The translations under genes were made by a program, and so were the position numbers. A DNA stretch of 48,831 nt from a virus. The notes under the pieces are model-generated. The model made no database searches. It was not told the DNA's origin and saw only the letters and a program-made list of their open reading frames with translations. The DNA is taken from the IMG/VR virus record IMGVR_UViG_3300036852_000495, positions 1 to 48,831 of that record; one strand, written 5' to 3'. Shown here piece by piece: positions 1-48,831 of this stretch; the stretch's first letter is position 1, and every line of letters begins with the position of its first letter.

Positions 1-64
1 TGCTTGCCCGGCGCATGGTAGGCCCGGCCGGGCCCGGCGAACGTATCAATCCGACACCGGCCCC

Positions 65-93
65 TTGACACCTGATGCGCCGCTCGTTATACA
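65..93 (+). promoter_or_regulatory. Early rightward promoter
   Basis: TTGACA (65-70), a 17-nt spacer and TATACA (88-93) form an almost perfect vegetative sigma-70-type promoter on the plus strand. Transcription would start near 100 and lead into the plus-strand early genes. The spacer and -10 contain the element GCCGCTCGTTATACA (79-93), which recurs with one change at the minus-strand early promoter near 15540. The same sequence lies at 48769-48797 in the right terminal repeat. Confidence 0.85.
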
Positions 94-102
94 TGCGGCG
101 CA
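76..102. promoter_or_regulatory. Palindromic operator over the early -10 box
   Basis: TGCGCCGC (76-83) and GCGGCGCA (95-102) form a perfect 8-bp inverted repeat with an 11-nt centre that contains the -10 box (88-93). A repressor bound here would block RNA polymerase. The arms could also pair in RNA, but most of the element lies upstream of the predicted transcription start, so a DNA-binding site is more likely. Confidence 0.6.
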
Positions 103-123
103 AAGGGGGACTCGACATGGCAA

Positions 124-267
124 GTGAATCGCGCCTCCGACCTCGCGGCCGACGCGGCCGACCGGCTGGCCCTAGCGGACTACTCAGGCGCGGCGCTCCT
201 GATGACGGCGGCCGTGCTGGCGGCCCGCGCCGCACAGGACGCGCTCGCCGTCGCGCTGGGGGGGTGA
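124..267 (+). CDS. Small early protein, 47 aa
   Basis: Unrecognised Ala/Leu-rich protein, likely helical, first gene after the early promoter. I chose the GTG at 124 because this frame reads as a plausible protein (for example AADAADRLALADY). The well-spaced ribosome site (GGGGGA, 105-110) instead favours the ATG at 117, which begins with MASE like the genes at 2021 and 3073. That frame continues as an Arg/Gly-rich shadow product to 275. Either the ATG-to-GTG region contains a frameshift, or the ATG opens a leader peptide overlapping the GTG start. Function unknown. Confidence 0.45.
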   Translation: MNRASDLAADAADRLALADYSGAALLMTAAVLAARAAQDALAVALGG

Positions 268-313
268 CGCGATGAGCTGAGCTCTCCCGAGACTTTCGCT
301 AGCACGCTCACCA

Positions 314-382
314 GTCGGGCCGACCCGCGCGCTCGGCCCGACACGTGAACGGTCTGGGAACCGCTCAAGAAGGGATCACAAC
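314..382 (+). promoter_or_regulatory. Double-hairpin leader L2
   Basis: A perfect 10-bp stem (314-323 with 333-342, loop 324-332) is followed by a small 4-bp stem inside GTGAACGGTCTGGGAACCGC (345-364) and then the ribosome site of the gene at 383. No U-run follows, so it is not a classical terminator. AGCACGCTCACCAGT just before it (301-315) and CGTGAACGGTCT (344-355) recur exactly in leader L4. Confidence 0.6.
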
Positions 383-1288
383 ATGGCGACAGACACGCGG
401 CATTGGCACGACATGGCGAAGGTCAAGCACGCGCACGTCAACCTCCCGGCCAGTGGTCACACGCATGGGCGCGACGACGACGGCGTGCACGGCATCGACA
501 CCTACGGCGATCACGAGCACATGATCCGCTCCGGGCGCGTGGTGCGCTGGGACGTGATCGGCACGACCGCAGAGCGCACCGAGCAGGCTATCCGGCTCGC
601 CGAGGCGGCCGTGCACGACGCGATAGGCGAGGCGCTGATCCGCACGTTCCCCGAGGCGACCACGGGCGATGAGCGGCCGGATACCGTGTTCGCACTCACG
701 GCCGAGATCGCATCGACGGTGCGCGCGTGGGTCGAGGACAACGTGACCACCATGCCGGAACGTGCCGCCGACGATGCGGCAGACCTACGCGCGATGCGCA
801 CGGACCCCGACTATTGGGCAAAGCGCGCCGCGCGTGCCGATGTTGACCGCATTGAGCAGGAGGTACGCGCGCGCGATCCGCTCGCAGGCCCGGCACAGTA
901 CGCAGCGGCGCTCACGAAAGCGGCGCAGGCGGCCGACGAGACGGCCGCAGTCGTTCCCGTTCGCATTGGCACCACCGGGGCGCAGGTGCAGTGCGCCGAG
1001 TGTGGTCGCCCGGTCTCGCTGATCGTTGCCACGCAGACGCGTTTCTGTGATGGTCCCGACGCCTACCCCGATCACGTACCGGCACCGGCGTTCTACCCCG
1101 GACGTGTGACGGCACGCTCACTCGGCGCGTTCCTGTGGTCGCTGCCCGAGCAGGACACGCCGGTACTGATCGGCGCGCCGCAAGGCTGGTACTCCTACGT
1201 CGGCGAGCAGCACGCGCCGAGCGAAGCCAACGGCTACGCACTCCCCACGCTGGACGTGGGCGAGTCGTGGGACGCAACCGACCTGTAG
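383..1288 (+). CDS. Early protein of unknown function, 301 aa
   Basis: Largest plus-strand early gene. The first 50 residues are rich in His and Asp. The middle part is acidic and helical. A short cysteine cluster (CAEC, then a Cys about 18 residues on) near residue 213 could bind one metal with nearby His. The C-terminal part, with PVLIGAPQGWYSYV, resembles small accessory proteins widespread in phages of high-GC hosts, none with a known role. It starts at the ATG after AAGAAGGGA, directly behind leader L2. Confidence 0.85.
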   Translation: MATDTRHWHDMAKVKHAHVNLPASGHTHGRDDDGVHGIDTYGDHEHMIRSGRVVRWDVIGTTAERTEQAIRLAEAAVHDAIGEALIRTFPEATTGDERPDTVFALTAEIASTVRAWVEDNVTTMPERAADDAADLRAMRTDPDYWAKRAARADVDRIEQEVRARDPLAGPAQYAAALTKAAQAADETAAVVPVRIGTTGAQVQCAECGRPVSLIVATQTRFCDGPDAYPDHVPAPAFYPGRVTARSLGAFLWSLPEQDTPVLIGAPQGWYSYVGEQHAPSEANGYALPTLDVGESWDATDL

Positions 1289-1301
1289 CCGCCAGACCAC
1301 G

Positions 1302-1368
1302 TACGGCCGGGCGTGTGAGCGTTCGGCCGTATCGGTCCGGTTACTACCGGGGAAAGTGAGGACCCAGC
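1302..1368 (+). promoter_or_regulatory. Double-hairpin leader L3
   Basis: Stem 1 is TACGGCCG (1302-1309) with CGGCCGTA (1324-1331), loop 14 nt. Stem 2 is CCGGT (1337-1341) with ACCGG (1346-1350), loop TACT. A ribosome site (GTGAGGA) and the ATG at 1369 follow. The stem sequences differ from the other leaders but the two-hairpin order is the same. Confidence 0.55.
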
Positions 1369-1845
1369 ATGGCAGGCAAGCGCGAACCCGAACCCGCCGA
1401 CTACACCGACGTGGTGCGGGCGCTGAAAGCGCGAGGCTTCGGCGCTGATGTCTGGGGAACAGGCGGAGGCATCGACGCCGTAGCGGCGACCATTGACGGC
1501 GAGATACCGAACCCGGACCGGCGGCACCTGCTCATTACCTGCACCGATGGTGACTGGCTCGTCGGCATCGAAAACGGCGTCACCGATCACGACCTCACCG
1601 AGTTGTCTACGTCCGTCATGCTCGTGAACCTGCCGATTCACGACGCGATAGAGCGGCGCCATCCGGTGAGCACGGCGACGGCGAGCGAAGTCGCGGACAC
1701 GCTGGCTGATCTGGTCGTATCGCTCCTCGGTCCGGCCAACATCGCCAAGCGCGGCGCTCGGCGCATCGCCCGGCCGCGCCGCATCGGTCACTCGGTCCGT
1801 GTCCCACGATCCGCCCGGCAGGCGAACGTACAGCCCGACGAGTAG
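1369..1845 (+). CDS. Early protein of unknown function, 158 aa
   Basis: An N-terminal region with ALKARGFGADVWGTGGGIDA is followed by a strand-rich middle (LLITCTDGDWLVGIENG) and a basic Arg-rich tail that could touch nucleic acid. It stands alone between leaders L3 and L4a and starts MAGK after GAGGACCCAGC, the same ribosome-site context as the gene at 3073. Similar small proteins occur in actinophage accessory regions; no function is known to me. Confidence 0.8.
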   Translation: MAGKREPEPADYTDVVRALKARGFGADVWGTGGGIDAVAATIDGEIPNPDRRHLLITCTDGDWLVGIENGVTDHDLTELSTSVMLVNLPIHDAIERRHPVSTATASEVADTLADLVVSLLGPANIAKRGARRIARPRRIGHSVRVPRSARQANVQPDE

Positions 1846-1857
1846 CGCGTTACGTCG

Positions 1858-1914
1858 TGCGCCCGAGCGCGCGATCCCCCACGCTCGGGCGCATCCGTGA
1901 CGGTCTAGCCGTCA
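1858..1914 (+). promoter_or_regulatory. Double-hairpin element L4a without a gene behind it
   Basis: A perfect 12-bp stem (1858-1869 with 1882-1893, loop 12 nt) is followed by TGACGG (1898-1903) pairing with CCGTCA (1909-1914) around loop TCTAG. No start codon follows; the next leader, L4, begins 35 nt downstream. It looks like a tandem, possibly decayed, copy of the same leader element. Confidence 0.5.
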
Positions 1915-1934
1915 TCAGTCGCTCAGAACCGCGT

Positions 1935-2020
1935 AGCACGCTCACCAGTGGCGCCGTGTCGTGCGATCCGGCGCCATGCGTGAACGGTCTACCCGTTCAA
2001 GAAAATGGAGGCGTCCCGAC
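1935..2020 (+). promoter_or_regulatory. Double-hairpin leader L4
   Basis: AGCACGCTCACCAGT (1935-1949) repeats 301-315 exactly. Stem 1 is TGGCGCCG (1949-1956) with CGGCGCCA (1969-1976). Stem 2 is GAACGG (1982-1987) with CCGTTC (1993-1998), loop TCTAC. GGAGG (2007-2011) sits 9 nt before the ATG at 2021. Confidence 0.6.
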
Positions 2021-2419
2021 ATGGCAAGTGAGACGCTAACGGCTGCGTGCGGCCACGACTACCAAACGCCGGAGGTATCCGGCGGGAGCGGCTACGCATT
2101 ACGGCGCGACCCAGAAACCGGGCGGGAGTTCCGCATCTGCTACGCGTGCGCCGAAACTATCGAGCGCGTGGAGTTTCTAGGCAGCGACCGATTCAGCGCG
2201 TACCTATCCGGCGATGGCCGCACGCTCACAACGTGGACCGGGGGAACGCTCGCACACGTCACGAGCGCGCACAACGGGCGGCGCTACTGGACCACCGGAA
2301 CGCAGATGATTCACGGTCGCGCCATCGACACGAGCGACGCCGAATGGTCGTTCTCGGCGATCGGTCGCGGCGCGCTCGCACGTCTCCGGCGCATCCCCCG
2401 TAAGGCGGTGGCTGCGTGA
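2021..2419 (+). CDS. Zinc-finger-like early protein, 132 aa
   Basis: It begins MASETLTAACGHDYQ and has a C-G-H plus C-Y-A-C arrangement in the first 45 residues, typical of a small zinc knuckle, followed by a strand-rich domain (LTTWTGGTLAHV) and a basic tail. I chose the ATG at 2021 because GGAGG lies 9 nt upstream and because MASE is shared with the gene at 3073. Its stop overlaps the start of the next gene (GTGA), so the two are translationally coupled. Function unknown. Confidence 0.85.
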   Translation: MASETLTAACGHDYQTPEVSGGSGYALRRDPETGREFRICYACAETIERVEFLGSDRFSAYLSGDGRTLTTWTGGTLAHVTSAHNGRRYWTTGTQMIHGRAIDTSDAEWSFSAIGRGALARLRRIPRKAVAA

Positions 2420-2778
2420 CCGCTCACCCTGCCATCCGCCACGATCCGCACGACCCCTGCCCGTTCTGCGGATGCGGTCCGACGACTCGCGCCCGGCGCG
2501 CGCGCGTCACCTCGCCGCCGCTCGCCGCGACGGTCCGCCACACACCCGGCCTTCCGCCACGCTTCCGCTCTGATCCGAACTGGCGACCTTATGAGCGGAC
2601 CGAGCCCTTCGGCGAGCTGCCGGCCGACTGGGCATACGCGGAGCAAGGGACGCGCGAGCACACTGCAACCGAGCGCGCGGAGATCACTAGGGCCGAGGCC
2701 TACATCGCCGAGCACCGTGGCGAGGTCGCCATCATCGACGAGCACAGCAACGCCATCACCGGATGGAGGGCGGCATGA
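2416..2778 (+). CDS. Early protein with CPFC motif, 120 aa
   Basis: GTG start overlapping the previous stop. The N-terminus has HDPHDPCPFCGCG, half of a zinc site. The centre is Pro/Arg-rich and the C-terminal part is acidic and helical (TERAEITRAEAYIAEH). Probably a small accessory protein; no family recognised. Second gene of the 2021-2996 group. Confidence 0.75.
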   Translation: MTAHPAIRHDPHDPCPFCGCGPTTRARRARVTSPPLAATVRHTPGLPPRFRSDPNWRPYERTEPFGELPADWAYAEQGTREHTATERAEITRAEAYIAEHRGEVAIIDEHSNAITGWRAA

Positions 2779-2996
2779 GGCCACGACCGACGCGCACCTT
2801 CGACCCGAAGTACCCGCGACGACTGACACGACCGCAGACACAGCGTCGCGACGAGCTCGGCCGCGCGCTCGGGCGTCCCGGTCCGAGTGGACTAGTCGAC
2901 GACGGCGACGCCTGGCGCTGGGACGAAACGGACCGCGCCTGCCCGTACTGCGGCGACGACAAGCGCCACTATCACCCGAAGCGCCCAAACGCCTAG
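2775..2996 (+). CDS. Small early protein with CPYC motif, 73 aa
   Basis: Starts at the ATG that overlaps the previous TGA (ATGA), with GGAGGG just upstream; an in-frame ATG at 2763 is less well placed. The N-terminal half is basic (RPRPTRTFDPKYPRR). The C-terminus has WDETDRACPYCGDDKRHYH, a likely metal site using Cys and His. Last gene of its group; leader L5 follows. Confidence 0.7.
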   Translation: MRPRPTRTFDPKYPRRLTRPQTQRRDELGRALGRPGPSGLVDDGDAWRWDETDRACPYCGDDKRHYHPKRPNA

Positions 2997-3008
2997 CCGC
3001 TCCGCCAG

Positions 3009-3072
3009 TGCGCCGGTCCGCAAGGCCCGGCGCATGCGCGGCGCACTACGCGCCGAGAAGAGAGGACCCAGC
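3009..3072 (+). promoter_or_regulatory. Double-hairpin leader L5
   Basis: Stem 1 is TGCGCCGG (3009-3016) with CCGGCGCA (3027-3034), loop 10 nt. Stem 2 is CGGCGC (3039-3044) with GCGCCG (3050-3055), loop ACTAC. GAGAGGACCCAGC then leads to the ATG at 3073. The CGCCAG before stem 1 and GAGGACCCAGC at the end are shared with leader L3. Confidence 0.6.
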
Positions 3073-3702
3073 ATGGCAAGCGAAGAACGCAGCGAGCGAG
3101 AGGTCATGACGCGACCGCGAACGTTCACGGTCACGTACCCGTTTCGGTCGATGTATGACGTGAGGCAGGCCAACGACCGAGCCGGCTACCACTGGTTCAG
3201 CGAGGACACGCTGCGATGGTTCCGTGGTCGGGTGAGCGAGTCGCTATACGGCGGCCGCTACTTCGTGAGCAGCGAGCAAAACAGCGGCATGGGTCGCTCG
3301 TACCCGCGTCTGTACACCGTGCGTGAGGCTGTGCCTGACGGCGGCATCGAGACGGTGGGCGAGTTCCAAGGATTCAGCACGAGCGCGAAAGCACACCGAG
3401 CGGCGGCCGCGTACGCCAAGCGTCAGGGGAGCGAGTACCTGCGTGCCACGATCCGCGACGATTGGCGCCCGGACACGGTGCCGAATCCGATGCCCGGAAC
3501 CGTCGACCTAATCTTTGCATGGTTCGTCGACTACACCGGCGGCCACGCGTTCAACCGGGACGACATGCTCACGGCGCTGAAGCAACTCGTCGATGATGGC
3601 GCGCTTCGCTCGTACGTGAGCGGTAAGCGTCTCGCCGAGGGAGACCCCATCGGCGCCGAGGTGTACGAGCGGATCGCGGCCACGGCCGAGGTCGTCAAGT
3701 GA
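3073..3702 (+). CDS. Early protein of a widespread uncharacterised phage family, 209 aa
   Basis: It starts MASEERSER behind leader L5. The core (AGYHWFSEDTLRWFRGR, then YGGRYFVSSEQ, YTVRE and TVGEFQGFSTSAKAHRAAA) matches a pattern I know from many phage and mobile-element proteins with no assigned function (DUF7447-like, from memory, unverified). The C-terminal part is helical. An in-frame ATG at 3034 lies inside stem 1 and is unlikely. The stop overlaps the GTG of the next gene. Confidence 0.85.
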   Translation: MASEERSEREVMTRPRTFTVTYPFRSMYDVRQANDRAGYHWFSEDTLRWFRGRVSESLYGGRYFVSSEQNSGMGRSYPRLYTVREAVPDGGIETVGEFQGFSTSAKAHRAAAAYAKRQGSEYLRATIRDDWRPDTVPNPMPGTVDLIFAWFVDYTGGHAFNRDDMLTALKQLVDDGALRSYVSGKRLAEGDPIGAEVYERIAATAEVVK

Positions 3703-4193
3703 GCGGATCGCGTGTATTCGTGACGATCGAGGGCGGACTAGTGCAGGACGTGACCACTGAGGGCGAGGTCGCCGAGGTCGTGATCGTCGACTACGACGCC
3801 GACGAGCCGGACGCGCCCAACGCGCAGGAGATCGACGGCGACCTAGCGTATGTGACCATCTGGGACCGCAACCTTAGCGCGCCAGCTCGTGATCGGCGCA
3901 GTCCATCGAACCCGGACGTAAGCGCCGCGATCGAGCGACAGCGGGCGGCCGACTTCACACCGGTGTATTCACCCTGGCGACACGGCGGCTGGTACGTCGA
4001 CAACGTGGTGTATCCGTCCGGCGCCGTCGGATGCGTGAGCCGCAACTACCCCGATCACAAATGGCGCGTCGTGTGTACGGACGCGTACCCCGGCGAGCCG
4101 GGCGACGTGACCTATCCCAACCGCGACGCGGCCGCGCGCGCGGAGTACGCCATAGCTCGCGCCGAGCGTGAGCAGAAAGCGAGGACAGCGTGA
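3699..4193 (+). CDS. Early protein of unknown function, 164 aa
   Basis: GTG start overlapping the previous TGA. The N-terminus (VTIEGGLVQDVT, then VVIVDYDADE) follows a pattern common in small phage proteins of unknown role. The C-terminal part (YSPWRHGGWYVDNVVYPSG) is Trp/Tyr-rich and looks like a compact beta fold. Middle gene of the 3073-4630 group. Confidence 0.8.
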   Translation: MSGSRVFVTIEGGLVQDVTTEGEVAEVVIVDYDADEPDAPNAQEIDGDLAYVTIWDRNLSAPARDRRSPSNPDVSAAIERQRAADFTPVYSPWRHGGWYVDNVVYPSGAVGCVSRNYPDHKWRVVCTDAYPGEPGDVTYPNRDAAARAEYAIARAEREQKARTA

Positions 4194-4630
4194 CCACGTA
4201 CATACAGCCGGGCCAGCGCGTGCCGCCGTGCAAACGCTACTACGCGACGATCACGCGCGTTGCGTTTGATGACGGACCCGCTGACCGCGAGTTCGATAGC
4301 GACAAGGATGAGCACGCCGCGTTCGATGGCGTCACGCTGACGATCACGCAGGGCACGGCCATGAATCAGGTCAGTGAGGTCTACCCCGTTCGGCGCGTTG
4401 GCTTCGTCGTTACTCGGTTCGAGGAACGAGTCGCCACGCACTCATGGGAGGAGACGGTGTTGTACGGCGACACCGGACCCGGCCGTATCTACCAACTACC
4501 CATGTTCTGCGAAACCTGCAACACCGTGCGAGAAGCCACGGGCGAGGAATACAACGCGCACCTCGACGCCGAGGTCGCCGCTGGCCGCGCCGTGGCAGAG
4601 GAGGTCTACGAGTCGGACCCGCGCGACTAA
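4190..4630 (+). CDS. Early protein of unknown function, 146 aa
   Basis: GTG start overlapping the previous stop. Mostly beta-like sequence, with CETC near residue 104, a possible half zinc site. Last gene of the plus-strand early region. Its TAA and the TAG of the convergent minus-strand nuclease gene overlap within CTAA (4627-4630), so there is no room for a terminator between them. Function unknown. Confidence 0.75.
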   Translation: MTTYIQPGQRVPPCKRYYATITRVAFDDGPADREFDSDKDEHAAFDGVTLTITQGTAMNQVSEVYPVRRVGFVVTRFEERVATHSWEETVLYGDTGPGRIYQLPMFCETCNTVREATGEEYNAHLDAEVAAGRAVAEEVYESDPRD

Positions 4631-5010
4631 CCGGCCCCCTCATCCTCGCGGCCGACGCCCGGTCCCCACAGACCGGGCGTCGGCTTGTCCCGGTCGATCA
4701 GCGCGGCGCTGATCGCCTCAAGGTCGAGCGGGCGCCAGAGCGCGACGACGGGGGGGCGGTCCACTGACGCGAGACTGTCCAACCAACCCCGCTGATCCGG
4801 CGTCGGCGCGGCGTGAGACGTGCCCTCGCGCGGGCCACGATCACGCTTGAGCTCGGCGATGAACAGACGACCGCGGGAGACGATCTGCACATCGGGCCAT
4901 CCCGCTGGCGACCGCTCGGAGCGGTATGTGAAGTACAAACGCGCGCCGATCCGCTTGCATAGCGCCCGCAGCCATTCGCGGAACTGCGCCTCGGTCGCGG
5001 CCCCGCTCAC
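4627..5010 (-). CDS. VRR-NUC-type nuclease, 127 aa
   Basis: The sequence ERSPAGWPDVQIV-RGRLFIAELKRDRG, followed by TPDQRGWLDSL and VVALWRP, is the core of VRR-NUC / Holliday-junction-resolvase-like nucleases: catalytic Asp in GWPD and Glu-x-Lys in ELK. Such small stand-alone proteins in phages are thought to process DNA junctions or branches during replication, recombination or packaging. GTG start overlapping the methyltransferase stop (GTGA), so the two are co-translated. Last gene of the minus-strand early/middle operon. Confidence 0.85.
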   Translation of the reverse strand: MSGAATEAQFREWLRALCKRIGARLYFTYRSERSPAGWPDVQIVSRGRLFIAELKRDRGPREGTSHAAPTPDQRGWLDSLASVDRPPVVALWRPLDLEAISAALIDRDKPTPGLWGPGVGREDEGAG

Positions 5011-6542
5011 TGGTATTCAGCGGCGACGGCGACCATCCGCCGACCGATCCACTCCGCCACGTTCACGGTCACGGCGTTGCCGATCGCGCCGACGCGCGGG
5101 CCATCGGGGCATCTGCACTCAAAAGAGTTGTACGGGCCCTCCTCAAGGCACGTCCAGCCGTCGGGGAATCCCTGTAGCCGCTCCTGCTCGGTGACCGTGA
5201 GCCGGCGGACCCGGTATGCCGTGTCATCGGCCACCAGCGAGGTAGCGCGTACGTCGCCTTGATCGAAGGGCGTCACGGTGTTCGCTACCTCGTCAGATAT
5301 CCAGGTCTCGTGATCGTCGACCGACTGAGCGCGCCGTCCCTTGCGGAACACCGCCATCGTGCCGCGATCACTGCGCCGGGCGCCGCCAACTTTGACGACG
5401 GCCTCGGCCACGTCCGTAGGGCGAGCCTCAAGTGCATTGCGTATGACGCTCGTGCTGACCGGCTGCACGTTGTACGTGGCCACGAGGTTCTGGTCGTCCT
5501 CCATGTGCCTTGAGGGAAGATTGCTGTTGGGATGCCCGCCGCCGGTGAGCGGCACGGCCACCTCACGCGTGACCACGAAGCCCGGCTGCCGACCAGTGCC
5601 GTCCTCGCTGACGTGGCCGTCGTCGCGCTTGAGCGTGTTGGCCACGTCCGATCCGTCGACGGCCATCGCGATGAGCGTTACGTCGCCGCGCTCCGGGCTA
5701 CCGTTCTGCTTGAGCTGCGAGGAACGGACGGCGTACGCGATCTCCGGGATGTACGCTCCGTTGCCGTCAAGGTCCGTGGAGCGGACGCCGCGACTGCCCG
5801 GATTGCCAAGTCCAAGAGTGCCGGCAACCGTTTCCCCCGCTTCTCGCTTCGGCGGAGGATCCCCCGCGCCGCCTTCGGCGTCGAGTAGAACCGCTCCGGC
5901 GATCTCGGCTCGAGCGTGGCAGACAAGGAATACACGCTTGCGCCTTTGGGCCACGCCGAAATATTGAGAGTCAAACAGGCGCCACGCGGCTGCGCGCTTG
6001 GGTCCGATGCAGATGCCGGCGGATCGCCAGCCATCCTCAGGGACGGCAGGACGGAAGCCGGTGAGTTCCCCGAGGACGACGGCGAAGTCCTCGCCGGCGT
6101 GGTAATCGTCTCCATCATCGCCGTCTGCATCTGCATCGCCCTCGAGCGACGCGCTCGCGGCCGACTTGGAGGACAGCAGACCAGCGACGTTCTCGAACAG
6201 AACCCACTCGGGAGCGAGCGTATCAACGATGCGTACGAACTCGAAGAAAAGTCCGGATCGCGCGCCGTCCAATCCAGCACGGCGTCCAGCCACGCTAACG
6301 TCCTGGCAGGGGAATCCTCCGGTGACCACATCGACATCTGCGGGTGGCCGCCACTCGTCTCCTCTGGCGAACTCACGGACATCACGGTATCGGACGACAT
6401 GCGGGAACCTCCTGTCGAGCACCTTGTTGCAGAACTTGTCGATCTCCACCTGAGCGAGAACGCGCATCCCGGCGCGCTCTAGCCCGAGGCCGAAGCCCTC
6501 GACGCCGGCGCAGAGCGACACGACGGACAGTGGAGCGGTCAA
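5007..6542 (-). CDS. DNA (cytosine-5) methyltransferase, 511 aa
   Basis: All main motifs of the C5 family are present: motif I SLCAGVEGFGLG (residues 9-20), motif IV GGFPCQDVS with catalytic Cys79, motif VI ENVAGL (117-122), motif VIII QRRKRVFLV, and the C-terminal LTVTEQERLQGFPDGW and IGNAVTVNVAEWI. It would methylate cytosine in phage DNA using S-adenosylmethionine, most likely to resist host restriction; no restriction enzyme is encoded nearby. At 511 aa it is longer than the minimal family, with a long variable target-recognition region. The best start is a TTG at 6542, needed to keep the first beta strand before motif I. CAAACGGCGG just upstream resembles the operator half-site near 15540. 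Confidence 0.95.
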   Translation of the reverse strand: MTAPLSVVSLCAGVEGFGLGLERAGMRVLAQVEIDKFCNKVLDRRFPHVVRYRDVREFARGDEWRPPADVDVVTGGFPCQDVSVAGRRAGLDGARSGLFFEFVRIVDTLAPEWVLFENVAGLLSSKSAASASLEGDADADGDDGDDYHAGEDFAVVLGELTGFRPAVPEDGWRSAGICIGPKRAAAWRLFDSQYFGVAQRRKRVFLVCHARAEIAGAVLLDAEGGAGDPPPKREAGETVAGTLGLGNPGSRGVRSTDLDGNGAYIPEIAYAVRSSQLKQNGSPERGDVTLIAMAVDGSDVANTLKRDDGHVSEDGTGRQPGFVVTREVAVPLTGGGHPNSNLPSRHMEDDQNLVATYNVQPVSTSVIRNALEARPTDVAEAVVKVGGARRSDRGTMAVFRKGRRAQSVDDHETWISDEVANTVTPFDQGDVRATSLVADDTAYRVRRLTVTEQERLQGFPDGWTCLEEGPYNSFECRCPDGPRVGAIGNAVTVNVAEWIGRRMVAVAAEYQ

Positions 6543-6748
6543 CGATTTTCCGCCGTTTGGCGTGGAGTCGATGCGGAGGTGTATTGAGGATGGTCGAGGT
6601 CAGACCCACCCAGGAATAGATGATTGGCAATTGCAAGTCCGATTTGCCGAGCACGGATCGAGTGCGGCCTAAACGAAATCATTGGCCCTCTGGAAAATCT
6701 TGCGCAGACGTTTTTAGTATGGAGTGTCGGACCGAAAGGAGGCCCGAC
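6543..6748. other. Divergent intergenic region, methyltransferase versus 6749 gene
   Basis: 206 bp with lower GC than its neighbours. It contains TTTTTAGTAT (6711-6720), whose TAGTAT could serve as a -10 for the plus-strand pair at 6749, but no good -35 is present. AAAGGAGG lies 6 nt before the ATG at 6749. CGCCAAACGGCGG on the minus strand sits upstream of the methyltransferase start. No clear terminator. Confidence 0.4.
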
Positions 6749-6964
6749 ATGGAAACCAGCCTGACATGCCCCCGGTGCGGGGGCACGCTGACCGTCCACA
6801 TGCGCGAACGCATCACGCTCGTCAATAGCAACGGCACCCTTGCGTTCCACAACACGCGCGAGCCAAACACGTTCACGGTGGCCTGCGGCGAATGCCCGAT
6901 GCGACTCACGGGCGAATGGAAGGGCATCGCTGACACGTTCGGCCTACAGGTGGCGGAGCGATGA
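6749..6964 (+). CDS. Zinc-ribbon protein, 71 aa
   Basis: Four cysteines in CPRCGG (residues 7-12) and CGEC form a classical small zinc ribbon; the rest is beta-rich. Starts at the ATG behind AAAGGAGGCCCGAC, a strong ribosome site. It forms a two-gene plus-strand island with the next gene inside a minus-strand region. Function unknown; such proteins often bind nucleic acid or act as adaptors. Confidence 0.8.
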   Translation: METSLTCPRCGGTLTVHMRERITLVNSNGTLAFHNTREPNTFTVACGECPMRLTGEWKGIADTFGLQVAER

Positions 6965-7419
6965 CCGAGCAGCAGCGACCCACGAGCAAGTTTGATCGTG
7001 TCATCGGGATGCTTCACGACCTGCCCGACGTGAAGGAGACACGTCCGAGCACGGTCATCGGAGTCATGCCGATCCTCGGCGACGTGCAGACCTACGTGGT
7101 GCAGACCTACCGGCAGGGCGGCGACTACTTCGGCTTCTTGCAGATGGTCGACGCCGAGGGCCGCGAGCGCGTCATCATCCCGGCGAAGGTGATGGCCGCG
7201 ATCTACCGCCAGCGCGACTCGCTGATGGACCGCTCCACGCCAGCGTCCCGAGCTCGGGACCGCGCGCGGCGCGAGCGGGAGCGAAAGCGCAAGGATCGCG
7301 CGAGGCGTCAGGAAGCGTGGCGTTCCCGACATGAGGCCGAGTACTGCGTGCACGACGGCTGCGCGGCTCGCGCATGGTCGAACGGTGCGTGCATGACTCA
7401 CCAGTCGGAAGTGAAGTAG
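6961..7419 (+). CDS. Early protein with C-terminal zinc motif, 152 aa
   Basis: ATG overlapping the previous TGA. The N-terminal part looks globular (VIGVMPILGDVQTYVVQTY). A very basic Arg-rich helix follows at about 95-125. The C-terminus has CVHDGCAAR-WSNGACMTH, a Cys/His motif frequent in actinophage proteins. Possible nucleic-acid binder; role unknown. It converges with the 7464-7652 gene across a GC-rich hairpin. Confidence 0.8.
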   Translation: MTEQQRPTSKFDRVIGMLHDLPDVKETRPSTVIGVMPILGDVQTYVVQTYRQGGDYFGFLQMVDAEGRERVIIPAKVMAAIYRQRDSLMDRSTPASRARDRARRERERKRKDRARRQEAWRSRHEAEYCVHDGCAARAWSNGACMTHQSEVK

Positions 7420-7431
7420 GGGGAGGAGGGC

Positions 7432-7454
7432 GGCGGCCGATTCCGGCGGCCGCC
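7432..7454. terminator. Hairpin between convergent genes
   Basis: GGCGGCCG (7432-7439) pairs with CGGCCGCC (7447-7454) around a 7-nt loop, between the convergent stops at 7419 and 7464. No T-run follows in either direction, so it may be a weak or factor-assisted bidirectional terminator. Confidence 0.5.
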
Positions 7455-7463
7455 CTCGCCTCA

Positions 7464-7652
7464 TCAGCCGATCCTCCTTAGCACGCCGCGCATCATCGCG
7501 ACGACGCGCGCGTCGATGTACCCGTTCTTACGCTTCTCGTGCGCCTCGCGCTCACGCGCCGCGCGCACGATCTCCTGATGCGGCGTGCTGCGCCGAGCCC
7601 TGCGCGGCCGCGGGCCAGCAACGCCGAGGTAAAGCTGCTGAATCCGCTTCAC
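7464..7652 (-). CDS. Small basic protein, 62 aa
   Basis: Very basic (many Arg/Lys, AAREREAHEKRKNGYIDARVV), probably helical. I placed the start at a GTG (7652) just after the stop of the upstream gene; the ribosome site is weak, so the start is uncertain. Longer in-frame readings would run inside the preceding zinc-protein gene. Unrecognised. Last gene before the hairpin at 7432. Confidence 0.5.
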   Translation of the reverse strand: MKRIQQLYLGVAGPRPRRARRSTPHQEIVRAAREREAHEKRKNGYIDARVVAMMRGVLRRIG

Positions 7653-7671
7653 GCGTTCGGATGATTCGTAA

Positions 7672-7965
7672 TCACCTGAGCAGCCCACGACAGGCGACGC
7701 AGGTGCGCCGCCCCTCATTGCGCTGTACGAGGTGCGATACGGGGAGCACCGCAGAGCGCATCCCCTCGCAGACACCGTTGAACGAGACGCGCATGTAGGC
7801 ACACAGGTGGTTCGTCGCGATGCCGCGCTCGCCACACGTCTCGCAGTCGAAGACCCAGCCAGCACACTTAAGCGGACCCGGCAGCTTCTTAGTCCAACTG
7901 ACGATCCAGCCGTGGCGCAGAACCGCCTGCGGATATTGACTCGTGCCCTGCTGATCTGGCGTCAC
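7672..7965 (-). CDS. Zinc-binding protein, 97 aa
   Basis: GTG start overlapping the upstream stop (GTGA). Cys pairs CETCGERG and CVACRG lie about 45 residues apart, and a Trp-rich segment (HGWIVSWTKKLPG) precedes the first pair. It looks like a zinc-ribbon protein; function unknown. Part of the tightly overlapping chain 8494-7464. Confidence 0.75.
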   Translation of the reverse strand: MTPDQQGTSQYPQAVLRHGWIVSWTKKLPGPLKCAGWVFDCETCGERGIATNHLCAYMRVSFNGVCEGMRSAVLPVSHLVQRNEGRRTCVACRGLLR

Positions 7966-8237
7966 CGGCGTGCTCGCCAGTCCTGCTCAAGCGCGTCACG
8001 CCGAAGGAACTTCGGAAGCTCATTCCAGTGGACGGTGCGGTAGCGCGGCCGCAGATACCGGGTCATGTCGGCACGGTGCTCGGCTTGCCAGAGCGGGGTG
8101 AGGTCGACCTTGGCCTGCCGTAGCCGCCGCACCGCCTCGCCCAGCCCGTCGCGCCGGCCCTGATACAGCCCGACGATGTATGCGATGAGCGTGAAGGTCC
8201 AGGCCGCGATCAGAAACGCGATGTCGGGGACGCTCAC
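7962..8237 (-). CDS. Small membrane protein, 91 aa
   Basis: GTG start overlapping the upstream TGA. One N-terminal membrane helix (IAFLIAAWTFTLIAYIVGLY) is followed by a basic cytoplasmic-type domain of about 65 residues. Its place in the early/middle operon rather than beside the endolysin argues against a holin; an inner-membrane accessory role such as host takeover or exclusion is possible. No family recognised. Confidence 0.75.
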   Translation of the reverse strand: MSVPDIAFLIAAWTFTLIAYIVGLYQGRRDGLGEAVRRLRQAKVDLTPLWQAEHRADMTRYLRPRYRTVHWNELPKFLRRDALEQDWRARR

Positions 8238-8494
8238 CGGCCGCGCTCCATCCCGCGCATGCCATCGGCGACCACGGTCGGCACGGATCCCGGTGAGCCG
8301 ATCGCGTAGCGAGACGGCCGCGCGCGCTCCTTCAGGAACACCACGAGCCCGCCGGGGAATCGGTCGAGGACCCACGAGAGGGCGAGCGCTGCGTCCGCGA
8401 GCGCGTCGTCCATGACCGGATCGGACCCACGCAGCCGCCCGCGCTCGGTGACGATCTTCGCGAGCTCCTCGCGGACCTCTTCCTCAAGACGCAT
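8234..8494 (-). CDS. Small protein of unknown function, 86 aa
   Basis: ATG start, first gene downstream of the candidate origin region. The N-terminus is an acidic/basic helix (MRLEEEVREELAKIVTERGR), followed by an Ala/Leu-rich helical part. Chained by GTGA overlap to the membrane protein behind it. Unrecognised. Confidence 0.7.
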   Translation of the reverse strand: MRLEEEVREELAKIVTERGRLRGSDPVMDDALADAALALSWVLDRFPGGLVVFLKERARPSRYAIGSPGSVPTVVADGMRGMERGR

Positions 8495-8515
8495 CGCTCG
8501 GTACCTCGTTCTCCG

Positions 8516-8531
8516 GCTCTAGCCGGGGGGT
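8516..8531. repeat. 16-bp direct repeat, copy 1
   Basis: GCTCTAGCCGGGGGGT, identical to 8574-8589, 58 bp apart, upstream of the minus-strand gene at 8494. Possibly binding sites for a phage regulator or initiator. Confidence 0.7.
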
Positions 8532-8573
8532 CTAAGGACGTACCTAGGAGGGGGAGCGACTCGCTACCGCCTC

Positions 8574-8589
8574 GCTCTAGCCGGGGGGT
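8574..8589. repeat. 16-bp direct repeat, copy 2
   Basis: GCTCTAGCCGGGGGGT, second exact copy of 8516-8531. Confidence 0.7.
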
Positions 8590-8624
8590 AGCGGGGAGCG
8601 TACGGGGGAGGGTCAATAGCGGAT

Positions 8625-8633
8625 TGTGGATGC
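8625..8633 (-). promoter_or_regulatory. Weak DnaA box
   Basis: GCATCCACA on the minus strand matches the DnaA consensus TTATCCACA at seven of nine positions. It lies 58 bp from the perfect box. Confidence 0.35.
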
Positions 8634-8682
8634 ATAGAGATGCGAACAGTGAATAAAAGCACGTCTGCCGGTGTATTCCGGT

Positions 8683-8691
8683 TGTGGATAA
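8683..8691 (-). promoter_or_regulatory. DnaA box (perfect consensus)
   Basis: TTATCCACA on the minus strand, an exact match to the bacterial DnaA-box consensus, in a noncoding gap. It suggests that host DnaA may start phage replication here, which would fit the lack of phage replication enzymes. Confidence 0.5.
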
Positions 8692-8730
8692 GTCGTTCGG
8701 TGCGTACCTTTACCACGTCGCGACGGGCCT

Positions 8731-8934
8731 TCACGGAAGCACTTGAATACCGGACTTTTGGCGCATCTTCGCCACGGCGTGATCGAGCGTGTCGGGGTCC
8801 TCGCAGCGCCAGAGCTGCGCGTGACGGCGGTACAGCGACCGCGCGACCACCTCGGTCGGCGCGTTGCGCGACCAGTACACATGCTTGTCGCAGAGCGCCG
8901 TGTAGGTGCCATCGGTCTCGGGAACGATGGTCAC
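8731..8934 (-). CDS. Small protein of unknown function, 67 aa
   Basis: GTG start overlapping the upstream TGA. Contains YTALCDKHVYWSRNAP and LWRCEDPDTLDHAV, with Cys/His that might bind a metal. The sequence resembles short accessory proteins of high-GC phages. It is the last gene before the candidate origin gap. Function unknown. Confidence 0.7.
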   Translation of the reverse strand: MTIVPETDGTYTALCDKHVYWSRNAPTEVVARSLYRRHAQLWRCEDPDTLDHAVAKMRQKSGIQVLP

Positions 8935-9119
8935 GGCTGCTTGGGGTACCGCGCGCGCCACGCGTGCGCATCCGGGCAGGTACCCCAGTGCGAGGTGCCA
9001 TCGGGATTCATCGGCGCGCGCCGTCCGTTCTTGGTGACGATCCAGATGATGTCCGCCTTGCAACTTCGGCATGCCCCAGCATCGCCGACCGTGCCGTCCG
9101 GTAGAACCGCCAGCGCCAT
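8931..9119 (-). CDS. Zinc-ribbon protein, 62 aa
   Basis: CRSCKADIIWIVTKNGRRAP followed by a Cys about 25 residues on; this C-x2-C plus IxWv-t-nGkr-P pattern is frequent in small actinophage proteins. ATG start with GGGAGACCCAAC upstream. GTGA overlap to the next gene. Function unknown. Confidence 0.8.
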   Translation of the reverse strand: MALAVLPDGTVGDAGACRSCKADIIWIVTKNGRRAPMNPDGTSHWGTCPDAHAWRARYPKQP

Positions 9120-9134
9120 GTTGGGTCTCCCTCG

Positions 9135-9710
9135 CTACTCGGCGGCCTTGTCGAGGTTGCCGCCGTTGCCGCCGGTGGTGTCGTTGTAGGCGTGCTTGCG
9201 CTCCTGTTCGGTGAACCACGTGATCTGCTCGATCACCACGCGGCCGCCCTCGTTCCAGGCACCGTAGCGCTTGGCGATCGGCCCGAACTCCTCAAGCGGA
9301 TGCTGCTCGATCGACCAGACGCCACGCTCGCTGCGGACGAAATGCGAGAGGCCGTGCGCTAGGGCAGCCTCCTTCACGCGGGCCGTCGCGTTCTGCCACT
9401 GCGCGACGCTCATCATCAGCAGCAGGTCGAACCTGCCCCACGGCTTCATCCGCGCCGGCCACAGCGACGCCGAGACGAATCCGCCGCAGCCGATCTGCTT
9501 GCCGGTCGTCCACTCGTAGGCGATCTTCGCGTCGGCGAGATCCGAAAGCGCTAGGCCAGGCGAGGGGATGAGCTTAGCGGCCAGAGCCGCGAGCTCGGGG
9601 GCCTTGCTGTACTTGGTGGCGATGTGCCCAGCACTGGACTCCTTCTCCTCGCCATCGTCGTCGTTCTTCTTCGCGCGGATGCGTGTCACCTTGGTGTCGT
9701 CGTCAGCCAT
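9135..9710 (-). CDS. Phage metallopeptidase homologue with changed active site, 191 aa
   Basis: A basic N-terminal tail (MADDDTKVTRIRAKKN) precedes a domain matching the putative phage metallopeptidase family: an LADAKIAYEWTTGKQ-type segment, WGRFDLLLMMSVAQW, then AALAHGLSHF, and HPLEEFGPIAKRYGAW near 137-152. In the family the helix motif is normally H-E-L-x-H-F; here it is H119-G-L-S-H123, with the catalytic Glu replaced by Gly (codon GGC). Folding and metal binding may persist but peptidase activity should be lost. The start is the ATG at 9710, overlapping the preceding gene by 25 nt. Confidence 0.7.
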   Translation of the reverse strand: MADDDTKVTRIRAKKNDDDGEEKESSAGHIATKYSKAPELAALAAKLIPSPGLALSDLADAKIAYEWTTGKQIGCGGFVSASLWPARMKPWGRFDLLLMMSVAQWQNATARVKEAALAHGLSHFVRSERGVWSIEQHPLEEFGPIAKRYGAWNEGGRVVIEQITWFTEQERKHAYNDTTGGNGGNLDKAAE

Positions 9711-10123
9711 TCTTCTCCCTCTTTCGTGATGGTCCAGACCACCGCGTCGCGGCCGCTTGCCGTCGCGCGGGTCCGGCCGGAGTCGCGAATGTAGCCCAGC
9801 CGCACAAGATCGACACGCCGCGGCCGCACCGTGTTCGGCCGCCCCATCCCAGCGATCAGTTCGTCGTCGGTCAGCCCGTCCGAGGCCGCGCCGAAGTGCG
9901 TGAGCACCGCGCGCAGCATGCCGGTCACCGCACGCTGCACTTGGTCGGCAGCCTTCACGGATGTAGGGGAGTGCTGCTGCGCTGCCGGTCTGAGTTTCTC
10001 CGGGTTGAGCGATCGGGCCGGGCACGGCTGGGTGTTGTACTTGCCCTTCGGGACTGACCCGGTGCACTCGAGGTAACGGTCGTCGAACTTCGAGACGCGC
10101 CAGGAGTGGAGCACGTGACTCAC
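9686..10123 (-). CDS. Winged-helix DNA-binding protein, 145 aa
   Basis: GTG start overlapping the upstream TGA. The C-terminal 80 residues (GLTDDELIAGMG, then NTVRPRRVDLVRLGYIRDSG, then VVWTITKEGEEWL) read as a winged helix-turn-helix: recognition helix with RPRR, wing with strand pairs. The N-terminal 60 residues contain two Cys and no clear fold. A candidate regulator of the phage's own promoters or a replication accessory protein; which is not known. Confidence 0.6.
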   Translation of the reverse strand: MSHVLHSWRVSKFDDRYLECTGSVPKGKYNTQPCPARSLNPEKLRPAAQQHSPTSVKAADQVQRAVTGMLRAVLTHFGAASDGLTDDELIAGMGRPNTVRPRRVDLVRLGYIRDSGRTRATASGRDAVVWTITKEGEEWLTTTPR

Positions 10124-10596
10124 GGCTCGACGCAGTCCACGCAGCAACAGAAGCCGACCATGTCGTAGTGCTCACCGGATCCGACAACATGGACGCGATG
10201 CGCGCCCCCGCCGAGCGGCCAGCATCGTACCGGCTGGCCCGCCGTGATCGTCCCGCCACAGCGGTCGCAGCGTACGTCGACGGCATAGCGAGTGACGCGA
10301 GACTTCCTTAAGGTCGGCCGCTCTCTCGCAAGGTCGATGGTCACCGGCCGCTCGCGATCGCTTAATCGCGCATCTGGTAAGCACGGCTCGATGTACCGCT
10401 CACCGGGAAAGCCGTTCACGGCTTGCTCAAGGTGGTGGTAGACCGCGCCGAGCTCAAGAGCAATTTCACACGCTGGGCCTTTGTCATGAGCGATCCAGAT
10501 TTCCTCGTTGTGGGGGGTGCAGCGGTCCACCTCTGGACGCAGCCATTCGACCCACATCTCCTCGGTAATCTGCTGCCGCATGATGTCAGCGGTCAT
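10120..10596 (-). CDS. Zinc-ribbon accessory protein, 158 aa
   Basis: The N-terminal helical part (ITEEMWVEWLRPEVDR) is followed by a second domain with RCDRCGGTITAGQPV near residue 108 and a Cys-rich end (FCCCVDCVEP), together enough for one or two zinc sites. Overlaps its neighbours at both ends. Similar two-part proteins are common in actinophages; function unknown. Confidence 0.75.
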   Translation of the reverse strand: MTADIMRQQITEEMWVEWLRPEVDRCTPHNEEIWIAHDKGPACEIALELGAVYHHLEQAVNGFPGERYIEPCLPDARLSDRERPVTIDLARERPTLRKSRVTRYAVDVRCDRCGGTITAGQPVRCWPLGGGAHRVHVVGSGEHYDMVGFCCCVDCVEP

Positions 10597-10768
10597 CTGT
10601 GTACACCTTCTTCGTCTCGAAGGCGCGAGTCAGTTCCTTGAAGTCCGCGTCGATGCGGGCGCGGCGCTTGCGCTCGTGGTAGTCGCACCACAGCGGATCA
10701 TCCTTCGGGTGTCGAGCGCGATTGCGGCACAGCTCACGGCCGTAGCCGAAGCACTTCCTAACGGTCAT
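10586..10768 (-). CDS. Small Cys/His protein, 60 aa
   Basis: The first half has CFGYGRELCRNRARH and CDYHERKRR, a C-C-C-H-type metal motif with strongly basic surroundings. I chose the ATG at 10768, which overlaps the stop of the upstream gene by 11 nt; a start at 10798 would overlap more. Role unknown. Confidence 0.65.
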   Translation of the reverse strand: MTVRKCFGYGRELCRNRARHPKDDPLWCDYHERKRRARIDADFKELTRAFETKKVYTDDR

Positions 10769-11264
10769 CTGATGTCCGGTCAGTCGGGTCGTGTTCACCG
10801 ACGTGGTTCGGGATAAGTGCGCAGTAGGACATCGAAGCCTGCTCGGGGTCAGCCATCGGTCTGAATACGAGAGCGCCGCAACGCTTCGTTTCGCGCGGGG
10901 CGCCCATCATGAGATCGGAGAAGTCCGGGGCAACAGCGTTCCTGGCCGCGACCGAGGACCAGATGTGGTTGTCTTTCCACTCGGCCAACTCGTACTCGGC
11001 TCTCTTTGCGCGGGCCTCGGCTGCCTCGGCACGACCTTCGAGTGCAGTCGTGACCATCTTTAGCGCCAGTATTGCGCCGTGGCGCTCGGCCTCTAACGAC
11101 AAGACATATTTGCGGTCCAACTCGCGCAACCGCTCGGCTACCTCTAGGGCGTCGGCGGCTTCGCGGAGCACATCTTGGACAGATCCGTAGGCCTCGTTCC
11201 GCGTCTGATGCGACCCACTCGCATACGGAACTAGACCGCGCAGCCGCGCCACGAGGTCATTCAT
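10758..11264 (-). CDS. Coiled-coil protein, 168 aa
   Basis: ATG overlapping the upstream TGA (ATGA). Residues about 25-105 form long charged helices rich in Glu/Ala/Arg (for example RLRELDRKYVLSLEAERHGA), a likely coiled coil. The C-terminal part has single Cys/His residues. Resembles small phage proteins of the nucleotide/DNA metabolism cluster; function unknown. Confidence 0.7.
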   Translation of the reverse strand: MNDLVARLRGLVPYASGSHQTRNEAYGSVQDVLREAADALEVAERLRELDRKYVLSLEAERHGAILALKMVTTALEGRAEAAEARAKRAEYELAEWKDNHIWSSVAARNAVAPDFSDLMMGAPRETKRCGALVFRPMADPEQASMSYCALIPNHVGEHDPTDRTSDDR

Positions 11265-11446
11265 CGCTTCGCCAAGTGCTGATCTTGATAGCCGCGGCGC
11301 GTGTTCTCGTACTCGTGCCTGCCGCCCAGCGGGTACAGCTTTGCGCAGCTCCGACACACTCCGTCGGCGTGCGACTTCACCGAGTGCCCACAGGCCGAGC
11401 AGTACGTTGAGAGGAACCGCTCCTGTGCTGCGCTTACCGGTCTCAC
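11261..11446 (-). CDS. Zinc-ribbon protein, 61 aa
   Basis: CSACGHSVKSH and CRSCAKLYP give four ligands for one zinc. GTG start with GGAGGAGAA directly before it. First gene after the HerA-type ATPase, with ATGA coupling to the next gene. Function unknown. Confidence 0.8.
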   Translation of the reverse strand: MRPVSAAQERFLSTYCSACGHSVKSHADGVCRSCAKLYPLGGRHEYENTRRGYQDQHLAKR

Positions 11447-11492
11447 TTCTCCTCCGGGGCGGAGAATTGCCGCTCAGGCCTGCTCACAGCCA

Positions 11493-13274
11493 TCATCCGA
11501 ACAGCGCCTCCGCCGCCCGAACCTGTCGGCGTCCAACCGGCACGATGAGTTTGCGCGAGGAGAGGCGTTGTAGGTAGGTGTCGCGGCTGGACCGCGCGTA
11601 GTCCGTGAGTTCACTGATCCGCTCCCTGTCCACGACCTTCGGGTACTGGCCCACGAGCACCTCTAGGACCGCCTTCTCTCCAACCGGCAGGCGGCCAAGC
11701 CAGTACTCACGCAGCGCATCGCCGGTCGGGAGCGGATCGTAGTCGTGACCGAGGGCGTCGATGCCCGCCGGTGTCACGACGATGGCGCCCCCGCCGTTCA
11801 GTTCCGCGAGGCCAGCCAGCGTGAGCCGCTGCACGTAGGTGTCACGTGTCGAGCGCCGGTAGCCAGTGAGCACAGTGAGTTGGTCGCGCGTGACGCCGCC
11901 GTCGTGCTGTGCGATCGCGGCGAGGATACGGCGCTCGCCCTTACCGAGAGACGATGGTGCGCGCGACTCCCCGGAGCGCACTGTTACCCGGCGTACCGCG
12001 CGGTCAGTGCCCGGCCGATGCTGGTTGGCTGCGGGAGCGGCCGCGCGCACTGCGGCGCCGTCGAGTGAACGCATTGCAGCATTCCCGGTACCCCCATCAC
12101 GGACCCTAGGCGTTGGGGTTTCCGTCGACGACGCCGCGCTGGGCGCGACCTTCGCGAGCGCAATGAGGATCGGATCGCGAGCTCCGTAGAACTTCTCGAT
12201 GAGCGTGTTCATGTGACCGATGACCGCATCGAGGTGTGCGATCTGCGCGTCCTTGAGCACCGGCTTCTCGATTGTCTTTGCTGCTGGCATAACCTCTTTA
12301 TGCTGGCGCTCCAACTCGCGGATTCGCGCCTTCAACACCGCTGGGTCGTTCTCCTCCGCGCGCTTGCGCGTCGCGGTCATCTTCTGGCCGAGCTTCTCAA
12401 GGTCGACGGGCGCGAGGGACTTCGGCTCACGTCGGCGCTCACCGGGCTTCGGCGTGCGGCGCGAGTCGAACGTGTCCGGCATCAGCACCGGAACGCGGCG
12501 CAACCCGATCGGCTGCGCCTCGGGAAAATCGGGCGCCCAGAACCACGCCTCGCCCGTCTTGAGTTCTCCGAGAGTGGAGAGCACGTCCTTGCGGAGATCC
12601 TGCTGGTGGTGGTGCTCGATCCAGCCGTCGATGGCCTTGATGTCCTGCGGCCCAGTGATGCGATGAGCGACGAGGACCTCGGCCTGTGTCGTCGTGTTCT
12701 TGTTCAGCGATGCCGGCCGCTGCGTGATAGCGGTGACGCCGATGCCGCTAGTGCGGCCAAGTTTGACCAGACGGAGCATCCGCCCGAGCATCTCCTCCTC
12801 GCCCTGGCCCTTGAAGGCGATGCTCTGCGGCATGATCTCGTGCGCCTCTTCGCAGAACAGATGCAGCACGTCACGATTCCGCTTGAACAGTTCATCGGCG
12901 AAGTCCGCGACAAAGCGCGAGCGTTCCCGGTTCGACCATCCGCGCAACACAAACACCGCATTGATGCGGTGCTCGACGATTGTGTCGGCCATCAGCACGC
13001 CGGCGGTCGGCTCGAGCGGCAGTTCGGCATGCTCCCCACCGAAGACGTAGACCTCGAGGCCGCCATCACGCTCACCCCCGGCGCCAGCCTTGAGGCCCCA
13101 CCACACATCGACCGGGTCTAGTACGGCGATCGGCACCTTCGCGCGCACGAGTTGCTCCGCGAAGCGCGTCGCCGTACTCGACTTACCGGACCCACGCTTC
13201 CCCACGATCAGGAATGTCTCGGTGGCCGCCTCAACGGGCAGCGACAGACCGTCTGCGAGGGCGAGACGTGTCAT
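11493..13274 (-). CDS. HerA/FtsK-type ATPase with tandem winged helices, 593 aa
   Basis: Walker A is GKRGSGKSS (residues 25-33); Walker B is LHLFCEEAHE with Glu142/143. The downstream GIGVTAITQRPASLNKNTT and PQDIKAIDGWI segments are typical of the HerA (DUF87) family of hexameric DNA-pumping ATPases. The C-terminal 150 residues hold two similar winged-helix units (YRRSTRDTYVQRL and YARSSRDTYLQRL). It probably moves or unwinds phage DNA. HerA partners are usually nucleases; the only nuclease here is the VRR-NUC gene of the same operon. ATG start. Confidence 0.85.
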   Translation of the reverse strand: MTRLALADGLSLPVEAATETFLIVGKRGSGKSSTATRFAEQLVRAKVPIAVLDPVDVWWGLKAGAGGERDGGLEVYVFGGEHAELPLEPTAGVLMADTIVEHRINAVFVLRGWSNRERSRFVADFADELFKRNRDVLHLFCEEAHEIMPQSIAFKGQGEEEMLGRMLRLVKLGRTSGIGVTAITQRPASLNKNTTTQAEVLVAHRITGPQDIKAIDGWIEHHHQQDLRKDVLSTLGELKTGEAWFWAPDFPEAQPIGLRRVPVLMPDTFDSRRTPKPGERRREPKSLAPVDLEKLGQKMTATRKRAEENDPAVLKARIRELERQHKEVMPAAKTIEKPVLKDAQIAHLDAVIGHMNTLIEKFYGARDPILIALAKVAPSAASSTETPTPRVRDGGTGNAAMRSLDGAAVRAAAPAANQHRPGTDRAVRRVTVRSGESRAPSSLGKGERRILAAIAQHDGGVTRDQLTVLTGYRRSTRDTYVQRLTLAGLAELNGGGAIVVTPAGIDALGHDYDPLPTGDALREYWLGRLPVGEKAVLEVLVGQYPKVVDRERISELTDYARSSRDTYLQRLSSRKLIVPVGRRQVRAAEALFG

Positions 13275-13280
13275 CCCTAC

Positions 13281-13436
13281 CTAGCCACGGACCGGCACCG
13301 TCGCCGTCTCGTCCTTGCCGTAGGTACAGGCACAGGGCTTCTTTGTGAAGTACGTCAGGACGCCGCAGTGGCCCGGCTCGTGCGGCGGGTCGCCGCATCC
13401 GTAGCAGACGGTCCGCGTCTCGAAGGGGCGGATCAT
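13281..13436 (-). CDS. Small zinc-binding protein, 51 aa
   Basis: MIRPFETRTVCYGCGDPPHE starts it, with later HCG and PCACTYG: six Cys and several His in 51 residues. Starts at an ATG overlapping the previous TGA (ATGA) and ends 6 nt before the HerA-type ATPase gene. Function unknown. Confidence 0.7.
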   Translation of the reverse strand: MIRPFETRTVCYGCGDPPHEPGHCGVLTYFTKKPCACTYGKDETATVPVRG

Positions 13437-13633
13437 CGGCCGTTCGGCCGCGCGAGCTCGGCGAACTCGTGCCTGACCTGCTCAGCCGCAGCGGCGCGCT
13501 TGGCTAGGTAGTACTCGTGCTGGCAGATTGCGCAGCGTCGATGGGTCCGGCCGTCAGCACGGCGACTGATCTTGGTGTTCGCCACAGTCCACGGATGACC
13601 GTTGCCACAGGTGCGCCGAGGACCCCGGCTCAT
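13433..13633 (-). CDS. Zinc-finger protein, 66 aa
   Basis: The pattern CGNGHPWTVANTKISRRADG followed by RCAICQHEY is a treble-clef-like zinc finger related to the zinc-binding half of HNH nucleases, but the catalytic His-Asn-His set is not complete. Very common in phages of high-GC bacteria. Overlaps the stop of the 374-aa gene (ATGA). Confidence 0.8.
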   Translation of the reverse strand: MSRGPRRTCGNGHPWTVANTKISRRADGRTHRRCAICQHEYYLAKRAAAAEQVRHEFAELARPNGR

Positions 13634-14754
13634 GGAACGTCCAGCGCGTCGCTATCCGGCGCCCGCCCTTCCTCCGGGGTCCTCTCGACGGTCTTGGTCT
13701 TAACTGGGTCGCCGAGGCCGAGGAGCTTGAATGCGGCGTAGGTGAAGGTGTCGTCCGCCCACAGTCCGGTCCATGAACCGGGACCGCCCTTGCCGTCGAA
13801 CCATGCCTTCCACTTCTGCTGCGTCTCCTGCGCCTTGGGATTGCCGCGACGAGTCTCCTCGATCACGTACTTGATCGTCGTGCGAATGAGGCCCTGAGAG
13901 GTCTCGTCCATCGGCGTCTTTGGCCGGGCATCGGCCGGCGGCGAGTCGTCCTTGTGCACCGGTTTCGCGGGCGCGACCTCGCGCGATGCCTCCATCCGCG
14001 CGCGCTCCTCGTCATCCATCTCGCCGGCATCCTCCACGTCCTGCGTGAACAGGTCGGAGACGCCGGTGGTGTTCAACACGGCCGCGACCATCGCGCGTTT
14101 GTCGGCCATCTTGAGGATGGTGTTGGCGAGATCGGCGACGCGGTCGTTGGCGACGCGGCCGAGTGGCTGGTCCTCGATGGCCTTGTCTCCGTCAGGGAAC
14201 TTCGCGCCGCAACCGCCCTTCTTCTTGAAGCAGAGCCAGCCGCCGCCGTACTCCTTCCTGCCCTTGATGATCGCCTCCTGTTTGCAGCGCGGGCAGGTGC
14301 GTACCTGCGTTCGCCAGCGGTACTTCTCCTCCCATGAGTTGCAGGAGCCGGACCCGGCGCCGACCCAGATGCGCTCCCCTGTCTGTGGATGCAGCCGGTA
14401 GAGGTTGACCTTGCGCTGGTAGTGGATGAACGACTCGCCGTCGTGCTCGACGCCGGCGAAGTCCAGGACCGGCGGCTGCTCGTCGGTCGGATCCGGCCGC
14501 AGGCCCATGTCGGCCATGAGCGATTCCGCGCCAGGCTTGAGCAGCGCCGGTTTGTTACCGGTGCCAGGGATGACGCCGTAGTGCACGCCCTCTTTCAGCA
14601 CGCGTTTGAGGTAGTCGATGCGCTCGTCGTGACGCGCCACCGCCTCGTCGACGGACACGACGAACTTGGGCGTCCACTGCGCGAGCGACTTCTCCGTCTT
14701 CACTTCGGTGACCACCTCCTCTTCGATGACCTCGCTTTTCATGGTGTCTGGCAT
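13630..14754 (-). CDS. Candidate single-strand annealing/recombination protein, 374 aa
   Basis: The N-terminal part has LKRVLKEGVHYGVIPGTGNK and LLKPGAESLMADMGL, followed by a beta-rich segment and an inserted zinc ribbon (CPRC, then two Cys, near 158-190). Then comes VADLANTILKMADKRAMVAA-type sequence ending in FTQDVED. The same block order occurs in a family of phage proteins found in recombination gene clusters; I infer an annealing or DNA-binding role without proof. The acidic tail (about 255-300) is typical of SSB-like proteins. Follows the 170-aa gene with no gap. Confidence 0.5.
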   Translation of the reverse strand: MPDTMKSEVIEEEVVTEVKTEKSLAQWTPKFVVSVDEAVARHDERIDYLKRVLKEGVHYGVIPGTGNKPALLKPGAESLMADMGLRPDPTDEQPPVLDFAGVEHDGESFIHYQRKVNLYRLHPQTGERIWVGAGSGSCNSWEEKYRWRTQVRTCPRCKQEAIIKGRKEYGGGWLCFKKKGGCGAKFPDGDKAIEDQPLGRVANDRVADLANTILKMADKRAMVAAVLNTTGVSDLFTQDVEDAGEMDDEERARMEASREVAPAKPVHKDDSPPADARPKTPMDETSQGLIRTTIKYVIEETRRGNPKAQETQQKWKAWFDGKGGPGSWTGLWADDTFTYAAFKLLGLGDPVKTKTVERTPEEGRAPDSDALDVP

Positions 14755-15267
14755 TTACTTCTTCTCCTTGAGGTGCGCTGGCCCGTAGCCGCGCTCGGCC
14801 TCGAAATCGTCGACGATCTCGGCGTACTTGCGGTCCATGTGCGTCAAGTTGTTGAGCTCGGTGAAGTTGACCTTTGGTGTGTCGTAGATGGCACGGTGGA
14901 CCATGTCTTTCGGTGCGCCGGCCTTGAGCAGGGCGTCGCGCAGACCAGCGGCATCCGGCACGCGCCGATCACTGCGCTCACCGGAGAACTCGTAGAGCAC
15001 GCCGTTTTCTGGATCGACCCACTCCTTGCCAAACAGGATGATGCGGCCGATCGTGATGCGGGCCTCGGCCGTTCTCTCGATGTATTGCAGCGCCTTGCGG
15101 ATCGGCGTGGCGCGTGCGACGACCACAGGAAGCGCGTCCGGCATGTGCGTCGCGATGTCGTCGATGAACTCGTCGATGAACTTCTCGCTCGGGACCGTCG
15201 CGACGAAACCGGCGAGGCCCTTCGAGGTCAGCAGCGGGGCTGCGTCTACGGTCTTCTCTTCTGCCAT
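14755..15267 (-). CDS. Protein of unknown function, 170 aa, paired with the 374-aa gene
   Basis: Mixed alpha/beta protein with KFIDEFIDDIATHMPDALP, then an ARATPIRKALQYIER helix and a C-terminal MDRKYAEIVDDFEAERGYG. No motif recognised. ATG start after AAGGAGGAG. The direct junction with the next gene (stop next to start) suggests the two products act together. Confidence 0.75.
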   Translation of the reverse strand: MAEEKTVDAAPLLTSKGLAGFVATVPSEKFIDEFIDDIATHMPDALPVVVARATPIRKALQYIERTAEARITIGRIILFGKEWVDPENGVLYEFSGERSDRRVPDAAGLRDALLKAGAPKDMVHRAIYDTPKVNFTELNNLTHMDRKYAEIVDDFEAERGYGPAHLKEKK

Positions 15268-15309
15268 GTTGGTCGCTCCTCCTTAATGCTCGCGGTTCTC
15301 GAACCTCGC

Positions 15310-15528
15310 TCACTCGCCAAGCGCCGCCCGCCCAGCTTCGATCAGCCGACGCCGCGCTGCCGCGCTGGCCCGCCCGAGCCGCGAGTAGTAGTCGGGGTCT
15401 CGCTTGGCGGCGGCCTTCTTGGCGAGCGCGACCATGTGCTCGCGGCCGAGCTTCTTGACGACCGCCCGCCCGCCCTCGGACGGATCGAGCGTGCGGCGTT
15501 TGCCCTTCTTCGGTTTGCGCTTGGCCAT
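15310..15528 (-). CDS. Basic protein, first gene of the minus early operon, 72 aa
   Basis: MAKRKPKKGKRR starts it, followed by GREHMVALAKKAAAKRDPDYYSRLGRASAA, which loosely recalls KGG-type stress peptides and small DNA-binding proteins. The ATG lies only 9 nt after the -10 box, so the message should be leaderless or nearly so. As the first gene behind an operator it could be a self-controlling regulator or a DNA-coating protein; this is inference. Confidence 0.7.
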   Translation of the reverse strand: MAKRKPKKGKRRTLDPSEGGRAVVKKLGREHMVALAKKAAAKRDPDYYSRLGRASAAARRRLIEAGRAALGE

Positions 15529-15531
15529 GTC

Positions 15532-15581
15532 CCGCCGTTTGTACAACGAGCGGCGGACAATGTCAACCGCCGCTCGTACAA
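15532..15581 (-). promoter_or_regulatory. Minus-strand early promoter with operator sites
   Basis: On the minus strand: TTGACA (15566-15561), 17-nt spacer, TACAAA (15543-15538). The 11-bp arms 15546-15556 and 15567-15577 are a perfect inverted repeat with the -35 in the loop. CCGCCGYTYGTACAA occurs twice on the plus strand (15532-15546 and 15567-15581). GCCGCTCGTTGTACA (minus strand, 15554-15540) matches 79-93 of the rightward early promoter at 14 of 15 bases. Confidence 0.85.
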
Positions 15582-15586
15582 CGCGA

Positions 15587-15618
15587 GAGGCCCCCGTTAA
15601 TGCCCAACCGGGGGCCTC
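15587..15618 (-). terminator. Terminator-like hairpin at the end of the late operon
   Basis: GAGGCCCCC (15587-15595) pairs with GGGGGCCTC (15610-15618), loop 14 nt with further partial pairing. It lies between the holin stop (15646) and the minus early promoter. No U-run follows, so termination may need a factor or rely on the strong stem. Confidence 0.6.
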
Positions 15619-15645
15619 CCGCTCTGGGTGGGGTGGGGAAGCCGA

Positions 15646-15924
15646 TTACTTCTCGATGGCCGCTCGGGTCGCAGAGTAGGCGCCAGAGGCCGTCAGGCCC
15701 GCCGTGGCGCCCGCTAGGAACGCTAGGAAGATCGGCAGCGGCTCAGATGAGGTGCCGGTGATACCGCCGGTCAGGGTCCCGGCCACCATGAGCACCGTGC
15801 CCGTCAGCAGGGCCGCCACGCCGCCCCAGCGCTCGGCGTTGAACCCGGTGCGCTTGAGCACCTCTACGATGCCCGCAGTGACCGCTGCGATGGTCGCGCC
15901 AGCCGTGACCACGTCCATGTGCAC
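15646..15924 (-). CDS. Holin, 92 aa
   Basis: Two to three membrane segments (AGATIAAVTAGIVEVL; WGGVAALLTGTVLMVAGTL; PIFLAFLAGATAGLTA) and a charged end. It directly follows the endolysin gene, the usual holin place. It would form the membrane lesion that releases or activates the endolysin. The GTG at 15924 is 9 nt from GGAGG; the in-frame ATG at 15918 is 15 nt away and gives 90 aa. Confidence 0.75.
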   Translation of the reverse strand: MHMDVVTAGATIAAVTAGIVEVLKRTGFNAERWGGVAALLTGTVLMVAGTLTGGITGTSSEPLPIFLAFLAGATAGLTASGAYSATRAAIEK

Positions 15925-15943
15925 GTTTCTCTTCCTCCTTCCT

Positions 15944-17182
15944 CTAGCCCAGTGGGGTGTCGTCCTCGGCTCCGTAACCCTGTGTGTCGGTCCCCCCGAC
16001 GCCGCCTGGATCGCGGACCGGCAGCGCGGTAGCGGGCGGAGGCTGCCGAAGCAGCGCCACGACCGCGCGGGCGGTGCGTCGCAACTTGTGGTTGAAGGTC
16101 CGGCCAGCGAAGCTGTCGAACTTGATCTCAAGCGGAGTGGTCGTCTCCTCGCGGATGATCTCGCGCAGGCGGGTCTCGGTGATTTCCATGTTCAGGTAGT
16201 CCTCCAACAGCCGGTCGATCGGAAGATCGCCGGGACATGCGGTCGCGTAGCCGGTTTCGCGGTGGCCGAGATCGAAGGTGCGCGTGAGGGGGATTCCGTT
16301 GCGGGCGCCGATGTCGCGATGCAGGCGCGCGCTCGCTTCGAGCTGCACTGCGGGCCAGGGCGTGTCTGACCAGGGCTGGCCCGCTAGGTGGACGTGCTCG
16401 ATGCCGATGGCCCGACCGTTCCAGCCAGGCATCGCGTTGTGCCACGCCTGATCGCGCTCACGGACGAGTTGGGCGATGCGGCCGTCAGGACCGATCAGAT
16501 AGTGCGCCGACACACGAGCCGGTCCGGTGGTGTCGTCGGTGAGCTTACGCAGGGCGGCATCGAACGTCGCCGTCACGGTCCAGTGGTCGTTGATGTACTG
16601 CGCGAGGTTGCCGCCCGGCGTGTAGTTCGGCGACGGGATCCACTCGGCGAACGCGCAGTCGGGCATGGCGGGAAGGGTAATGCCTGTGAGGCGCATGAAG
16701 AAGCCGCGCGCCGCGACCGCCGTGACGGTCTTGCCCTCGTTGAAGTAGCGGTCCGCCTGCGAGCTGCCGTCCGCGATGAGCCACTCGCCGAGCAGCGCCG
16801 CACCGAAGCAGTCGGCGAATCCCTCGCGGACCTGCTTCCACGGCTCGAGCAGCCACTCCTGCCACGTCCCGCTGAACTGGCGGAACTCGAAGTACAGGCG
16901 GTGCAGGTCGATGCCGAGCGCGAGGCACACCAACTCGAAGGTGTGGCCGATCTCGTGCGCGGCGGTGCGCCTGATCTCGTTGCTGCGCAGCGGTTCATCC
17001 ATCGAGGGCGACGGATAGTCCACGCGCCAGCGGAACCACGGAGGGAGGTAGCTCTGCGACCACGCGTTCGGCTCGCCCGGTCCCATGTCCTCGCCCCAGA
17101 TCGGCGCCGGGAAAAAGCGCATGCCGTACAGCAGGCCGGCCTGCGTATACCAAGGCGCGATGTAGACGTTGGCGAGCGCCAC
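15944..17182 (-). CDS. Endolysin: N-acetylmuramoyl-L-alanine amidase with HExxH domain, 412 aa
   Basis: Residues about 220-330 are an Amidase_2/PGRP-type domain: AHYLI (His227), QAWHN (His248), IGIEHV (Glu262), LGHRE (His307) and ATACPG (Cys316) supply zinc ligands and catalytic residues that cleave the glycan-peptide amide bond. Residues 1-200 contain RRTAAHEIGHTFEL (HEIGH 76-80) and REGFADCFGAAL (Glu120/Asp124), a zincin-like metallopeptidase pattern. The C-terminal 80 residues are Pro/Gly-rich and may anchor to the wall. GTG start next to the upstream stop. Late-operon lysis gene. Confidence 0.88.
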   Translation of the reverse strand: MALANVYIAPWYTQAGLLYGMRFFPAPIWGEDMGPGEPNAWSQSYLPPWFRWRVDYPSPSMDEPLRSNEIRRTAAHEIGHTFELVCLALGIDLHRLYFEFRQFSGTWQEWLLEPWKQVREGFADCFGAALLGEWLIADGSSQADRYFNEGKTVTAVAARGFFMRLTGITLPAMPDCAFAEWIPSPNYTPGGNLAQYINDHWTVTATFDAALRKLTDDTTGPARVSAHYLIGPDGRIAQLVRERDQAWHNAMPGWNGRAIGIEHVHLAGQPWSDTPWPAVQLEASARLHRDIGARNGIPLTRTFDLGHRETGYATACPGDLPIDRLLEDYLNMEITETRLREIIREETTTPLEIKFDSFAGRTFNHKLRRTARAVVALLRQPPPATALPVRDPGGVGGTDTQGYGAEDDTPLG

Positions 17183-17584
17183 CTATTGTCGGAGTTGGCG
17201 GCGCTCCGGCGTGCCGTTGGGCGGCGCAGAGAGATAGCGCCAGAGACGGTCGTGACTCCGCGCATCGTCACGTTGCAGCAACGCGAACGCCACGGGGAGG
17301 ATGGTCAGGACGATGATCGTCACCAGTCCTAGGACCGGCGGCCCTTCGATCGCTTTGTCGATGAGGCTGAGCAGGGGCGCGAGGAAGAAACAGACGCCGA
17401 GCGCAAGACCGAAGCGAGCCGAGCGCACGCCCCACTCGACCAGGAACACGATCTGACCGTCGCCTGATTCAGCGTGCCGGTTCGCGCGGTCGGCCGTGGC
17501 CTGACGGTACTTGCGCCAGGAGTAGTAGAAGGCAGCGCTTCCTGCCGCGAGCCACACGGCGAGGATCAGGTCAAGAAGACTCAA
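17183..17584 (-). CDS. Membrane protein, three predicted helices, 133 aa
   Basis: Helices at about 5-22 (LILAVWLAAGSAAFYYSW), 57-75 (FGLALGVCFFLAPLLSLID) and 82-102 (VLGLVTIIVLTILPVAFALL). The C-terminus is basic. Adjacent to the endolysin, so a second holin, an antiholin or a spanin-like role is likely; no family recognised. Overlaps the upstream stop by 4 nt. Confidence 0.75.
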   Translation of the reverse strand: MSLLDLILAVWLAAGSAAFYYSWRKYRQATADRANRHAESGDGQIVFLVEWGVRSARFGLALGVCFFLAPLLSLIDKAIEGPPVLGLVTIIVLTILPVAFALLQRDDARSHDRLWRYLSAPPNGTPERRQLRQ

Positions 17585-17736
17585 CGCTGTCGCGGCTTCA
17601 TCGAGTTGACGCGCGCACGAAGCGCACCGACGGTCCTCAGTGCAGCATCCTTGTCGTCCAGTGCAGCCTTGTGCGCTAGGGCTTGCGCCGCAATGCGCGA
17701 CTCGGTCGCCCCATCGTGCCGAATCAGTCCGAGCAT
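17581..17736 (-). CDS. Small helical protein, 51 aa
   Basis: MLGLIRHDGATESRIAAQAL is followed by a charged helix (ALDDKDAALRTVGALRARV). No membrane segment. I start it at the ATG at 17736, just after the 18019-17747 stop; a longer in-frame reading overlaps that gene and has atypical composition. Lies in the lysis group. Unrecognised. Confidence 0.55.
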   Translation of the reverse strand: MLGLIRHDGATESRIAAQALAHKAALDDKDAALRTVGALRARVNSMKPRQR

Positions 17737-17746
17737 CGCCACCAGC

Positions 17747-18019
17747 CTACGTAGTAGTACGTTCACGTCGGCGCAGCTCGTCGCGTATCTCTTTGAGTAT
17801 GTCCAGTTCAAGCAGTTGGCTGGCCGCGACATCCTTGACACCGGCGCTGAGCTCGCGCACTCCGCTGGTGGACTCCCGACCGTCCATGAGGGCGCGGTCA
17901 CGCTGGCCACGGATCTCGTCGGCATGACCCTTGGTCACTAGGAAGCCCGCGAGCACCAGCAGCAGCACCACCCCCGCCGGCCCCCAGCGCAGGATCTCGG
18001 ACACGAGCTCGGGCGACAT
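17747..18019 (-). CDS. Small membrane-anchored coiled-coil protein, 90 aa
   Basis: One N-terminal helix (WGPAGVVLLLVLAGFLVTKG) is followed by a charged helix (DEIRGQRDRALMDGRES to LKEIRDELRRRERTTT). This type-II layout is seen in i-spanins and in some holins. Gram-positive hosts need no spanin, so a holin or tail-associated membrane role is also possible. Confidence 0.7.
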   Translation of the reverse strand: MSPELVSEILRWGPAGVVLLLVLAGFLVTKGHADEIRGQRDRALMDGRESTSGVRELSAGVKDVAASQLLELDILKEIRDELRRRERTTT

Positions 18020-18021
18020 GA

Positions 18022-18396
18022 CTAGTGGTCACCCGCAGCGATCGCTAGCGCTCGGATGAAGATGGTGCCGTCGAAGACCCAGTCGCCGCGGATGCGGATG
18101 TTAGCGAGCTGCTCGCCGATGCCGACGCCGATGGTCGGGTACTTGGTCTCCTCGCCGGTCACGCCGATGCGCATGACCCAGACAAACGGGATCTGGCCCT
18201 CGGGGTACGGCCGGGGGTAAACCCACTGGATGTCGGCATCGCCATTCACGTCGGTGAACACGCGAATGTCGCCGGAGTCTTGGATGCCGATGAGTTGGGG
18301 GTCGACGTGCTGAACCTGGACGACGCGGTCGGCGATCTGATCGGGACTTGAGATGATGACCCCGCCGAGGCCGAGCGGCCGCGCGAAGTCTGGCAT
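18022..18396 (-). CDS. Virion-associated protein, 124 aa
   Basis: Beta-rich (VIISSPDQIADRVVQVQHVD; IRVFTDVNGDADIQWVYPRP). No known motif. Its place between tail genes and the lysis group suggests a small tail or fibre component. Overlaps the previous stop. Confidence 0.7.
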   Translation of the reverse strand: MPDFARPLGLGGVIISSPDQIADRVVQVQHVDPQLIGIQDSGDIRVFTDVNGDADIQWVYPRPYPEGQIPFVWVMRIGVTGEETKYPTIGVGIGEQLANIRIRGDWVFDGTIFIRALAIAAGDH

Positions 18397-18704
18397 CAGG
18401 CGTCGACGCCCTCACTGAGCGTCTCCACGATCTCTCCCCGACGCGGCTGCGGGGCAGGCGGCGCTGGCAGCAGCGTGCCGTCCGGCACACCGCCCAGCAG
18501 CAGTTGCATGATCTCAAGATAGCGTCGGCGGAACTCCCACACCGGCAGCGTGTCGAGTCCGTACATTCGCAGCCAGGGCCGGACGATGCCCGCGAGGAGC
18601 TTGGCGGCTAGGGCTTCCTCGTCGTAACCCTCGGCGCGCAGAAAGTCTGCGGCGTTCTCGAGCAGGTTCGGTACGGTGCGCAGCTCCTCAATCGGCTGGG
18701 CCAC
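18396..18704 (-). CDS. Small virion or chaperone protein, 102 aa
   Basis: Helical (NLLENAADFLRAEGYDEEAL; WEFRRRYLEIMQLLLGG) with a Pro-rich tail. GTG start overlapping the upstream TAG. Possibly a tail-assembly chaperone; not recognised. Confidence 0.7.
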   Translation of the reverse strand: MAQPIEELRTVPNLLENAADFLRAEGYDEEALAAKLLAGIVRPWLRMYGLDTLPVWEFRRRYLEIMQLLLGGVPDGTLLPAPPAPQPRRGEIVETLSEGVDA

Positions 18705-21070
18705 TAGAGCACCTCCCTGAACTGGACACGCACGTCGCCCTCGAGCCAGGTCTCCGGCGTAGACCCGATGCTAGAGGGCGACACAATTTCGTACTCGCTG
18801 ATTTTGACCACCACCGTGCGCGGGTTCTTCGCCCGCTGGTTGGACGGCGCGATGTACGTGAGGTTGATCGGGCACTGCTGCTCGTAGAGATTGACGATGT
18901 TGAAGATGCGCTCGCTGCCGGAGAGGCCTTGCCAGTCTTGTTCGCCGTTCGACATGACCATCTTGTCCGGGCAACTGACGATCGCGTCCATGAGCAGACC
19001 GAGCGGATCGAGCGGGCCGCCCTTGACCGTGGCGGTGTGCAGTGCCGGCGCGGTGCTCGAACCGTTGGCGTCGACCTGGCCACGGAAGCGGAAGCGCAGC
19101 GCGATGTAAGTGCTCTGCACGCAGGTCTGGTCGTCCGAGATGATGAAGCGCTTACCGGACGAGCCCGGCGTCTCGCTGATGCCGGCCATGACCCAGGTGC
19201 CAGAGTTGGTCACGTCGTTGTTGATCGAGTACTCGACTTGGATGCCCTCGCCACTGACCAGCGGCGAGTGCGAGATATCGACGACCGTCCAGAGGGTCTG
19301 ACCCCACGGCTGGCCGAGCGAGATGTTCGAGGTCACCAGTTCGGCGATGTCATCGACGATCCCGAGCAGGCTGTTGCCGAACTGGTCCTGACCCATCGTG
19401 AGGTTGACGTTCTGGCACTGGATCGCCGGCGCACCACGGAAGATGACCATGCCGTTGATCTCGGCGCCGGCGCTGGGGACCGCCGCCGGGATCACGCGCG
19501 CGATCGCGGTCAGTCCGCCGTTGACGATGTCGTAGCGCCAGACCTGGTTCTCGACGCCCAAGTAGTTGAAGCCCTGGGCGAAGCCGAAGTAGACGAAGTT
19601 GTCGTAGCCGTCGATCTGATAGTCGCGCGGCGTTTGGTAGCTCCACTGTGTCGGGTTCCCGGCCTCGAGTAGACCGACGCCCGGCGGATGGCCGAGGTAC
19701 CCGAGGAAGCCGAGTTGGTCGTTCTGCACGTAGTAGGCGCAGGCCGACGCCACCAGCGTCGGGTCGTTGCTGTTGGCGCCCAGCGCCCCGGTGAACTTCG
19801 GGTTGAGCCGGTAGCCGGAGATGAACAGCGAGCCGAGGTAGAAGCGGATGCGGCAGCCGATGAAGCCCGTCGGCAGCACGAGGTAGTCGTGGATGGTCGT
19901 GCCGTCCCATTCCCAGAGCATCGTGCGACTGCCGCTTGAGGCCATCACGATGACCGGTGAGTCGATCGCGCCGCCGCGCTTGGGCGCGAGATCCTGCATG
20001 GTCCAGCCGGTCGGCAGGGTGAACAGCGCGAGCGGCGAGACCGGTGCCGTGATGTTCGGGTTCCACGAATACAGCGTGGTGTCGTCGACACCGAAGACCA
20101 ACCGGTTCGTCCACTTGATGCGCTTGAGGTTCAGCGGATTGATGAACGTGCCGGTCGGCAGCGGACCGTTGGGAATGATGCTGCCGGAGTCGATGAACTG
20201 CGTGCCGCCGAGCACGCTGGCCATGAACTGCTCGACGCCGGCGCTCCGGCCGTAGACCCTGTAACCGGTCGCACCTGGCACCGGTGTCCAGGTCAGCGTG
20301 ATGCGGTGCGTGTTCGGACCGCCGCCGGTGAGGATCGTCACGGCCGCCGACGCCAGCGTCTCGCCTAGGCCGTTCGTCGCCGACACGCGGTAGCTGTAGG
20401 TCGTGGCCGAGAGCAGCGCGCCGCTCGTCGCGCCATCGACCAGGGTGAGGCCTGTAGGAATGGCGAGCGGACCCGTCCACTGCGCGGCGGCGCCGGTGCT
20501 GCCGATGGCGACACGCTGGATGCCGAAGCCGGTGACGACCTCGTAGAGGAACTGGCCGTCATCCTCAAGTTCGATGACCGGTCCGCTGGCTGCCGACGAG
20601 GACGGCACTCCGGTCTTCCAGTCTGGCGAGAACTCCACCAGCGCGCCGTTAGTGCGGTACAGGTATTGCCCGGCGACATGCAGTACGCCGACGTTGCCGA
20701 TCGGCACCGGGTTGCCGATGTTCCCGGTCGGGTTGATCTTCTTGAGCGGCTGGGCGACACCGAGCTCGTGCACGTCGAGCAAGAAACTGCGCAGGAAGCG
20801 GCTCTTGGATATCTCGTCGTCGACGCTGTACACGGCTTGGCCCTGGCCGCGGCGGAAGTCCGCGATGGTGAAGCGCGACCAGTAGTCCTCATCTCGCATC
20901 GAGAGGTGATCCGAGGGCGAGATGAAGACGGCCCGGTCGTTCATCGCCTTCTGCGAGCGGACCGAGAACCGCGAGCCGCCGCTCAGGTTGTAGCCGACAT
21001 CACCGATGATGAGTTGGCAGTGCTCGCCGAGATCGTTCGCGACCGCCGGGCGGTCTGGCGGGATCGGCAC
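18704..21070 (-). CDS. Large tail (tubular/stopper-type) protein, 788 aa
   Basis: Beta-rich throughout, with propeller-like repeats (QYLYRTNGALVEFS; QFLYEVVTGFGIQRVAI; NLKRIKWTNRLVFGVDDTTL) and, at about 200-280, a fibronectin-III-like segment (TYSYRVSATNGLGET; LTWTPVPGATGYRVYGRS). Length and place after the 305-aa connector match the large tail tube/nozzle protein (gp12-like) of podoviruses. The FN3-like insertion may bind the host surface. GTG start. Confidence 0.65.
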   Translation of the reverse strand: MPIPPDRPAVANDLGEHCQLIIGDVGYNLSGGSRFSVRSQKAMNDRAVFISPSDHLSMRDEDYWSRFTIADFRRGQGQAVYSVDDEISKSRFLRSFLLDVHELGVAQPLKKINPTGNIGNPVPIGNVGVLHVAGQYLYRTNGALVEFSPDWKTGVPSSSAASGPVIELEDDGQFLYEVVTGFGIQRVAIGSTGAAAQWTGPLAIPTGLTLVDGATSGALLSATTYSYRVSATNGLGETLASAAVTILTGGGPNTHRITLTWTPVPGATGYRVYGRSAGVEQFMASVLGGTQFIDSGSIIPNGPLPTGTFINPLNLKRIKWTNRLVFGVDDTTLYSWNPNITAPVSPLALFTLPTGWTMQDLAPKRGGAIDSPVIVMASSGSRTMLWEWDGTTIHDYLVLPTGFIGCRIRFYLGSLFISGYRLNPKFTGALGANSNDPTLVASACAYYVQNDQLGFLGYLGHPPGVGLLEAGNPTQWSYQTPRDYQIDGYDNFVYFGFAQGFNYLGVENQVWRYDIVNGGLTAIARVIPAAVPSAGAEINGMVIFRGAPAIQCQNVNLTMGQDQFGNSLLGIVDDIAELVTSNISLGQPWGQTLWTVVDISHSPLVSGEGIQVEYSINNDVTNSGTWVMAGISETPGSSGKRFIISDDQTCVQSTYIALRFRFRGQVDANGSSTAPALHTATVKGGPLDPLGLLMDAIVSCPDKMVMSNGEQDWQGLSGSERIFNIVNLYEQQCPINLTYIAPSNQRAKNPRTVVVKISEYEIVSPSSIGSTPETWLEGDVRVQFREVL

Positions 21071-21988
21071 CTAGCCCACGAACTGCCACGGTCGGACTTG
21101 TCTGCGCGTGCGCGTCGGCAGCGGCGGCATCTGGTTCTGCTGCAACGACTCGCGGAAGAGTCGCAGGTAGTCCGTCCCCGTCTGGCGCTGGCTACCGACC
21201 GGCGAGGCGTTGGCGTTCTGCATCGTCGGCAACTGGTCGAAGCGCACGCGCGGCGACTCCTTCTTCTCCATGACCATGCCCAACGCGTACCACACAGGCA
21301 GGTGGATGAACTCCTCCGGCACGTCGACGGTCGTGCCGACCGCGACCGGCGTGGTGAGCGGTGCGCTGTAGACGAGTTTGAGCACCTCGCTGTTCACCGG
21401 GAGCGCGTCGAGGTGCAGGTTGTGCGAGCTGCCCGGACGCGAAAAGTACTCGAACGGAACGAAGATCGAGTCCAGCGAGCGCAGCACGAAGGCCTGGTGG
21501 ATGCGCGCGCCAGCCTTCACGATCGCCGCGCGCGCGGTGGCCACGACATAGTCAGTCGGGAAGGTGAAGCCGCTGATCGAGGCTGGCACGTCGGTGCTGC
21601 TGGTCAGGTCGTACTCAGACTTGTTCTGCTGCAACGCGACGAAGATGTCGCCCTTGTTGTAGACCTTGCCCTTCATTTCGCGGATGCCGGCGTTGATCGC
21701 GGTCAGGATGCGCTCCTCGCGCCAGACGACCTTGGTGTACTGCATGATGACCGATGCCGCGCCGGGAGGGGCGGTGTTGAAGGTGACCTCGCCGTTGTCG
21801 GCGTTGAGCGTCCACGCGGTCGTCGCCGAGCCGCCGATGGTCACCACCAGCGTGCCGGTCTTCACCGGCTTCGACGAGGTGCGCCAGATTTTCGTGGTGC
21901 CGTCGCCGTTGAAGTTGTCGGTGATGGTCGCGCCGTAGTCCTCGAGCGAGACCCGGACCTCGTCGACAAGATCCTGCCCAGTGGTCAT
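21071..21988 (-). CDS. Tail connector/adaptor protein, 305 aa
   Basis: Pattern typical of the gp11-like adaptor that joins portal and tail: N-terminal DLVDEVRVSLEDY helix, strand-rich middle with TLVVTIGG, an ILTAINAGIREMKG helix, then VDVPEEFIHLPVWYALGMVM and a Pro/Arg-rich C-terminus. Directly precedes the 788-aa tail protein. ATG start after GGAGGGGCTGGG. Confidence 0.65.
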   Translation of the reverse strand: MTTGQDLVDEVRVSLEDYGATITDNFNGDGTTKIWRTSSKPVKTGTLVVTIGGSATTAWTLNADNGEVTFNTAPPGAASVIMQYTKVVWREERILTAINAGIREMKGKVYNKGDIFVALQQNKSEYDLTSSTDVPASISGFTFPTDYVVATARAAIVKAGARIHQAFVLRSLDSIFVPFEYFSRPGSSHNLHLDALPVNSEVLKLVYSAPLTTPVAVGTTVDVPEEFIHLPVWYALGMVMEKKESPRVRFDQLPTMQNANASPVGSQRQTGTDYLRLFRESLQQNQMPPLPTRTRRQVRPWQFVG

Positions 21989-22001
21989 CCCAGCCCCTCC
22001 A

Positions 22002-25000
22002 TCATTCGTCGATTCTAGTGGCGGTCGGTGTCGTGATCTGCTCGGCTTGCAGCACGCCGCTGCTGGCCTGCCCGAGCACGAGTTCGAACAACGGCCCGTT
22101 GCTGAAGACCTTGTCGTATAGGAGGCGCACCACGTTGGCCGGCTCGTTCAGCGGCGACGCCCCCACCGAGATGTGACCGGGCTGCTTGTCGTCTGGTGCG
22201 GCGCCGAGGATCAGTAGCGTGCCTGGGTTGGCGTCCCAGACCCCGAGCTTGCGGTAGACGACGTACAGGTCAGTGAAGAACGCGTCCTGGTCGGAGTACA
22301 GCACCACGATGTCGCCGGTGTCGTTGCGCATTCCGACCGTGAAGTCGATGAAGATGCCGACCGGTCCAGGCGAGGTCGCCACCGTCTGCCAGGCGGTGTA
22401 GGAAGCCGCAGAGACCCGCCGGGTGAAGCCGATGGTGTTCGGGTTGGCGGGCAGGATGTCGTGCTCCGCGAAGATCAGGAAGTCCGTGCCGTCATGCACC
22501 ATCGACAGGTGGTTGATCTCGGCGGGGTTCGCTGGCAGCCCGCTGTCGGTGCTGATCGTGTACGAGGCCGGACCCGCCGTGAAGAAGTGCGCGATCACGA
22601 CCGCAGTGGTGAACTCGACGGCCTCTGCGGCTAGGAACGTCGCGCCATTGCCGGCCATGTGCGAAGTGATGCCGTTCGGCGTGCCGCTGGTCTGGCCGGA
22701 GATCGTCGTCGCGTAGACCAGCGCGAGCGTCGTCGGATCGTGGGCCTCGACCCGGTAGGTGCGGACCCCGGCGGTGAAGTTCACGTACCACACGTGCACC
22801 AGACTGTTGACGGTGTCGTAGTAGATTCCGAGCCCGATGTTGCCCTCCTCGGCGGTCAGCGCGACGCTGGTGATGCTCAGCACGCCACCGCTGTAGCTCA
22901 TGCGGTACAGCGCAGGCGCGAAGTTATTTGGCGCTCCCGTACCGCTGGTGAGTACGTAGACGATGTCGCCGTTGCGCGTGCAGATCGAATCGGATCCGCT
23001 ATTCATGCCCGCACCGGGTGGCGAGGGGATGACCGTCGAGGTGCCCGGCCAGGTCGTCAGACCCTTGAGCTTGTAGCGGAACGTGGAGCCGGACTGGTAG
23101 AGCGCGAGCGTGTTCTGGTCGGACATGCGGAAGATGTGCGGGTACTGCGCGATCGCCATGCGCGTGTACGGGTCGGTGTTGGGGAAGAAGTCGCCGATCG
23201 CGACCTGCTGCGCGCCCTGACCGAGGTCAATCGCCACCGGTGTCTCAAGACGCTGGGCCACGGCGGAGGTCATCTGCTCCGCACGCCGGACGATCTGGAT
23301 ACCCAGCGCCGCGCCGATGATCGCCGGGTTGAAGGTGAAGTCGAACTCCCAGCGATCGGTCTGCTGGAAACGCGCGCGCGGCTCCTCGGAGAAGAACAGC
23401 GGCATGCCCAGCGTCGGCGCCGGCGTGGTATAGGTCGACGGGTTGTAGATCGACTGCTGCGCGGCAGTCCAGCGGTCGGTCTGCGCCGGCGACGGCTGCT
23501 CGGTCTGGATGAAGAACGGCACGGTGGCCGGATCGAAGAACGGCAGCGTCGGCGTGAAGTCGATGACCGCCGACCACTGGTCGGCCTGTGCGGGAGTGGG
23601 CGTGACGATCTGGTTGTCGTTGACCGGCACGAGCGCGCTGTCGAAGACGACGGGAAGCGTCTCGGTGAAATCGAGCGCGTAGGACCACTGGTCCGCCTGC
23701 GTGCGTGTCTGTCGGCTGTCTTCGGCGTCGAGGAAGAGGGGGAGGCCGACCGTTGGCGCGACGACCGCGTAGGTGCTCGGCTCGTACACCGACTCCTGCC
23801 CGACGAACCAGCCATCCGTGAGCGCCGGCGTCGGCGGCGAGTCGACTGCGACATAGACGACGAGGGACGGGTCGAACGTTGGCGGCAGCGTGGCGGTGAA
23901 GTCGACGAGTGCGGCCCACTGATCGGCTTGCGGCGGAGTGAGTTGCACCGGCTCCACGAAGAGCGGCAGCCCAACGGTGGGCGGAACCGCGTCGTAGGTG
24001 GCGGTCGTGAGGATCGAGTCCTGTGCCGCCAGCCAACCCTCGCTCTGCCGGAACGGCACGGCGATCTCGGCCTGCGTGAGCGGCACGACGGAGGCGTCGA
24101 AGACGACCGGCTGGTACTCGGCAAAGTCGAGGTAGGCAGACCACTGATCGGTCTGGTCGGGCGACCGGTAGGGCACCGGCTCGACGGAAAGCGGGAGACC
24201 ACTGATGACCGCGCCGGAGCCGCAGACGTAGCGACCGACGATCTGCTCCGAGGTGAGGGCGAAGTCGTAGACCGCGACCTCGTCGATGCGTCCGGCGAAT
24301 CCACTGCCAGAGTTGCCACTGGCAGCGACGCGAAGGGCGACGGCACTGTCGTTGAGACTGCGAGCGTCGGCCTTTTCTGCTCGCAGGGAGGCGTTGAGGT
24401 ACACCCGAATGGTCGCGCCGTCGTAGGTCGCGACGACATGAGTGATCTGGTTCGCGACCAGCGGCACGCCTGGGGCGGTGTTGACCTCGACGCCCGCTAC
24501 AACGCGTCCGGCGTAGACACCGTTGGTGGACTGGCTGATGACGAACCAGCCTTCAGCGCCGGTGGCCCCCTTCTGGATTAGCCGCCGGAAGTTGCCATCG
24601 ACGACAGTCGGCCGCACCCACATTTCGACCGAGTAGTTCGCGGTGCCGACGAAGTCGAAGATGTCACCGAAGTCGATGAGATCGTTGTCGCCGCCAGCGA
24701 AATCCACAGCGTTGTTCGACGGCTCGACCAGTCCCGAGACGCCGCGCGTGAATCCAGCGTTGTACGTACCGGTGTGGCCCTGGCCAGAGGAATCCAGCGC
24801 CGGGCCGACAGTGTCATCTAGGCGCCAGTACGCGACCGGGCGATCACCGAGGACGCAGGCCTCGTACGCGCTGGGCGGCCGCCAGGGGGCCTCCCAGCGA
24901 TCGTTCTGGGCGAAGACCGGCTGAATGTCGGCCTGCGTGAGCGGCACGACAGCCGCGTCGAACTGCGGGGCCGTCGCCTCGGTGACATCCACGACGGCTG

Positions 25001-26762
25001 CCCAACCATCCGGCTGTGCCGGGCTCGGCGGGATCGGCTCGACGGAAAGCGGCAGACCGACGGTCGGAGGAACGTCGCTGATCTGGAACGTCCTTGTGTC
25101 AAGTTCGGTCGCGTTGTGCTTGTAGAGAACCCGAATCAGACCCGCAGATTCATTGGTGTCGTCGACAGCTCCGGTCCCATTGATGTCGTTACCGGTGTCC
25201 GGTGTGAGTCGCGTCGGTGTCGTCTGCCAGGTATGGAGGACCCGCAGCAGGTAGTAGATGTTGGTGAACGAATCGCCCGGACCCTGCTGTGCCCAGACGA
25301 TTGCCAGCGACGCGCCATCAAGGCGCCGCACAAGATTCATCGGATGGACGAGTGAGGAAGTGGACCCGATGTGCAGCCAAGACGAGTAGGTATCGACGGC
25401 GGTCCGCTGCGAGACCGAGAACTCGAGACCGCCACTGGCAACAAACACGATGTCGGTGCCGTCGTAGATCGCAGCGAGGCGGTTCAGACCTGAACCTAGA
25501 CTTGGCTCACCCGTTTCGACTGTGACGGTGTGCGACGCGCCAGTGGCCGCGACCCGGCGCACGTAGAGTTGGCCATCCGCAACGCTCGGATCGAGTTCAG
25601 CAGCAAAGAAAGTCGAGCCGCCGTCGCCCACCAGCGTCATCCACGTGCCGGCCTCGTTGTCGCCGACCGGCCTGACCGGATCGACGATGGTCTGATACGC
25701 AAGGCTCAGGCTCGGTGTCCAAGCCTGAAGGTAGGCCTCACGGTTCGAGACGGCATCGTCGCGGTCGCCCCAGACATGCACCAGATCGTTGGTCGCGTCG
25801 TAATAGATGCCATAGACATCGACGTAGGTGTCATCGACGGGATCTGGCGGTGCCGTACGGCCGAGCAGCGCGGTGACCTGGGTCCGCGTTATCGTGCCGG
25901 CCGAGTACGAAAGTTTGTGCAGCGTGAGTTTGACCGGGAAGCTGTTGTGGTCGTAGGCGATGACGAAGATGTCGTCGCTCTTGCGAGTGGCCTTGAGGAG
26001 TTCCGACACCGTGACGCCGACATTCACCATCGGGTCGAACTCGGCGGCGCCCGCGCGCCGCAGCGCATAGAAGACACGGAAACTAGAGGAGTTCGGGTTG
26101 ACCCGAGCATTCCAGACGGCGAGGACCGCGCCATCGGCCATCGCGAAGATGTGCGCGCTGTTCTCCCATTTGAGGGAGAACGCAGCATCGAAAGTGTTGC
26201 CGACGTGGTTGGGGTCAAACGTCGCAGCATGGGTGTCTAGATCGACGGACCAGCGATCGGTCTGGGCGAAGGACGCCGGAGTGGCGTGCTCGGTCTCGTC
26301 TACATAGAGGGGCAGTCCGACCGTCGGCGGTACGGCATCGTAAGTCCCGGTGCTGTAGACCGATTCCTGCGCGGCCAGCCAACCCTCGCTCTGCGCGAAC
26401 AGCGGGAAGACCGGCTGCTCAAGCAGCGGGACGGTCGTTGGGTCGAATGCCGGAGCGGTGGCTACCGTGAAGTCGACGACGCTGAACCACTGGTCCGCCT
26501 GCGCGGGACTAGCAAACGGCCCGGCGTCTACATAAAGCGGAAGTCCGACCGTCGGCGGTACGGCATCGTAAGTCCCGGTGCTGTAGATCGAATCTTGCGC
26601 GGCCGACCACTGGTCCGCCTGATCGGGCGAGACAACGCGGCTCGGTTCAACGGATAGCGGCAGACCCTCGGTCGCGGGATCGAACGGAGCCGGTGCCGGA
26701 CCTGGCGGGGCACGCCGCAGCCGGGTCCGTCTCGACCACGACTGCCCCCGCCAGAAGGGCAA
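22002..26762 (-). CDS. Giant repeat tail fibre/receptor-binding protein, 1586 aa
   Basis: Built of about 14 units of 37-40 aa with core QADQWS or QSEGW and linkers such as YDAVPPTVGLPLYV: four at the N-terminus, two near 560-634 and eight at 854-1150. Between them lie a first propeller-like domain (about 184-560), a LamG/concanavalin-like domain (about 634-854; AYWRLDDT, YSVEMWVRP, HVVATYDGATIRVYLNAS, GRIDEVAVYDFAL) and at the end a second propeller-like domain (about 1150-1586) homologous to the first (GIYYDATNDLVHVW versus GIYYDTVNSLVHVW). The TTG start is 8 nt from GAGG. Likely binds surface sugars. Confidence 0.8.
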   Translation of the reverse strand: MPFWRGQSWSRRTRLRRAPPGPAPAPFDPATEGLPLSVEPSRVVSPDQADQWSAAQDSIYSTGTYDAVPPTVGLPLYVDAGPFASPAQADQWFSVVDFTVATAPAFDPTTVPLLEQPVFPLFAQSEGWLAAQESVYSTGTYDAVPPTVGLPLYVDETEHATPASFAQTDRWSVDLDTHAATFDPNHVGNTFDAAFSLKWENSAHIFAMADGAVLAVWNARVNPNSSSFRVFYALRRAGAAEFDPMVNVGVTVSELLKATRKSDDIFVIAYDHNSFPVKLTLHKLSYSAGTITRTQVTALLGRTAPPDPVDDTYVDVYGIYYDATNDLVHVWGDRDDAVSNREAYLQAWTPSLSLAYQTIVDPVRPVGDNEAGTWMTLVGDGGSTFFAAELDPSVADGQLYVRRVAATGASHTVTVETGEPSLGSGLNRLAAIYDGTDIVFVASGGLEFSVSQRTAVDTYSSWLHIGSTSSLVHPMNLVRRLDGASLAIVWAQQGPGDSFTNIYYLLRVLHTWQTTPTRLTPDTGNDINGTGAVDDTNESAGLIRVLYKHNATELDTRTFQISDVPPTVGLPLSVEPIPPSPAQPDGWAAVVDVTEATAPQFDAAVVPLTQADIQPVFAQNDRWEAPWRPPSAYEACVLGDRPVAYWRLDDTVGPALDSSGQGHTGTYNAGFTRGVSGLVEPSNNAVDFAGGDNDLIDFGDIFDFVGTANYSVEMWVRPTVVDGNFRRLIQKGATGAEGWFVISQSTNGVYAGRVVAGVEVNTAPGVPLVANQITHVVATYDGATIRVYLNASLRAEKADARSLNDSAVALRVAASGNSGSGFAGRIDEVAVYDFALTSEQIVGRYVCGSGAVISGLPLSVEPVPYRSPDQTDQWSAYLDFAEYQPVVFDASVVPLTQAEIAVPFRQSEGWLAAQDSILTTATYDAVPPTVGLPLFVEPVQLTPPQADQWAALVDFTATLPPTFDPSLVVYVAVDSPPTPALTDGWFVGQESVYEPSTYAVVAPTVGLPLFLDAEDSRQTRTQADQWSYALDFTETLPVVFDSALVPVNDNQIVTPTPAQADQWSAVIDFTPTLPFFDPATVPFFIQTEQPSPAQTDRWTAAQQSIYNPSTYTTPAPTLGMPLFFSEEPRARFQQTDRWEFDFTFNPAIIGAALGIQIVRRAEQMTSAVAQRLETPVAIDLGQGAQQVAIGDFFPNTDPYTRMAIAQYPHIFRMSDQNTLALYQSGSTFRYKLKGLTTWPGTSTVIPSPPGAGMNSGSDSICTRNGDIVYVLTSGTGAPNNFAPALYRMSYSGGVLSITSVALTAEEGNIGLGIYYDTVNSLVHVWYVNFTAGVRTYRVEAHDPTTLALVYATTISGQTSGTPNGITSHMAGNGATFLAAEAVEFTTAVVIAHFFTAGPASYTISTDSGLPANPAEINHLSMVHDGTDFLIFAEHDILPANPNTIGFTRRVSAASYTAWQTVATSPGPVGIFIDFTVGMRNDTGDIVVLYSDQDAFFTDLYVVYRKLGVWDANPGTLLILGAAPDDKQPGHISVGASPLNEPANVVRLLYDKVFSNGPLFELVLGQASSGVLQAEQITTPTATRIDE
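26314..26359. repeat. 46-bp direct repeat inside the giant fibre gene, copy 1
   Basis: Identical to 26542-26587, 228 bp apart. It encodes part of the repeated unit STGTYDAVPPTVGLPL. Identity at DNA level means a recent duplication or gene conversion of a unit pair. Confidence 0.9.
26542..26587. repeat. 46-bp direct repeat inside the giant fibre gene, copy 2
   Basis: Second exact copy of 26314-26359. Confidence 0.9.
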
Positions 26763-26765
26763 GGG

Positions 26766-27251
26766 TTATTCCTCTTCGATGTAGGCGGTGAACTGCATGG
26801 TGACCGTGTCGATCACCGTCGTCTGCCAACGCACGACCAGACCCTCGCCCTGCTTGACCTTGGGACGGAGCTGGGGGTCAGGCCACCACCGCTCGACCGG
26901 GGCGCCGCGCAGGTTCCAGCCCATCTCGTCGAGCGTGACCGCAGTACCGGATGTCGTCGCCACGGTGGTGTTCTTGGTCTCTGCGGCGAAGCCGGCGGCC
27001 ACATCGGCGCTGTCCATCGGCGCCGGCGTCGCCGCGCTGCCGCCGCTGCCGGAGGTCACCGTGGCGGGCAGACGGATGACGCTGACGCGGATGCCCTCTT
27101 CCTCGGCCTCCTTGATCTCGCTGATCTGACCCAGCACGAAGCCGACGAGCTTGCAGGGCTTGTCGTCGGCCGGGAGGATTTCGACGAGGTCCACGTCGGT
27201 GTCGGCTGCGGCGATGTCGCCGCTGAACGCGACGCTATAGATGCGACTCAT
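26766..27251 (-). CDS. Virion protein, 161 aa
   Basis: Beta-rich protein (MSRIYSVAFSGDIAAADTDV; VGFVLGQISEIKEAEEEGI) of jelly-roll-like character. The type is seen next to capsid/fibre genes in several phages. Starts inside the 3' end of the 439-aa gene (17-nt overlap), with AAAGGAAG upstream. Probably a decoration or fibre-base protein. Confidence 0.65.
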   Translation of the reverse strand: MSRIYSVAFSGDIAAADTDVDLVEILPADDKPCKLVGFVLGQISEIKEAEEEGIRVSVIRLPATVTSGSGGSAATPAPMDSADVAAGFAAETKNTTVATTSGTAVTLDEMGWNLRGAPVERWWPDPQLRPKVKQGEGLVVRWQTTVIDTVTMQFTAYIEEE

Positions 27252-28554
27252 GTCTCACGCTTCCTTTCCTCACTGTCCATACTGGGTCCAGCCAACCAGA
27301 CCACGCACGCAGCCACGAAGCCACGACACTCGGCCAGTTTCTCATTCTGTTACGCGTCGGAGCGCGACCGGGTGCCGCAACCTGCACGAACTCGCCCTCG
27401 AACATCATCGCGTCGTAGTACTGGTCTGGGTTCGCATCGACCGCAGCTGGGGAACCGAACTCCACCTGTATCGCGTTGAACAATGCGCTGGTCCACGCTG
27501 CCCCGGTAGATGGCGCGGTCGCATAGTGCTTACGCACGTACTTGAACGCTGTCGTGCCGGCGACGGTGGTCGCCGAGTAGATCGCGTCCTTGGTGCCGTT
27601 GTCGTCGAGGCGTATCTCCATGTTCCCGGTGCCTGTGCCGGCCTGATGAATGGCTGCGATGGCCTCGACCGCGCGCGGCCCGGTCGTCGGCGTGGATATC
27701 CCCGGCGCCGGACCAATGATGACCTTCACGTAGTCAGTAGCGTTCGGCGGAGCGATATTAGAAATGAGATCGGTAGTGCTCGGGGTTCCAGTTGGGAGTG
27801 GAACATCCGCCACAAGAGTCCATGCGTCAGTGGTCGCGTTCGTGATATCGGTTCCAGCAGTTCCGTGCTTAAAGTCCGCCGCCCCGGCGACGTTATGAGT
27901 GCCATCCGATACCGAGACAAACTGATTAACGTAGCCATCGCCGAACGGGTAGTCCGCTAAGGTATTGGAAGCGAGAACATCGTCGAAAAAGATGTCACCG
28001 GTCCACGTAGGAATGGTCGTCGGGTCGAATGCACCTAGGATGAGCTTGTCCTGATTATTCGAGGCAAGTCCAACGGTCACCTGTCCAAGAGTCGTACCGT
28101 CCACGCTCACATCAACAGTCCACGGATTGGCACTGGCGTTGATCTTCATATCGACAAAGTGCCATCCAGCGCCAAGCGTTACCCCAGTCGCACCGAATGC
28201 GACAGCGCCGCCATCTGTTTGCGCGCACGCGTACCACTTGCCGTCTGAGGACTTGTAGCCAAGACCGCTCTGACGCGTGCCGCCTGCATTCCCGAATCCG
28301 GCCATCGCTATGTCGGCACCCGGTGCCGTCACGATGTTCATGCCTACCCGTAGAACCTGATTGACAGAAGCCGTTACCGCTCTACGCGCGAACCCCTGTG
28401 CGGCACTCGGATTTAGTCTTAGGGCACGATCACCATTGCGCTGTGACCCACTTCCAACGATGGTCGCGGAGGCGGGAGTAATCCAGTGCTGCCCGACATC
28501 GGTGGAGCCAATGACTCCGCACTCGAATCCACAAGAAAAGGTCGGAGTCGCCAC
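27235..28554 (-). CDS. Fibre-like protein with LamG-type fold, 439 aa
   Basis: The start (TFSCGFECGVIG, NGDRALRLNPS, YKSSDGKWYAC, HFVDMKINASANPWTVDVSV, FFDDVLAS) follows the concanavalin/LamG-like sandwich seen in phage surface proteins. The C-terminal half is a second beta domain (TTAFKYVRKHYATAPSTG). The N-terminal two thirds are clearly less GC-rich than the genome (54.5% over 27721-28140 by hand count), suggesting recent exchange of this receptor-facing module. GTG start. Confidence 0.7.
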   Translation of the reverse strand: MATPTFSCGFECGVIGSTDVGQHWITPASATIVGSGSQRNGDRALRLNPSAAQGFARRAVTASVNQVLRVGMNIVTAPGADIAMAGFGNAGGTRQSGLGYKSSDGKWYACAQTDGGAVAFGATGVTLGAGWHFVDMKINASANPWTVDVSVDGTTLGQVTVGLASNNQDKLILGAFDPTTIPTWTGDIFFDDVLASNTLADYPFGDGYVNQFVSVSDGTHNVAGAADFKHGTAGTDITNATTDAWTLVADVPLPTGTPSTTDLISNIAPPNATDYVKVIIGPAPGISTPTTGPRAVEAIAAIHQAGTGTGNMEIRLDDNGTKDAIYSATTVAGTTAFKYVRKHYATAPSTGAAWTSALFNAIQVEFGSPAAVDANPDQYYDAMMFEGEFVQVAAPGRAPTRNRMRNWPSVVASWLRAWSGWLDPVWTVRKGSVRHESHL

Positions 28555-28974
28555 TTAAATCCCTAGCGCAAGACGAGCTTTGGTGATGACCTCTGGCAGG
28601 GCACCGTCGATGTCGTCTAGTTTGGACACAAGCGCGTCAGCCCCGCCCGGTTCAACGTATGCCTGTGCTTCTCCTGCCGAATACGTGGTTAGCGAGAGCG
28701 AGGTCAGCGCATCTTCAACATTGAGCGTCAGCACACCCTTACCGTTTCCCGCATCGCCGAAGCGAACGGTATCGGTTAACTCGACAGCACAGATGAATCT
28801 ACGTCCCAGCAACCCGATCGCGGTGAGCTGAAAGCGCAAATCCACCGTATCGGCTTCCTCGATGAGGATGTCGGTGATTTTTATGCCCAGCGGAAGTAAG
28901 GCATCACGAACCGATCCCAAAAACGCTAGGGAGCGCGGACGGATGTGGTCATCTACCGCAGTCTGGTAGTCCAT
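28555..28974 (-). CDS. Virion-associated protein, 139 aa
   Basis: Alpha/beta protein (LAFLGSVRDALLPLGIKITD; TVDLRFQLTAIGLLGRR; LTLNVEDALTSLSLTTYS). Shares the lower GC of the neighbouring 439-aa gene and may have been acquired with it. No motif recognised; by position a fibre accessory or assembly protein. Confidence 0.65.
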   Translation of the reverse strand: MDYQTAVDDHIRPRSLAFLGSVRDALLPLGIKITDILIEEADTVDLRFQLTAIGLLGRRFICAVELTDTVRFGDAGNGKGVLTLNVEDALTSLSLTTYSAGEAQAYVEPGGADALVSKLDDIDGALPEVITKARLALGI

Positions 28975-28982
28975 CTAATTGC

Positions 28983-29054
28983 CTATACGCCACCGTCTTC
29001 GCTCATGATGGAGACGAGGATGGTCGCGAGCGTTATGGCGACGATGCGACGCAT
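28983..29054 (-). CDS. Mini-protein of 23 aa, or hairpin
   Basis: MRRIVAITLATILVSIMSED plus GGV: a basic start and one hydrophobic segment, with a good ribosome site (AGAGGAGGACGAGG) before the ATG. The same DNA forms nested inverted repeats: ATACGCCACCGTC (28985-28997) pairs with the segment ending at 29083, and GACGAGGATG with CATCCTCGTC. It may therefore act as a transcript structure rather than, or besides, coding for a peptide. Confidence 0.4.
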   Translation of the reverse strand: MRRIVAITLATILVSIMSEDGGV

Positions 29055-29094
29055 CCTCGTCCTCCTCTTCGACGGTGGCGTATCGCGCGGTGGA

Positions 29095-29565
29095 TTACTC
29101 GGCGATCGAGACCTCGTTCAGCGTACCGATCGCCGCAGCCGCGCTGTTGCGGTTCACGACGACCAGCGTGCCTGCGGTGCCGCCGCCAGCCTGCACGACC
29201 AACCGACTGTCGGGATCGAGCGCCGCCCAGCGGACCGTAGCTCGGCCGTTAAACGTCAGGCGCTTCATCGGGTTCGCCGCCAGAGTCGCGCCGGTCGGAG
29301 CGGACGACCACGTCGAGGTCGCCGCCGCGCCGCCGGTGTACAGGACTTCCGGCGTGATCGCGGTGCCCGCCGTGATGGTGGTCGTGGTGCGGCTGATCTC
29401 GGCGACGTGCCGGGTGTCCGACTGGGCGCCCTTCACTGCCGCGATGAACTCGTATATCTCGAACCCACGGCTCGCGGCCGAGATGCCCCCGAGGGCGAAC
29501 GTACTGGTGTCGGCCGTGCCGGAGGTGTTGAGCTCGCTGACTACGGTGTAGCGCTCCTTGGCCAT
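29095..29565 (-). CDS. Virion protein, 156 aa
   Basis: Thr/Ala/Gly-rich beta protein (ERYTVVSELNTSGTADTSTF; RGFEIYEFIAAVKGAQSDTR; AALDPDSRLVVQAGGGTAGT). Fits a decoration, head-fibre or tail component. ATG start; adjacent to the zinc protein gene. Confidence 0.7.
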   Translation of the reverse strand: MAKERYTVVSELNTSGTADTSTFALGGISAASRGFEIYEFIAAVKGAQSDTRHVAEISRTTTTITAGTAITPEVLYTGGAAATSTWSSAPTGATLAANPMKRLTFNGRATVRWAALDPDSRLVVQAGGGTAGTLVVVNRNSAAAAIGTLNEVSIAE

Positions 29566-29838
29566 TTAGATGACCCTCCTCAGATTCTTGTCCTTGTGCG
29601 AGTCGGCGTAGGCGCGAAGGAACGGCACGCACTCGCCGTGACAGCGGTCGCGCTTGCACAGAAGGCGACCGCACGGAAAGCACCAGCCGCCGTCGTCCCC
29701 ACCGACGCCGTCAAGGTTCGCGGAGACACGGCCGACGGTCATGCAGTGTGGACAGGTGAACGTCGGGACTTCCCACTGGCCCCGATCAGGGTCGTCGTAG
29801 AAGATGACTCCGGTCACCGCCTTGAGCGCCCCGCTCAT
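29566..29838 (-). CDS. Zinc protein in the structural operon, 90 aa
   Basis: TFTCPHCMTVGRV, WCFPCGRLLCKR, DRCHGECVPF: eight Cys and a His make two zinc sites likely. The N-terminal VTGVIFYDDPDRGQWEVP is beta-like. A small virion or assembly factor; the family occurs among structural genes of other podoviruses. ATGA coupling to the upstream gene. Confidence 0.75.
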   Translation of the reverse strand: MSGALKAVTGVIFYDDPDRGQWEVPTFTCPHCMTVGRVSANLDGVGGDDGGWCFPCGRLLCKRDRCHGECVPFLRAYADSHKDKNLRRVI

Positions 29839-30146
29839 GCAGCGGATCCCTTCGCCGCGATGTAGATGGTCGCGGTGACGTTCGCGGATGACTTGAGGCG
29901 CACGTACTTCGCGGCGATCGTCGCGCTGAATCCGACATCTGCGGTCGCCGCCTGGTTCGAGGTGGTGTCGTAGAACGTGACGCCATCGGCGCTCACTTGC
30001 AGCGTGACGGTCGCGGCGCCGCTGACGCTGCCGAACACGGTGACGAAGGGCGCGTTGCCGATATCAAGGGAGGCCGAGAAGCCGCCCACACCGGTGGCGA
30101 CACCGGCCCAGACCTTCAGGACAACGAGCGCCCACGTGCCGGCCAT
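29835..30146 (-). CDS. Beta-sandwich virion protein, 103 aa
   Basis: Contains VTLQVSADGVTFYDTTSNQA and AAKYVRLKSSANVTATIYIA, a pattern of the discoidin-like or head-decoration beta sandwich in phages. Located among capsid-proximal genes. Confidence 0.7.
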   Translation of the reverse strand: MAGTWALVVLKVWAGVATGVGGFSASLDIGNAPFVTVFGSVSGAATVTLQVSADGVTFYDTTSNQAATADVGFSATIAAKYVRLKSSANVTATIYIAAKGSAA

Positions 30147-30314
30147 CTAGAACTTGCCGAGCCGTCCGGTCATCACCTTGCGTGGCTCCTTGGCGATGAG
30201 CGCCTTGCCAGCACTCTCCGGCGCGGACGCCGGGAAGCTCTGCGACGCGGCCTGCTTAGTCTCCGCCGGCTTGTTGGACTCGGTGATGTCGCTGTTCATC
30301 GGAACATCTGCCAT
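30147..30314 (-). CDS. Small protein, 55 aa
   Basis: MADVPMNSDITESNKPAETK begins this hydrophilic, probably disordered peptide, which ends KVMTGRLGKF. GGGAG lies 9 nt before the ATG. It directly abuts the next gene. Similar short, Lys-ended peptides occur near capsid genes; function unknown. Confidence 0.65.
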   Translation of the reverse strand: MADVPMNSDITESNKPAETKQAASQSFPASAPESAGKALIAKEPRKVMTGRLGKF

Positions 30315-30315
30315 G

Positions 30316-30555
30316 TCACTTGACTCCCTTCACGAATGGGTTGCGCGAGTCGATGGTCTCGCCCGTCTTCCAGTCTCCCAGACCGGATCCGCCCCAGACA
30401 TCGCTGACACTCTTTCCATCGCCGATGGCCCACACCCTTGAGCCGCCGCCGCCGCGCGGGTAGGCGGCCGGAGCACCCTGCATGTCACGCACGATGGCCT
30501 TGGTCGTCGCGTCGTCGGCCATGCGCGTGACTTTGGCGCCCTTCGGAATCGGCAT
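30316..30555 (-). CDS. Small structural-region protein, 79 aa
   Basis: MPIPKGAKVTRMADDATTKA, a Gly-rich middle and a RNPFVKGVK end. Overlaps the upstream stop by one base. No motif. By location a minor virion component. Confidence 0.65.
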   Translation of the reverse strand: MPIPKGAKVTRMADDATTKAIVRDMQGAPAAYPRGGGGSRVWAIGDGKSVSDVWGGSGLGDWKTGETIDSRNPFVKGVK

Positions 30556-31028
30556 CAGGCCATGTCCACTTCGACGGTGAGGTTCGGTGTGGCGGTCCCA
30601 GCTCCGGCGACGGTCTTGGCGATGGTGAGCGTGTCGCCGTCACGGATGTTGAGGTTGGCGAGGGTGGTGGAGAGCGGGATGGTCTTGCGCGCGAAGGCGA
30701 CGAGGTCGACACCGGTGACGAACGCCAGCGTTGCCACGGTGACCCCGTTGGCGCCGGCGGAGTCGTACCGCTTGACCGTGAGTGTCGCCGCGGTGGCGGT
30801 GGCGCCAGTCATCGCCGCGTCGGCGGTGATGTAGACACCCTTGACCTTTCGCAGGGTCGTGCGGCCATAGACGAGCGAGTCGTTGCCGTTGTCCGCATCG
30901 GAGGTGAACGGCGGCTCGGCGTAGACCGTGTTCTCGAAAGTCGCGGCTGCGGTCGAGGATGCGATGCGAGCGGCGACGGGGGCCGTGAGGCCCCCCTTCG
31001 CCACCTGCGTGCCCGTTTTGTAGGTCAT
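30555..31028 (-). CDS. Capsid-proximal virion protein, 157 aa
   Basis: Ala/Thr-rich beta protein (VKGVYITADAAMTGATATAA; LTVKRYDSAGANG; LNIRDGDTLTIAKTVAGAG). It follows the capsid gene immediately, the usual place of a decoration protein; the sequence fits a beta-sandwich. Confidence 0.65.
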   Translation of the reverse strand: MTYKTGTQVAKGGLTAPVAARIASSTAAATFENTVYAEPPFTSDADNGNDSLVYGRTTLRKVKGVYITADAAMTGATATAATLTVKRYDSAGANGVTVATLAFVTGVDLVAFARKTIPLSTTLANLNIRDGDTLTIAKTVAGAGTATPNLTVEVDMA

Positions 31029-31061
31029 GCCTGCGCTCCTTCCTTCATCACACCTCCGCTA

Positions 31062-32327
31062 CTACGCGGGGATCGTTAGGGCCGTGTGGAGCGCGTGCGC
31101 TTGCAACGATGCGACCGCGTTGCGGCACTCGAACGTCCAGTCCGCCAGCAGCCGCGCCGAGTCGCCATCGTTCAGCGTCGGAGCGGTGAGCAGGAAGAAC
31201 TGGCTCTGGGTGAACGGCCGAAGCGCGATGCGCGTCTGGTCGACGATCGCGACGGATCCGTCCGCACCGTTGCTCATGTTGCCGTCGACGACCATCTTGA
31301 GCACCGGACCCACGTCCGTGCGGAACAGGGTACGGAAGCCCTCGCGGATGACGGTGTCGGGAACAATGCGGATCTTGTCGTCGCCGAAGCCCTGGATGAC
31401 CCGCTCCTGCTTACCGCCGACGACAATGAGCCGTGGCGACGCGCCGAGCTTCCAGGTCGCGAAGACGAGGTTGTTGAGCACGACCGCCGTGAGCGCCTCG
31501 GCGGTGGAATCCAGCGTCGCGCCAGCGGCCGCGCCGCCCGCCTGACGCAGGAAGTACAGCAGGCCCGCCATCGTGCGGTTGTCGCCCGCGCCGGTCGAGA
31601 TCGGGAACGTACCGGTGAGCGTGCCCGACGGTGAGCCGAAGAGGGCCGCGTCGTTCATCTCGCGCTTCATCTCGATCGCGCGCTGACTGATCTGGTAACG
31701 CATCTCGTCGTCGATGGTCTGCATCTGACGAAGCGCCTGGTGCCGTGTGATCGTGATGTCGCGGCCGAAGGTCTCCACGAAGTTGTAGCGGATGGTGCGC
31801 GCGCGCGTCTGGTCCGGGCCGAGACCGGAGTTCTCCGGCAGTGGCCACCCGACGAGCTTGAACACCGCGCCTGACGGATACGTCGAGCCGGGGTCGGCCG
31901 TTAGACCGTAGGCGCGTGTGATGGTCGCGGTCGTCGCCGACGGGAAGGCCGTGATCTGCACCTGCTCGCCGTTGTCGACGGGCGTGCCGGCCGCGCCGCC
32001 ACCCGGACCGCTGATGACTTGCAAAACCGCACCAACGCGCTGCAATCCAGCGGTGGCGTTGTAGCCGACCTTGGTGAGATCGGCCGTCGATGCCGTGAGG
32101 GTGACGCCACCGGTGGCGAGGGTCGCCGTCGTAGTGACCTGGTTGCCGACGAGCGAGTCCTCTTCCCAGTACGCGACGACATCCTGTGTCTCTTTGCCGA
32201 TCGGGCAGTGCGCGATCCACGCTTCCTCGAGGCGCAGGCTCGCTAGCAGCACTGGGGAGTAGTCGAAGACCTGAGTGCCTGCGGTGATGTCCGGCGTGCC
32301 GTAGCCGGTGTGACTCTGTAGTGCCAA
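31062..32327 (-). CDS. Major capsid protein, 421 aa
   Basis: HK97-fold type by length, content and order: follows the scaffold gene and shows an N-terminal arm, an E-loop-like segment (QTRARTIRYNFVETFGRDI), spine helices (MRYQISQRAIEMKREMNDAA) and a C-terminal P/A-domain-like part (RLIVVGGKQERVIQGFGDD; FRTLFRTDVGPVLKMVVDG). The best start is a TTG (32327) 8 nt after GGAAGGG; no in-frame ATG/GTG is better placed. Expressed from the long noncoding leader upstream. Confidence 0.85.
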   Translation of the reverse strand: MALQSHTGYGTPDITAGTQVFDYSPVLLASLRLEEAWIAHCPIGKETQDVVAYWEEDSLVGNQVTTTATLATGGVTLTASTADLTKVGYNATAGLQRVGAVLQVISGPGGGAAGTPVDNGEQVQITAFPSATTATITRAYGLTADPGSTYPSGAVFKLVGWPLPENSGLGPDQTRARTIRYNFVETFGRDITITRHQALRQMQTIDDEMRYQISQRAIEMKREMNDAALFGSPSGTLTGTFPISTGAGDNRTMAGLLYFLRQAGGAAAGATLDSTAEALTAVVLNNLVFATWKLGASPRLIVVGGKQERVIQGFGDDKIRIVPDTVIREGFRTLFRTDVGPVLKMVVDGNMSNGADGSVAIVDQTRIALRPFTQSQFFLLTAPTLNDGDSARLLADWTFECRNAVASLQAHALHTALTIPA

Positions 32328-32501
32328 GACCGCATCCCTTCCGTGAACCCCGCTGCGCAGGGCGCACCGTTTGCTGCGGTCAACGGCGCTAGGTCACGGA
32401 AGGACGACGCTGGCGCGCTGGCCCTTCCTCGGCGGCGTAGGTTGACGCTGGGCGAGAGCGTACAGCATCAGCGCAACGTTCCACGTGTGACAGACACAGA
32501 A

Positions 32502-32521
32502 CGACCGCCTTTCGGCGGTCG
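32502..32521. terminator. Hairpin with TTTC loop upstream of the capsid gene
   Basis: CGACCGCC (32502-32509) pairs with GGCGGTCG (32514-32521), tetraloop TTTC. On the minus strand it is followed by GTTCTGTGTCTG, only moderately T-rich. It lies between the promoter at 32700 and the capsid start and may act as an attenuator or RNA stabiliser. Confidence 0.45.
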
Positions 32522-32678
32522 ATCAGTGCCCCGCGACATAGCCCGGCTTATTCACGCATCCCTAACGGCGTTCGCCGTTGTCACGGCGATCGTTCCTTGC
32601 GGTCAGGAGCGCGGGTCGGCCCTCTGCCCTTCGGCCTCTTCCGTGTCGTCGGTTCAGCGGTACTCCGGGGGCCGATGG

Positions 32679-32708
32679 ACTCTACAAACAGAGCGACCAC
32701 CGTGTCAA
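32679..32708 (-). promoter_or_regulatory. Candidate capsid-gene promoter in a palindrome
   Basis: Minus strand: TTGACA (32708-32703), 18-nt spacer, TAGAGT (32684-32679). The -35 is in the loop of a perfect 9-bp inverted repeat (32694-32702 with 32711-32719), the same layout as at the 15540 promoter. It would start a transcript with a leader of about 340 nt for the capsid gene. Confidence 0.5.
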
Positions 32709-32855
32709 ACCGGTGGTCGTCCTATCGCAGGGGCCGTTGTGGGGAGGAGGGTCGGCCCGGCTCGAGCGTCTGTACTTTTCGACGGGCCGACCCACCATGC
32801 CGCGTGAGCCGAACGCTACCACAGGGCGCCTATGATGCTGACGCCATGTTGGGTT

Positions 32856-32890
32856 GGGGCGCCGGATGACCGGCGCCCCTTCCTCTTTTT
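32856..32890 (+). terminator. Strong intrinsic terminator, plus strand
   Basis: GGGGCGCCGG (32856-32865), loop ATGA, CCGGCGCCCC (32870-32879), then TTCCTCTTTTT. A textbook terminator, but only for plus-strand transcription, whereas all neighbouring genes are on the minus strand. Its T-run overlaps the scaffold stop codon. Confidence 0.8.
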
Positions 32891-33509
32891 AGGTCTTCGC
32901 CGGCTCCGCAGCCGCCTCTTCGCGGACCCGGATCGCCGCGCCACGGATCGATGGTCGGCTGATGCGCGGTACGCCGGACTTGCCGAACACCTCATCCATG
33001 ACCTGCTCGCGCGACATCGAGCCGTCCGCCGCGCCGCGCTGAATGTCGGCCCACGGCTTCGGCGATTCGCTCGACGCTTCCTTCGAGGCTGGCGGCGGCG
33101 GCCCCCAGTCCGCTTTCTTTTCCGCCAGACTCTTCTCCGCCGGTGGTGTGCCCGGAGGCGGCGCAGCTCCGCTGGGCTTGAGGCCACGCTTCTCGATGAC
33201 CGCCGCCACGGAGCGATGCAGCTTCTCCGCGCTGGCACGGATGGCCTGCTTGCTCGAACCGGTGACTAGGCTCGGGTCCGCGTACTCGAACTCCTTGCCC
33301 TCGCCGATGATCTCGGCCTTGTACGACTCGAGGTCCCGCTCGCGCACTTTCGCTTCGGCGCGCAGCCGCGCGCGCTTCTCATGCTCGAGCTGCAACTTCA
33401 GCGCCCCGACTTCATCGCCGCCGTCGTGCAGCGCCTTCGCCGCGACCTCGGTCGGGTCCTGCTCGGTGATCTCCTCTACGACTTGTCCCTCGTCATTCTC
33501 TTCGCCCAC
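32889..33509 (-). CDS. Scaffold protein, 206 aa
   Basis: Acidic N-terminus, a central charged helix (ALKLQLEHEKRARLRAEAKV), a Pro-rich linker and a basic C-terminus (PSIRGAAIRVREE), the usual layout of phage scaffold proteins that drive capsid assembly and are removed later. Located just before the capsid gene. GTG start overlapping the upstream TAG. Confidence 0.75.
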   Translation of the reverse strand: MGEENDEGQVVEEITEQDPTEVAAKALHDGGDEVGALKLQLEHEKRARLRAEAKVRERDLESYKAEIIGEGKEFEYADPSLVTGSSKQAIRASAEKLHRSVAAVIEKRGLKPSGAAPPPGTPPAEKSLAEKKADWGPPPPASKEASSESPKPWADIQRGAADGSMSREQVMDEVFGKSGVPRISRPSIRGAAIRVREEAAAEPAKT

Positions 33510-33766
33510 TAATCCTTCTCCCTCTTGAAGATTCGCTCGTATTGCCCCGGAGCGTACTGCGTGATCCCGTAGGTGCGCCGTGTTTTGGTGCGCGTCACGG
33601 TACGCACCTCCTTGAGCATGCCGTCCTGACCACCGTCACCCGTCTTCTCGACGGTGAGCTCCACGCCGTTGCTGTACTCAAGGTGCGTCGAGTCGCCTTC
33701 CCGGTACGCGCGCTGGCGTTCGCCTGCGGTACCGGCGACGGTGTCGAACACGATCCGGCTAGGCAT
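33509..33766 (-). CDS. Small virion-region protein, 85 aa
   Basis: MPSRIVFDTVAGTAGERQRA and a beta-like middle (HLEYSNGVELTVEKTGDGG), basic end. ATG overlaps the upstream TAA by one base. Not recognised; position suggests a head or assembly factor. Confidence 0.7.
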   Translation of the reverse strand: MPSRIVFDTVAGTAGERQRAYREGDSTHLEYSNGVELTVEKTGDGGQDGMLKEVRTVTRTKTRRTYGITQYAPGQYERIFKREKD

Positions 33767-35880
33767 TAGATGGCCGGTCCGCGACCGGGTCCGCCCAGAC
33801 CACCCAACGTCGGCCCGAGTTCGGTCGGTCGGCCGATCTCGCCCGCGATGCGCTCACGGTAGTCGAACTTCGGTCGCGTGCGCGAGGCGCGGATCTCGTC
33901 CGGTGAGGGCGCACGACCCAGTCGCTTGAAGTAGTCGGCGAACACGTCGCGCGTCTCCTCGCTTGAAAAACCTTCTTGCAGCAGCGCCTTCATCCAGGCT
34001 GGCTCACCCGGCGCGGCGATCACGGGCTGGACGGGCGACGGCGAGACGCCGGGCGTGACGTTGACGAAACTGCCGTCCGGCATCCGGTAGATCACCTGCG
34101 AGCCGTCCGCCGATCCGCCGGCGTACACCGCGCCCGGCGGTGGCGCGGCGAGGCGTCGCACGCCCGCTGCCTGACTGCTAGGGATGGTGCCGGGCGTCGG
34201 CGTGGGTGTCGTGGCTGGCGCGGTGGAGCTGCCGAACATCTGCGTGTACGCCGACTCGATCGCGCTGCGCTTCTGCTTGTACTCCTCCGCACTGAGGTTG
34301 TAGGGCAGACCAGGATTTTCCGCGAGGAGCTCGGGCAGGTTGCGGTAGTAAGCATCAATCGCCTCGGCGTTCATTCCGGTGTTGGCGAAGATCGCGATTT
34401 CGTTCGGCCGCGGCATGCGCCCGACGACGCCGACGCGACCCAGGATGTCTCCGGCGACGAGCTTGGCGTCGTGGTACGCGCCGGCCTGGATCGCCGGATT
34501 CTCGCGCGACGGCAGCGAGCGCACGTACTCGCGCATCTGGTCCGGGGTTAGGTTGACCAGCGTGGCCACGATCGAGTCCGGTAGGTTCTCGCCGGGGAAG
34601 TACGTGCCATACAGACGCTCGCCCATGTCGCGCGTGGAGGCGTACTTCTCGATGGTCACGCCGGGCGCCTGACCCGGCGCCTGCATCTGACCGATCGCGG
34701 CGCGCACCTGAGCATCGGACCAGTTGCCCTCCGCCGCGCGGTTCACGATGGTGGGGTCGATGTCACGCTCCTCGGCGGTGATGCCGTAGTTCTTGAGCGT
34801 CTGCTGCACGAGGGTACGGAACGTCCGGTACTTGTCCGGGTTCACACCCCAGACCGTCTTGTCACGGACCTGCTCGTAGAAGGCGGTCGCGTGATTCGCC
34901 GGGATACCGTTGACCACGGCCCAGTTGATCTCCTCCGGTGTCGCGTCGCGGCCGAGGATGTCGATGGCGGCACGGTTCATCGAGGACCGCAGATCAGTGA
35001 CCGCACCGACTGTGGCCTTGGTATTGCCGTACGGCTGCGCGCGTAGGTACATCTCAAGTTGCTGCGGCGTCCAGCCGTTGTTCATCACCGTACGCAGCTC
35101 GTCGTTCGTCGGGTCGCGGCCGAAGTACTCGCGGAACATGCCGGTCGCCCACGACCGCGATGCGGTGATCGCCTGTCCGCCCTCGCGCCACGCCTTGCCC
35201 TCGGGCGAGTTCTCGAGCTCCTGCGCGATCGACGCGAGTGATCGCCCAACGCGACCGTAGCCGATGGCCTCCTCGTCGTTCTTGGGCGGACGGCCGAGGT
35301 AGTTCTGGAACAGGTCGTAGATGTCGCTGATCGTCGCGGGTCGGCTACCAGCAGGGGCCGCTCCGCCAACGGTGAAACCGCCGATGCCGCCGGGGAAGGA
35401 CGCCAGACGGTGCTTGCTGGTCTCCGACGCCAACGTCTTGTCGGGCGCGTAGACCCAGAGCGCCTGCTGGTTCTCGGGATTGTCCCAGTACGTGTCGGTG
35501 ATGTCATCGGTGCGCAGACCGAGGTTGCTGAAGATCGCGTTCATGTAGCCCTGCGTGTTATCCGGTCGCGCGTAGGACGCGGCGGCGTAGGCCCACGCGG
35601 TCAGCGAGTTCGGGTCGACATCATCGTCGCCCCAGTAGTGCTGATCGAAGGACGACCGGAGTTGCTCCGCCGCCTGGAAGATCAGCGCGGGACCGAACGC
35701 GTCGTCCAGACCGTTCCAGCGTGACTCCTGATAGATCATCGACGCCAGCACCGCGACCGGGATGCCATACGCATCCGCCGCGTCCTCAACCCACGGCAGG
35801 ATGTTACCGGGGATATTGAGTTGCGAGCCGCGCGCGGCGGTCGTCGTCCCGGTGTACGGACTCTCGCCGTATTGATCCAC
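33766..35880 (-). CDS. Internal virion protein with lytic-transglycosylase-like domain, 704 aa
   Basis: Residues about 30-110 fit an SLT-type lysozyme fold: AYGIPVAVLASMIYQESRWN with candidate catalytic Glu52, then LTAWAYAAASYA. Enzymes of this type open peptidoglycan during DNA ejection. The middle has helical repeat-like segments (YLGRPPKNDEEAIGYGRVGR; YFGRDPTNDELRTVMNNGW; ILGRDATPEEINWAVVNGI), each an LGR-x-P-x(2)-E unit, recalling tape-like repeats. The C-terminal part has a Pro/Thr linker. GTG start right behind the 1601-aa gene. Confidence 0.7.
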   Translation of the reverse strand: MDQYGESPYTGTTTAARGSQLNIPGNILPWVEDAADAYGIPVAVLASMIYQESRWNGLDDAFGPALIFQAAEQLRSSFDQHYWGDDDVDPNSLTAWAYAAASYARPDNTQGYMNAIFSNLGLRTDDITDTYWDNPENQQALWVYAPDKTLASETSKHRLASFPGGIGGFTVGGAAPAGSRPATISDIYDLFQNYLGRPPKNDEEAIGYGRVGRSLASIAQELENSPEGKAWREGGQAITASRSWATGMFREYFGRDPTNDELRTVMNNGWTPQQLEMYLRAQPYGNTKATVGAVTDLRSSMNRAAIDILGRDATPEEINWAVVNGIPANHATAFYEQVRDKTVWGVNPDKYRTFRTLVQQTLKNYGITAEERDIDPTIVNRAAEGNWSDAQVRAAIGQMQAPGQAPGVTIEKYASTRDMGERLYGTYFPGENLPDSIVATLVNLTPDQMREYVRSLPSRENPAIQAGAYHDAKLVAGDILGRVGVVGRMPRPNEIAIFANTGMNAEAIDAYYRNLPELLAENPGLPYNLSAEEYKQKRSAIESAYTQMFGSSTAPATTPTPTPGTIPSSQAAGVRRLAAPPPGAVYAGGSADGSQVIYRMPDGSFVNVTPGVSPSPVQPVIAAPGEPAWMKALLQEGFSSEETRDVFADYFKRLGRAPSPDEIRASRTRPKFDYRERIAGEIGRPTELGPTLGGLGGPGRGPAI

Positions 35881-38800
35881 TTACCTCAACTCCTGCCAGT
35901 AGGTGCTGCCGGCGATGTACGGACGGAGTTCGGGATTGCGCGCCAACAGACGCTCACGACGCGGATCGTCGACTCTGCCGCCAGCATACCGACGAAGGAT
36001 AGGGTCGCTGCGCTCGATTTTGTCCGCCGCGCGTACGTCGCGCGCCCGGACTTCGGCCAGATCGCGCAGCCGACGCCGCAGCTCCGCCCACTCCGCGTTG
36101 TCGCCCTGGCGGAAGGGCGGCAGGGCCATGTACTGCTCCACCAGCGGCGCGATCTTGAGTTGCTCGGCCACCGTCGAGGCTGCCGTGCCGTCCGGTCGGA
36201 ACGACCGAGACTCGTCGATCTTGCCGATGACCTCGGGCGTGAGCAGCTTGCTGCGATCGAGCGCCGCGAGCGCGGCGGTGTAGGTCCACGGACGGCTGGC
36301 CTCGTTCGCCGTGGAGCGCACCATCAGCGCCGCGTGCAGCGCGCCTATCGGGTCCTTCGCGCGCGCGAGGGCCTGCGCCGCGATCTGCGCGCGGGCGTCC
36401 TGGCGGGCCTCGTTGACCACGTTCATGCGCATCGCCTGCTTGGCCTGACCGGTCGGCGCGGCCTTGTACGCCTCGGTCTCGATGAGCTTCGCTATCCCGT
36501 CCGCGACCGCCGTGCCAGCGAGTCGCTCGTAGGTGTTGCGCTCGTCCGGCGTGATCGGCTCGCCACCGATGCGGCTGCCCGGACGCGAGATCGGGTCGTC
36601 AACTTGCTCAAGTTGGGCGGGTGTGAGCGTGCGCTCCTGCGCGCCACCGTAAGAGATCGCCGCGCCGGGTCCGGTCACCGCGCGCTCCACCGGCTGCCCG
36701 GTCGTCGGGTCGACCTGCGGCCGGACCTGCTGGGAGCCCGGCGTGAGCGGCGTCGAGGGAAAGCGCGAGTAGAACCACTCGACGAAGCCGTCCGGGTCGC
36801 GCTTGTAGTGGTCGAAGACCGCCGTCATCGAACGGATCTCGGCGCCGCTGGGAATGATCTTGCTCGCTTGCAGCGACGACCAGCGGTCCAGCGCGACGCT
36901 GCCGCCGTAGTTGAGCGCCGAGTAGACAACATCGAGGAGCTCACGCGTCGCGGTGAACGCCGGCTGGTCCGACAGATAGCGGCCGACGCCGCCGGAGATC
37001 CGCGCGATGCGGTCCTGCACCGTGGCATCGTCGGTGGTGGCCAGTTGGTCGCGCACGATGGCCACGATCGCGAACGGAGCGCCGAGCGGGCCGAGCAGTC
37101 CCATCGGCAGCCAGCGGCCGCCGATCTTGATGCTCATTTCCTGCTTGTGCTGGCGGTCCCACTCCTGGCGCTCGGTCGGACTGTCCGGGTAGGCACCGGT
37201 CATCAGTCCTTGGTCATACAGGTTGCTGGCGATGACGACGTTCATCGCGCCGAGCGCGCCCTCGGCCATCTCGGTTGACGCTTGCCGGGTCATGCCCACG
37301 CGCTCGAGTTGGGGCAGGTTCGCGTTGCGCGCGCGCGCCGCGAGGCGGACGCCGGACACGACACCGAAGCCGGAAAGTTGCGCGCCGAGTTGTGCCTGGT
37401 TCATGCCGAACCGCGCGGCCGGGACGAGGACGCGCAGGGGCGCGAAGCCGCCGACGTTGGCGTCGAGGACGTTAAGGATTCCGCGCTGCAACTGCTCGTA
37501 GAAGTTCCCGCCCGATCGCTGCGCCGGCATGTTCATCGTGATGCGCCGGCCGACATCGCTGGCGCGGAGGATCTGCTCGTGCGATGGCTGCGTGAGCAGT
37601 CCGGTGAGTTGCGCCGCCGCCGCAGCGTCGCCCTTCCCGGCGGCGTACGCATCGCGCATGATGAGCGCGCGGGCCTCGGCCATGTTCTGAATGGCCTTCC
37701 AGAAGAGGTCCGGCGCTTGCAGGAAACGCAGCGAAGACTCGACGAGCAGGCCCTTCACGCCACGCACCAGCGGCGAGTCTGCCACTCCGAGCATCGAGGC
37801 GATGTCGCCCGATCGCACTCCATATCTGATCGCGAGTTGTGCCGGACTCTCGCCAGTCACCACGGCGGCCGTAGCGATGCGCGCCGCGTCGGGAATGGAG
37901 GTGAACAGTCCGGTCCACGCCGCCCGCGTCTCACCACTGACACGCGAGTACGGCACGTTGGCGATGCGCTCCGCGATCGGTGCGGTGAGTTTGGTCGCGG
38001 GTCGGATCAGCGCCTCGTTCTTCAGCACCGAGAGTCCGGTGTTCACCACGTTGGCCACCACGCCGGGGAAGCCGCCGTAGGTGTTCGCCAGCAGATAGCG
38101 CGTGAAACGCTCGCCGACCGTCGGAGGCTTGAGCTCGCGCAGGAAGGTGAGGATGCCAGCCACATCGTCGGGTTCGATGAACGACAGCGCCGCGAGTTTC
38201 TCCTTGTCGGCACCGAGTTTGATCGCGGTCTCGAGGTACACGCGCTCGGCCTCGCGTGAGGTCACGGCGGCGGCCGCGCGGGCGCGGTCGAAGTCCCCAG
38301 CCGCGGCATCGAAGTCCTGCACCAGCCGCTCCATCTTCAGCCGCGCGGCAACGACCTTTGGCGTCTCGGCGCCAGCCTTCACGGCACCGATCTCCGCATC
38401 GAGTTGGTCGATCTGCTTGGCCAGCCGTTCCATCCGCGCGTAGGACATCCGCGCGGTCTGGTTACCCTCGACGATGCGCCCGGCGAGTTCCTTGTTCACG
38501 ATGCGCTGCGCGCCGAGCGCGCGACCCGTCTCTCCGACGCCGGCGGTGACGCTGCGCGAGAACTGCATCAGTTCGGCCGTCGCCCGGTCGAGATCCGCGC
38601 CGGTGGCGCGGCCGTCGCGCACCGCCGTGCCGAGGTCGTGCCAGTCGTGGACCTTCTGGATGAGCACCTGCTTGGCGACGTAGAGCGTCCGGGTCAGTTC
38701 GGTCGTCTCCGGCAGCGCCTTACGCAGATCGTCGAGCTTCGCGCTGGTCATCTCAGCGAGGTCGTTGGTGATCGTGCGCCATGAAACGTGCCGGACCGCG

Positions 38801-40686
38801 TCCTCGATCTCCGGGCCGTGAGCCTTCACGTAGGCGGTCATCGAATCGACCATCGCCGGCGAGTCGATCTTGCCGGTATGCATGCGCATCGTGTCCCAGA
38901 CCTCGGCCACGTCCTCAGACAGGTAGCCGCCCTGCGGGTTGGGATCGCCGACGATGCGCACGCGCGCTTCCTTCGCAGTGCGCAGTCGCTCGGCGATCCG
39001 CGCCTGACGCTGCTCGAGCGTCTCGATACCCTCGGATGCCTTCGCCTGCGCGGTTTCGGTCGCGCGACCGTAGGCGCCGGCCGCCTTCTCGGTCTTCTTC
39101 TGCGCGCCCCTCAGCGCAGTCTCGGCCTTCTTGGTCTCGCCCTTCGCGGCGGTCTCGGCCTTGCCCGCCTCTCGCGCCCGGAAGCGCGCGACCCTCTGGG
39201 CGCGCGCCAGCGCAGCGTTCTGCGCGTCGACCGAGCGGAGATAGTCGTACGCCGCCGCGCGGTGCTCGCGTAGCGGCAGCAGAACCTCCTCGGGGATGGG
39301 CTGGCCAGCGCGCAGTGCTGCGGACTCGATGCCCTCGATGAGTTCGTCTAGCTCGGACACGAAGCGGCGCGCGCGGACCGGCTTGTTCTCCACCGTCACG
39401 CCTTCGGTCACCGTCCTCATCTTCGAGACCAGTCCTTCGGTCGCGGCGCGCTCGGTGAGCGTGCGCACGCGACGCTCGGAGCGCCGCACGGCCTGCTCGA
39501 GCAGCAGGCCCAGATGTGGACGCTCCACACTCTCGACCGCGAGGCGGTAGGACATCGCGGTCTGGCGGATGCCGTCCAACAGCGCCGCCTCGTCCTGCGA
39601 GGACAGCGTCTCGACGACATCGCCGAGTCCGCTGCGCTGCGCGCGGACTAGGGCGCGATCGGCGACGATCTGCGAGAGGGTCACTTTCTGCTGCACGACT
39701 CCCGCTGGCGTCGTCGGCGCAGAAGCCGCGACACTGTCCGCCGCGCGGGTGAGTTCGTCGTCCGCGCTGGCTAGGGCCGAGAGGCGAAGTTGGTCGGCCT
39801 GCGGGCCGACGATGCGGTCGGCACGGACGCCGTTCAGCCGCCGCCACAGCGCCGAGTTCGTCACCGCGCGCGCGATCGTCGGAACGGAGCGCACGATCTG
39901 CGGTCCGGCGAGCTCGGCGAAGTCTTCGGCCATGATGAGTCCGCCGACGATCGACGCCGCCGCACGCGTGTCGCCGCCGAGGGTCTGGTCGCGCGCGGCA
40001 CGCTGCATCAGGTCGCGCGTCTGGTCGAGCACGATGCGCGCGGTCTCCGACTGGGCGATCGGATCGGCGCCGCGCCCTTCGGGCAACGCGCCGAGCTGCG
40101 CCTCGAACATATCGCGCATCACCGGGCTGTTGCGGACGGCTTCGATGCGCGCGGTGTCCACCGCCGCCACAAACGGCGACGCGGCGACGCCCACGACGCC
40201 GACGGCGGCCTTCCCGACACCGGTTTCGGCCCGCGTGAGGGCCTTGACACCCTCTTTGGTCTTCTTGGACGCCGGAACGAAGGCCGAAAGCGCCGACCAG
40301 AACGAATCGACGGTCGGGAAGGCTTCAGCGAAGCCGGAGGTGATGCCGCTCAGGCCCTCCGAGACGCGCGCGCCGCCGCGACGGATGAACTCGAACGCGC
40401 CCTCAACGCCCGGCGGTGCGCCGGGCGCGTTCGCGCGCGGGCCGCCGAGCGTGTGGATCGCGCCGGGTAGCAGCGGCGAGCGCGGCTGGCCCGCCGCTGG
40501 GCCAGCGAAGGTCGGTCCGGTCGGTGGTGTCGGCTCCTCTTCGGCACCAATGACCTCGCCGCCCATCCGCGTCCGCCCGCCGACCGACCGCGCGGCGCGG
40601 ATCGAACGCTGGCGCGTGGCGGCATCCTCGTACGGACGACCGACATCGACGCCCATGCGGTCGCGCAGGTCGATGTTGTACGCCAC
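35881..40686 (-). CDS. Giant internal virion/ejection protein, 1601 aa
   Basis: Mostly helical. It has a long charged coiled coil at about 500-575 (AREAGKAETAAKGETKKAET and onward), further helices around 720-800 and amphipathic, weakly hydrophobic segments near 865-885 (LLANTYGGFPGVVANVVNTG) and 1195 (MGLLGPLGAPFAIVAIV). The composition matches podovirus ejection proteins that leave the capsid with the DNA and form a conduit across the cell envelope. No enzymatic motif found. GTG start; largest gene of the genome. It lies between portal and scaffold genes, unlike T7-type order. Confidence 0.65.
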   Translation of the reverse strand: MAYNIDLRDRMGVDVGRPYEDAATRQRSIRAARSVGGRTRMGGEVIGAEEEPTPPTGPTFAGPAAGQPRSPLLPGAIHTLGGPRANAPGAPPGVEGAFEFIRRGGARVSEGLSGITSGFAEAFPTVDSFWSALSAFVPASKKTKEGVKALTRAETGVGKAAVGVVGVAASPFVAAVDTARIEAVRNSPVMRDMFEAQLGALPEGRGADPIAQSETARIVLDQTRDLMQRAARDQTLGGDTRAAASIVGGLIMAEDFAELAGPQIVRSVPTIARAVTNSALWRRLNGVRADRIVGPQADQLRLSALASADDELTRAADSVAASAPTTPAGVVQQKVTLSQIVADRALVRAQRSGLGDVVETLSSQDEAALLDGIRQTAMSYRLAVESVERPHLGLLLEQAVRRSERRVRTLTERAATEGLVSKMRTVTEGVTVENKPVRARRFVSELDELIEGIESAALRAGQPIPEEVLLPLREHRAAAYDYLRSVDAQNAALARAQRVARFRAREAGKAETAAKGETKKAETALRGAQKKTEKAAGAYGRATETAQAKASEGIETLEQRQARIAERLRTAKEARVRIVGDPNPQGGYLSEDVAEVWDTMRMHTGKIDSPAMVDSMTAYVKAHGPEIEDAVRHVSWRTITNDLAEMTSAKLDDLRKALPETTELTRTLYVAKQVLIQKVHDWHDLGTAVRDGRATGADLDRATAELMQFSRSVTAGVGETGRALGAQRIVNKELAGRIVEGNQTARMSYARMERLAKQIDQLDAEIGAVKAGAETPKVVAARLKMERLVQDFDAAAGDFDRARAAAAVTSREAERVYLETAIKLGADKEKLAALSFIEPDDVAGILTFLRELKPPTVGERFTRYLLANTYGGFPGVVANVVNTGLSVLKNEALIRPATKLTAPIAERIANVPYSRVSGETRAAWTGLFTSIPDAARIATAAVVTGESPAQLAIRYGVRSGDIASMLGVADSPLVRGVKGLLVESSLRFLQAPDLFWKAIQNMAEARALIMRDAYAAGKGDAAAAAQLTGLLTQPSHEQILRASDVGRRITMNMPAQRSGGNFYEQLQRGILNVLDANVGGFAPLRVLVPAARFGMNQAQLGAQLSGFGVVSGVRLAARARNANLPQLERVGMTRQASTEMAEGALGAMNVVIASNLYDQGLMTGAYPDSPTERQEWDRQHKQEMSIKIGGRWLPMGLLGPLGAPFAIVAIVRDQLATTDDATVQDRIARISGGVGRYLSDQPAFTATRELLDVVYSALNYGGSVALDRWSSLQASKIIPSGAEIRSMTAVFDHYKRDPDGFVEWFYSRFPSTPLTPGSQQVRPQVDPTTGQPVERAVTGPGAAISYGGAQERTLTPAQLEQVDDPISRPGSRIGGEPITPDERNTYERLAGTAVADGIAKLIETEAYKAAPTGQAKQAMRMNVVNEARQDARAQIAAQALARAKDPIGALHAALMVRSTANEASRPWTYTAALAALDRSKLLTPEVIGKIDESRSFRPDGTAASTVAEQLKIAPLVEQYMALPPFRQGDNAEWAELRRRLRDLAEVRARDVRAADKIERSDPILRRYAGGRVDDPRRERLLARNPELRPYIAGSTYWQELR

Positions 40687-40689
40687 GCG

Positions 40690-40827
40690 CTACTTCTTGC
40701 CCTTGTGCGTGCCCCGAATCGTGCCCTTGTTCTGCGAGGCGTAGAAGACCTGCGTCCCCTTCTGAGAACCGTATTCCTTCTGCATCGCCGCCTTGATCTT
40801 GGCGCCCTTCTTGGTGAGCGGACTCAC
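40690..40827 (-). CDS. Small conserved phage protein, 45 aa
   Basis: MSPLTKKGAKIKAAMQKEYG starts it; GTQVFYASQNKGTIRG follows. This lysine-rich pattern (plTkKGkkI...M...YG.kkG..VFYAS.NkG.I.G) recurs as a short gene beside portal/capsid genes of many podoviruses; function unknown. GTG start overlapping the previous TGA. Confidence 0.75.
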   Translation of the reverse strand: MSPLTKKGAKIKAAMQKEYGSQKGTQVFYASQNKGTIRGTHKGKK

Positions 40828-41000
40828 TTCTTCCGTCCCGCTGCGGCCATCTTTGCCATCTTGGCCGCGCCGTACTTCGCCCGGCCAGCAGCCGCCGCGA
40901 CTGCGGCAGGATTACGCGCACCGGATGCGGCCGCGCTGGCCTTCACCGCAGCGAAGCGACCGCCCTGACCGAGCTTGGCGTGTGGATTCGGTTTTGCCAC
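40824..41000 (-). CDS. Small basic Ala-rich protein, 58 aa
   Basis: MAKPNPHAKLGQGGRFAAVK, then Ala-rich helices and a KMAKMAAAGRKK end. GTG start with a strong GGAGG six bases upstream. Possibly DNA-binding or packed in the head. Coupled by GTGA to the next gene. Confidence 0.7.
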   Translation of the reverse strand: MAKPNPHAKLGQGGRFAAVKASAAASGARNPAAVAAAAGRAKYGAAKMAKMAAAGRKK

Positions 41001-41015
41001 TTGTAACCTCCTTTT

Positions 41016-41225
41016 CTACATGACCTTCAGATTCGATTTACGCGTCACGGTGCTCGCGCCCGAACTGGAACTCAGGCAGGTGCAGTTGATGCCGTGCACG
41101 GTGCGTTTCTCGCATCGCCGCAGCTCCGAAAACGCCGTGCCGAAGCACACCGGGCAGTGCTGCGTCGCGGCGATGAGACTGATGTTGCCCAGATCGCAGC
41201 CGCAACTCGCGCAGTACCAGTGCAT
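41016..41225 (-). CDS. Zinc-ribbon protein in the portal region, 69 aa
   Basis: MHWYCASCGCDLGNIS, then HCPVCFGTAFSELRRCEKR: two C-x2-C pairs form a zinc ribbon, with further Cys near the end. ATG with AGGAGGAGC upstream. A small packaging or assembly factor is possible. Confidence 0.75.
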   Translation of the reverse strand: MHWYCASCGCDLGNISLIAATQHCPVCFGTAFSELRRCEKRTVHGINCTCLSSSSGASTVTRKSNLKVM

Positions 41226-41236
41226 CCCGCTCCTCC

Positions 41237-43282
41237 TTATGTGGTGATCGGCCGAGCGCCCTCGGGAACGTTCTTGCTGGTGCGCACGTAGACGGTGCCC
41301 TCGTACAGATTCGCCAGCGCCTTGCGCACGCGCTTGGCGTCGATGAAGTTCTCGCAGTAGACGATGATCTTGGTGCCCTGCTCCATCAGGTACACCGCCG
41401 CGTGCAGATCGGGGATGGTGCGCACGATGCGCGCGACCTGCTGCGCTGGCGAAGCGCTGAGTCCGGTGATGCTGGTGTCGCCGACATCGGCGCTCGGCGG
41501 GGAGAGCCGGTCCAGCGCGGGCAGAGTGGGCGCGGCAGCAGCCGGGGCACCTTGGGGGGCGACCGAGGGAACCGCCGCGCCCGCCGGAAGATTAGCAGCG
41601 GGCGCCGCAGCACCGGCGGCACCGAGCGCGGGCGGCTGGCCACCAGCCTCGAGTGAGGCCGCGCCCTTGAGGACAGCCTCGGGCCCGGTCGGCGCAGTGG
41701 GCGCTCCGGCGCGGCCGCCGCTGGCCAGAGTGCGCAGGCGGACCTGCTGCTCGACCCGACGCTCCATGTCCGCGTCGATGCGCTTCATCATCTCCTCGGG
41801 GTGGTCGGTCATGCCGATGAACTCGATCGCGCTGCGCCGATCAGCGAGCGGGTTCTCGCCGCTGGTCAGTTGCAGCATGGCCACGATGCGCGCCTCGAGC
41901 CCCAGCCCCATCGCCGGGGAGTAGAGCACCTTGTTGAAGCCGTAGCCCTGCAACTCCTCGCTGCGCATCTTGATTGCGTACGGCGAACCCAGCCGTCCCT
42001 GTGTGCCGAAGAGCTCGAACTCCTCGCCAGGGAAGACCGCCTCCTGCATCTTGACCGCGTCGGAGTTCATCATCTCGAGGAAGAAGGACAGGATCTCGGT
42101 GCGGTACTGCGTGCGCGTGAAGAGCGGACCTTGGGCCTTCTCAATCGACCGGCCGGTGGTGATCGACGACCCGCGGATGTTGCCCTCGGTGCGCACGGAC
42201 GGATTGCCGGTGTTGTGCTCGATGAGCGCCTGGGTCCGCGTGAGTTCCTGCTGCACCACGCTCGAACCGTTGCCGGCCGCCAGACGGTGCACACCACCGC
42301 CGAGCGCGACCGGGATGATCTCGTTCGGCGACAGCGGGTTGATGTCCTCGGGCGCCTTGCCCTCCATCAGGCCCTCGACGACCAGCGGGGAGTAGATGTC
42401 TTGCAAGATGTACTCCTCGTAGGCCGACATGATGAAACTCGCGTGCTGCGTGAGACCCACGGCCTGCTCGATATCACCGTGCCCGTTGGTCTGGCCGGGC
42501 ACGAAGATGTTGGGGATGACGTGCACCGGGCAGAAGTTCAGTCCGTGCTCGGCCCTAGCCACGACCTTGCCGCCGATGATCGTCAGCACCTCGTCGTAGT
42601 CGAAGCACTTGACCACCTCGACGGTGCGGTCGCGCCCGGTCGGCAGACGCGGGCGCTCGTTGGGGATGCTGGCCCACTCGATGCTGGCGTCCCAGAAGGA
42701 TTCGTCCAGCCGCGCGCGCGGGTAGTACTCCGCCACCGACGAGAGCGGGAAGCGTTCGGCGATGATCGCCTTGCAGGTGCGGAAGGGCTCGACGAGATCC
42801 GGCACGGTGTAGGTCATGTACGGCGCGACGAAGCGCATCACCACATGCTTCTTGTCGAAGTTCGGCCAGACGATCCCGGTGCAGCCGCCCATGACCGAGT
42901 TCCACCAGGCCATCGCCTTGAGTTGCATCTTCATCCGCGAGGCGTGCCACACGCCGTAGTGGAACTTCTCGCACTTGTCAGCGAAGTCCTGCTGCGACTG
43001 CTCCGGCCCCGGCGGCGGCACCTTAATGTCCGGCTCGCCACCCATGAGCGAGACGTAGTCATCGACGACGCCCTTCAGGAAGTTCACCACGAGCGGTCGG
43101 GCCTGATCGGCGGCGCGGCGCGTGTCACGCAGGATGACGCGACCGCCGGACTCGTCGATCGGCTCGCCACGCTGGTGAAAGTTGCCGTGATAGACGTTCC
43201 ACAGGTAGTAGAAGTCCTGATTGCGACCGGCGCTGGTCCGGCGCAGATCGGCGTAGAGGTCCTTCCAGCCTTGCAACTCCAT
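41237..43282 (-). CDS. Portal protein, 681 aa
   Basis: Typical portal features: N-terminal RNQDFYYLWNVYHGNFHQRG, a membrane-like/stem start (VNFLKGVVDDYVSLMGGEP), the wing part with YSPLVVEGLMEGK and the C-terminal Ala/Pro-rich crown extension (about 540-620). Twelve copies would form the DNA channel and packaging-motor base. ATG start; order terminase-portal fits. The C-terminal 60 residues (QQVARIVRTIPDLHAAVYLM) form an extra small domain. Confidence 0.85.
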   Translation of the reverse strand: MELQGWKDLYADLRRTSAGRNQDFYYLWNVYHGNFHQRGEPIDESGGRVILRDTRRAADQARPLVVNFLKGVVDDYVSLMGGEPDIKVPPPGPEQSQQDFADKCEKFHYGVWHASRMKMQLKAMAWWNSVMGGCTGIVWPNFDKKHVVMRFVAPYMTYTVPDLVEPFRTCKAIIAERFPLSSVAEYYPRARLDESFWDASIEWASIPNERPRLPTGRDRTVEVVKCFDYDEVLTIIGGKVVARAEHGLNFCPVHVIPNIFVPGQTNGHGDIEQAVGLTQHASFIMSAYEEYILQDIYSPLVVEGLMEGKAPEDINPLSPNEIIPVALGGGVHRLAAGNGSSVVQQELTRTQALIEHNTGNPSVRTEGNIRGSSITTGRSIEKAQGPLFTRTQYRTEILSFFLEMMNSDAVKMQEAVFPGEEFELFGTQGRLGSPYAIKMRSEELQGYGFNKVLYSPAMGLGLEARIVAMLQLTSGENPLADRRSAIEFIGMTDHPEEMMKRIDADMERRVEQQVRLRTLASGGRAGAPTAPTGPEAVLKGAASLEAGGQPPALGAAGAAAPAANLPAGAAVPSVAPQGAPAAAAPTLPALDRLSPPSADVGDTSITGLSASPAQQVARIVRTIPDLHAAVYLMEQGTKIIVYCENFIDAKRVRKALANLYEGTVYVRTSKNVPEGARPITT

Positions 43283-43299
43283 CTACTTACCGGTCTCCA

Positions 43300-43497
43300 T
43301 CACTTCTTCTCCTCATCGTCGCGCATCAGCGAGCCGTCCTGCGAGTACGCCGTCACCGGCAGATGCAGCCATTCGTTCGGCGCATGGACGGCGAAGTTGT
43401 CCCAGGAGGAGTAGGACGCGAGGTTGTGCGCGGTCGCATCCTCCTTGTCGCGCACCACGACCTCGCCGTCGCTGAACACGAACACCCGCAGGCTCAC
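43300..43497 (-). CDS. Small protein between terminase and portal, 65 aa
   Basis: MSLRVFVFSDGEVVVRDKED and a Trp-rich middle (SWDNFAVHAPNEWLHLPV), acidic end. GTG start overlapping the terminase stop (GTGA). Not recognised. Confidence 0.7.
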   Translation of the reverse strand: MSLRVFVFSDGEVVVRDKEDATAHNLASYSSWDNFAVHAPNEWLHLPVTAYSQDGSLMRDDEEKK

Positions 43498-45065
43498 GCC
43501 ACGACCCTCCGCCTAGTCGGGTCCGGCGTCGGCAGACCGGCGCGGCGTGCCCAGAACGGGATCGGCTTGCGCACCACGCCGCGGTTGTAGCGCCCGTAGA
43601 GCTTGTCGATGACGTAGACGCAGAACCACAGCGCCATGATGCCGTCGGTCGTCGGCGACATCGGATGCTTGCCGAACTCCTCGTTGAAGAAGTAGGCCAG
43701 CGTCCGACGCGACTCCTCGTCGCCGTAGGGGAAATGCAGCCGCGTGGCCTTGATGATCTCGGCCATGTTCGGCAGGCCGACGGTCGGATCGGGCTTGTTC
43801 TTCACGTCGGTGTAGTGGCCCATGACCACGTGACCCGATTCCTTGAACTCTTGCAGCCGCCGCGACTGTCCGAGGTACTGGTGCGCGCCGTTGAACTCGA
43901 TGACCGTCGCGCGGGCCTTGTAAGAGAGGTGTTTCTCGATCAGGAAGTCGATCTGCTCGTCGAACGGGGCGCGGAAGTGCTGCAACTCAAGCACGTAGAG
44001 CTCGCGCGGATGCGGCTCGGTCGGATTGAACGCCACCGCCGCGAATCCGCACCATTTCGAGCGTCCGGTCTGCCCGGAAGTCGGGTCGAAGCCGTCAATG
44101 ACGACGGTGTGGCCCGAATCGACCATTTCCGGCGTGATCTGACCCCAGCCGCGGCGCATGTCGCGACACTTGTCGATCGACTCGCGCGGAAAGGTCAGCA
44201 TCGCAGCCTCGATGGCCTCATTCTGGTAGCGCTTGCTGAACGACACCGGATCGGCCTCGCGCTCGCCCCACAGCCAGTCGTAGGAATAACGTTCCGGCCA
44301 GAGCACCTCTTTGGCGTCCTCATCGAGGATCGCCTTCATGTGGATGACCTTGAAACCGTGCGCCGGATTGTTCACCAGCTCGTGATACAGGTCGCGGAAG
44401 TCCATGACCGTGCCCACGACCACGATCTTGTCCTCCGGCGACAGCACCTTCATCACGCCCTGGAAGAACCAGTCACGCACGGACTGGCGCATCGCGTCGG
44501 TGACCTGCGGCCCGGAGTTGGTGAGGTTCAGGATGTCGTCGCAGATGATGAGATCGCTGCGGTGACCGAAGACGTTGCTGCCCGTGCCGTAGGCCGCGAA
44601 GGTCGGCTCCTTGTCGACGATCGTCCGTCCGGCGATGTGGAAGTCGCTGGTGCGCCAGATGTCCCCGCGGAACGGACCGTGCTCGGCGTGCAACAGTCCC
44701 TTGGTGTCGAGCAGGTCGCGCTGAATGGCCGCGAGGTTCTGCTCGGCGTCGGTGGAGTTGTTCATGATGTGCATGATTCGGATGTTGCGGTTGCGGACCA
44801 TGCAGTACGTCGAGATGAAGCGCGACACCAGCGTGGTCTTGGTGTGGCCGGCGGGCAGCAGCACCAACAGGCGCTTGATGGCCGGGTCCAGCACCGCGTC
44901 GATGATCTTGAGCTGGAACTCCTTGAGCGTGAGTTGGTCGCCCTTCTCGTCCTTGAAGTAGCGCGAGATGAACACCGGGCAATAGGCCAGGGTCGTCTCG
45001 CGGATGGCCTCGAGGGCGATGTCCTCCTCGATCCCGCGAACCGTCTCGACTCCGGCCAGCGGCAT
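43494..45065 (-). CDS. terL: Terminase large subunit, 523 aa
   Basis: ATPase: Walker A PAGHTKTT (residues 71-78, a known G-H-x-K-T variant) and Walker B LIICDD (172-177), followed by VVVGTVMDFRDLYH. Nuclease domain: VVIDGFDPTSGQTG with the first acidic residue, ATVIEFNGAHQYLGQSRRL and later Asp residues of the RNase-H fold. It cuts concatemers and pumps DNA into the prohead at the portal. ATG start directly behind the small membrane genes. Full length for the family. Confidence 0.9.
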   Translation of the reverse strand: MPLAGVETVRGIEEDIALEAIRETTLAYCPVFISRYFKDEKGDQLTLKEFQLKIIDAVLDPAIKRLLVLLPAGHTKTTLVSRFISTYCMVRNRNIRIMHIMNNSTDAEQNLAAIQRDLLDTKGLLHAEHGPFRGDIWRTSDFHIAGRTIVDKEPTFAAYGTGSNVFGHRSDLIICDDILNLTNSGPQVTDAMRQSVRDWFFQGVMKVLSPEDKIVVVGTVMDFRDLYHELVNNPAHGFKVIHMKAILDEDAKEVLWPERYSYDWLWGEREADPVSFSKRYQNEAIEAAMLTFPRESIDKCRDMRRGWGQITPEMVDSGHTVVIDGFDPTSGQTGRSKWCGFAAVAFNPTEPHPRELYVLELQHFRAPFDEQIDFLIEKHLSYKARATVIEFNGAHQYLGQSRRLQEFKESGHVVMGHYTDVKNKPDPTVGLPNMAEIIKATRLHFPYGDEESRRTLAYFFNEEFGKHPMSPTTDGIMALWFCVYVIDKLYGRYNRGVVRKPIPFWARRAGLPTPDPTRRRVVA

Positions 45066-45212
45066 CTAGGGGCGGCCCTGCCGCTGGCGGTCTTCCAGCG
45101 CGCGCGCCAGGCGACGCGCCGCGCGCTCGTAGCGAATCAGATCGTGCAGCAGCGCGACGGCGAGGATGGAGACCGCGAGCACCAGCAGCGCCAGCACGAC
45201 CGCGTCGGTCAT
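45066..45212 (-). CDS. Small membrane protein, 48 aa
   Basis: MTDAVVLALLVLAVSILAVA, then LLHDLIRYERAARRLARALE: one membrane helix and a charged amphipathic helix. ATGA overlap with the gene before it. Placement before the large terminase is unusual for a membrane peptide. Confidence 0.65.
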   Translation of the reverse strand: MTDAVVLALLVLAVSILAVALLHDLIRYERAARRLARALEDRQRQGRP

Positions 45213-45304
45213 CGGCGCTGCGCGAGCGTGACGCCGACGCCGATCATCGCGGCTCCGAGGCCGAAGATGAACAGCATCAGCGCCAGAAACGGATCCGGTC
45301 CCAT
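45209..45304 (-). CDS. Mini membrane protein, 31 aa
   Basis: MGPDPFLALMLFIFGLGAAM, then IGVGVTLAQRR: a single hydrophobic helix with a basic end. Ribosome site GAGGAGGGGAAGGGC before the ATG, and an ATGA overlap with the next gene support expression. Function unknown. Confidence 0.6.
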   Translation of the reverse strand: MGPDPFLALMLFIFGLGAAMIGVGVTLAQRR

Positions 45305-45403
45305 GCCCTTCCCCTCCTCTTATATGGCGCTCAGCACGGACTGGCACGCGAGGTGCTTGCTTGCCGAGCCAGCAACGGAACACCGAACAGGGAGGTTCCT
45401 CTG
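45305..45403. other. Divergent intergenic stretch between opposing membrane genes
   Basis: 99 bp holding the two ribosome sites and TTATAT near 45319, but no convincing -35/-10 pair for either strand. TTGCT/AGCAA can form a small hairpin near 45358-45375. Confidence 0.35.
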
Positions 45404-45601
45404 ATGCTGAGCCGACTCATCCTCGCCGCGCTCGCAGGCGGAGTCGCGTACCTGATCTGCGTCTTCGCCGGCGGGCTGCTGGGCATCACCGCCGTGCCGA
45501 TCCTGGCCTTTGTCGGCGCGTTCCTAGTGCAGTGGGCGGTGCTCATCTCGATCATCGTGGCGCTCTGGTACTTCTTCGCCGGTGGCGTGCGCATCGGCTG
45601 A
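45404..45601 (+). CDS. Plus-strand membrane protein inside the late operon, 65 aa
   Basis: MLSRLILAALAGGVAYLICV, then two further hydrophobic stretches: two to three membrane helices with almost no soluble part. GGAGG is 8 nt before the ATG. It is the only plus-strand gene between 7419 and 48831, and it converges with the small terminase candidate (6-nt gap). It could be a holin, an exclusion or a regulatory membrane peptide. Confidence 0.7.
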   Translation: MLSRLILAALAGGVAYLICVFAGGLLGITAVPILAFVGAFLVQWAVLISIIVALWYFFAGGVRIG

Positions 45602-45607
45602 TCCCGT

Positions 45608-46417
45608 TCACGACGCCGCCGTCTCCGCGAACTCGCCCTCGATGACCTTGGCCGCGCCCGACAGGCGCTCGAGCTGCTTCTTGTACAGGCCGATGGCGAT
45701 GGCCTGAGCCTCCTCGGGGAGCTGCGCGATCTGGGCGCGGAACTCGTTGATGGTGATGTGCACGCCCTGGCCGCGCGGACTGGTGGCGCCCTCGGTCTCG
45801 GCTTTCATCGCGATGAGCCGACGCAGTTCACCGAACACCACGCGGTCGTCGATCTGCTCGACGCGCTTGGAGAGCACGCGGCGCTGGGCCTCGCGCAGGA
45901 ATCCGCCCATCACCACATCGAGTTGCGGCAGCGCTTCCTTGAGCGTGACCCGATAGGCCGCGTCGCGGCGGATGCGTTCCCACTCCACCGCGCGCTCGAA
46001 CTCCGGCGAGCGCAGACACTTGGGCAGCTTGCCGTTGTGGACCTTGAAGCCGAGCTGCTTGCCGATCGCGGTGCGCTGGTAGCCGCCGGTCCAGGCTTCC
46101 TTCTGACCGCTCTGCGGATTGGTGCGCACGAAGAGTCCGCGCTCCATGTCGACCGCGATCACCGCAGCGCGCTCGCGGTACTGCTCGACGACGGTGTCGT
46201 CCATCATCTGCTGCGCCAGCGGCGTCGGCCGCAGGTTGGCCTTCGCCGCGCGCTCCTCGCGTTCGGCGGCGCGGTCGGTCTCGCTCTGCGCCGCGCGCAT
46301 CGCGCGGCGACGCTCCATGCGATCGAACTCGGCCTGCTGCGCCTCGGTGAGCGGACGCCCCGCGAGCGCGGCCATGTAGAGCGTGCGACCGTGGATCTCG
46401 CCCTTACCGAATCCCAC
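45608..46417 (-). CDS. Candidate terminase small subunit, 269 aa
   Basis: Basic-acidic helical N-terminus (QQAEFDRMERRRAMRAAQSE), a middle with GGYQRTAIGKQLGFKVHNGK, and then helices LKEALPQLDVVMGGFLREAQ, a layout that fits DNA recognition plus oligomerisation. It lies just before the large terminase, as is usual. No diagnostic motif, so the assignment rests on context and helical pattern. Confidence 0.5.
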   Translation of the reverse strand: MGFGKGEIHGRTLYMAALAGRPLTEAQQAEFDRMERRRAMRAAQSETDRAAEREERAAKANLRPTPLAQQMMDDTVVEQYRERAAVIAVDMERGLFVRTNPQSGQKEAWTGGYQRTAIGKQLGFKVHNGKLPKCLRSPEFERAVEWERIRRDAAYRVTLKEALPQLDVVMGGFLREAQRRVLSKRVEQIDDRVVFGELRRLIAMKAETEGATSPRGQGVHITINEFRAQIAQLPEEAQAIAIGLYKKQLERLSGAAKVIEGEFAETAAS

Positions 46418-46457
46418 GCCGCACGCCCTTCACGTCGCGCAGTGTACGGCTCGCGCT

Positions 46458-46850
46458 CTAGCGACTCGCGGCGGTCGTCTTCTTGCGCGCGCTGCGGCGC
46501 GTCCTCGCGCCCGCGACCACGCGCTTGATTTGGTCCTCGATCACCGCGCCGGCCGAGCGCCCCAGCGGATGACAGGTGCACTCGATCGTCAGTCGCAGCG
46601 CCGCCGGTCCGCTGTCGGCGCCGTCGCCGTTGGCCAGGACCGAGATGCCTTCGGCGCGCACGCGCATGCGCTGGTGATGCAGGGTGCCGTTGATCTCGGC
46701 GACCAGGTTCTTGAGGATGGTCTTGGCACCCTCGACCTGCTCGCCGATGCGCCGGTTGGCCTCGGCCTCGGGCACGACGGCCACGTCCAACGCGGCCGGG
46801 ATCTCAGCGGGATCGGTCTCGGGTAACTCGAGCGTCCAGTGGGCGTTCAT
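46458..46850 (-). CDS. Protein of unknown function, 130 aa
   Basis: N-terminal MNAHWTLELPETDPAEIPAA, a helical centre (EQVEGAKTILKNLVAEINGT) and a strongly basic tail (RRSARKK). By position in front of the terminase genes it may take part in packaging, but this is not shown. Overlaps the upstream gene by 47 nt. Confidence 0.7.
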   Translation of the reverse strand: MNAHWTLELPETDPAEIPAALDVAVVPEAEANRRIGEQVEGAKTILKNLVAEINGTLHHQRMRVRAEGISVLANGDGADSGPAALRLTIECTCHPLGRSAGAVIEDQIKRVVAGARTRRSARKKTTAASR

Positions 46851-47040
46851 CGCTCACCTCCATGGTGGAGCGAGCAAGCACCGGCCGTGCCACCCGCACG
46901 TGCCGACCGCGCGGGCGCCAGACGACCGCCACCGGCTCGCGCGGGCTAGGTGGGTCGGGCCAGATCAGCGCGCAGTGCGACACCGCTTGAGCGCGGTCGT
47001 GCCGCGGGTCGGCGAGGGCGTGGCCGCAGTAGACGCACAC
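46804..47040 (-). CDS. Small CxxC protein, 78 aa
   Basis: Begins MCVYCGHALADPRHDRAQAV with C-x2-C plus His, the rest Pro/Arg-rich. GTG start 3 nt after the previous stop. The long overlap with the next gene lowers confidence in its C-terminus. Confidence 0.55.
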   Translation of the reverse strand: MCVYCGHALADPRHDRAQAVSHCALIWPDPPSPREPVAVVWRPRGRHVRVARPVLARSTMEVSDERPLDARVTRDRSR

Positions 47041-47043
47041 CGC

Positions 47044-47361
47044 CTAGGCCAGTCGCGGACGCTTGCCGGGCAGGTGCAGCTTGGTCACCGGCTGCGGGCC
47101 GGGCCAGCTGGACTGCGCGTTGCGCTCGAGGTCGCGCATGCGCTCGGCGTCGAAGTGGCGCAGGAAGTGCGCGTCGTCGGTGAAACCCAGTTCCTTGAGC
47201 AGACCGAGCAGGGCCATGATCTGCCAGCCCTGATGCAGACCGTTGGCGCCGAGCGCCTGACCGCGCGCGACCAGCTCGTCCATCGCCGCGTCGGTGCGGC
47301 GCTTGACCTCCTCGGGGTCGAGCGCACTGTCGAGGCAGACCGGTTCCGATTGTTCGATCAC
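47044..47361 (-). CDS. Small protein of unknown function, 105 aa
   Basis: Helical (ALDPEEVKRRTDAAMDELVA; GWQIMALLGLLKELGFTDDA; RHFDAERMRDLERNAQSSW). GTG start with a weak ribosome site. No motif. Early part of the late operon. Confidence 0.7.
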   Translation of the reverse strand: MIEQSEPVCLDSALDPEEVKRRTDAAMDELVARGQALGANGLHQGWQIMALLGLLKELGFTDDAHFLRHFDAERMRDLERNAQSSWPGPQPVTKLHLPGKRPRLA

Positions 47362-47372
47362 GAAGGCGGAGT

Positions 47373-47864
47373 CTACGCCGCGCCGGCCAGCACTCCGCGC
47401 CAGTAGTCGCGGTTGGCCGGACCGAGGACCAGACGGATCTCCTGCTCCTTGGCCTGGTGCTCGGTGCGGAAGCGCCGGTAGTACTCGACGCTGTCCGCCC
47501 AGTCGAGTCCGCCGTTCTCGGCGCTGCGCTCGCGGGTGAAGTCGGCCGTCGACTCGGGCTCGACCAGCCCGCGGCGCTCGAGCTGGGTGGCGTGCACGAG
47601 CTCGTGCAGCAGCGTGCCGTCGTACTCGTCGGTGTCGGTCCAGGCCAGCGGTCGGGCCTCGATCTGGATGGAGAAGCTGGCCTCGCGCAGCCGCGTCTCG
47701 GCGCAGCCGAGTTCATCGGCCCAGCAGGGCCGGATGTCGCCGAGCGCGCCGATGTCCGGCTCGGTGCTAATCCACAGGCCGGTCTCGACGCGGAGGAACT
47801 TGCGCTCGAGCAGGCGCAGGCAGATCGCGACATCGAAGCGCGAGACGCCGTCCAGATGGATCAC
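47373..47864 (-). CDS. HExxH metallopeptidase-like protein, 163 aa
   Basis: LLHELVHATQLERRG (HELVH at 87-91) followed about 20 residues later by ERSAENGG-type acids fits a compact zincin. The N-terminal 80 residues are alpha/beta (LLERKFLRVETGLWISTEPD). The start is the GTG at 47864 that overlaps the previous TGA; a longer reading to 48128 runs through that gene and is Arg-rich, so it is rejected. May process virion or host proteins; inference. Confidence 0.7.
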   Translation of the reverse strand: MIHLDGVSRFDVAICLRLLERKFLRVETGLWISTEPDIGALGDIRPCWADELGCAETRLREASFSIQIEARPLAWTDTDEYDGTLLHELVHATQLERRGLVEPESTADFTRERSAENGGLDWADSVEYYRRFRTEHQAKEQEIRLVLGPANRDYWRGVLAGAA

Positions 47865-48040
47865 CTCATCGTCGCTCGCCGTCGGGCCCGCGCTGCGAGC
47901 ACGTGGCAGGGACGGCAGCGGGCCAGTCCGTCGAGTGCGGTCCAGCGCAGGCGACCGAGGTCGCGACCGCAGTCGACGCAGCGCGCGGTGTCGTCCGGTG
48001 CTTCGGCGAACCAGCGGTAGTCGTCGATAGCGCTGAGCAT
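47861..48040 (-). CDS. Zinc-ribbon protein, first late gene, 59 aa
   Basis: MLSAIDDYRWFAEAPDDTAR, then CVDCGRDLGRLRW and CRPCHVLAARARRR: four Cys of a zinc ribbon and a basic tail. ATG at 48040 without a clear ribosome site. GTGA overlap with the HExxH gene. As first gene of the late operon it may be regulatory, but this is not shown. Confidence 0.7.
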   Translation of the reverse strand: MLSAIDDYRWFAEAPDDTARCVDCGRDLGRLRWTALDGLARCRPCHVLAARARRRATMR

Positions 48041-48704
48041 GCTGGGGTGAGTTTAGGCGTCGCGGATTTTTCTGGCGCGAATTCGAGAGGGGTCTAAGCG
48101 CGCCGCGCTGGGGCCGGCGATTCAACATCCCCCGGATACCCTCCCGCCACCGTGGCCAGCCGACACCGGTGCGGCGAGGATGTGCGCCGGATGGGGCAGG
48201 GACGGGCGCGCGCGTCCGCTAAACCGAGGCGCAGGCGTGGACACGAGCACGCCGAACGCACCTGCCACGTGGACACCACACTGACACCGGTGCATGTGAC
48301 CGTGCGAATGGCCGACGCTCACGCGCACACGATGCGCACGCCTGTAAACACCTGTGCTACACGGTTGCGCAACATCGCAGCGACGACGCCGCGACCAACG
48401 CTGCATACCCTGCGATCACCATCCGCCACTCCCCACCCTCGCCCACCGCACGATCCGCGACCCCACCACGCCCCGGCGTCGCGCCCACCCCCACGCTCAC
48501 GGTCCGCGCACGGGCGCGCACGCCCTCCGCTCGCTGCGCTCGCTACGGGCAAGCCTTCGGCAGATAGGACCGCATGCATGCGGTCTGGCTCGCGTCTGAT
48601 CGGTGCGCTCGCGTCCGCGTCCCTTGCTCGGCCTACCGGCCTACCGGCTGCCCCTGCTCCTCGCCTCGTCCGCCTCGTGGGGTGGGACCGGGGGTGGCGT
48701 CACC
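48041..48704. other. Noncoding control region between late and early operons
   Basis: About 660 bp (780 including the terminal repeat up to 116) without a credible gene. The plus strand is strongly C-rich at about 48420-48500. It holds an 18-bp perfect palindrome, two copies of GACACCGGTGC (48162-48172, 48283-48293), tandem CCTACCGG near 48630-48645 and TAAACT on the minus strand 15 nt before the first late gene, a possible weak -10. Candidate place for late promoter and packaging start. Confidence 0.5.
48568..48585. promoter_or_regulatory. 18-bp perfect palindrome
   Basis: GACCGCATGCATGCGGTC reads the same on both strands with no spacer. Its position in the noncoding region upstream of the early promoter suggests a dimeric protein site or a packaging/resolution signal. 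Confidence 0.55.
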
Positions 48705-48831
48705 TGCTTGCCCGGCGCATGGTAGGCCCGGCCGGGCCCGGCGAACGTATCAATCCGACACCGGCCCCTTGACACCTGATGCGCCGCTCGTTATACATGC
48801 GGCGCAAAGGGGGACTCGACATGGCAAGTGA
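48705..48831. repeat. Terminal direct repeat, right copy
   Basis: Exact copy of 1-127. It contains a second image of the early promoter (48769-48797) and of the start of the first early gene (ATG at 48821, cut by the contig end). Counting it once gives 48,704 bp. Confidence 0.95.

Follow-up and report, generated by a model that had tools for sequence, protein, structure and literature searches.

The window considered here is the whole 48,831-bp stretch of record IMGVR_UViG_3300036852_000495, which comes from an uncultured virus. The record begins and ends with the same 127 bp, making the unit about 48.7 kb, and its GC content is 66%. The major capsid protein is SU10-like, and the terminase distantly resembles those of Streptomyces phages (~25% identity). 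A single short early operon occupies positions 1-4650 on the + strand behind a promoter-like site (TTGACA-17-TATACA), and nearly all of the remaining genes are oriented leftward. The promoter is called only as probable, since it received no score from the consensus scan. The presence of one promoter-like site and of overlapping genes suggests that the early operon is transcribed as a single message. The palindrome directly past its end could possibly be a terminator, though a clear U-run is absent.

Table 1. Features of the early operon and its intercistronic leaders, in window coordinates.
Feature	Position	Strand	Remarks
Probable early promoter	65-93	+	TTGACA 65-70, 17 nt, TATACA 88-93; read directly
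L1	76-102	+	8-bp perfect palindrome TGCGCCGC/GCGGCGCA, -10 in loop
Gene 1	124-267	+	Start uncertain: GTG 124, or ATG 117 in another frame
L2 leader	297-363	+	Before gene 2; 5′ flank, stem 1 314-342 (10 bp, loop 9), 3′ flank, weak stem 2 350-363 (4 bp)
Gene 2	383-1288	+	301 aa; no family match
L3 leader	1289-1350	+	Before gene 3; stem 1 1302-1331 (8 bp, loop 14), stem 2 1337-1350 (5 bp)
Gene 3	1369-1845	+	158 aa; no family match
L4a leader	1849-1914	+	Stem 1 1858-1893 (12 bp, loop 12), stem 2 1898-1914 (6 bp); L4 next, no intervening gene
L4 leader	1925-1999	+	Before gene 4; stem 1 1949-1976 (8 bp, loop 12), competing stem 2 1981-1999 (7 bp)
Genes 4, 4b, 4c	2021-2996	+	2021-2419, 2416-2778, 2775-2996; junctions overlap, leaders absent
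L5 leader	3001-3055	+	Before gene 5; stem 1 3009-3034 (8 bp, loop 10), stem 2 3039-3055 (6 bp)
Gene 5	3073-3702	+	DUF7447 (PF24239), E 1.5e-17; links the compared phages
Genes 6 and 7	3699-4630	+	Gene 7 at 4190-4630; junctions overlap, leaders absent
Perfect palindrome	4651-4684		14 bp; directly past the operon, within convergent gene 4627-5010

After gene 1, all junctions without overlap (268-382, 1289-1368, 1846-2020 and 2997-3072) carry a leader, and none of the overlapping start/stop junctions (4/4b, 4b/4c, 5/6 and 6/7) does. The five perfect stems reported in the first-pass annotation, beginning at 314, 1302, 1858, 1949 and 3009, are real and have the lengths it gave. Stem 2 follows stem 1 after 4-7 nt, and the ribosome sites lie a few nt past stem 2, unpaired in most folds. 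The order of stem 1, stem 2 and ribosome site had been proposed for all five; it is found at L2, L3, L4 and L5, whereas L4a is followed by L4 instead. L4a and L4 stand in tandem within one gap, which leaves L4a without a ribosome site. In L3, L4a and L5 the upstream stop codon falls 1-10 nt from the paired 5′ flank. The starts at 1369, 2021 and 3073, together with ATG 117, have a common start context ending (A/G)(G/A)C-ATGGCA, and L3 and L5 share the start-associated block GAGGACCCAGCATGGCA.

Perfect stems of at least 8 bp occur six times in 1-4650, always in non-coding DNA (five times in a gap and once at the promoter), and never in the 4,061 nt of coding sequence. A stem of at least 8 bp followed by one of at least 4 bp appeared in 0.4, 0.3, 1.3 and 0.4% of dinucleotide shuffles, gap by gap, so that the probability of the double is 0.003-0.013 per gap against its own shuffles. 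The arms of stem 1 pair at 100% with their own partners, compared with a mean of 53% when arms are swapped between leaders. No leader matched Rfam 15 at the gathering threshold; the only two matches (E 2.4 and 3.6) were at chance level and fell outside the leaders. A simple consensus scan of 1-4800 found no U-run or terminator-like site in the leaders or the operon, which bears out the absence of U-runs already remarked on, and the leaders do not combine a GC-rich hairpin with a U-run as an intrinsic terminator does.

The fold energies of the leaders lie 2.3-3.9 SD below those of shuffles. Bulk fold z-scores over gaps differ by phage and include terminators. Hairpin length was rejected as a stand-alone signature because long irregular folds (at least 22 bp, -38 kcal/mol or lower) are too common at this GC content, occurring at 215 places in the genome. 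The case for the leaders is built on where they lie, on their perfect cores, on alternative pairing and on covariation, and not on fold energy. Elsewhere in the window, on the - strand at 28975-29094, a long and very strong hairpin (z ~ -9) falls where two structural genes seem to leave a gap; the gap may be an error of gene calling.

L1 is probably an operator-like DNA palindrome and not an RNA leader, since it lies mostly upstream of the likely transcription start. At 15546-15618, two adjacent palindromes of 10-11 bp precede leftward genes, and one of them has TTGACA in its loop (- strand). L1 and this pair suggest operator palindromes at promoters.

The flanks of stem 1 are part of the structure. 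The blocks AGCACGCTCACCAGT and CGTGAACGGTCT, noted in the first-pass annotation as shared by L2 and L4, are indeed present in both; what had been missed is that they pair with each other. On folding, they prove to be largely two complementary strands that extend stem 1. In L4, GAAC.GTAG.CG.TCAC pairs with GTGA.CG.CTAC.GTTC and lengthens stem 1 to ~27 bp, and other sequences extend it in L3 (GACC/GGTC flanks) and L4a (GTTACG/CGTGAC flanks). The extension turns stem 1 into a long irregular hairpin and draws on the same 3′ flank as stem 2, so that the two compete. The long-hairpin and two-hairpin folds of L3 and L4 are ~3 kcal/mol apart, and L4a and L5 prefer the two-hairpin fold. In the best folds the hairpins measure 24 bp in L2 and L3, 27 bp in L4, and 14-15 bp in L4a and L5. 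Fisher combination against shuffled flanks, over 17 leaders from four phages (the window phage, L026, L067 and L028), gave p=2e-12 for the extension and p=5e-9 for stem 2, values that are optimistic because these leaders were picked for showing the pattern. Taken singly, the window leaders are of modest significance for the extension (p 0.03-0.13).

The search for relatives found no close DNA relatives among phages, with matches to the methylase only, and none in IMG/VR by gene 2 or the shared motif; the terminase gave one weak match. The DUF7447 profile of gene 5 reached 80 loci in IMG/VR. Several DUF7447 phages with little else detected in common carry double hairpins in their early gaps, and this type of leader is absent at many of the other DUF7447 loci. 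The early-gap leaders of the L006/L008 family are similar, are AT-richer, and each end CCTAG...AAGGATCAA before the ATG. L026 has leaders in nearly every gap, with the upstream stop codon adjacent to or inside the 5′ flank. Longer perfect hairpins occur in the early gaps of L067 and L028, GTE5 provides one clear case, and L098, reached via another gene, has more such leaders. The contigs with leader-like elements (the L006/L008 family, L026, L067, L028 and L098) have no DNA similarity, and gene searches with L026 and L067 found few orthologues. The leader feature is real and more general than the first-pass annotation thought.

Perfect pairing of five different stems had been taken as covariation. 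The five paralogues show only independent perfect pairing; it is in the orthologous leaders of the L006 family that compensatory changes are found. Orthologues were used instead of the window copies because the latter share a shape, have almost no sequence in common, and differ in stem and loop length. We aligned the leader before the DUF7447 gene from nine L006-family members (6 distinct rows, variable loops removed by hand). Stem 1 is invariant in this alignment. Stem 2 has two-sided changes at three of its five pairs, with 100% pairing and no broken pair, and sliding the pairing partners destroys the pairing. By eye, L023 and L030 show the same covariation for another leader. Covariation together with the G-U pairs present in these orthologous leaders indicates RNA and not a DNA palindrome. 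The earlier argument for RNA structure over a fixed protein site is supported: the stems differ yet pair, G-U is tolerated, and three pairs change on both sides in the L006 family.

Other kinds of element occupy early gaps in other phages. In Streptomyces phage Amela (NC_028904, L093; 43729-48760, - strand), a tRNA T-arm-like minihelix (e.g. GGGTGACTGGCAGGCACCGAGGTTCGAGCCCTCGGCACCC) lacking an anticodon arm stands in most early gaps; possibly, given its resemblance to a minimal RNase P substrate, it is another processing signal at the same address. Upstream of the DUF7447 gene, six IMG/VR contigs (L017, L044, L046, L049, L054 and L057) carry similar elements made of an acceptor stem and a T-arm (CGGGTGGCTGGCAGGCTTTCAGGTTCAAGCCCTGAACACCC). 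Arthrobacter phage Tank (NC_041961, L094) has a near-identical hairpin, GGGTCGGGTAACCGACCC, in most early gaps, fixed in sequence unlike the window leaders. A repeated Y-shaped or long hairpin leader is present in nearly every gap of L012 2548-10160, and L013 and L015 have three-way-junction-like leaders with a second hairpin.

The SAS/ESAS of cluster K mycobacteriophages and comparable Microbacterium phage motifs are inverted repeats that immediately precede a conserved start-site sequence in many gaps between non-structural genes (PMC3203893, PMC7302621). The window also has a start-associated block, and the start-associated sequence of L3 and L5 resembles that of the cluster K phages. The arms of ESAS, however, are conserved 17-nt sequences whose changes give no support for RNA pairing, whereas the window arms differ in every leader and pair perfectly. 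We found no description of such leaders in the open-access literature.

Bacteriophage T7 offers a functional parallel. Its RNase III sites R0.3, R0.5, R1, R1.1 and R1.3 are located in the gaps before genes 0.3, 0.5, 1, 1.1 and 1.3. When the T7 early gaps were folded in the same way, R0.3, R0.5 and R1.3 formed irregular hairpins of 19-25 bp, and R1 and R1.1 formed a 9-10 bp core with a small downstream hairpin. The window leaders have the same two looks, with long hairpins in L2, L3 and L4 and a core plus stem 2 in L4a and L5. T7 has one such element in each gap of its early polycistronic message, as does the window phage in its presumed single message, and the upper stem is perfect in both. 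The window differs from T7 in its GC-rich stems, in the clear alternative pairing of the 3′ flank and in being an unrelated phage, and its cleavage is putative.

Our best explanation, held tentatively and at somewhat below an even chance, is that the leaders are intercistronic processing or insulation elements working like the T7 early RNase III sites. The perfect core of stem 1, lengthened by its flanks, would form an irregular hairpin of about two helical turns. A host double-strand endonuclease, most likely RNase III, would cut this hairpin and separate the upstream and downstream messages. Once released from the 5′ flank, the 3′ flank could then refold as stem 2, a small hairpin close to the 5′ end made by the cut and directly before the unpaired ribosome site. 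The outcome would be separate, protected and presumably stabilised messages for each gene block. The enzyme is assumed to be the host's because no RNase III (PF14622) was detected in the phage; RNase III acts on mRNA in Streptomyces too (PMC2936110). In the L006 family, the first gene takes its 5′ end from the promoter and has a single hairpin placed like stem 2, as the processing model predicts. Among the roles in stability, translation and processing that the first-pass annotation left open, processing would fit best. Counting against the processing model are the preference of L4a and L5 for two hairpins, the frequency of long folds in a genome of 66% GC, the modest significance of the extension in single leaders, and the lack of variation in stem 1 of the aligned L006-family leader. 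Sequence analysis itself shows the position, the perfect cores, the potential for alternative pairing, covariation in one family, and recurrence in unrelated phages.

A broader reading, possible and rather doubtful, is that the leaders represent an undescribed and widespread class of bistable intercistronic phage RNA, in which the 3′ flank of a perfect core hairpin pairs with either the 5′ flank, giving the long hairpin, or itself, as stem 2 ahead of the ribosome site. Such RNAs would lie in every early gap, be conserved in shape only across unrelated phages, and act as a processing or ribosome-sensing switch.

The main rival of the processing model is a translational insulator, enhancer or switch, because upstream genes have their stop codons against or within the 5′ flank, as in L3, L4a, L5 and L026. 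Hairpins left uncut would hold the cistrons apart, leave the ribosome site free of pairing and prevent upstream coupling, and ribosomes at the upstream stop may switch the leader between the extended hairpin and stem 2. The unpaired ribosome sites just past stem 2 fit this explanation, as does the absence of leaders at exactly the gene overlaps. Nonetheless, we consider it unlikely, as no gene belongs to L4a, the L006-family first gene has one hairpin only, and translation does not need a hairpin of 20-27 bp. Strong GC-rich hairpins close behind stop codons could also be transcriptional elements, either attenuators, pause sites, weak terminators lacking a U-run, or 3′-end protectors of the upstream message. 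The absence of a U-run makes this improbable, and a terminator before each gene would be polar unless relieved. A transcriptional role also leaves stem 2, with its fixed place before the ribosome site, unexplained.

The first-pass annotation had compared the leaders with the put RNA antiterminators of HK022, whose pair of stem-loops binds RNA polymerase in cis to permit read-through. Two tandem stem-loops, ~60-70 nt in all, do occur in the early transcripts of both phages (PMC9378689). The analogy is weak beyond this, and we give it very little credence. The put RNAs share sequence, including single bases that are essential, occur once per early operon, act on RNA polymerase and pass distant terminators (PMC9378689). 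In contrast, the leader stems have no common sequence (judged by the 53% pairing of swapped arms and by Rfam), one element stands in each gap, and the consensus scan found no terminator-like site in the 4.6-kb operon. Highly improbable as well is a DNA-level element, an operator or recombination palindrome of the kind suggested for the cluster K ESAS. The palindromes at L1 and 15546-15618 overlap promoter-like hexamers, but L2-L5 have no common stem sequence, the orthologous leaders carry compensatory and G-U changes, and orientation and spacing are tied to the ribosome site.

Short repeats in front of phage early genes have for years been catalogued with no function known. The window leaders are a structural RNA family that is invisible to sequence searches, and they come with a specific, testable mechanism. 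If cleavage as set out in the processing model is true, many uncultured phages, relatives of Actinobacteria phages among them, would prove to cut their messages in the manner of T7, and the leaders would be ready-made modular parts for separating the genes of an operon.
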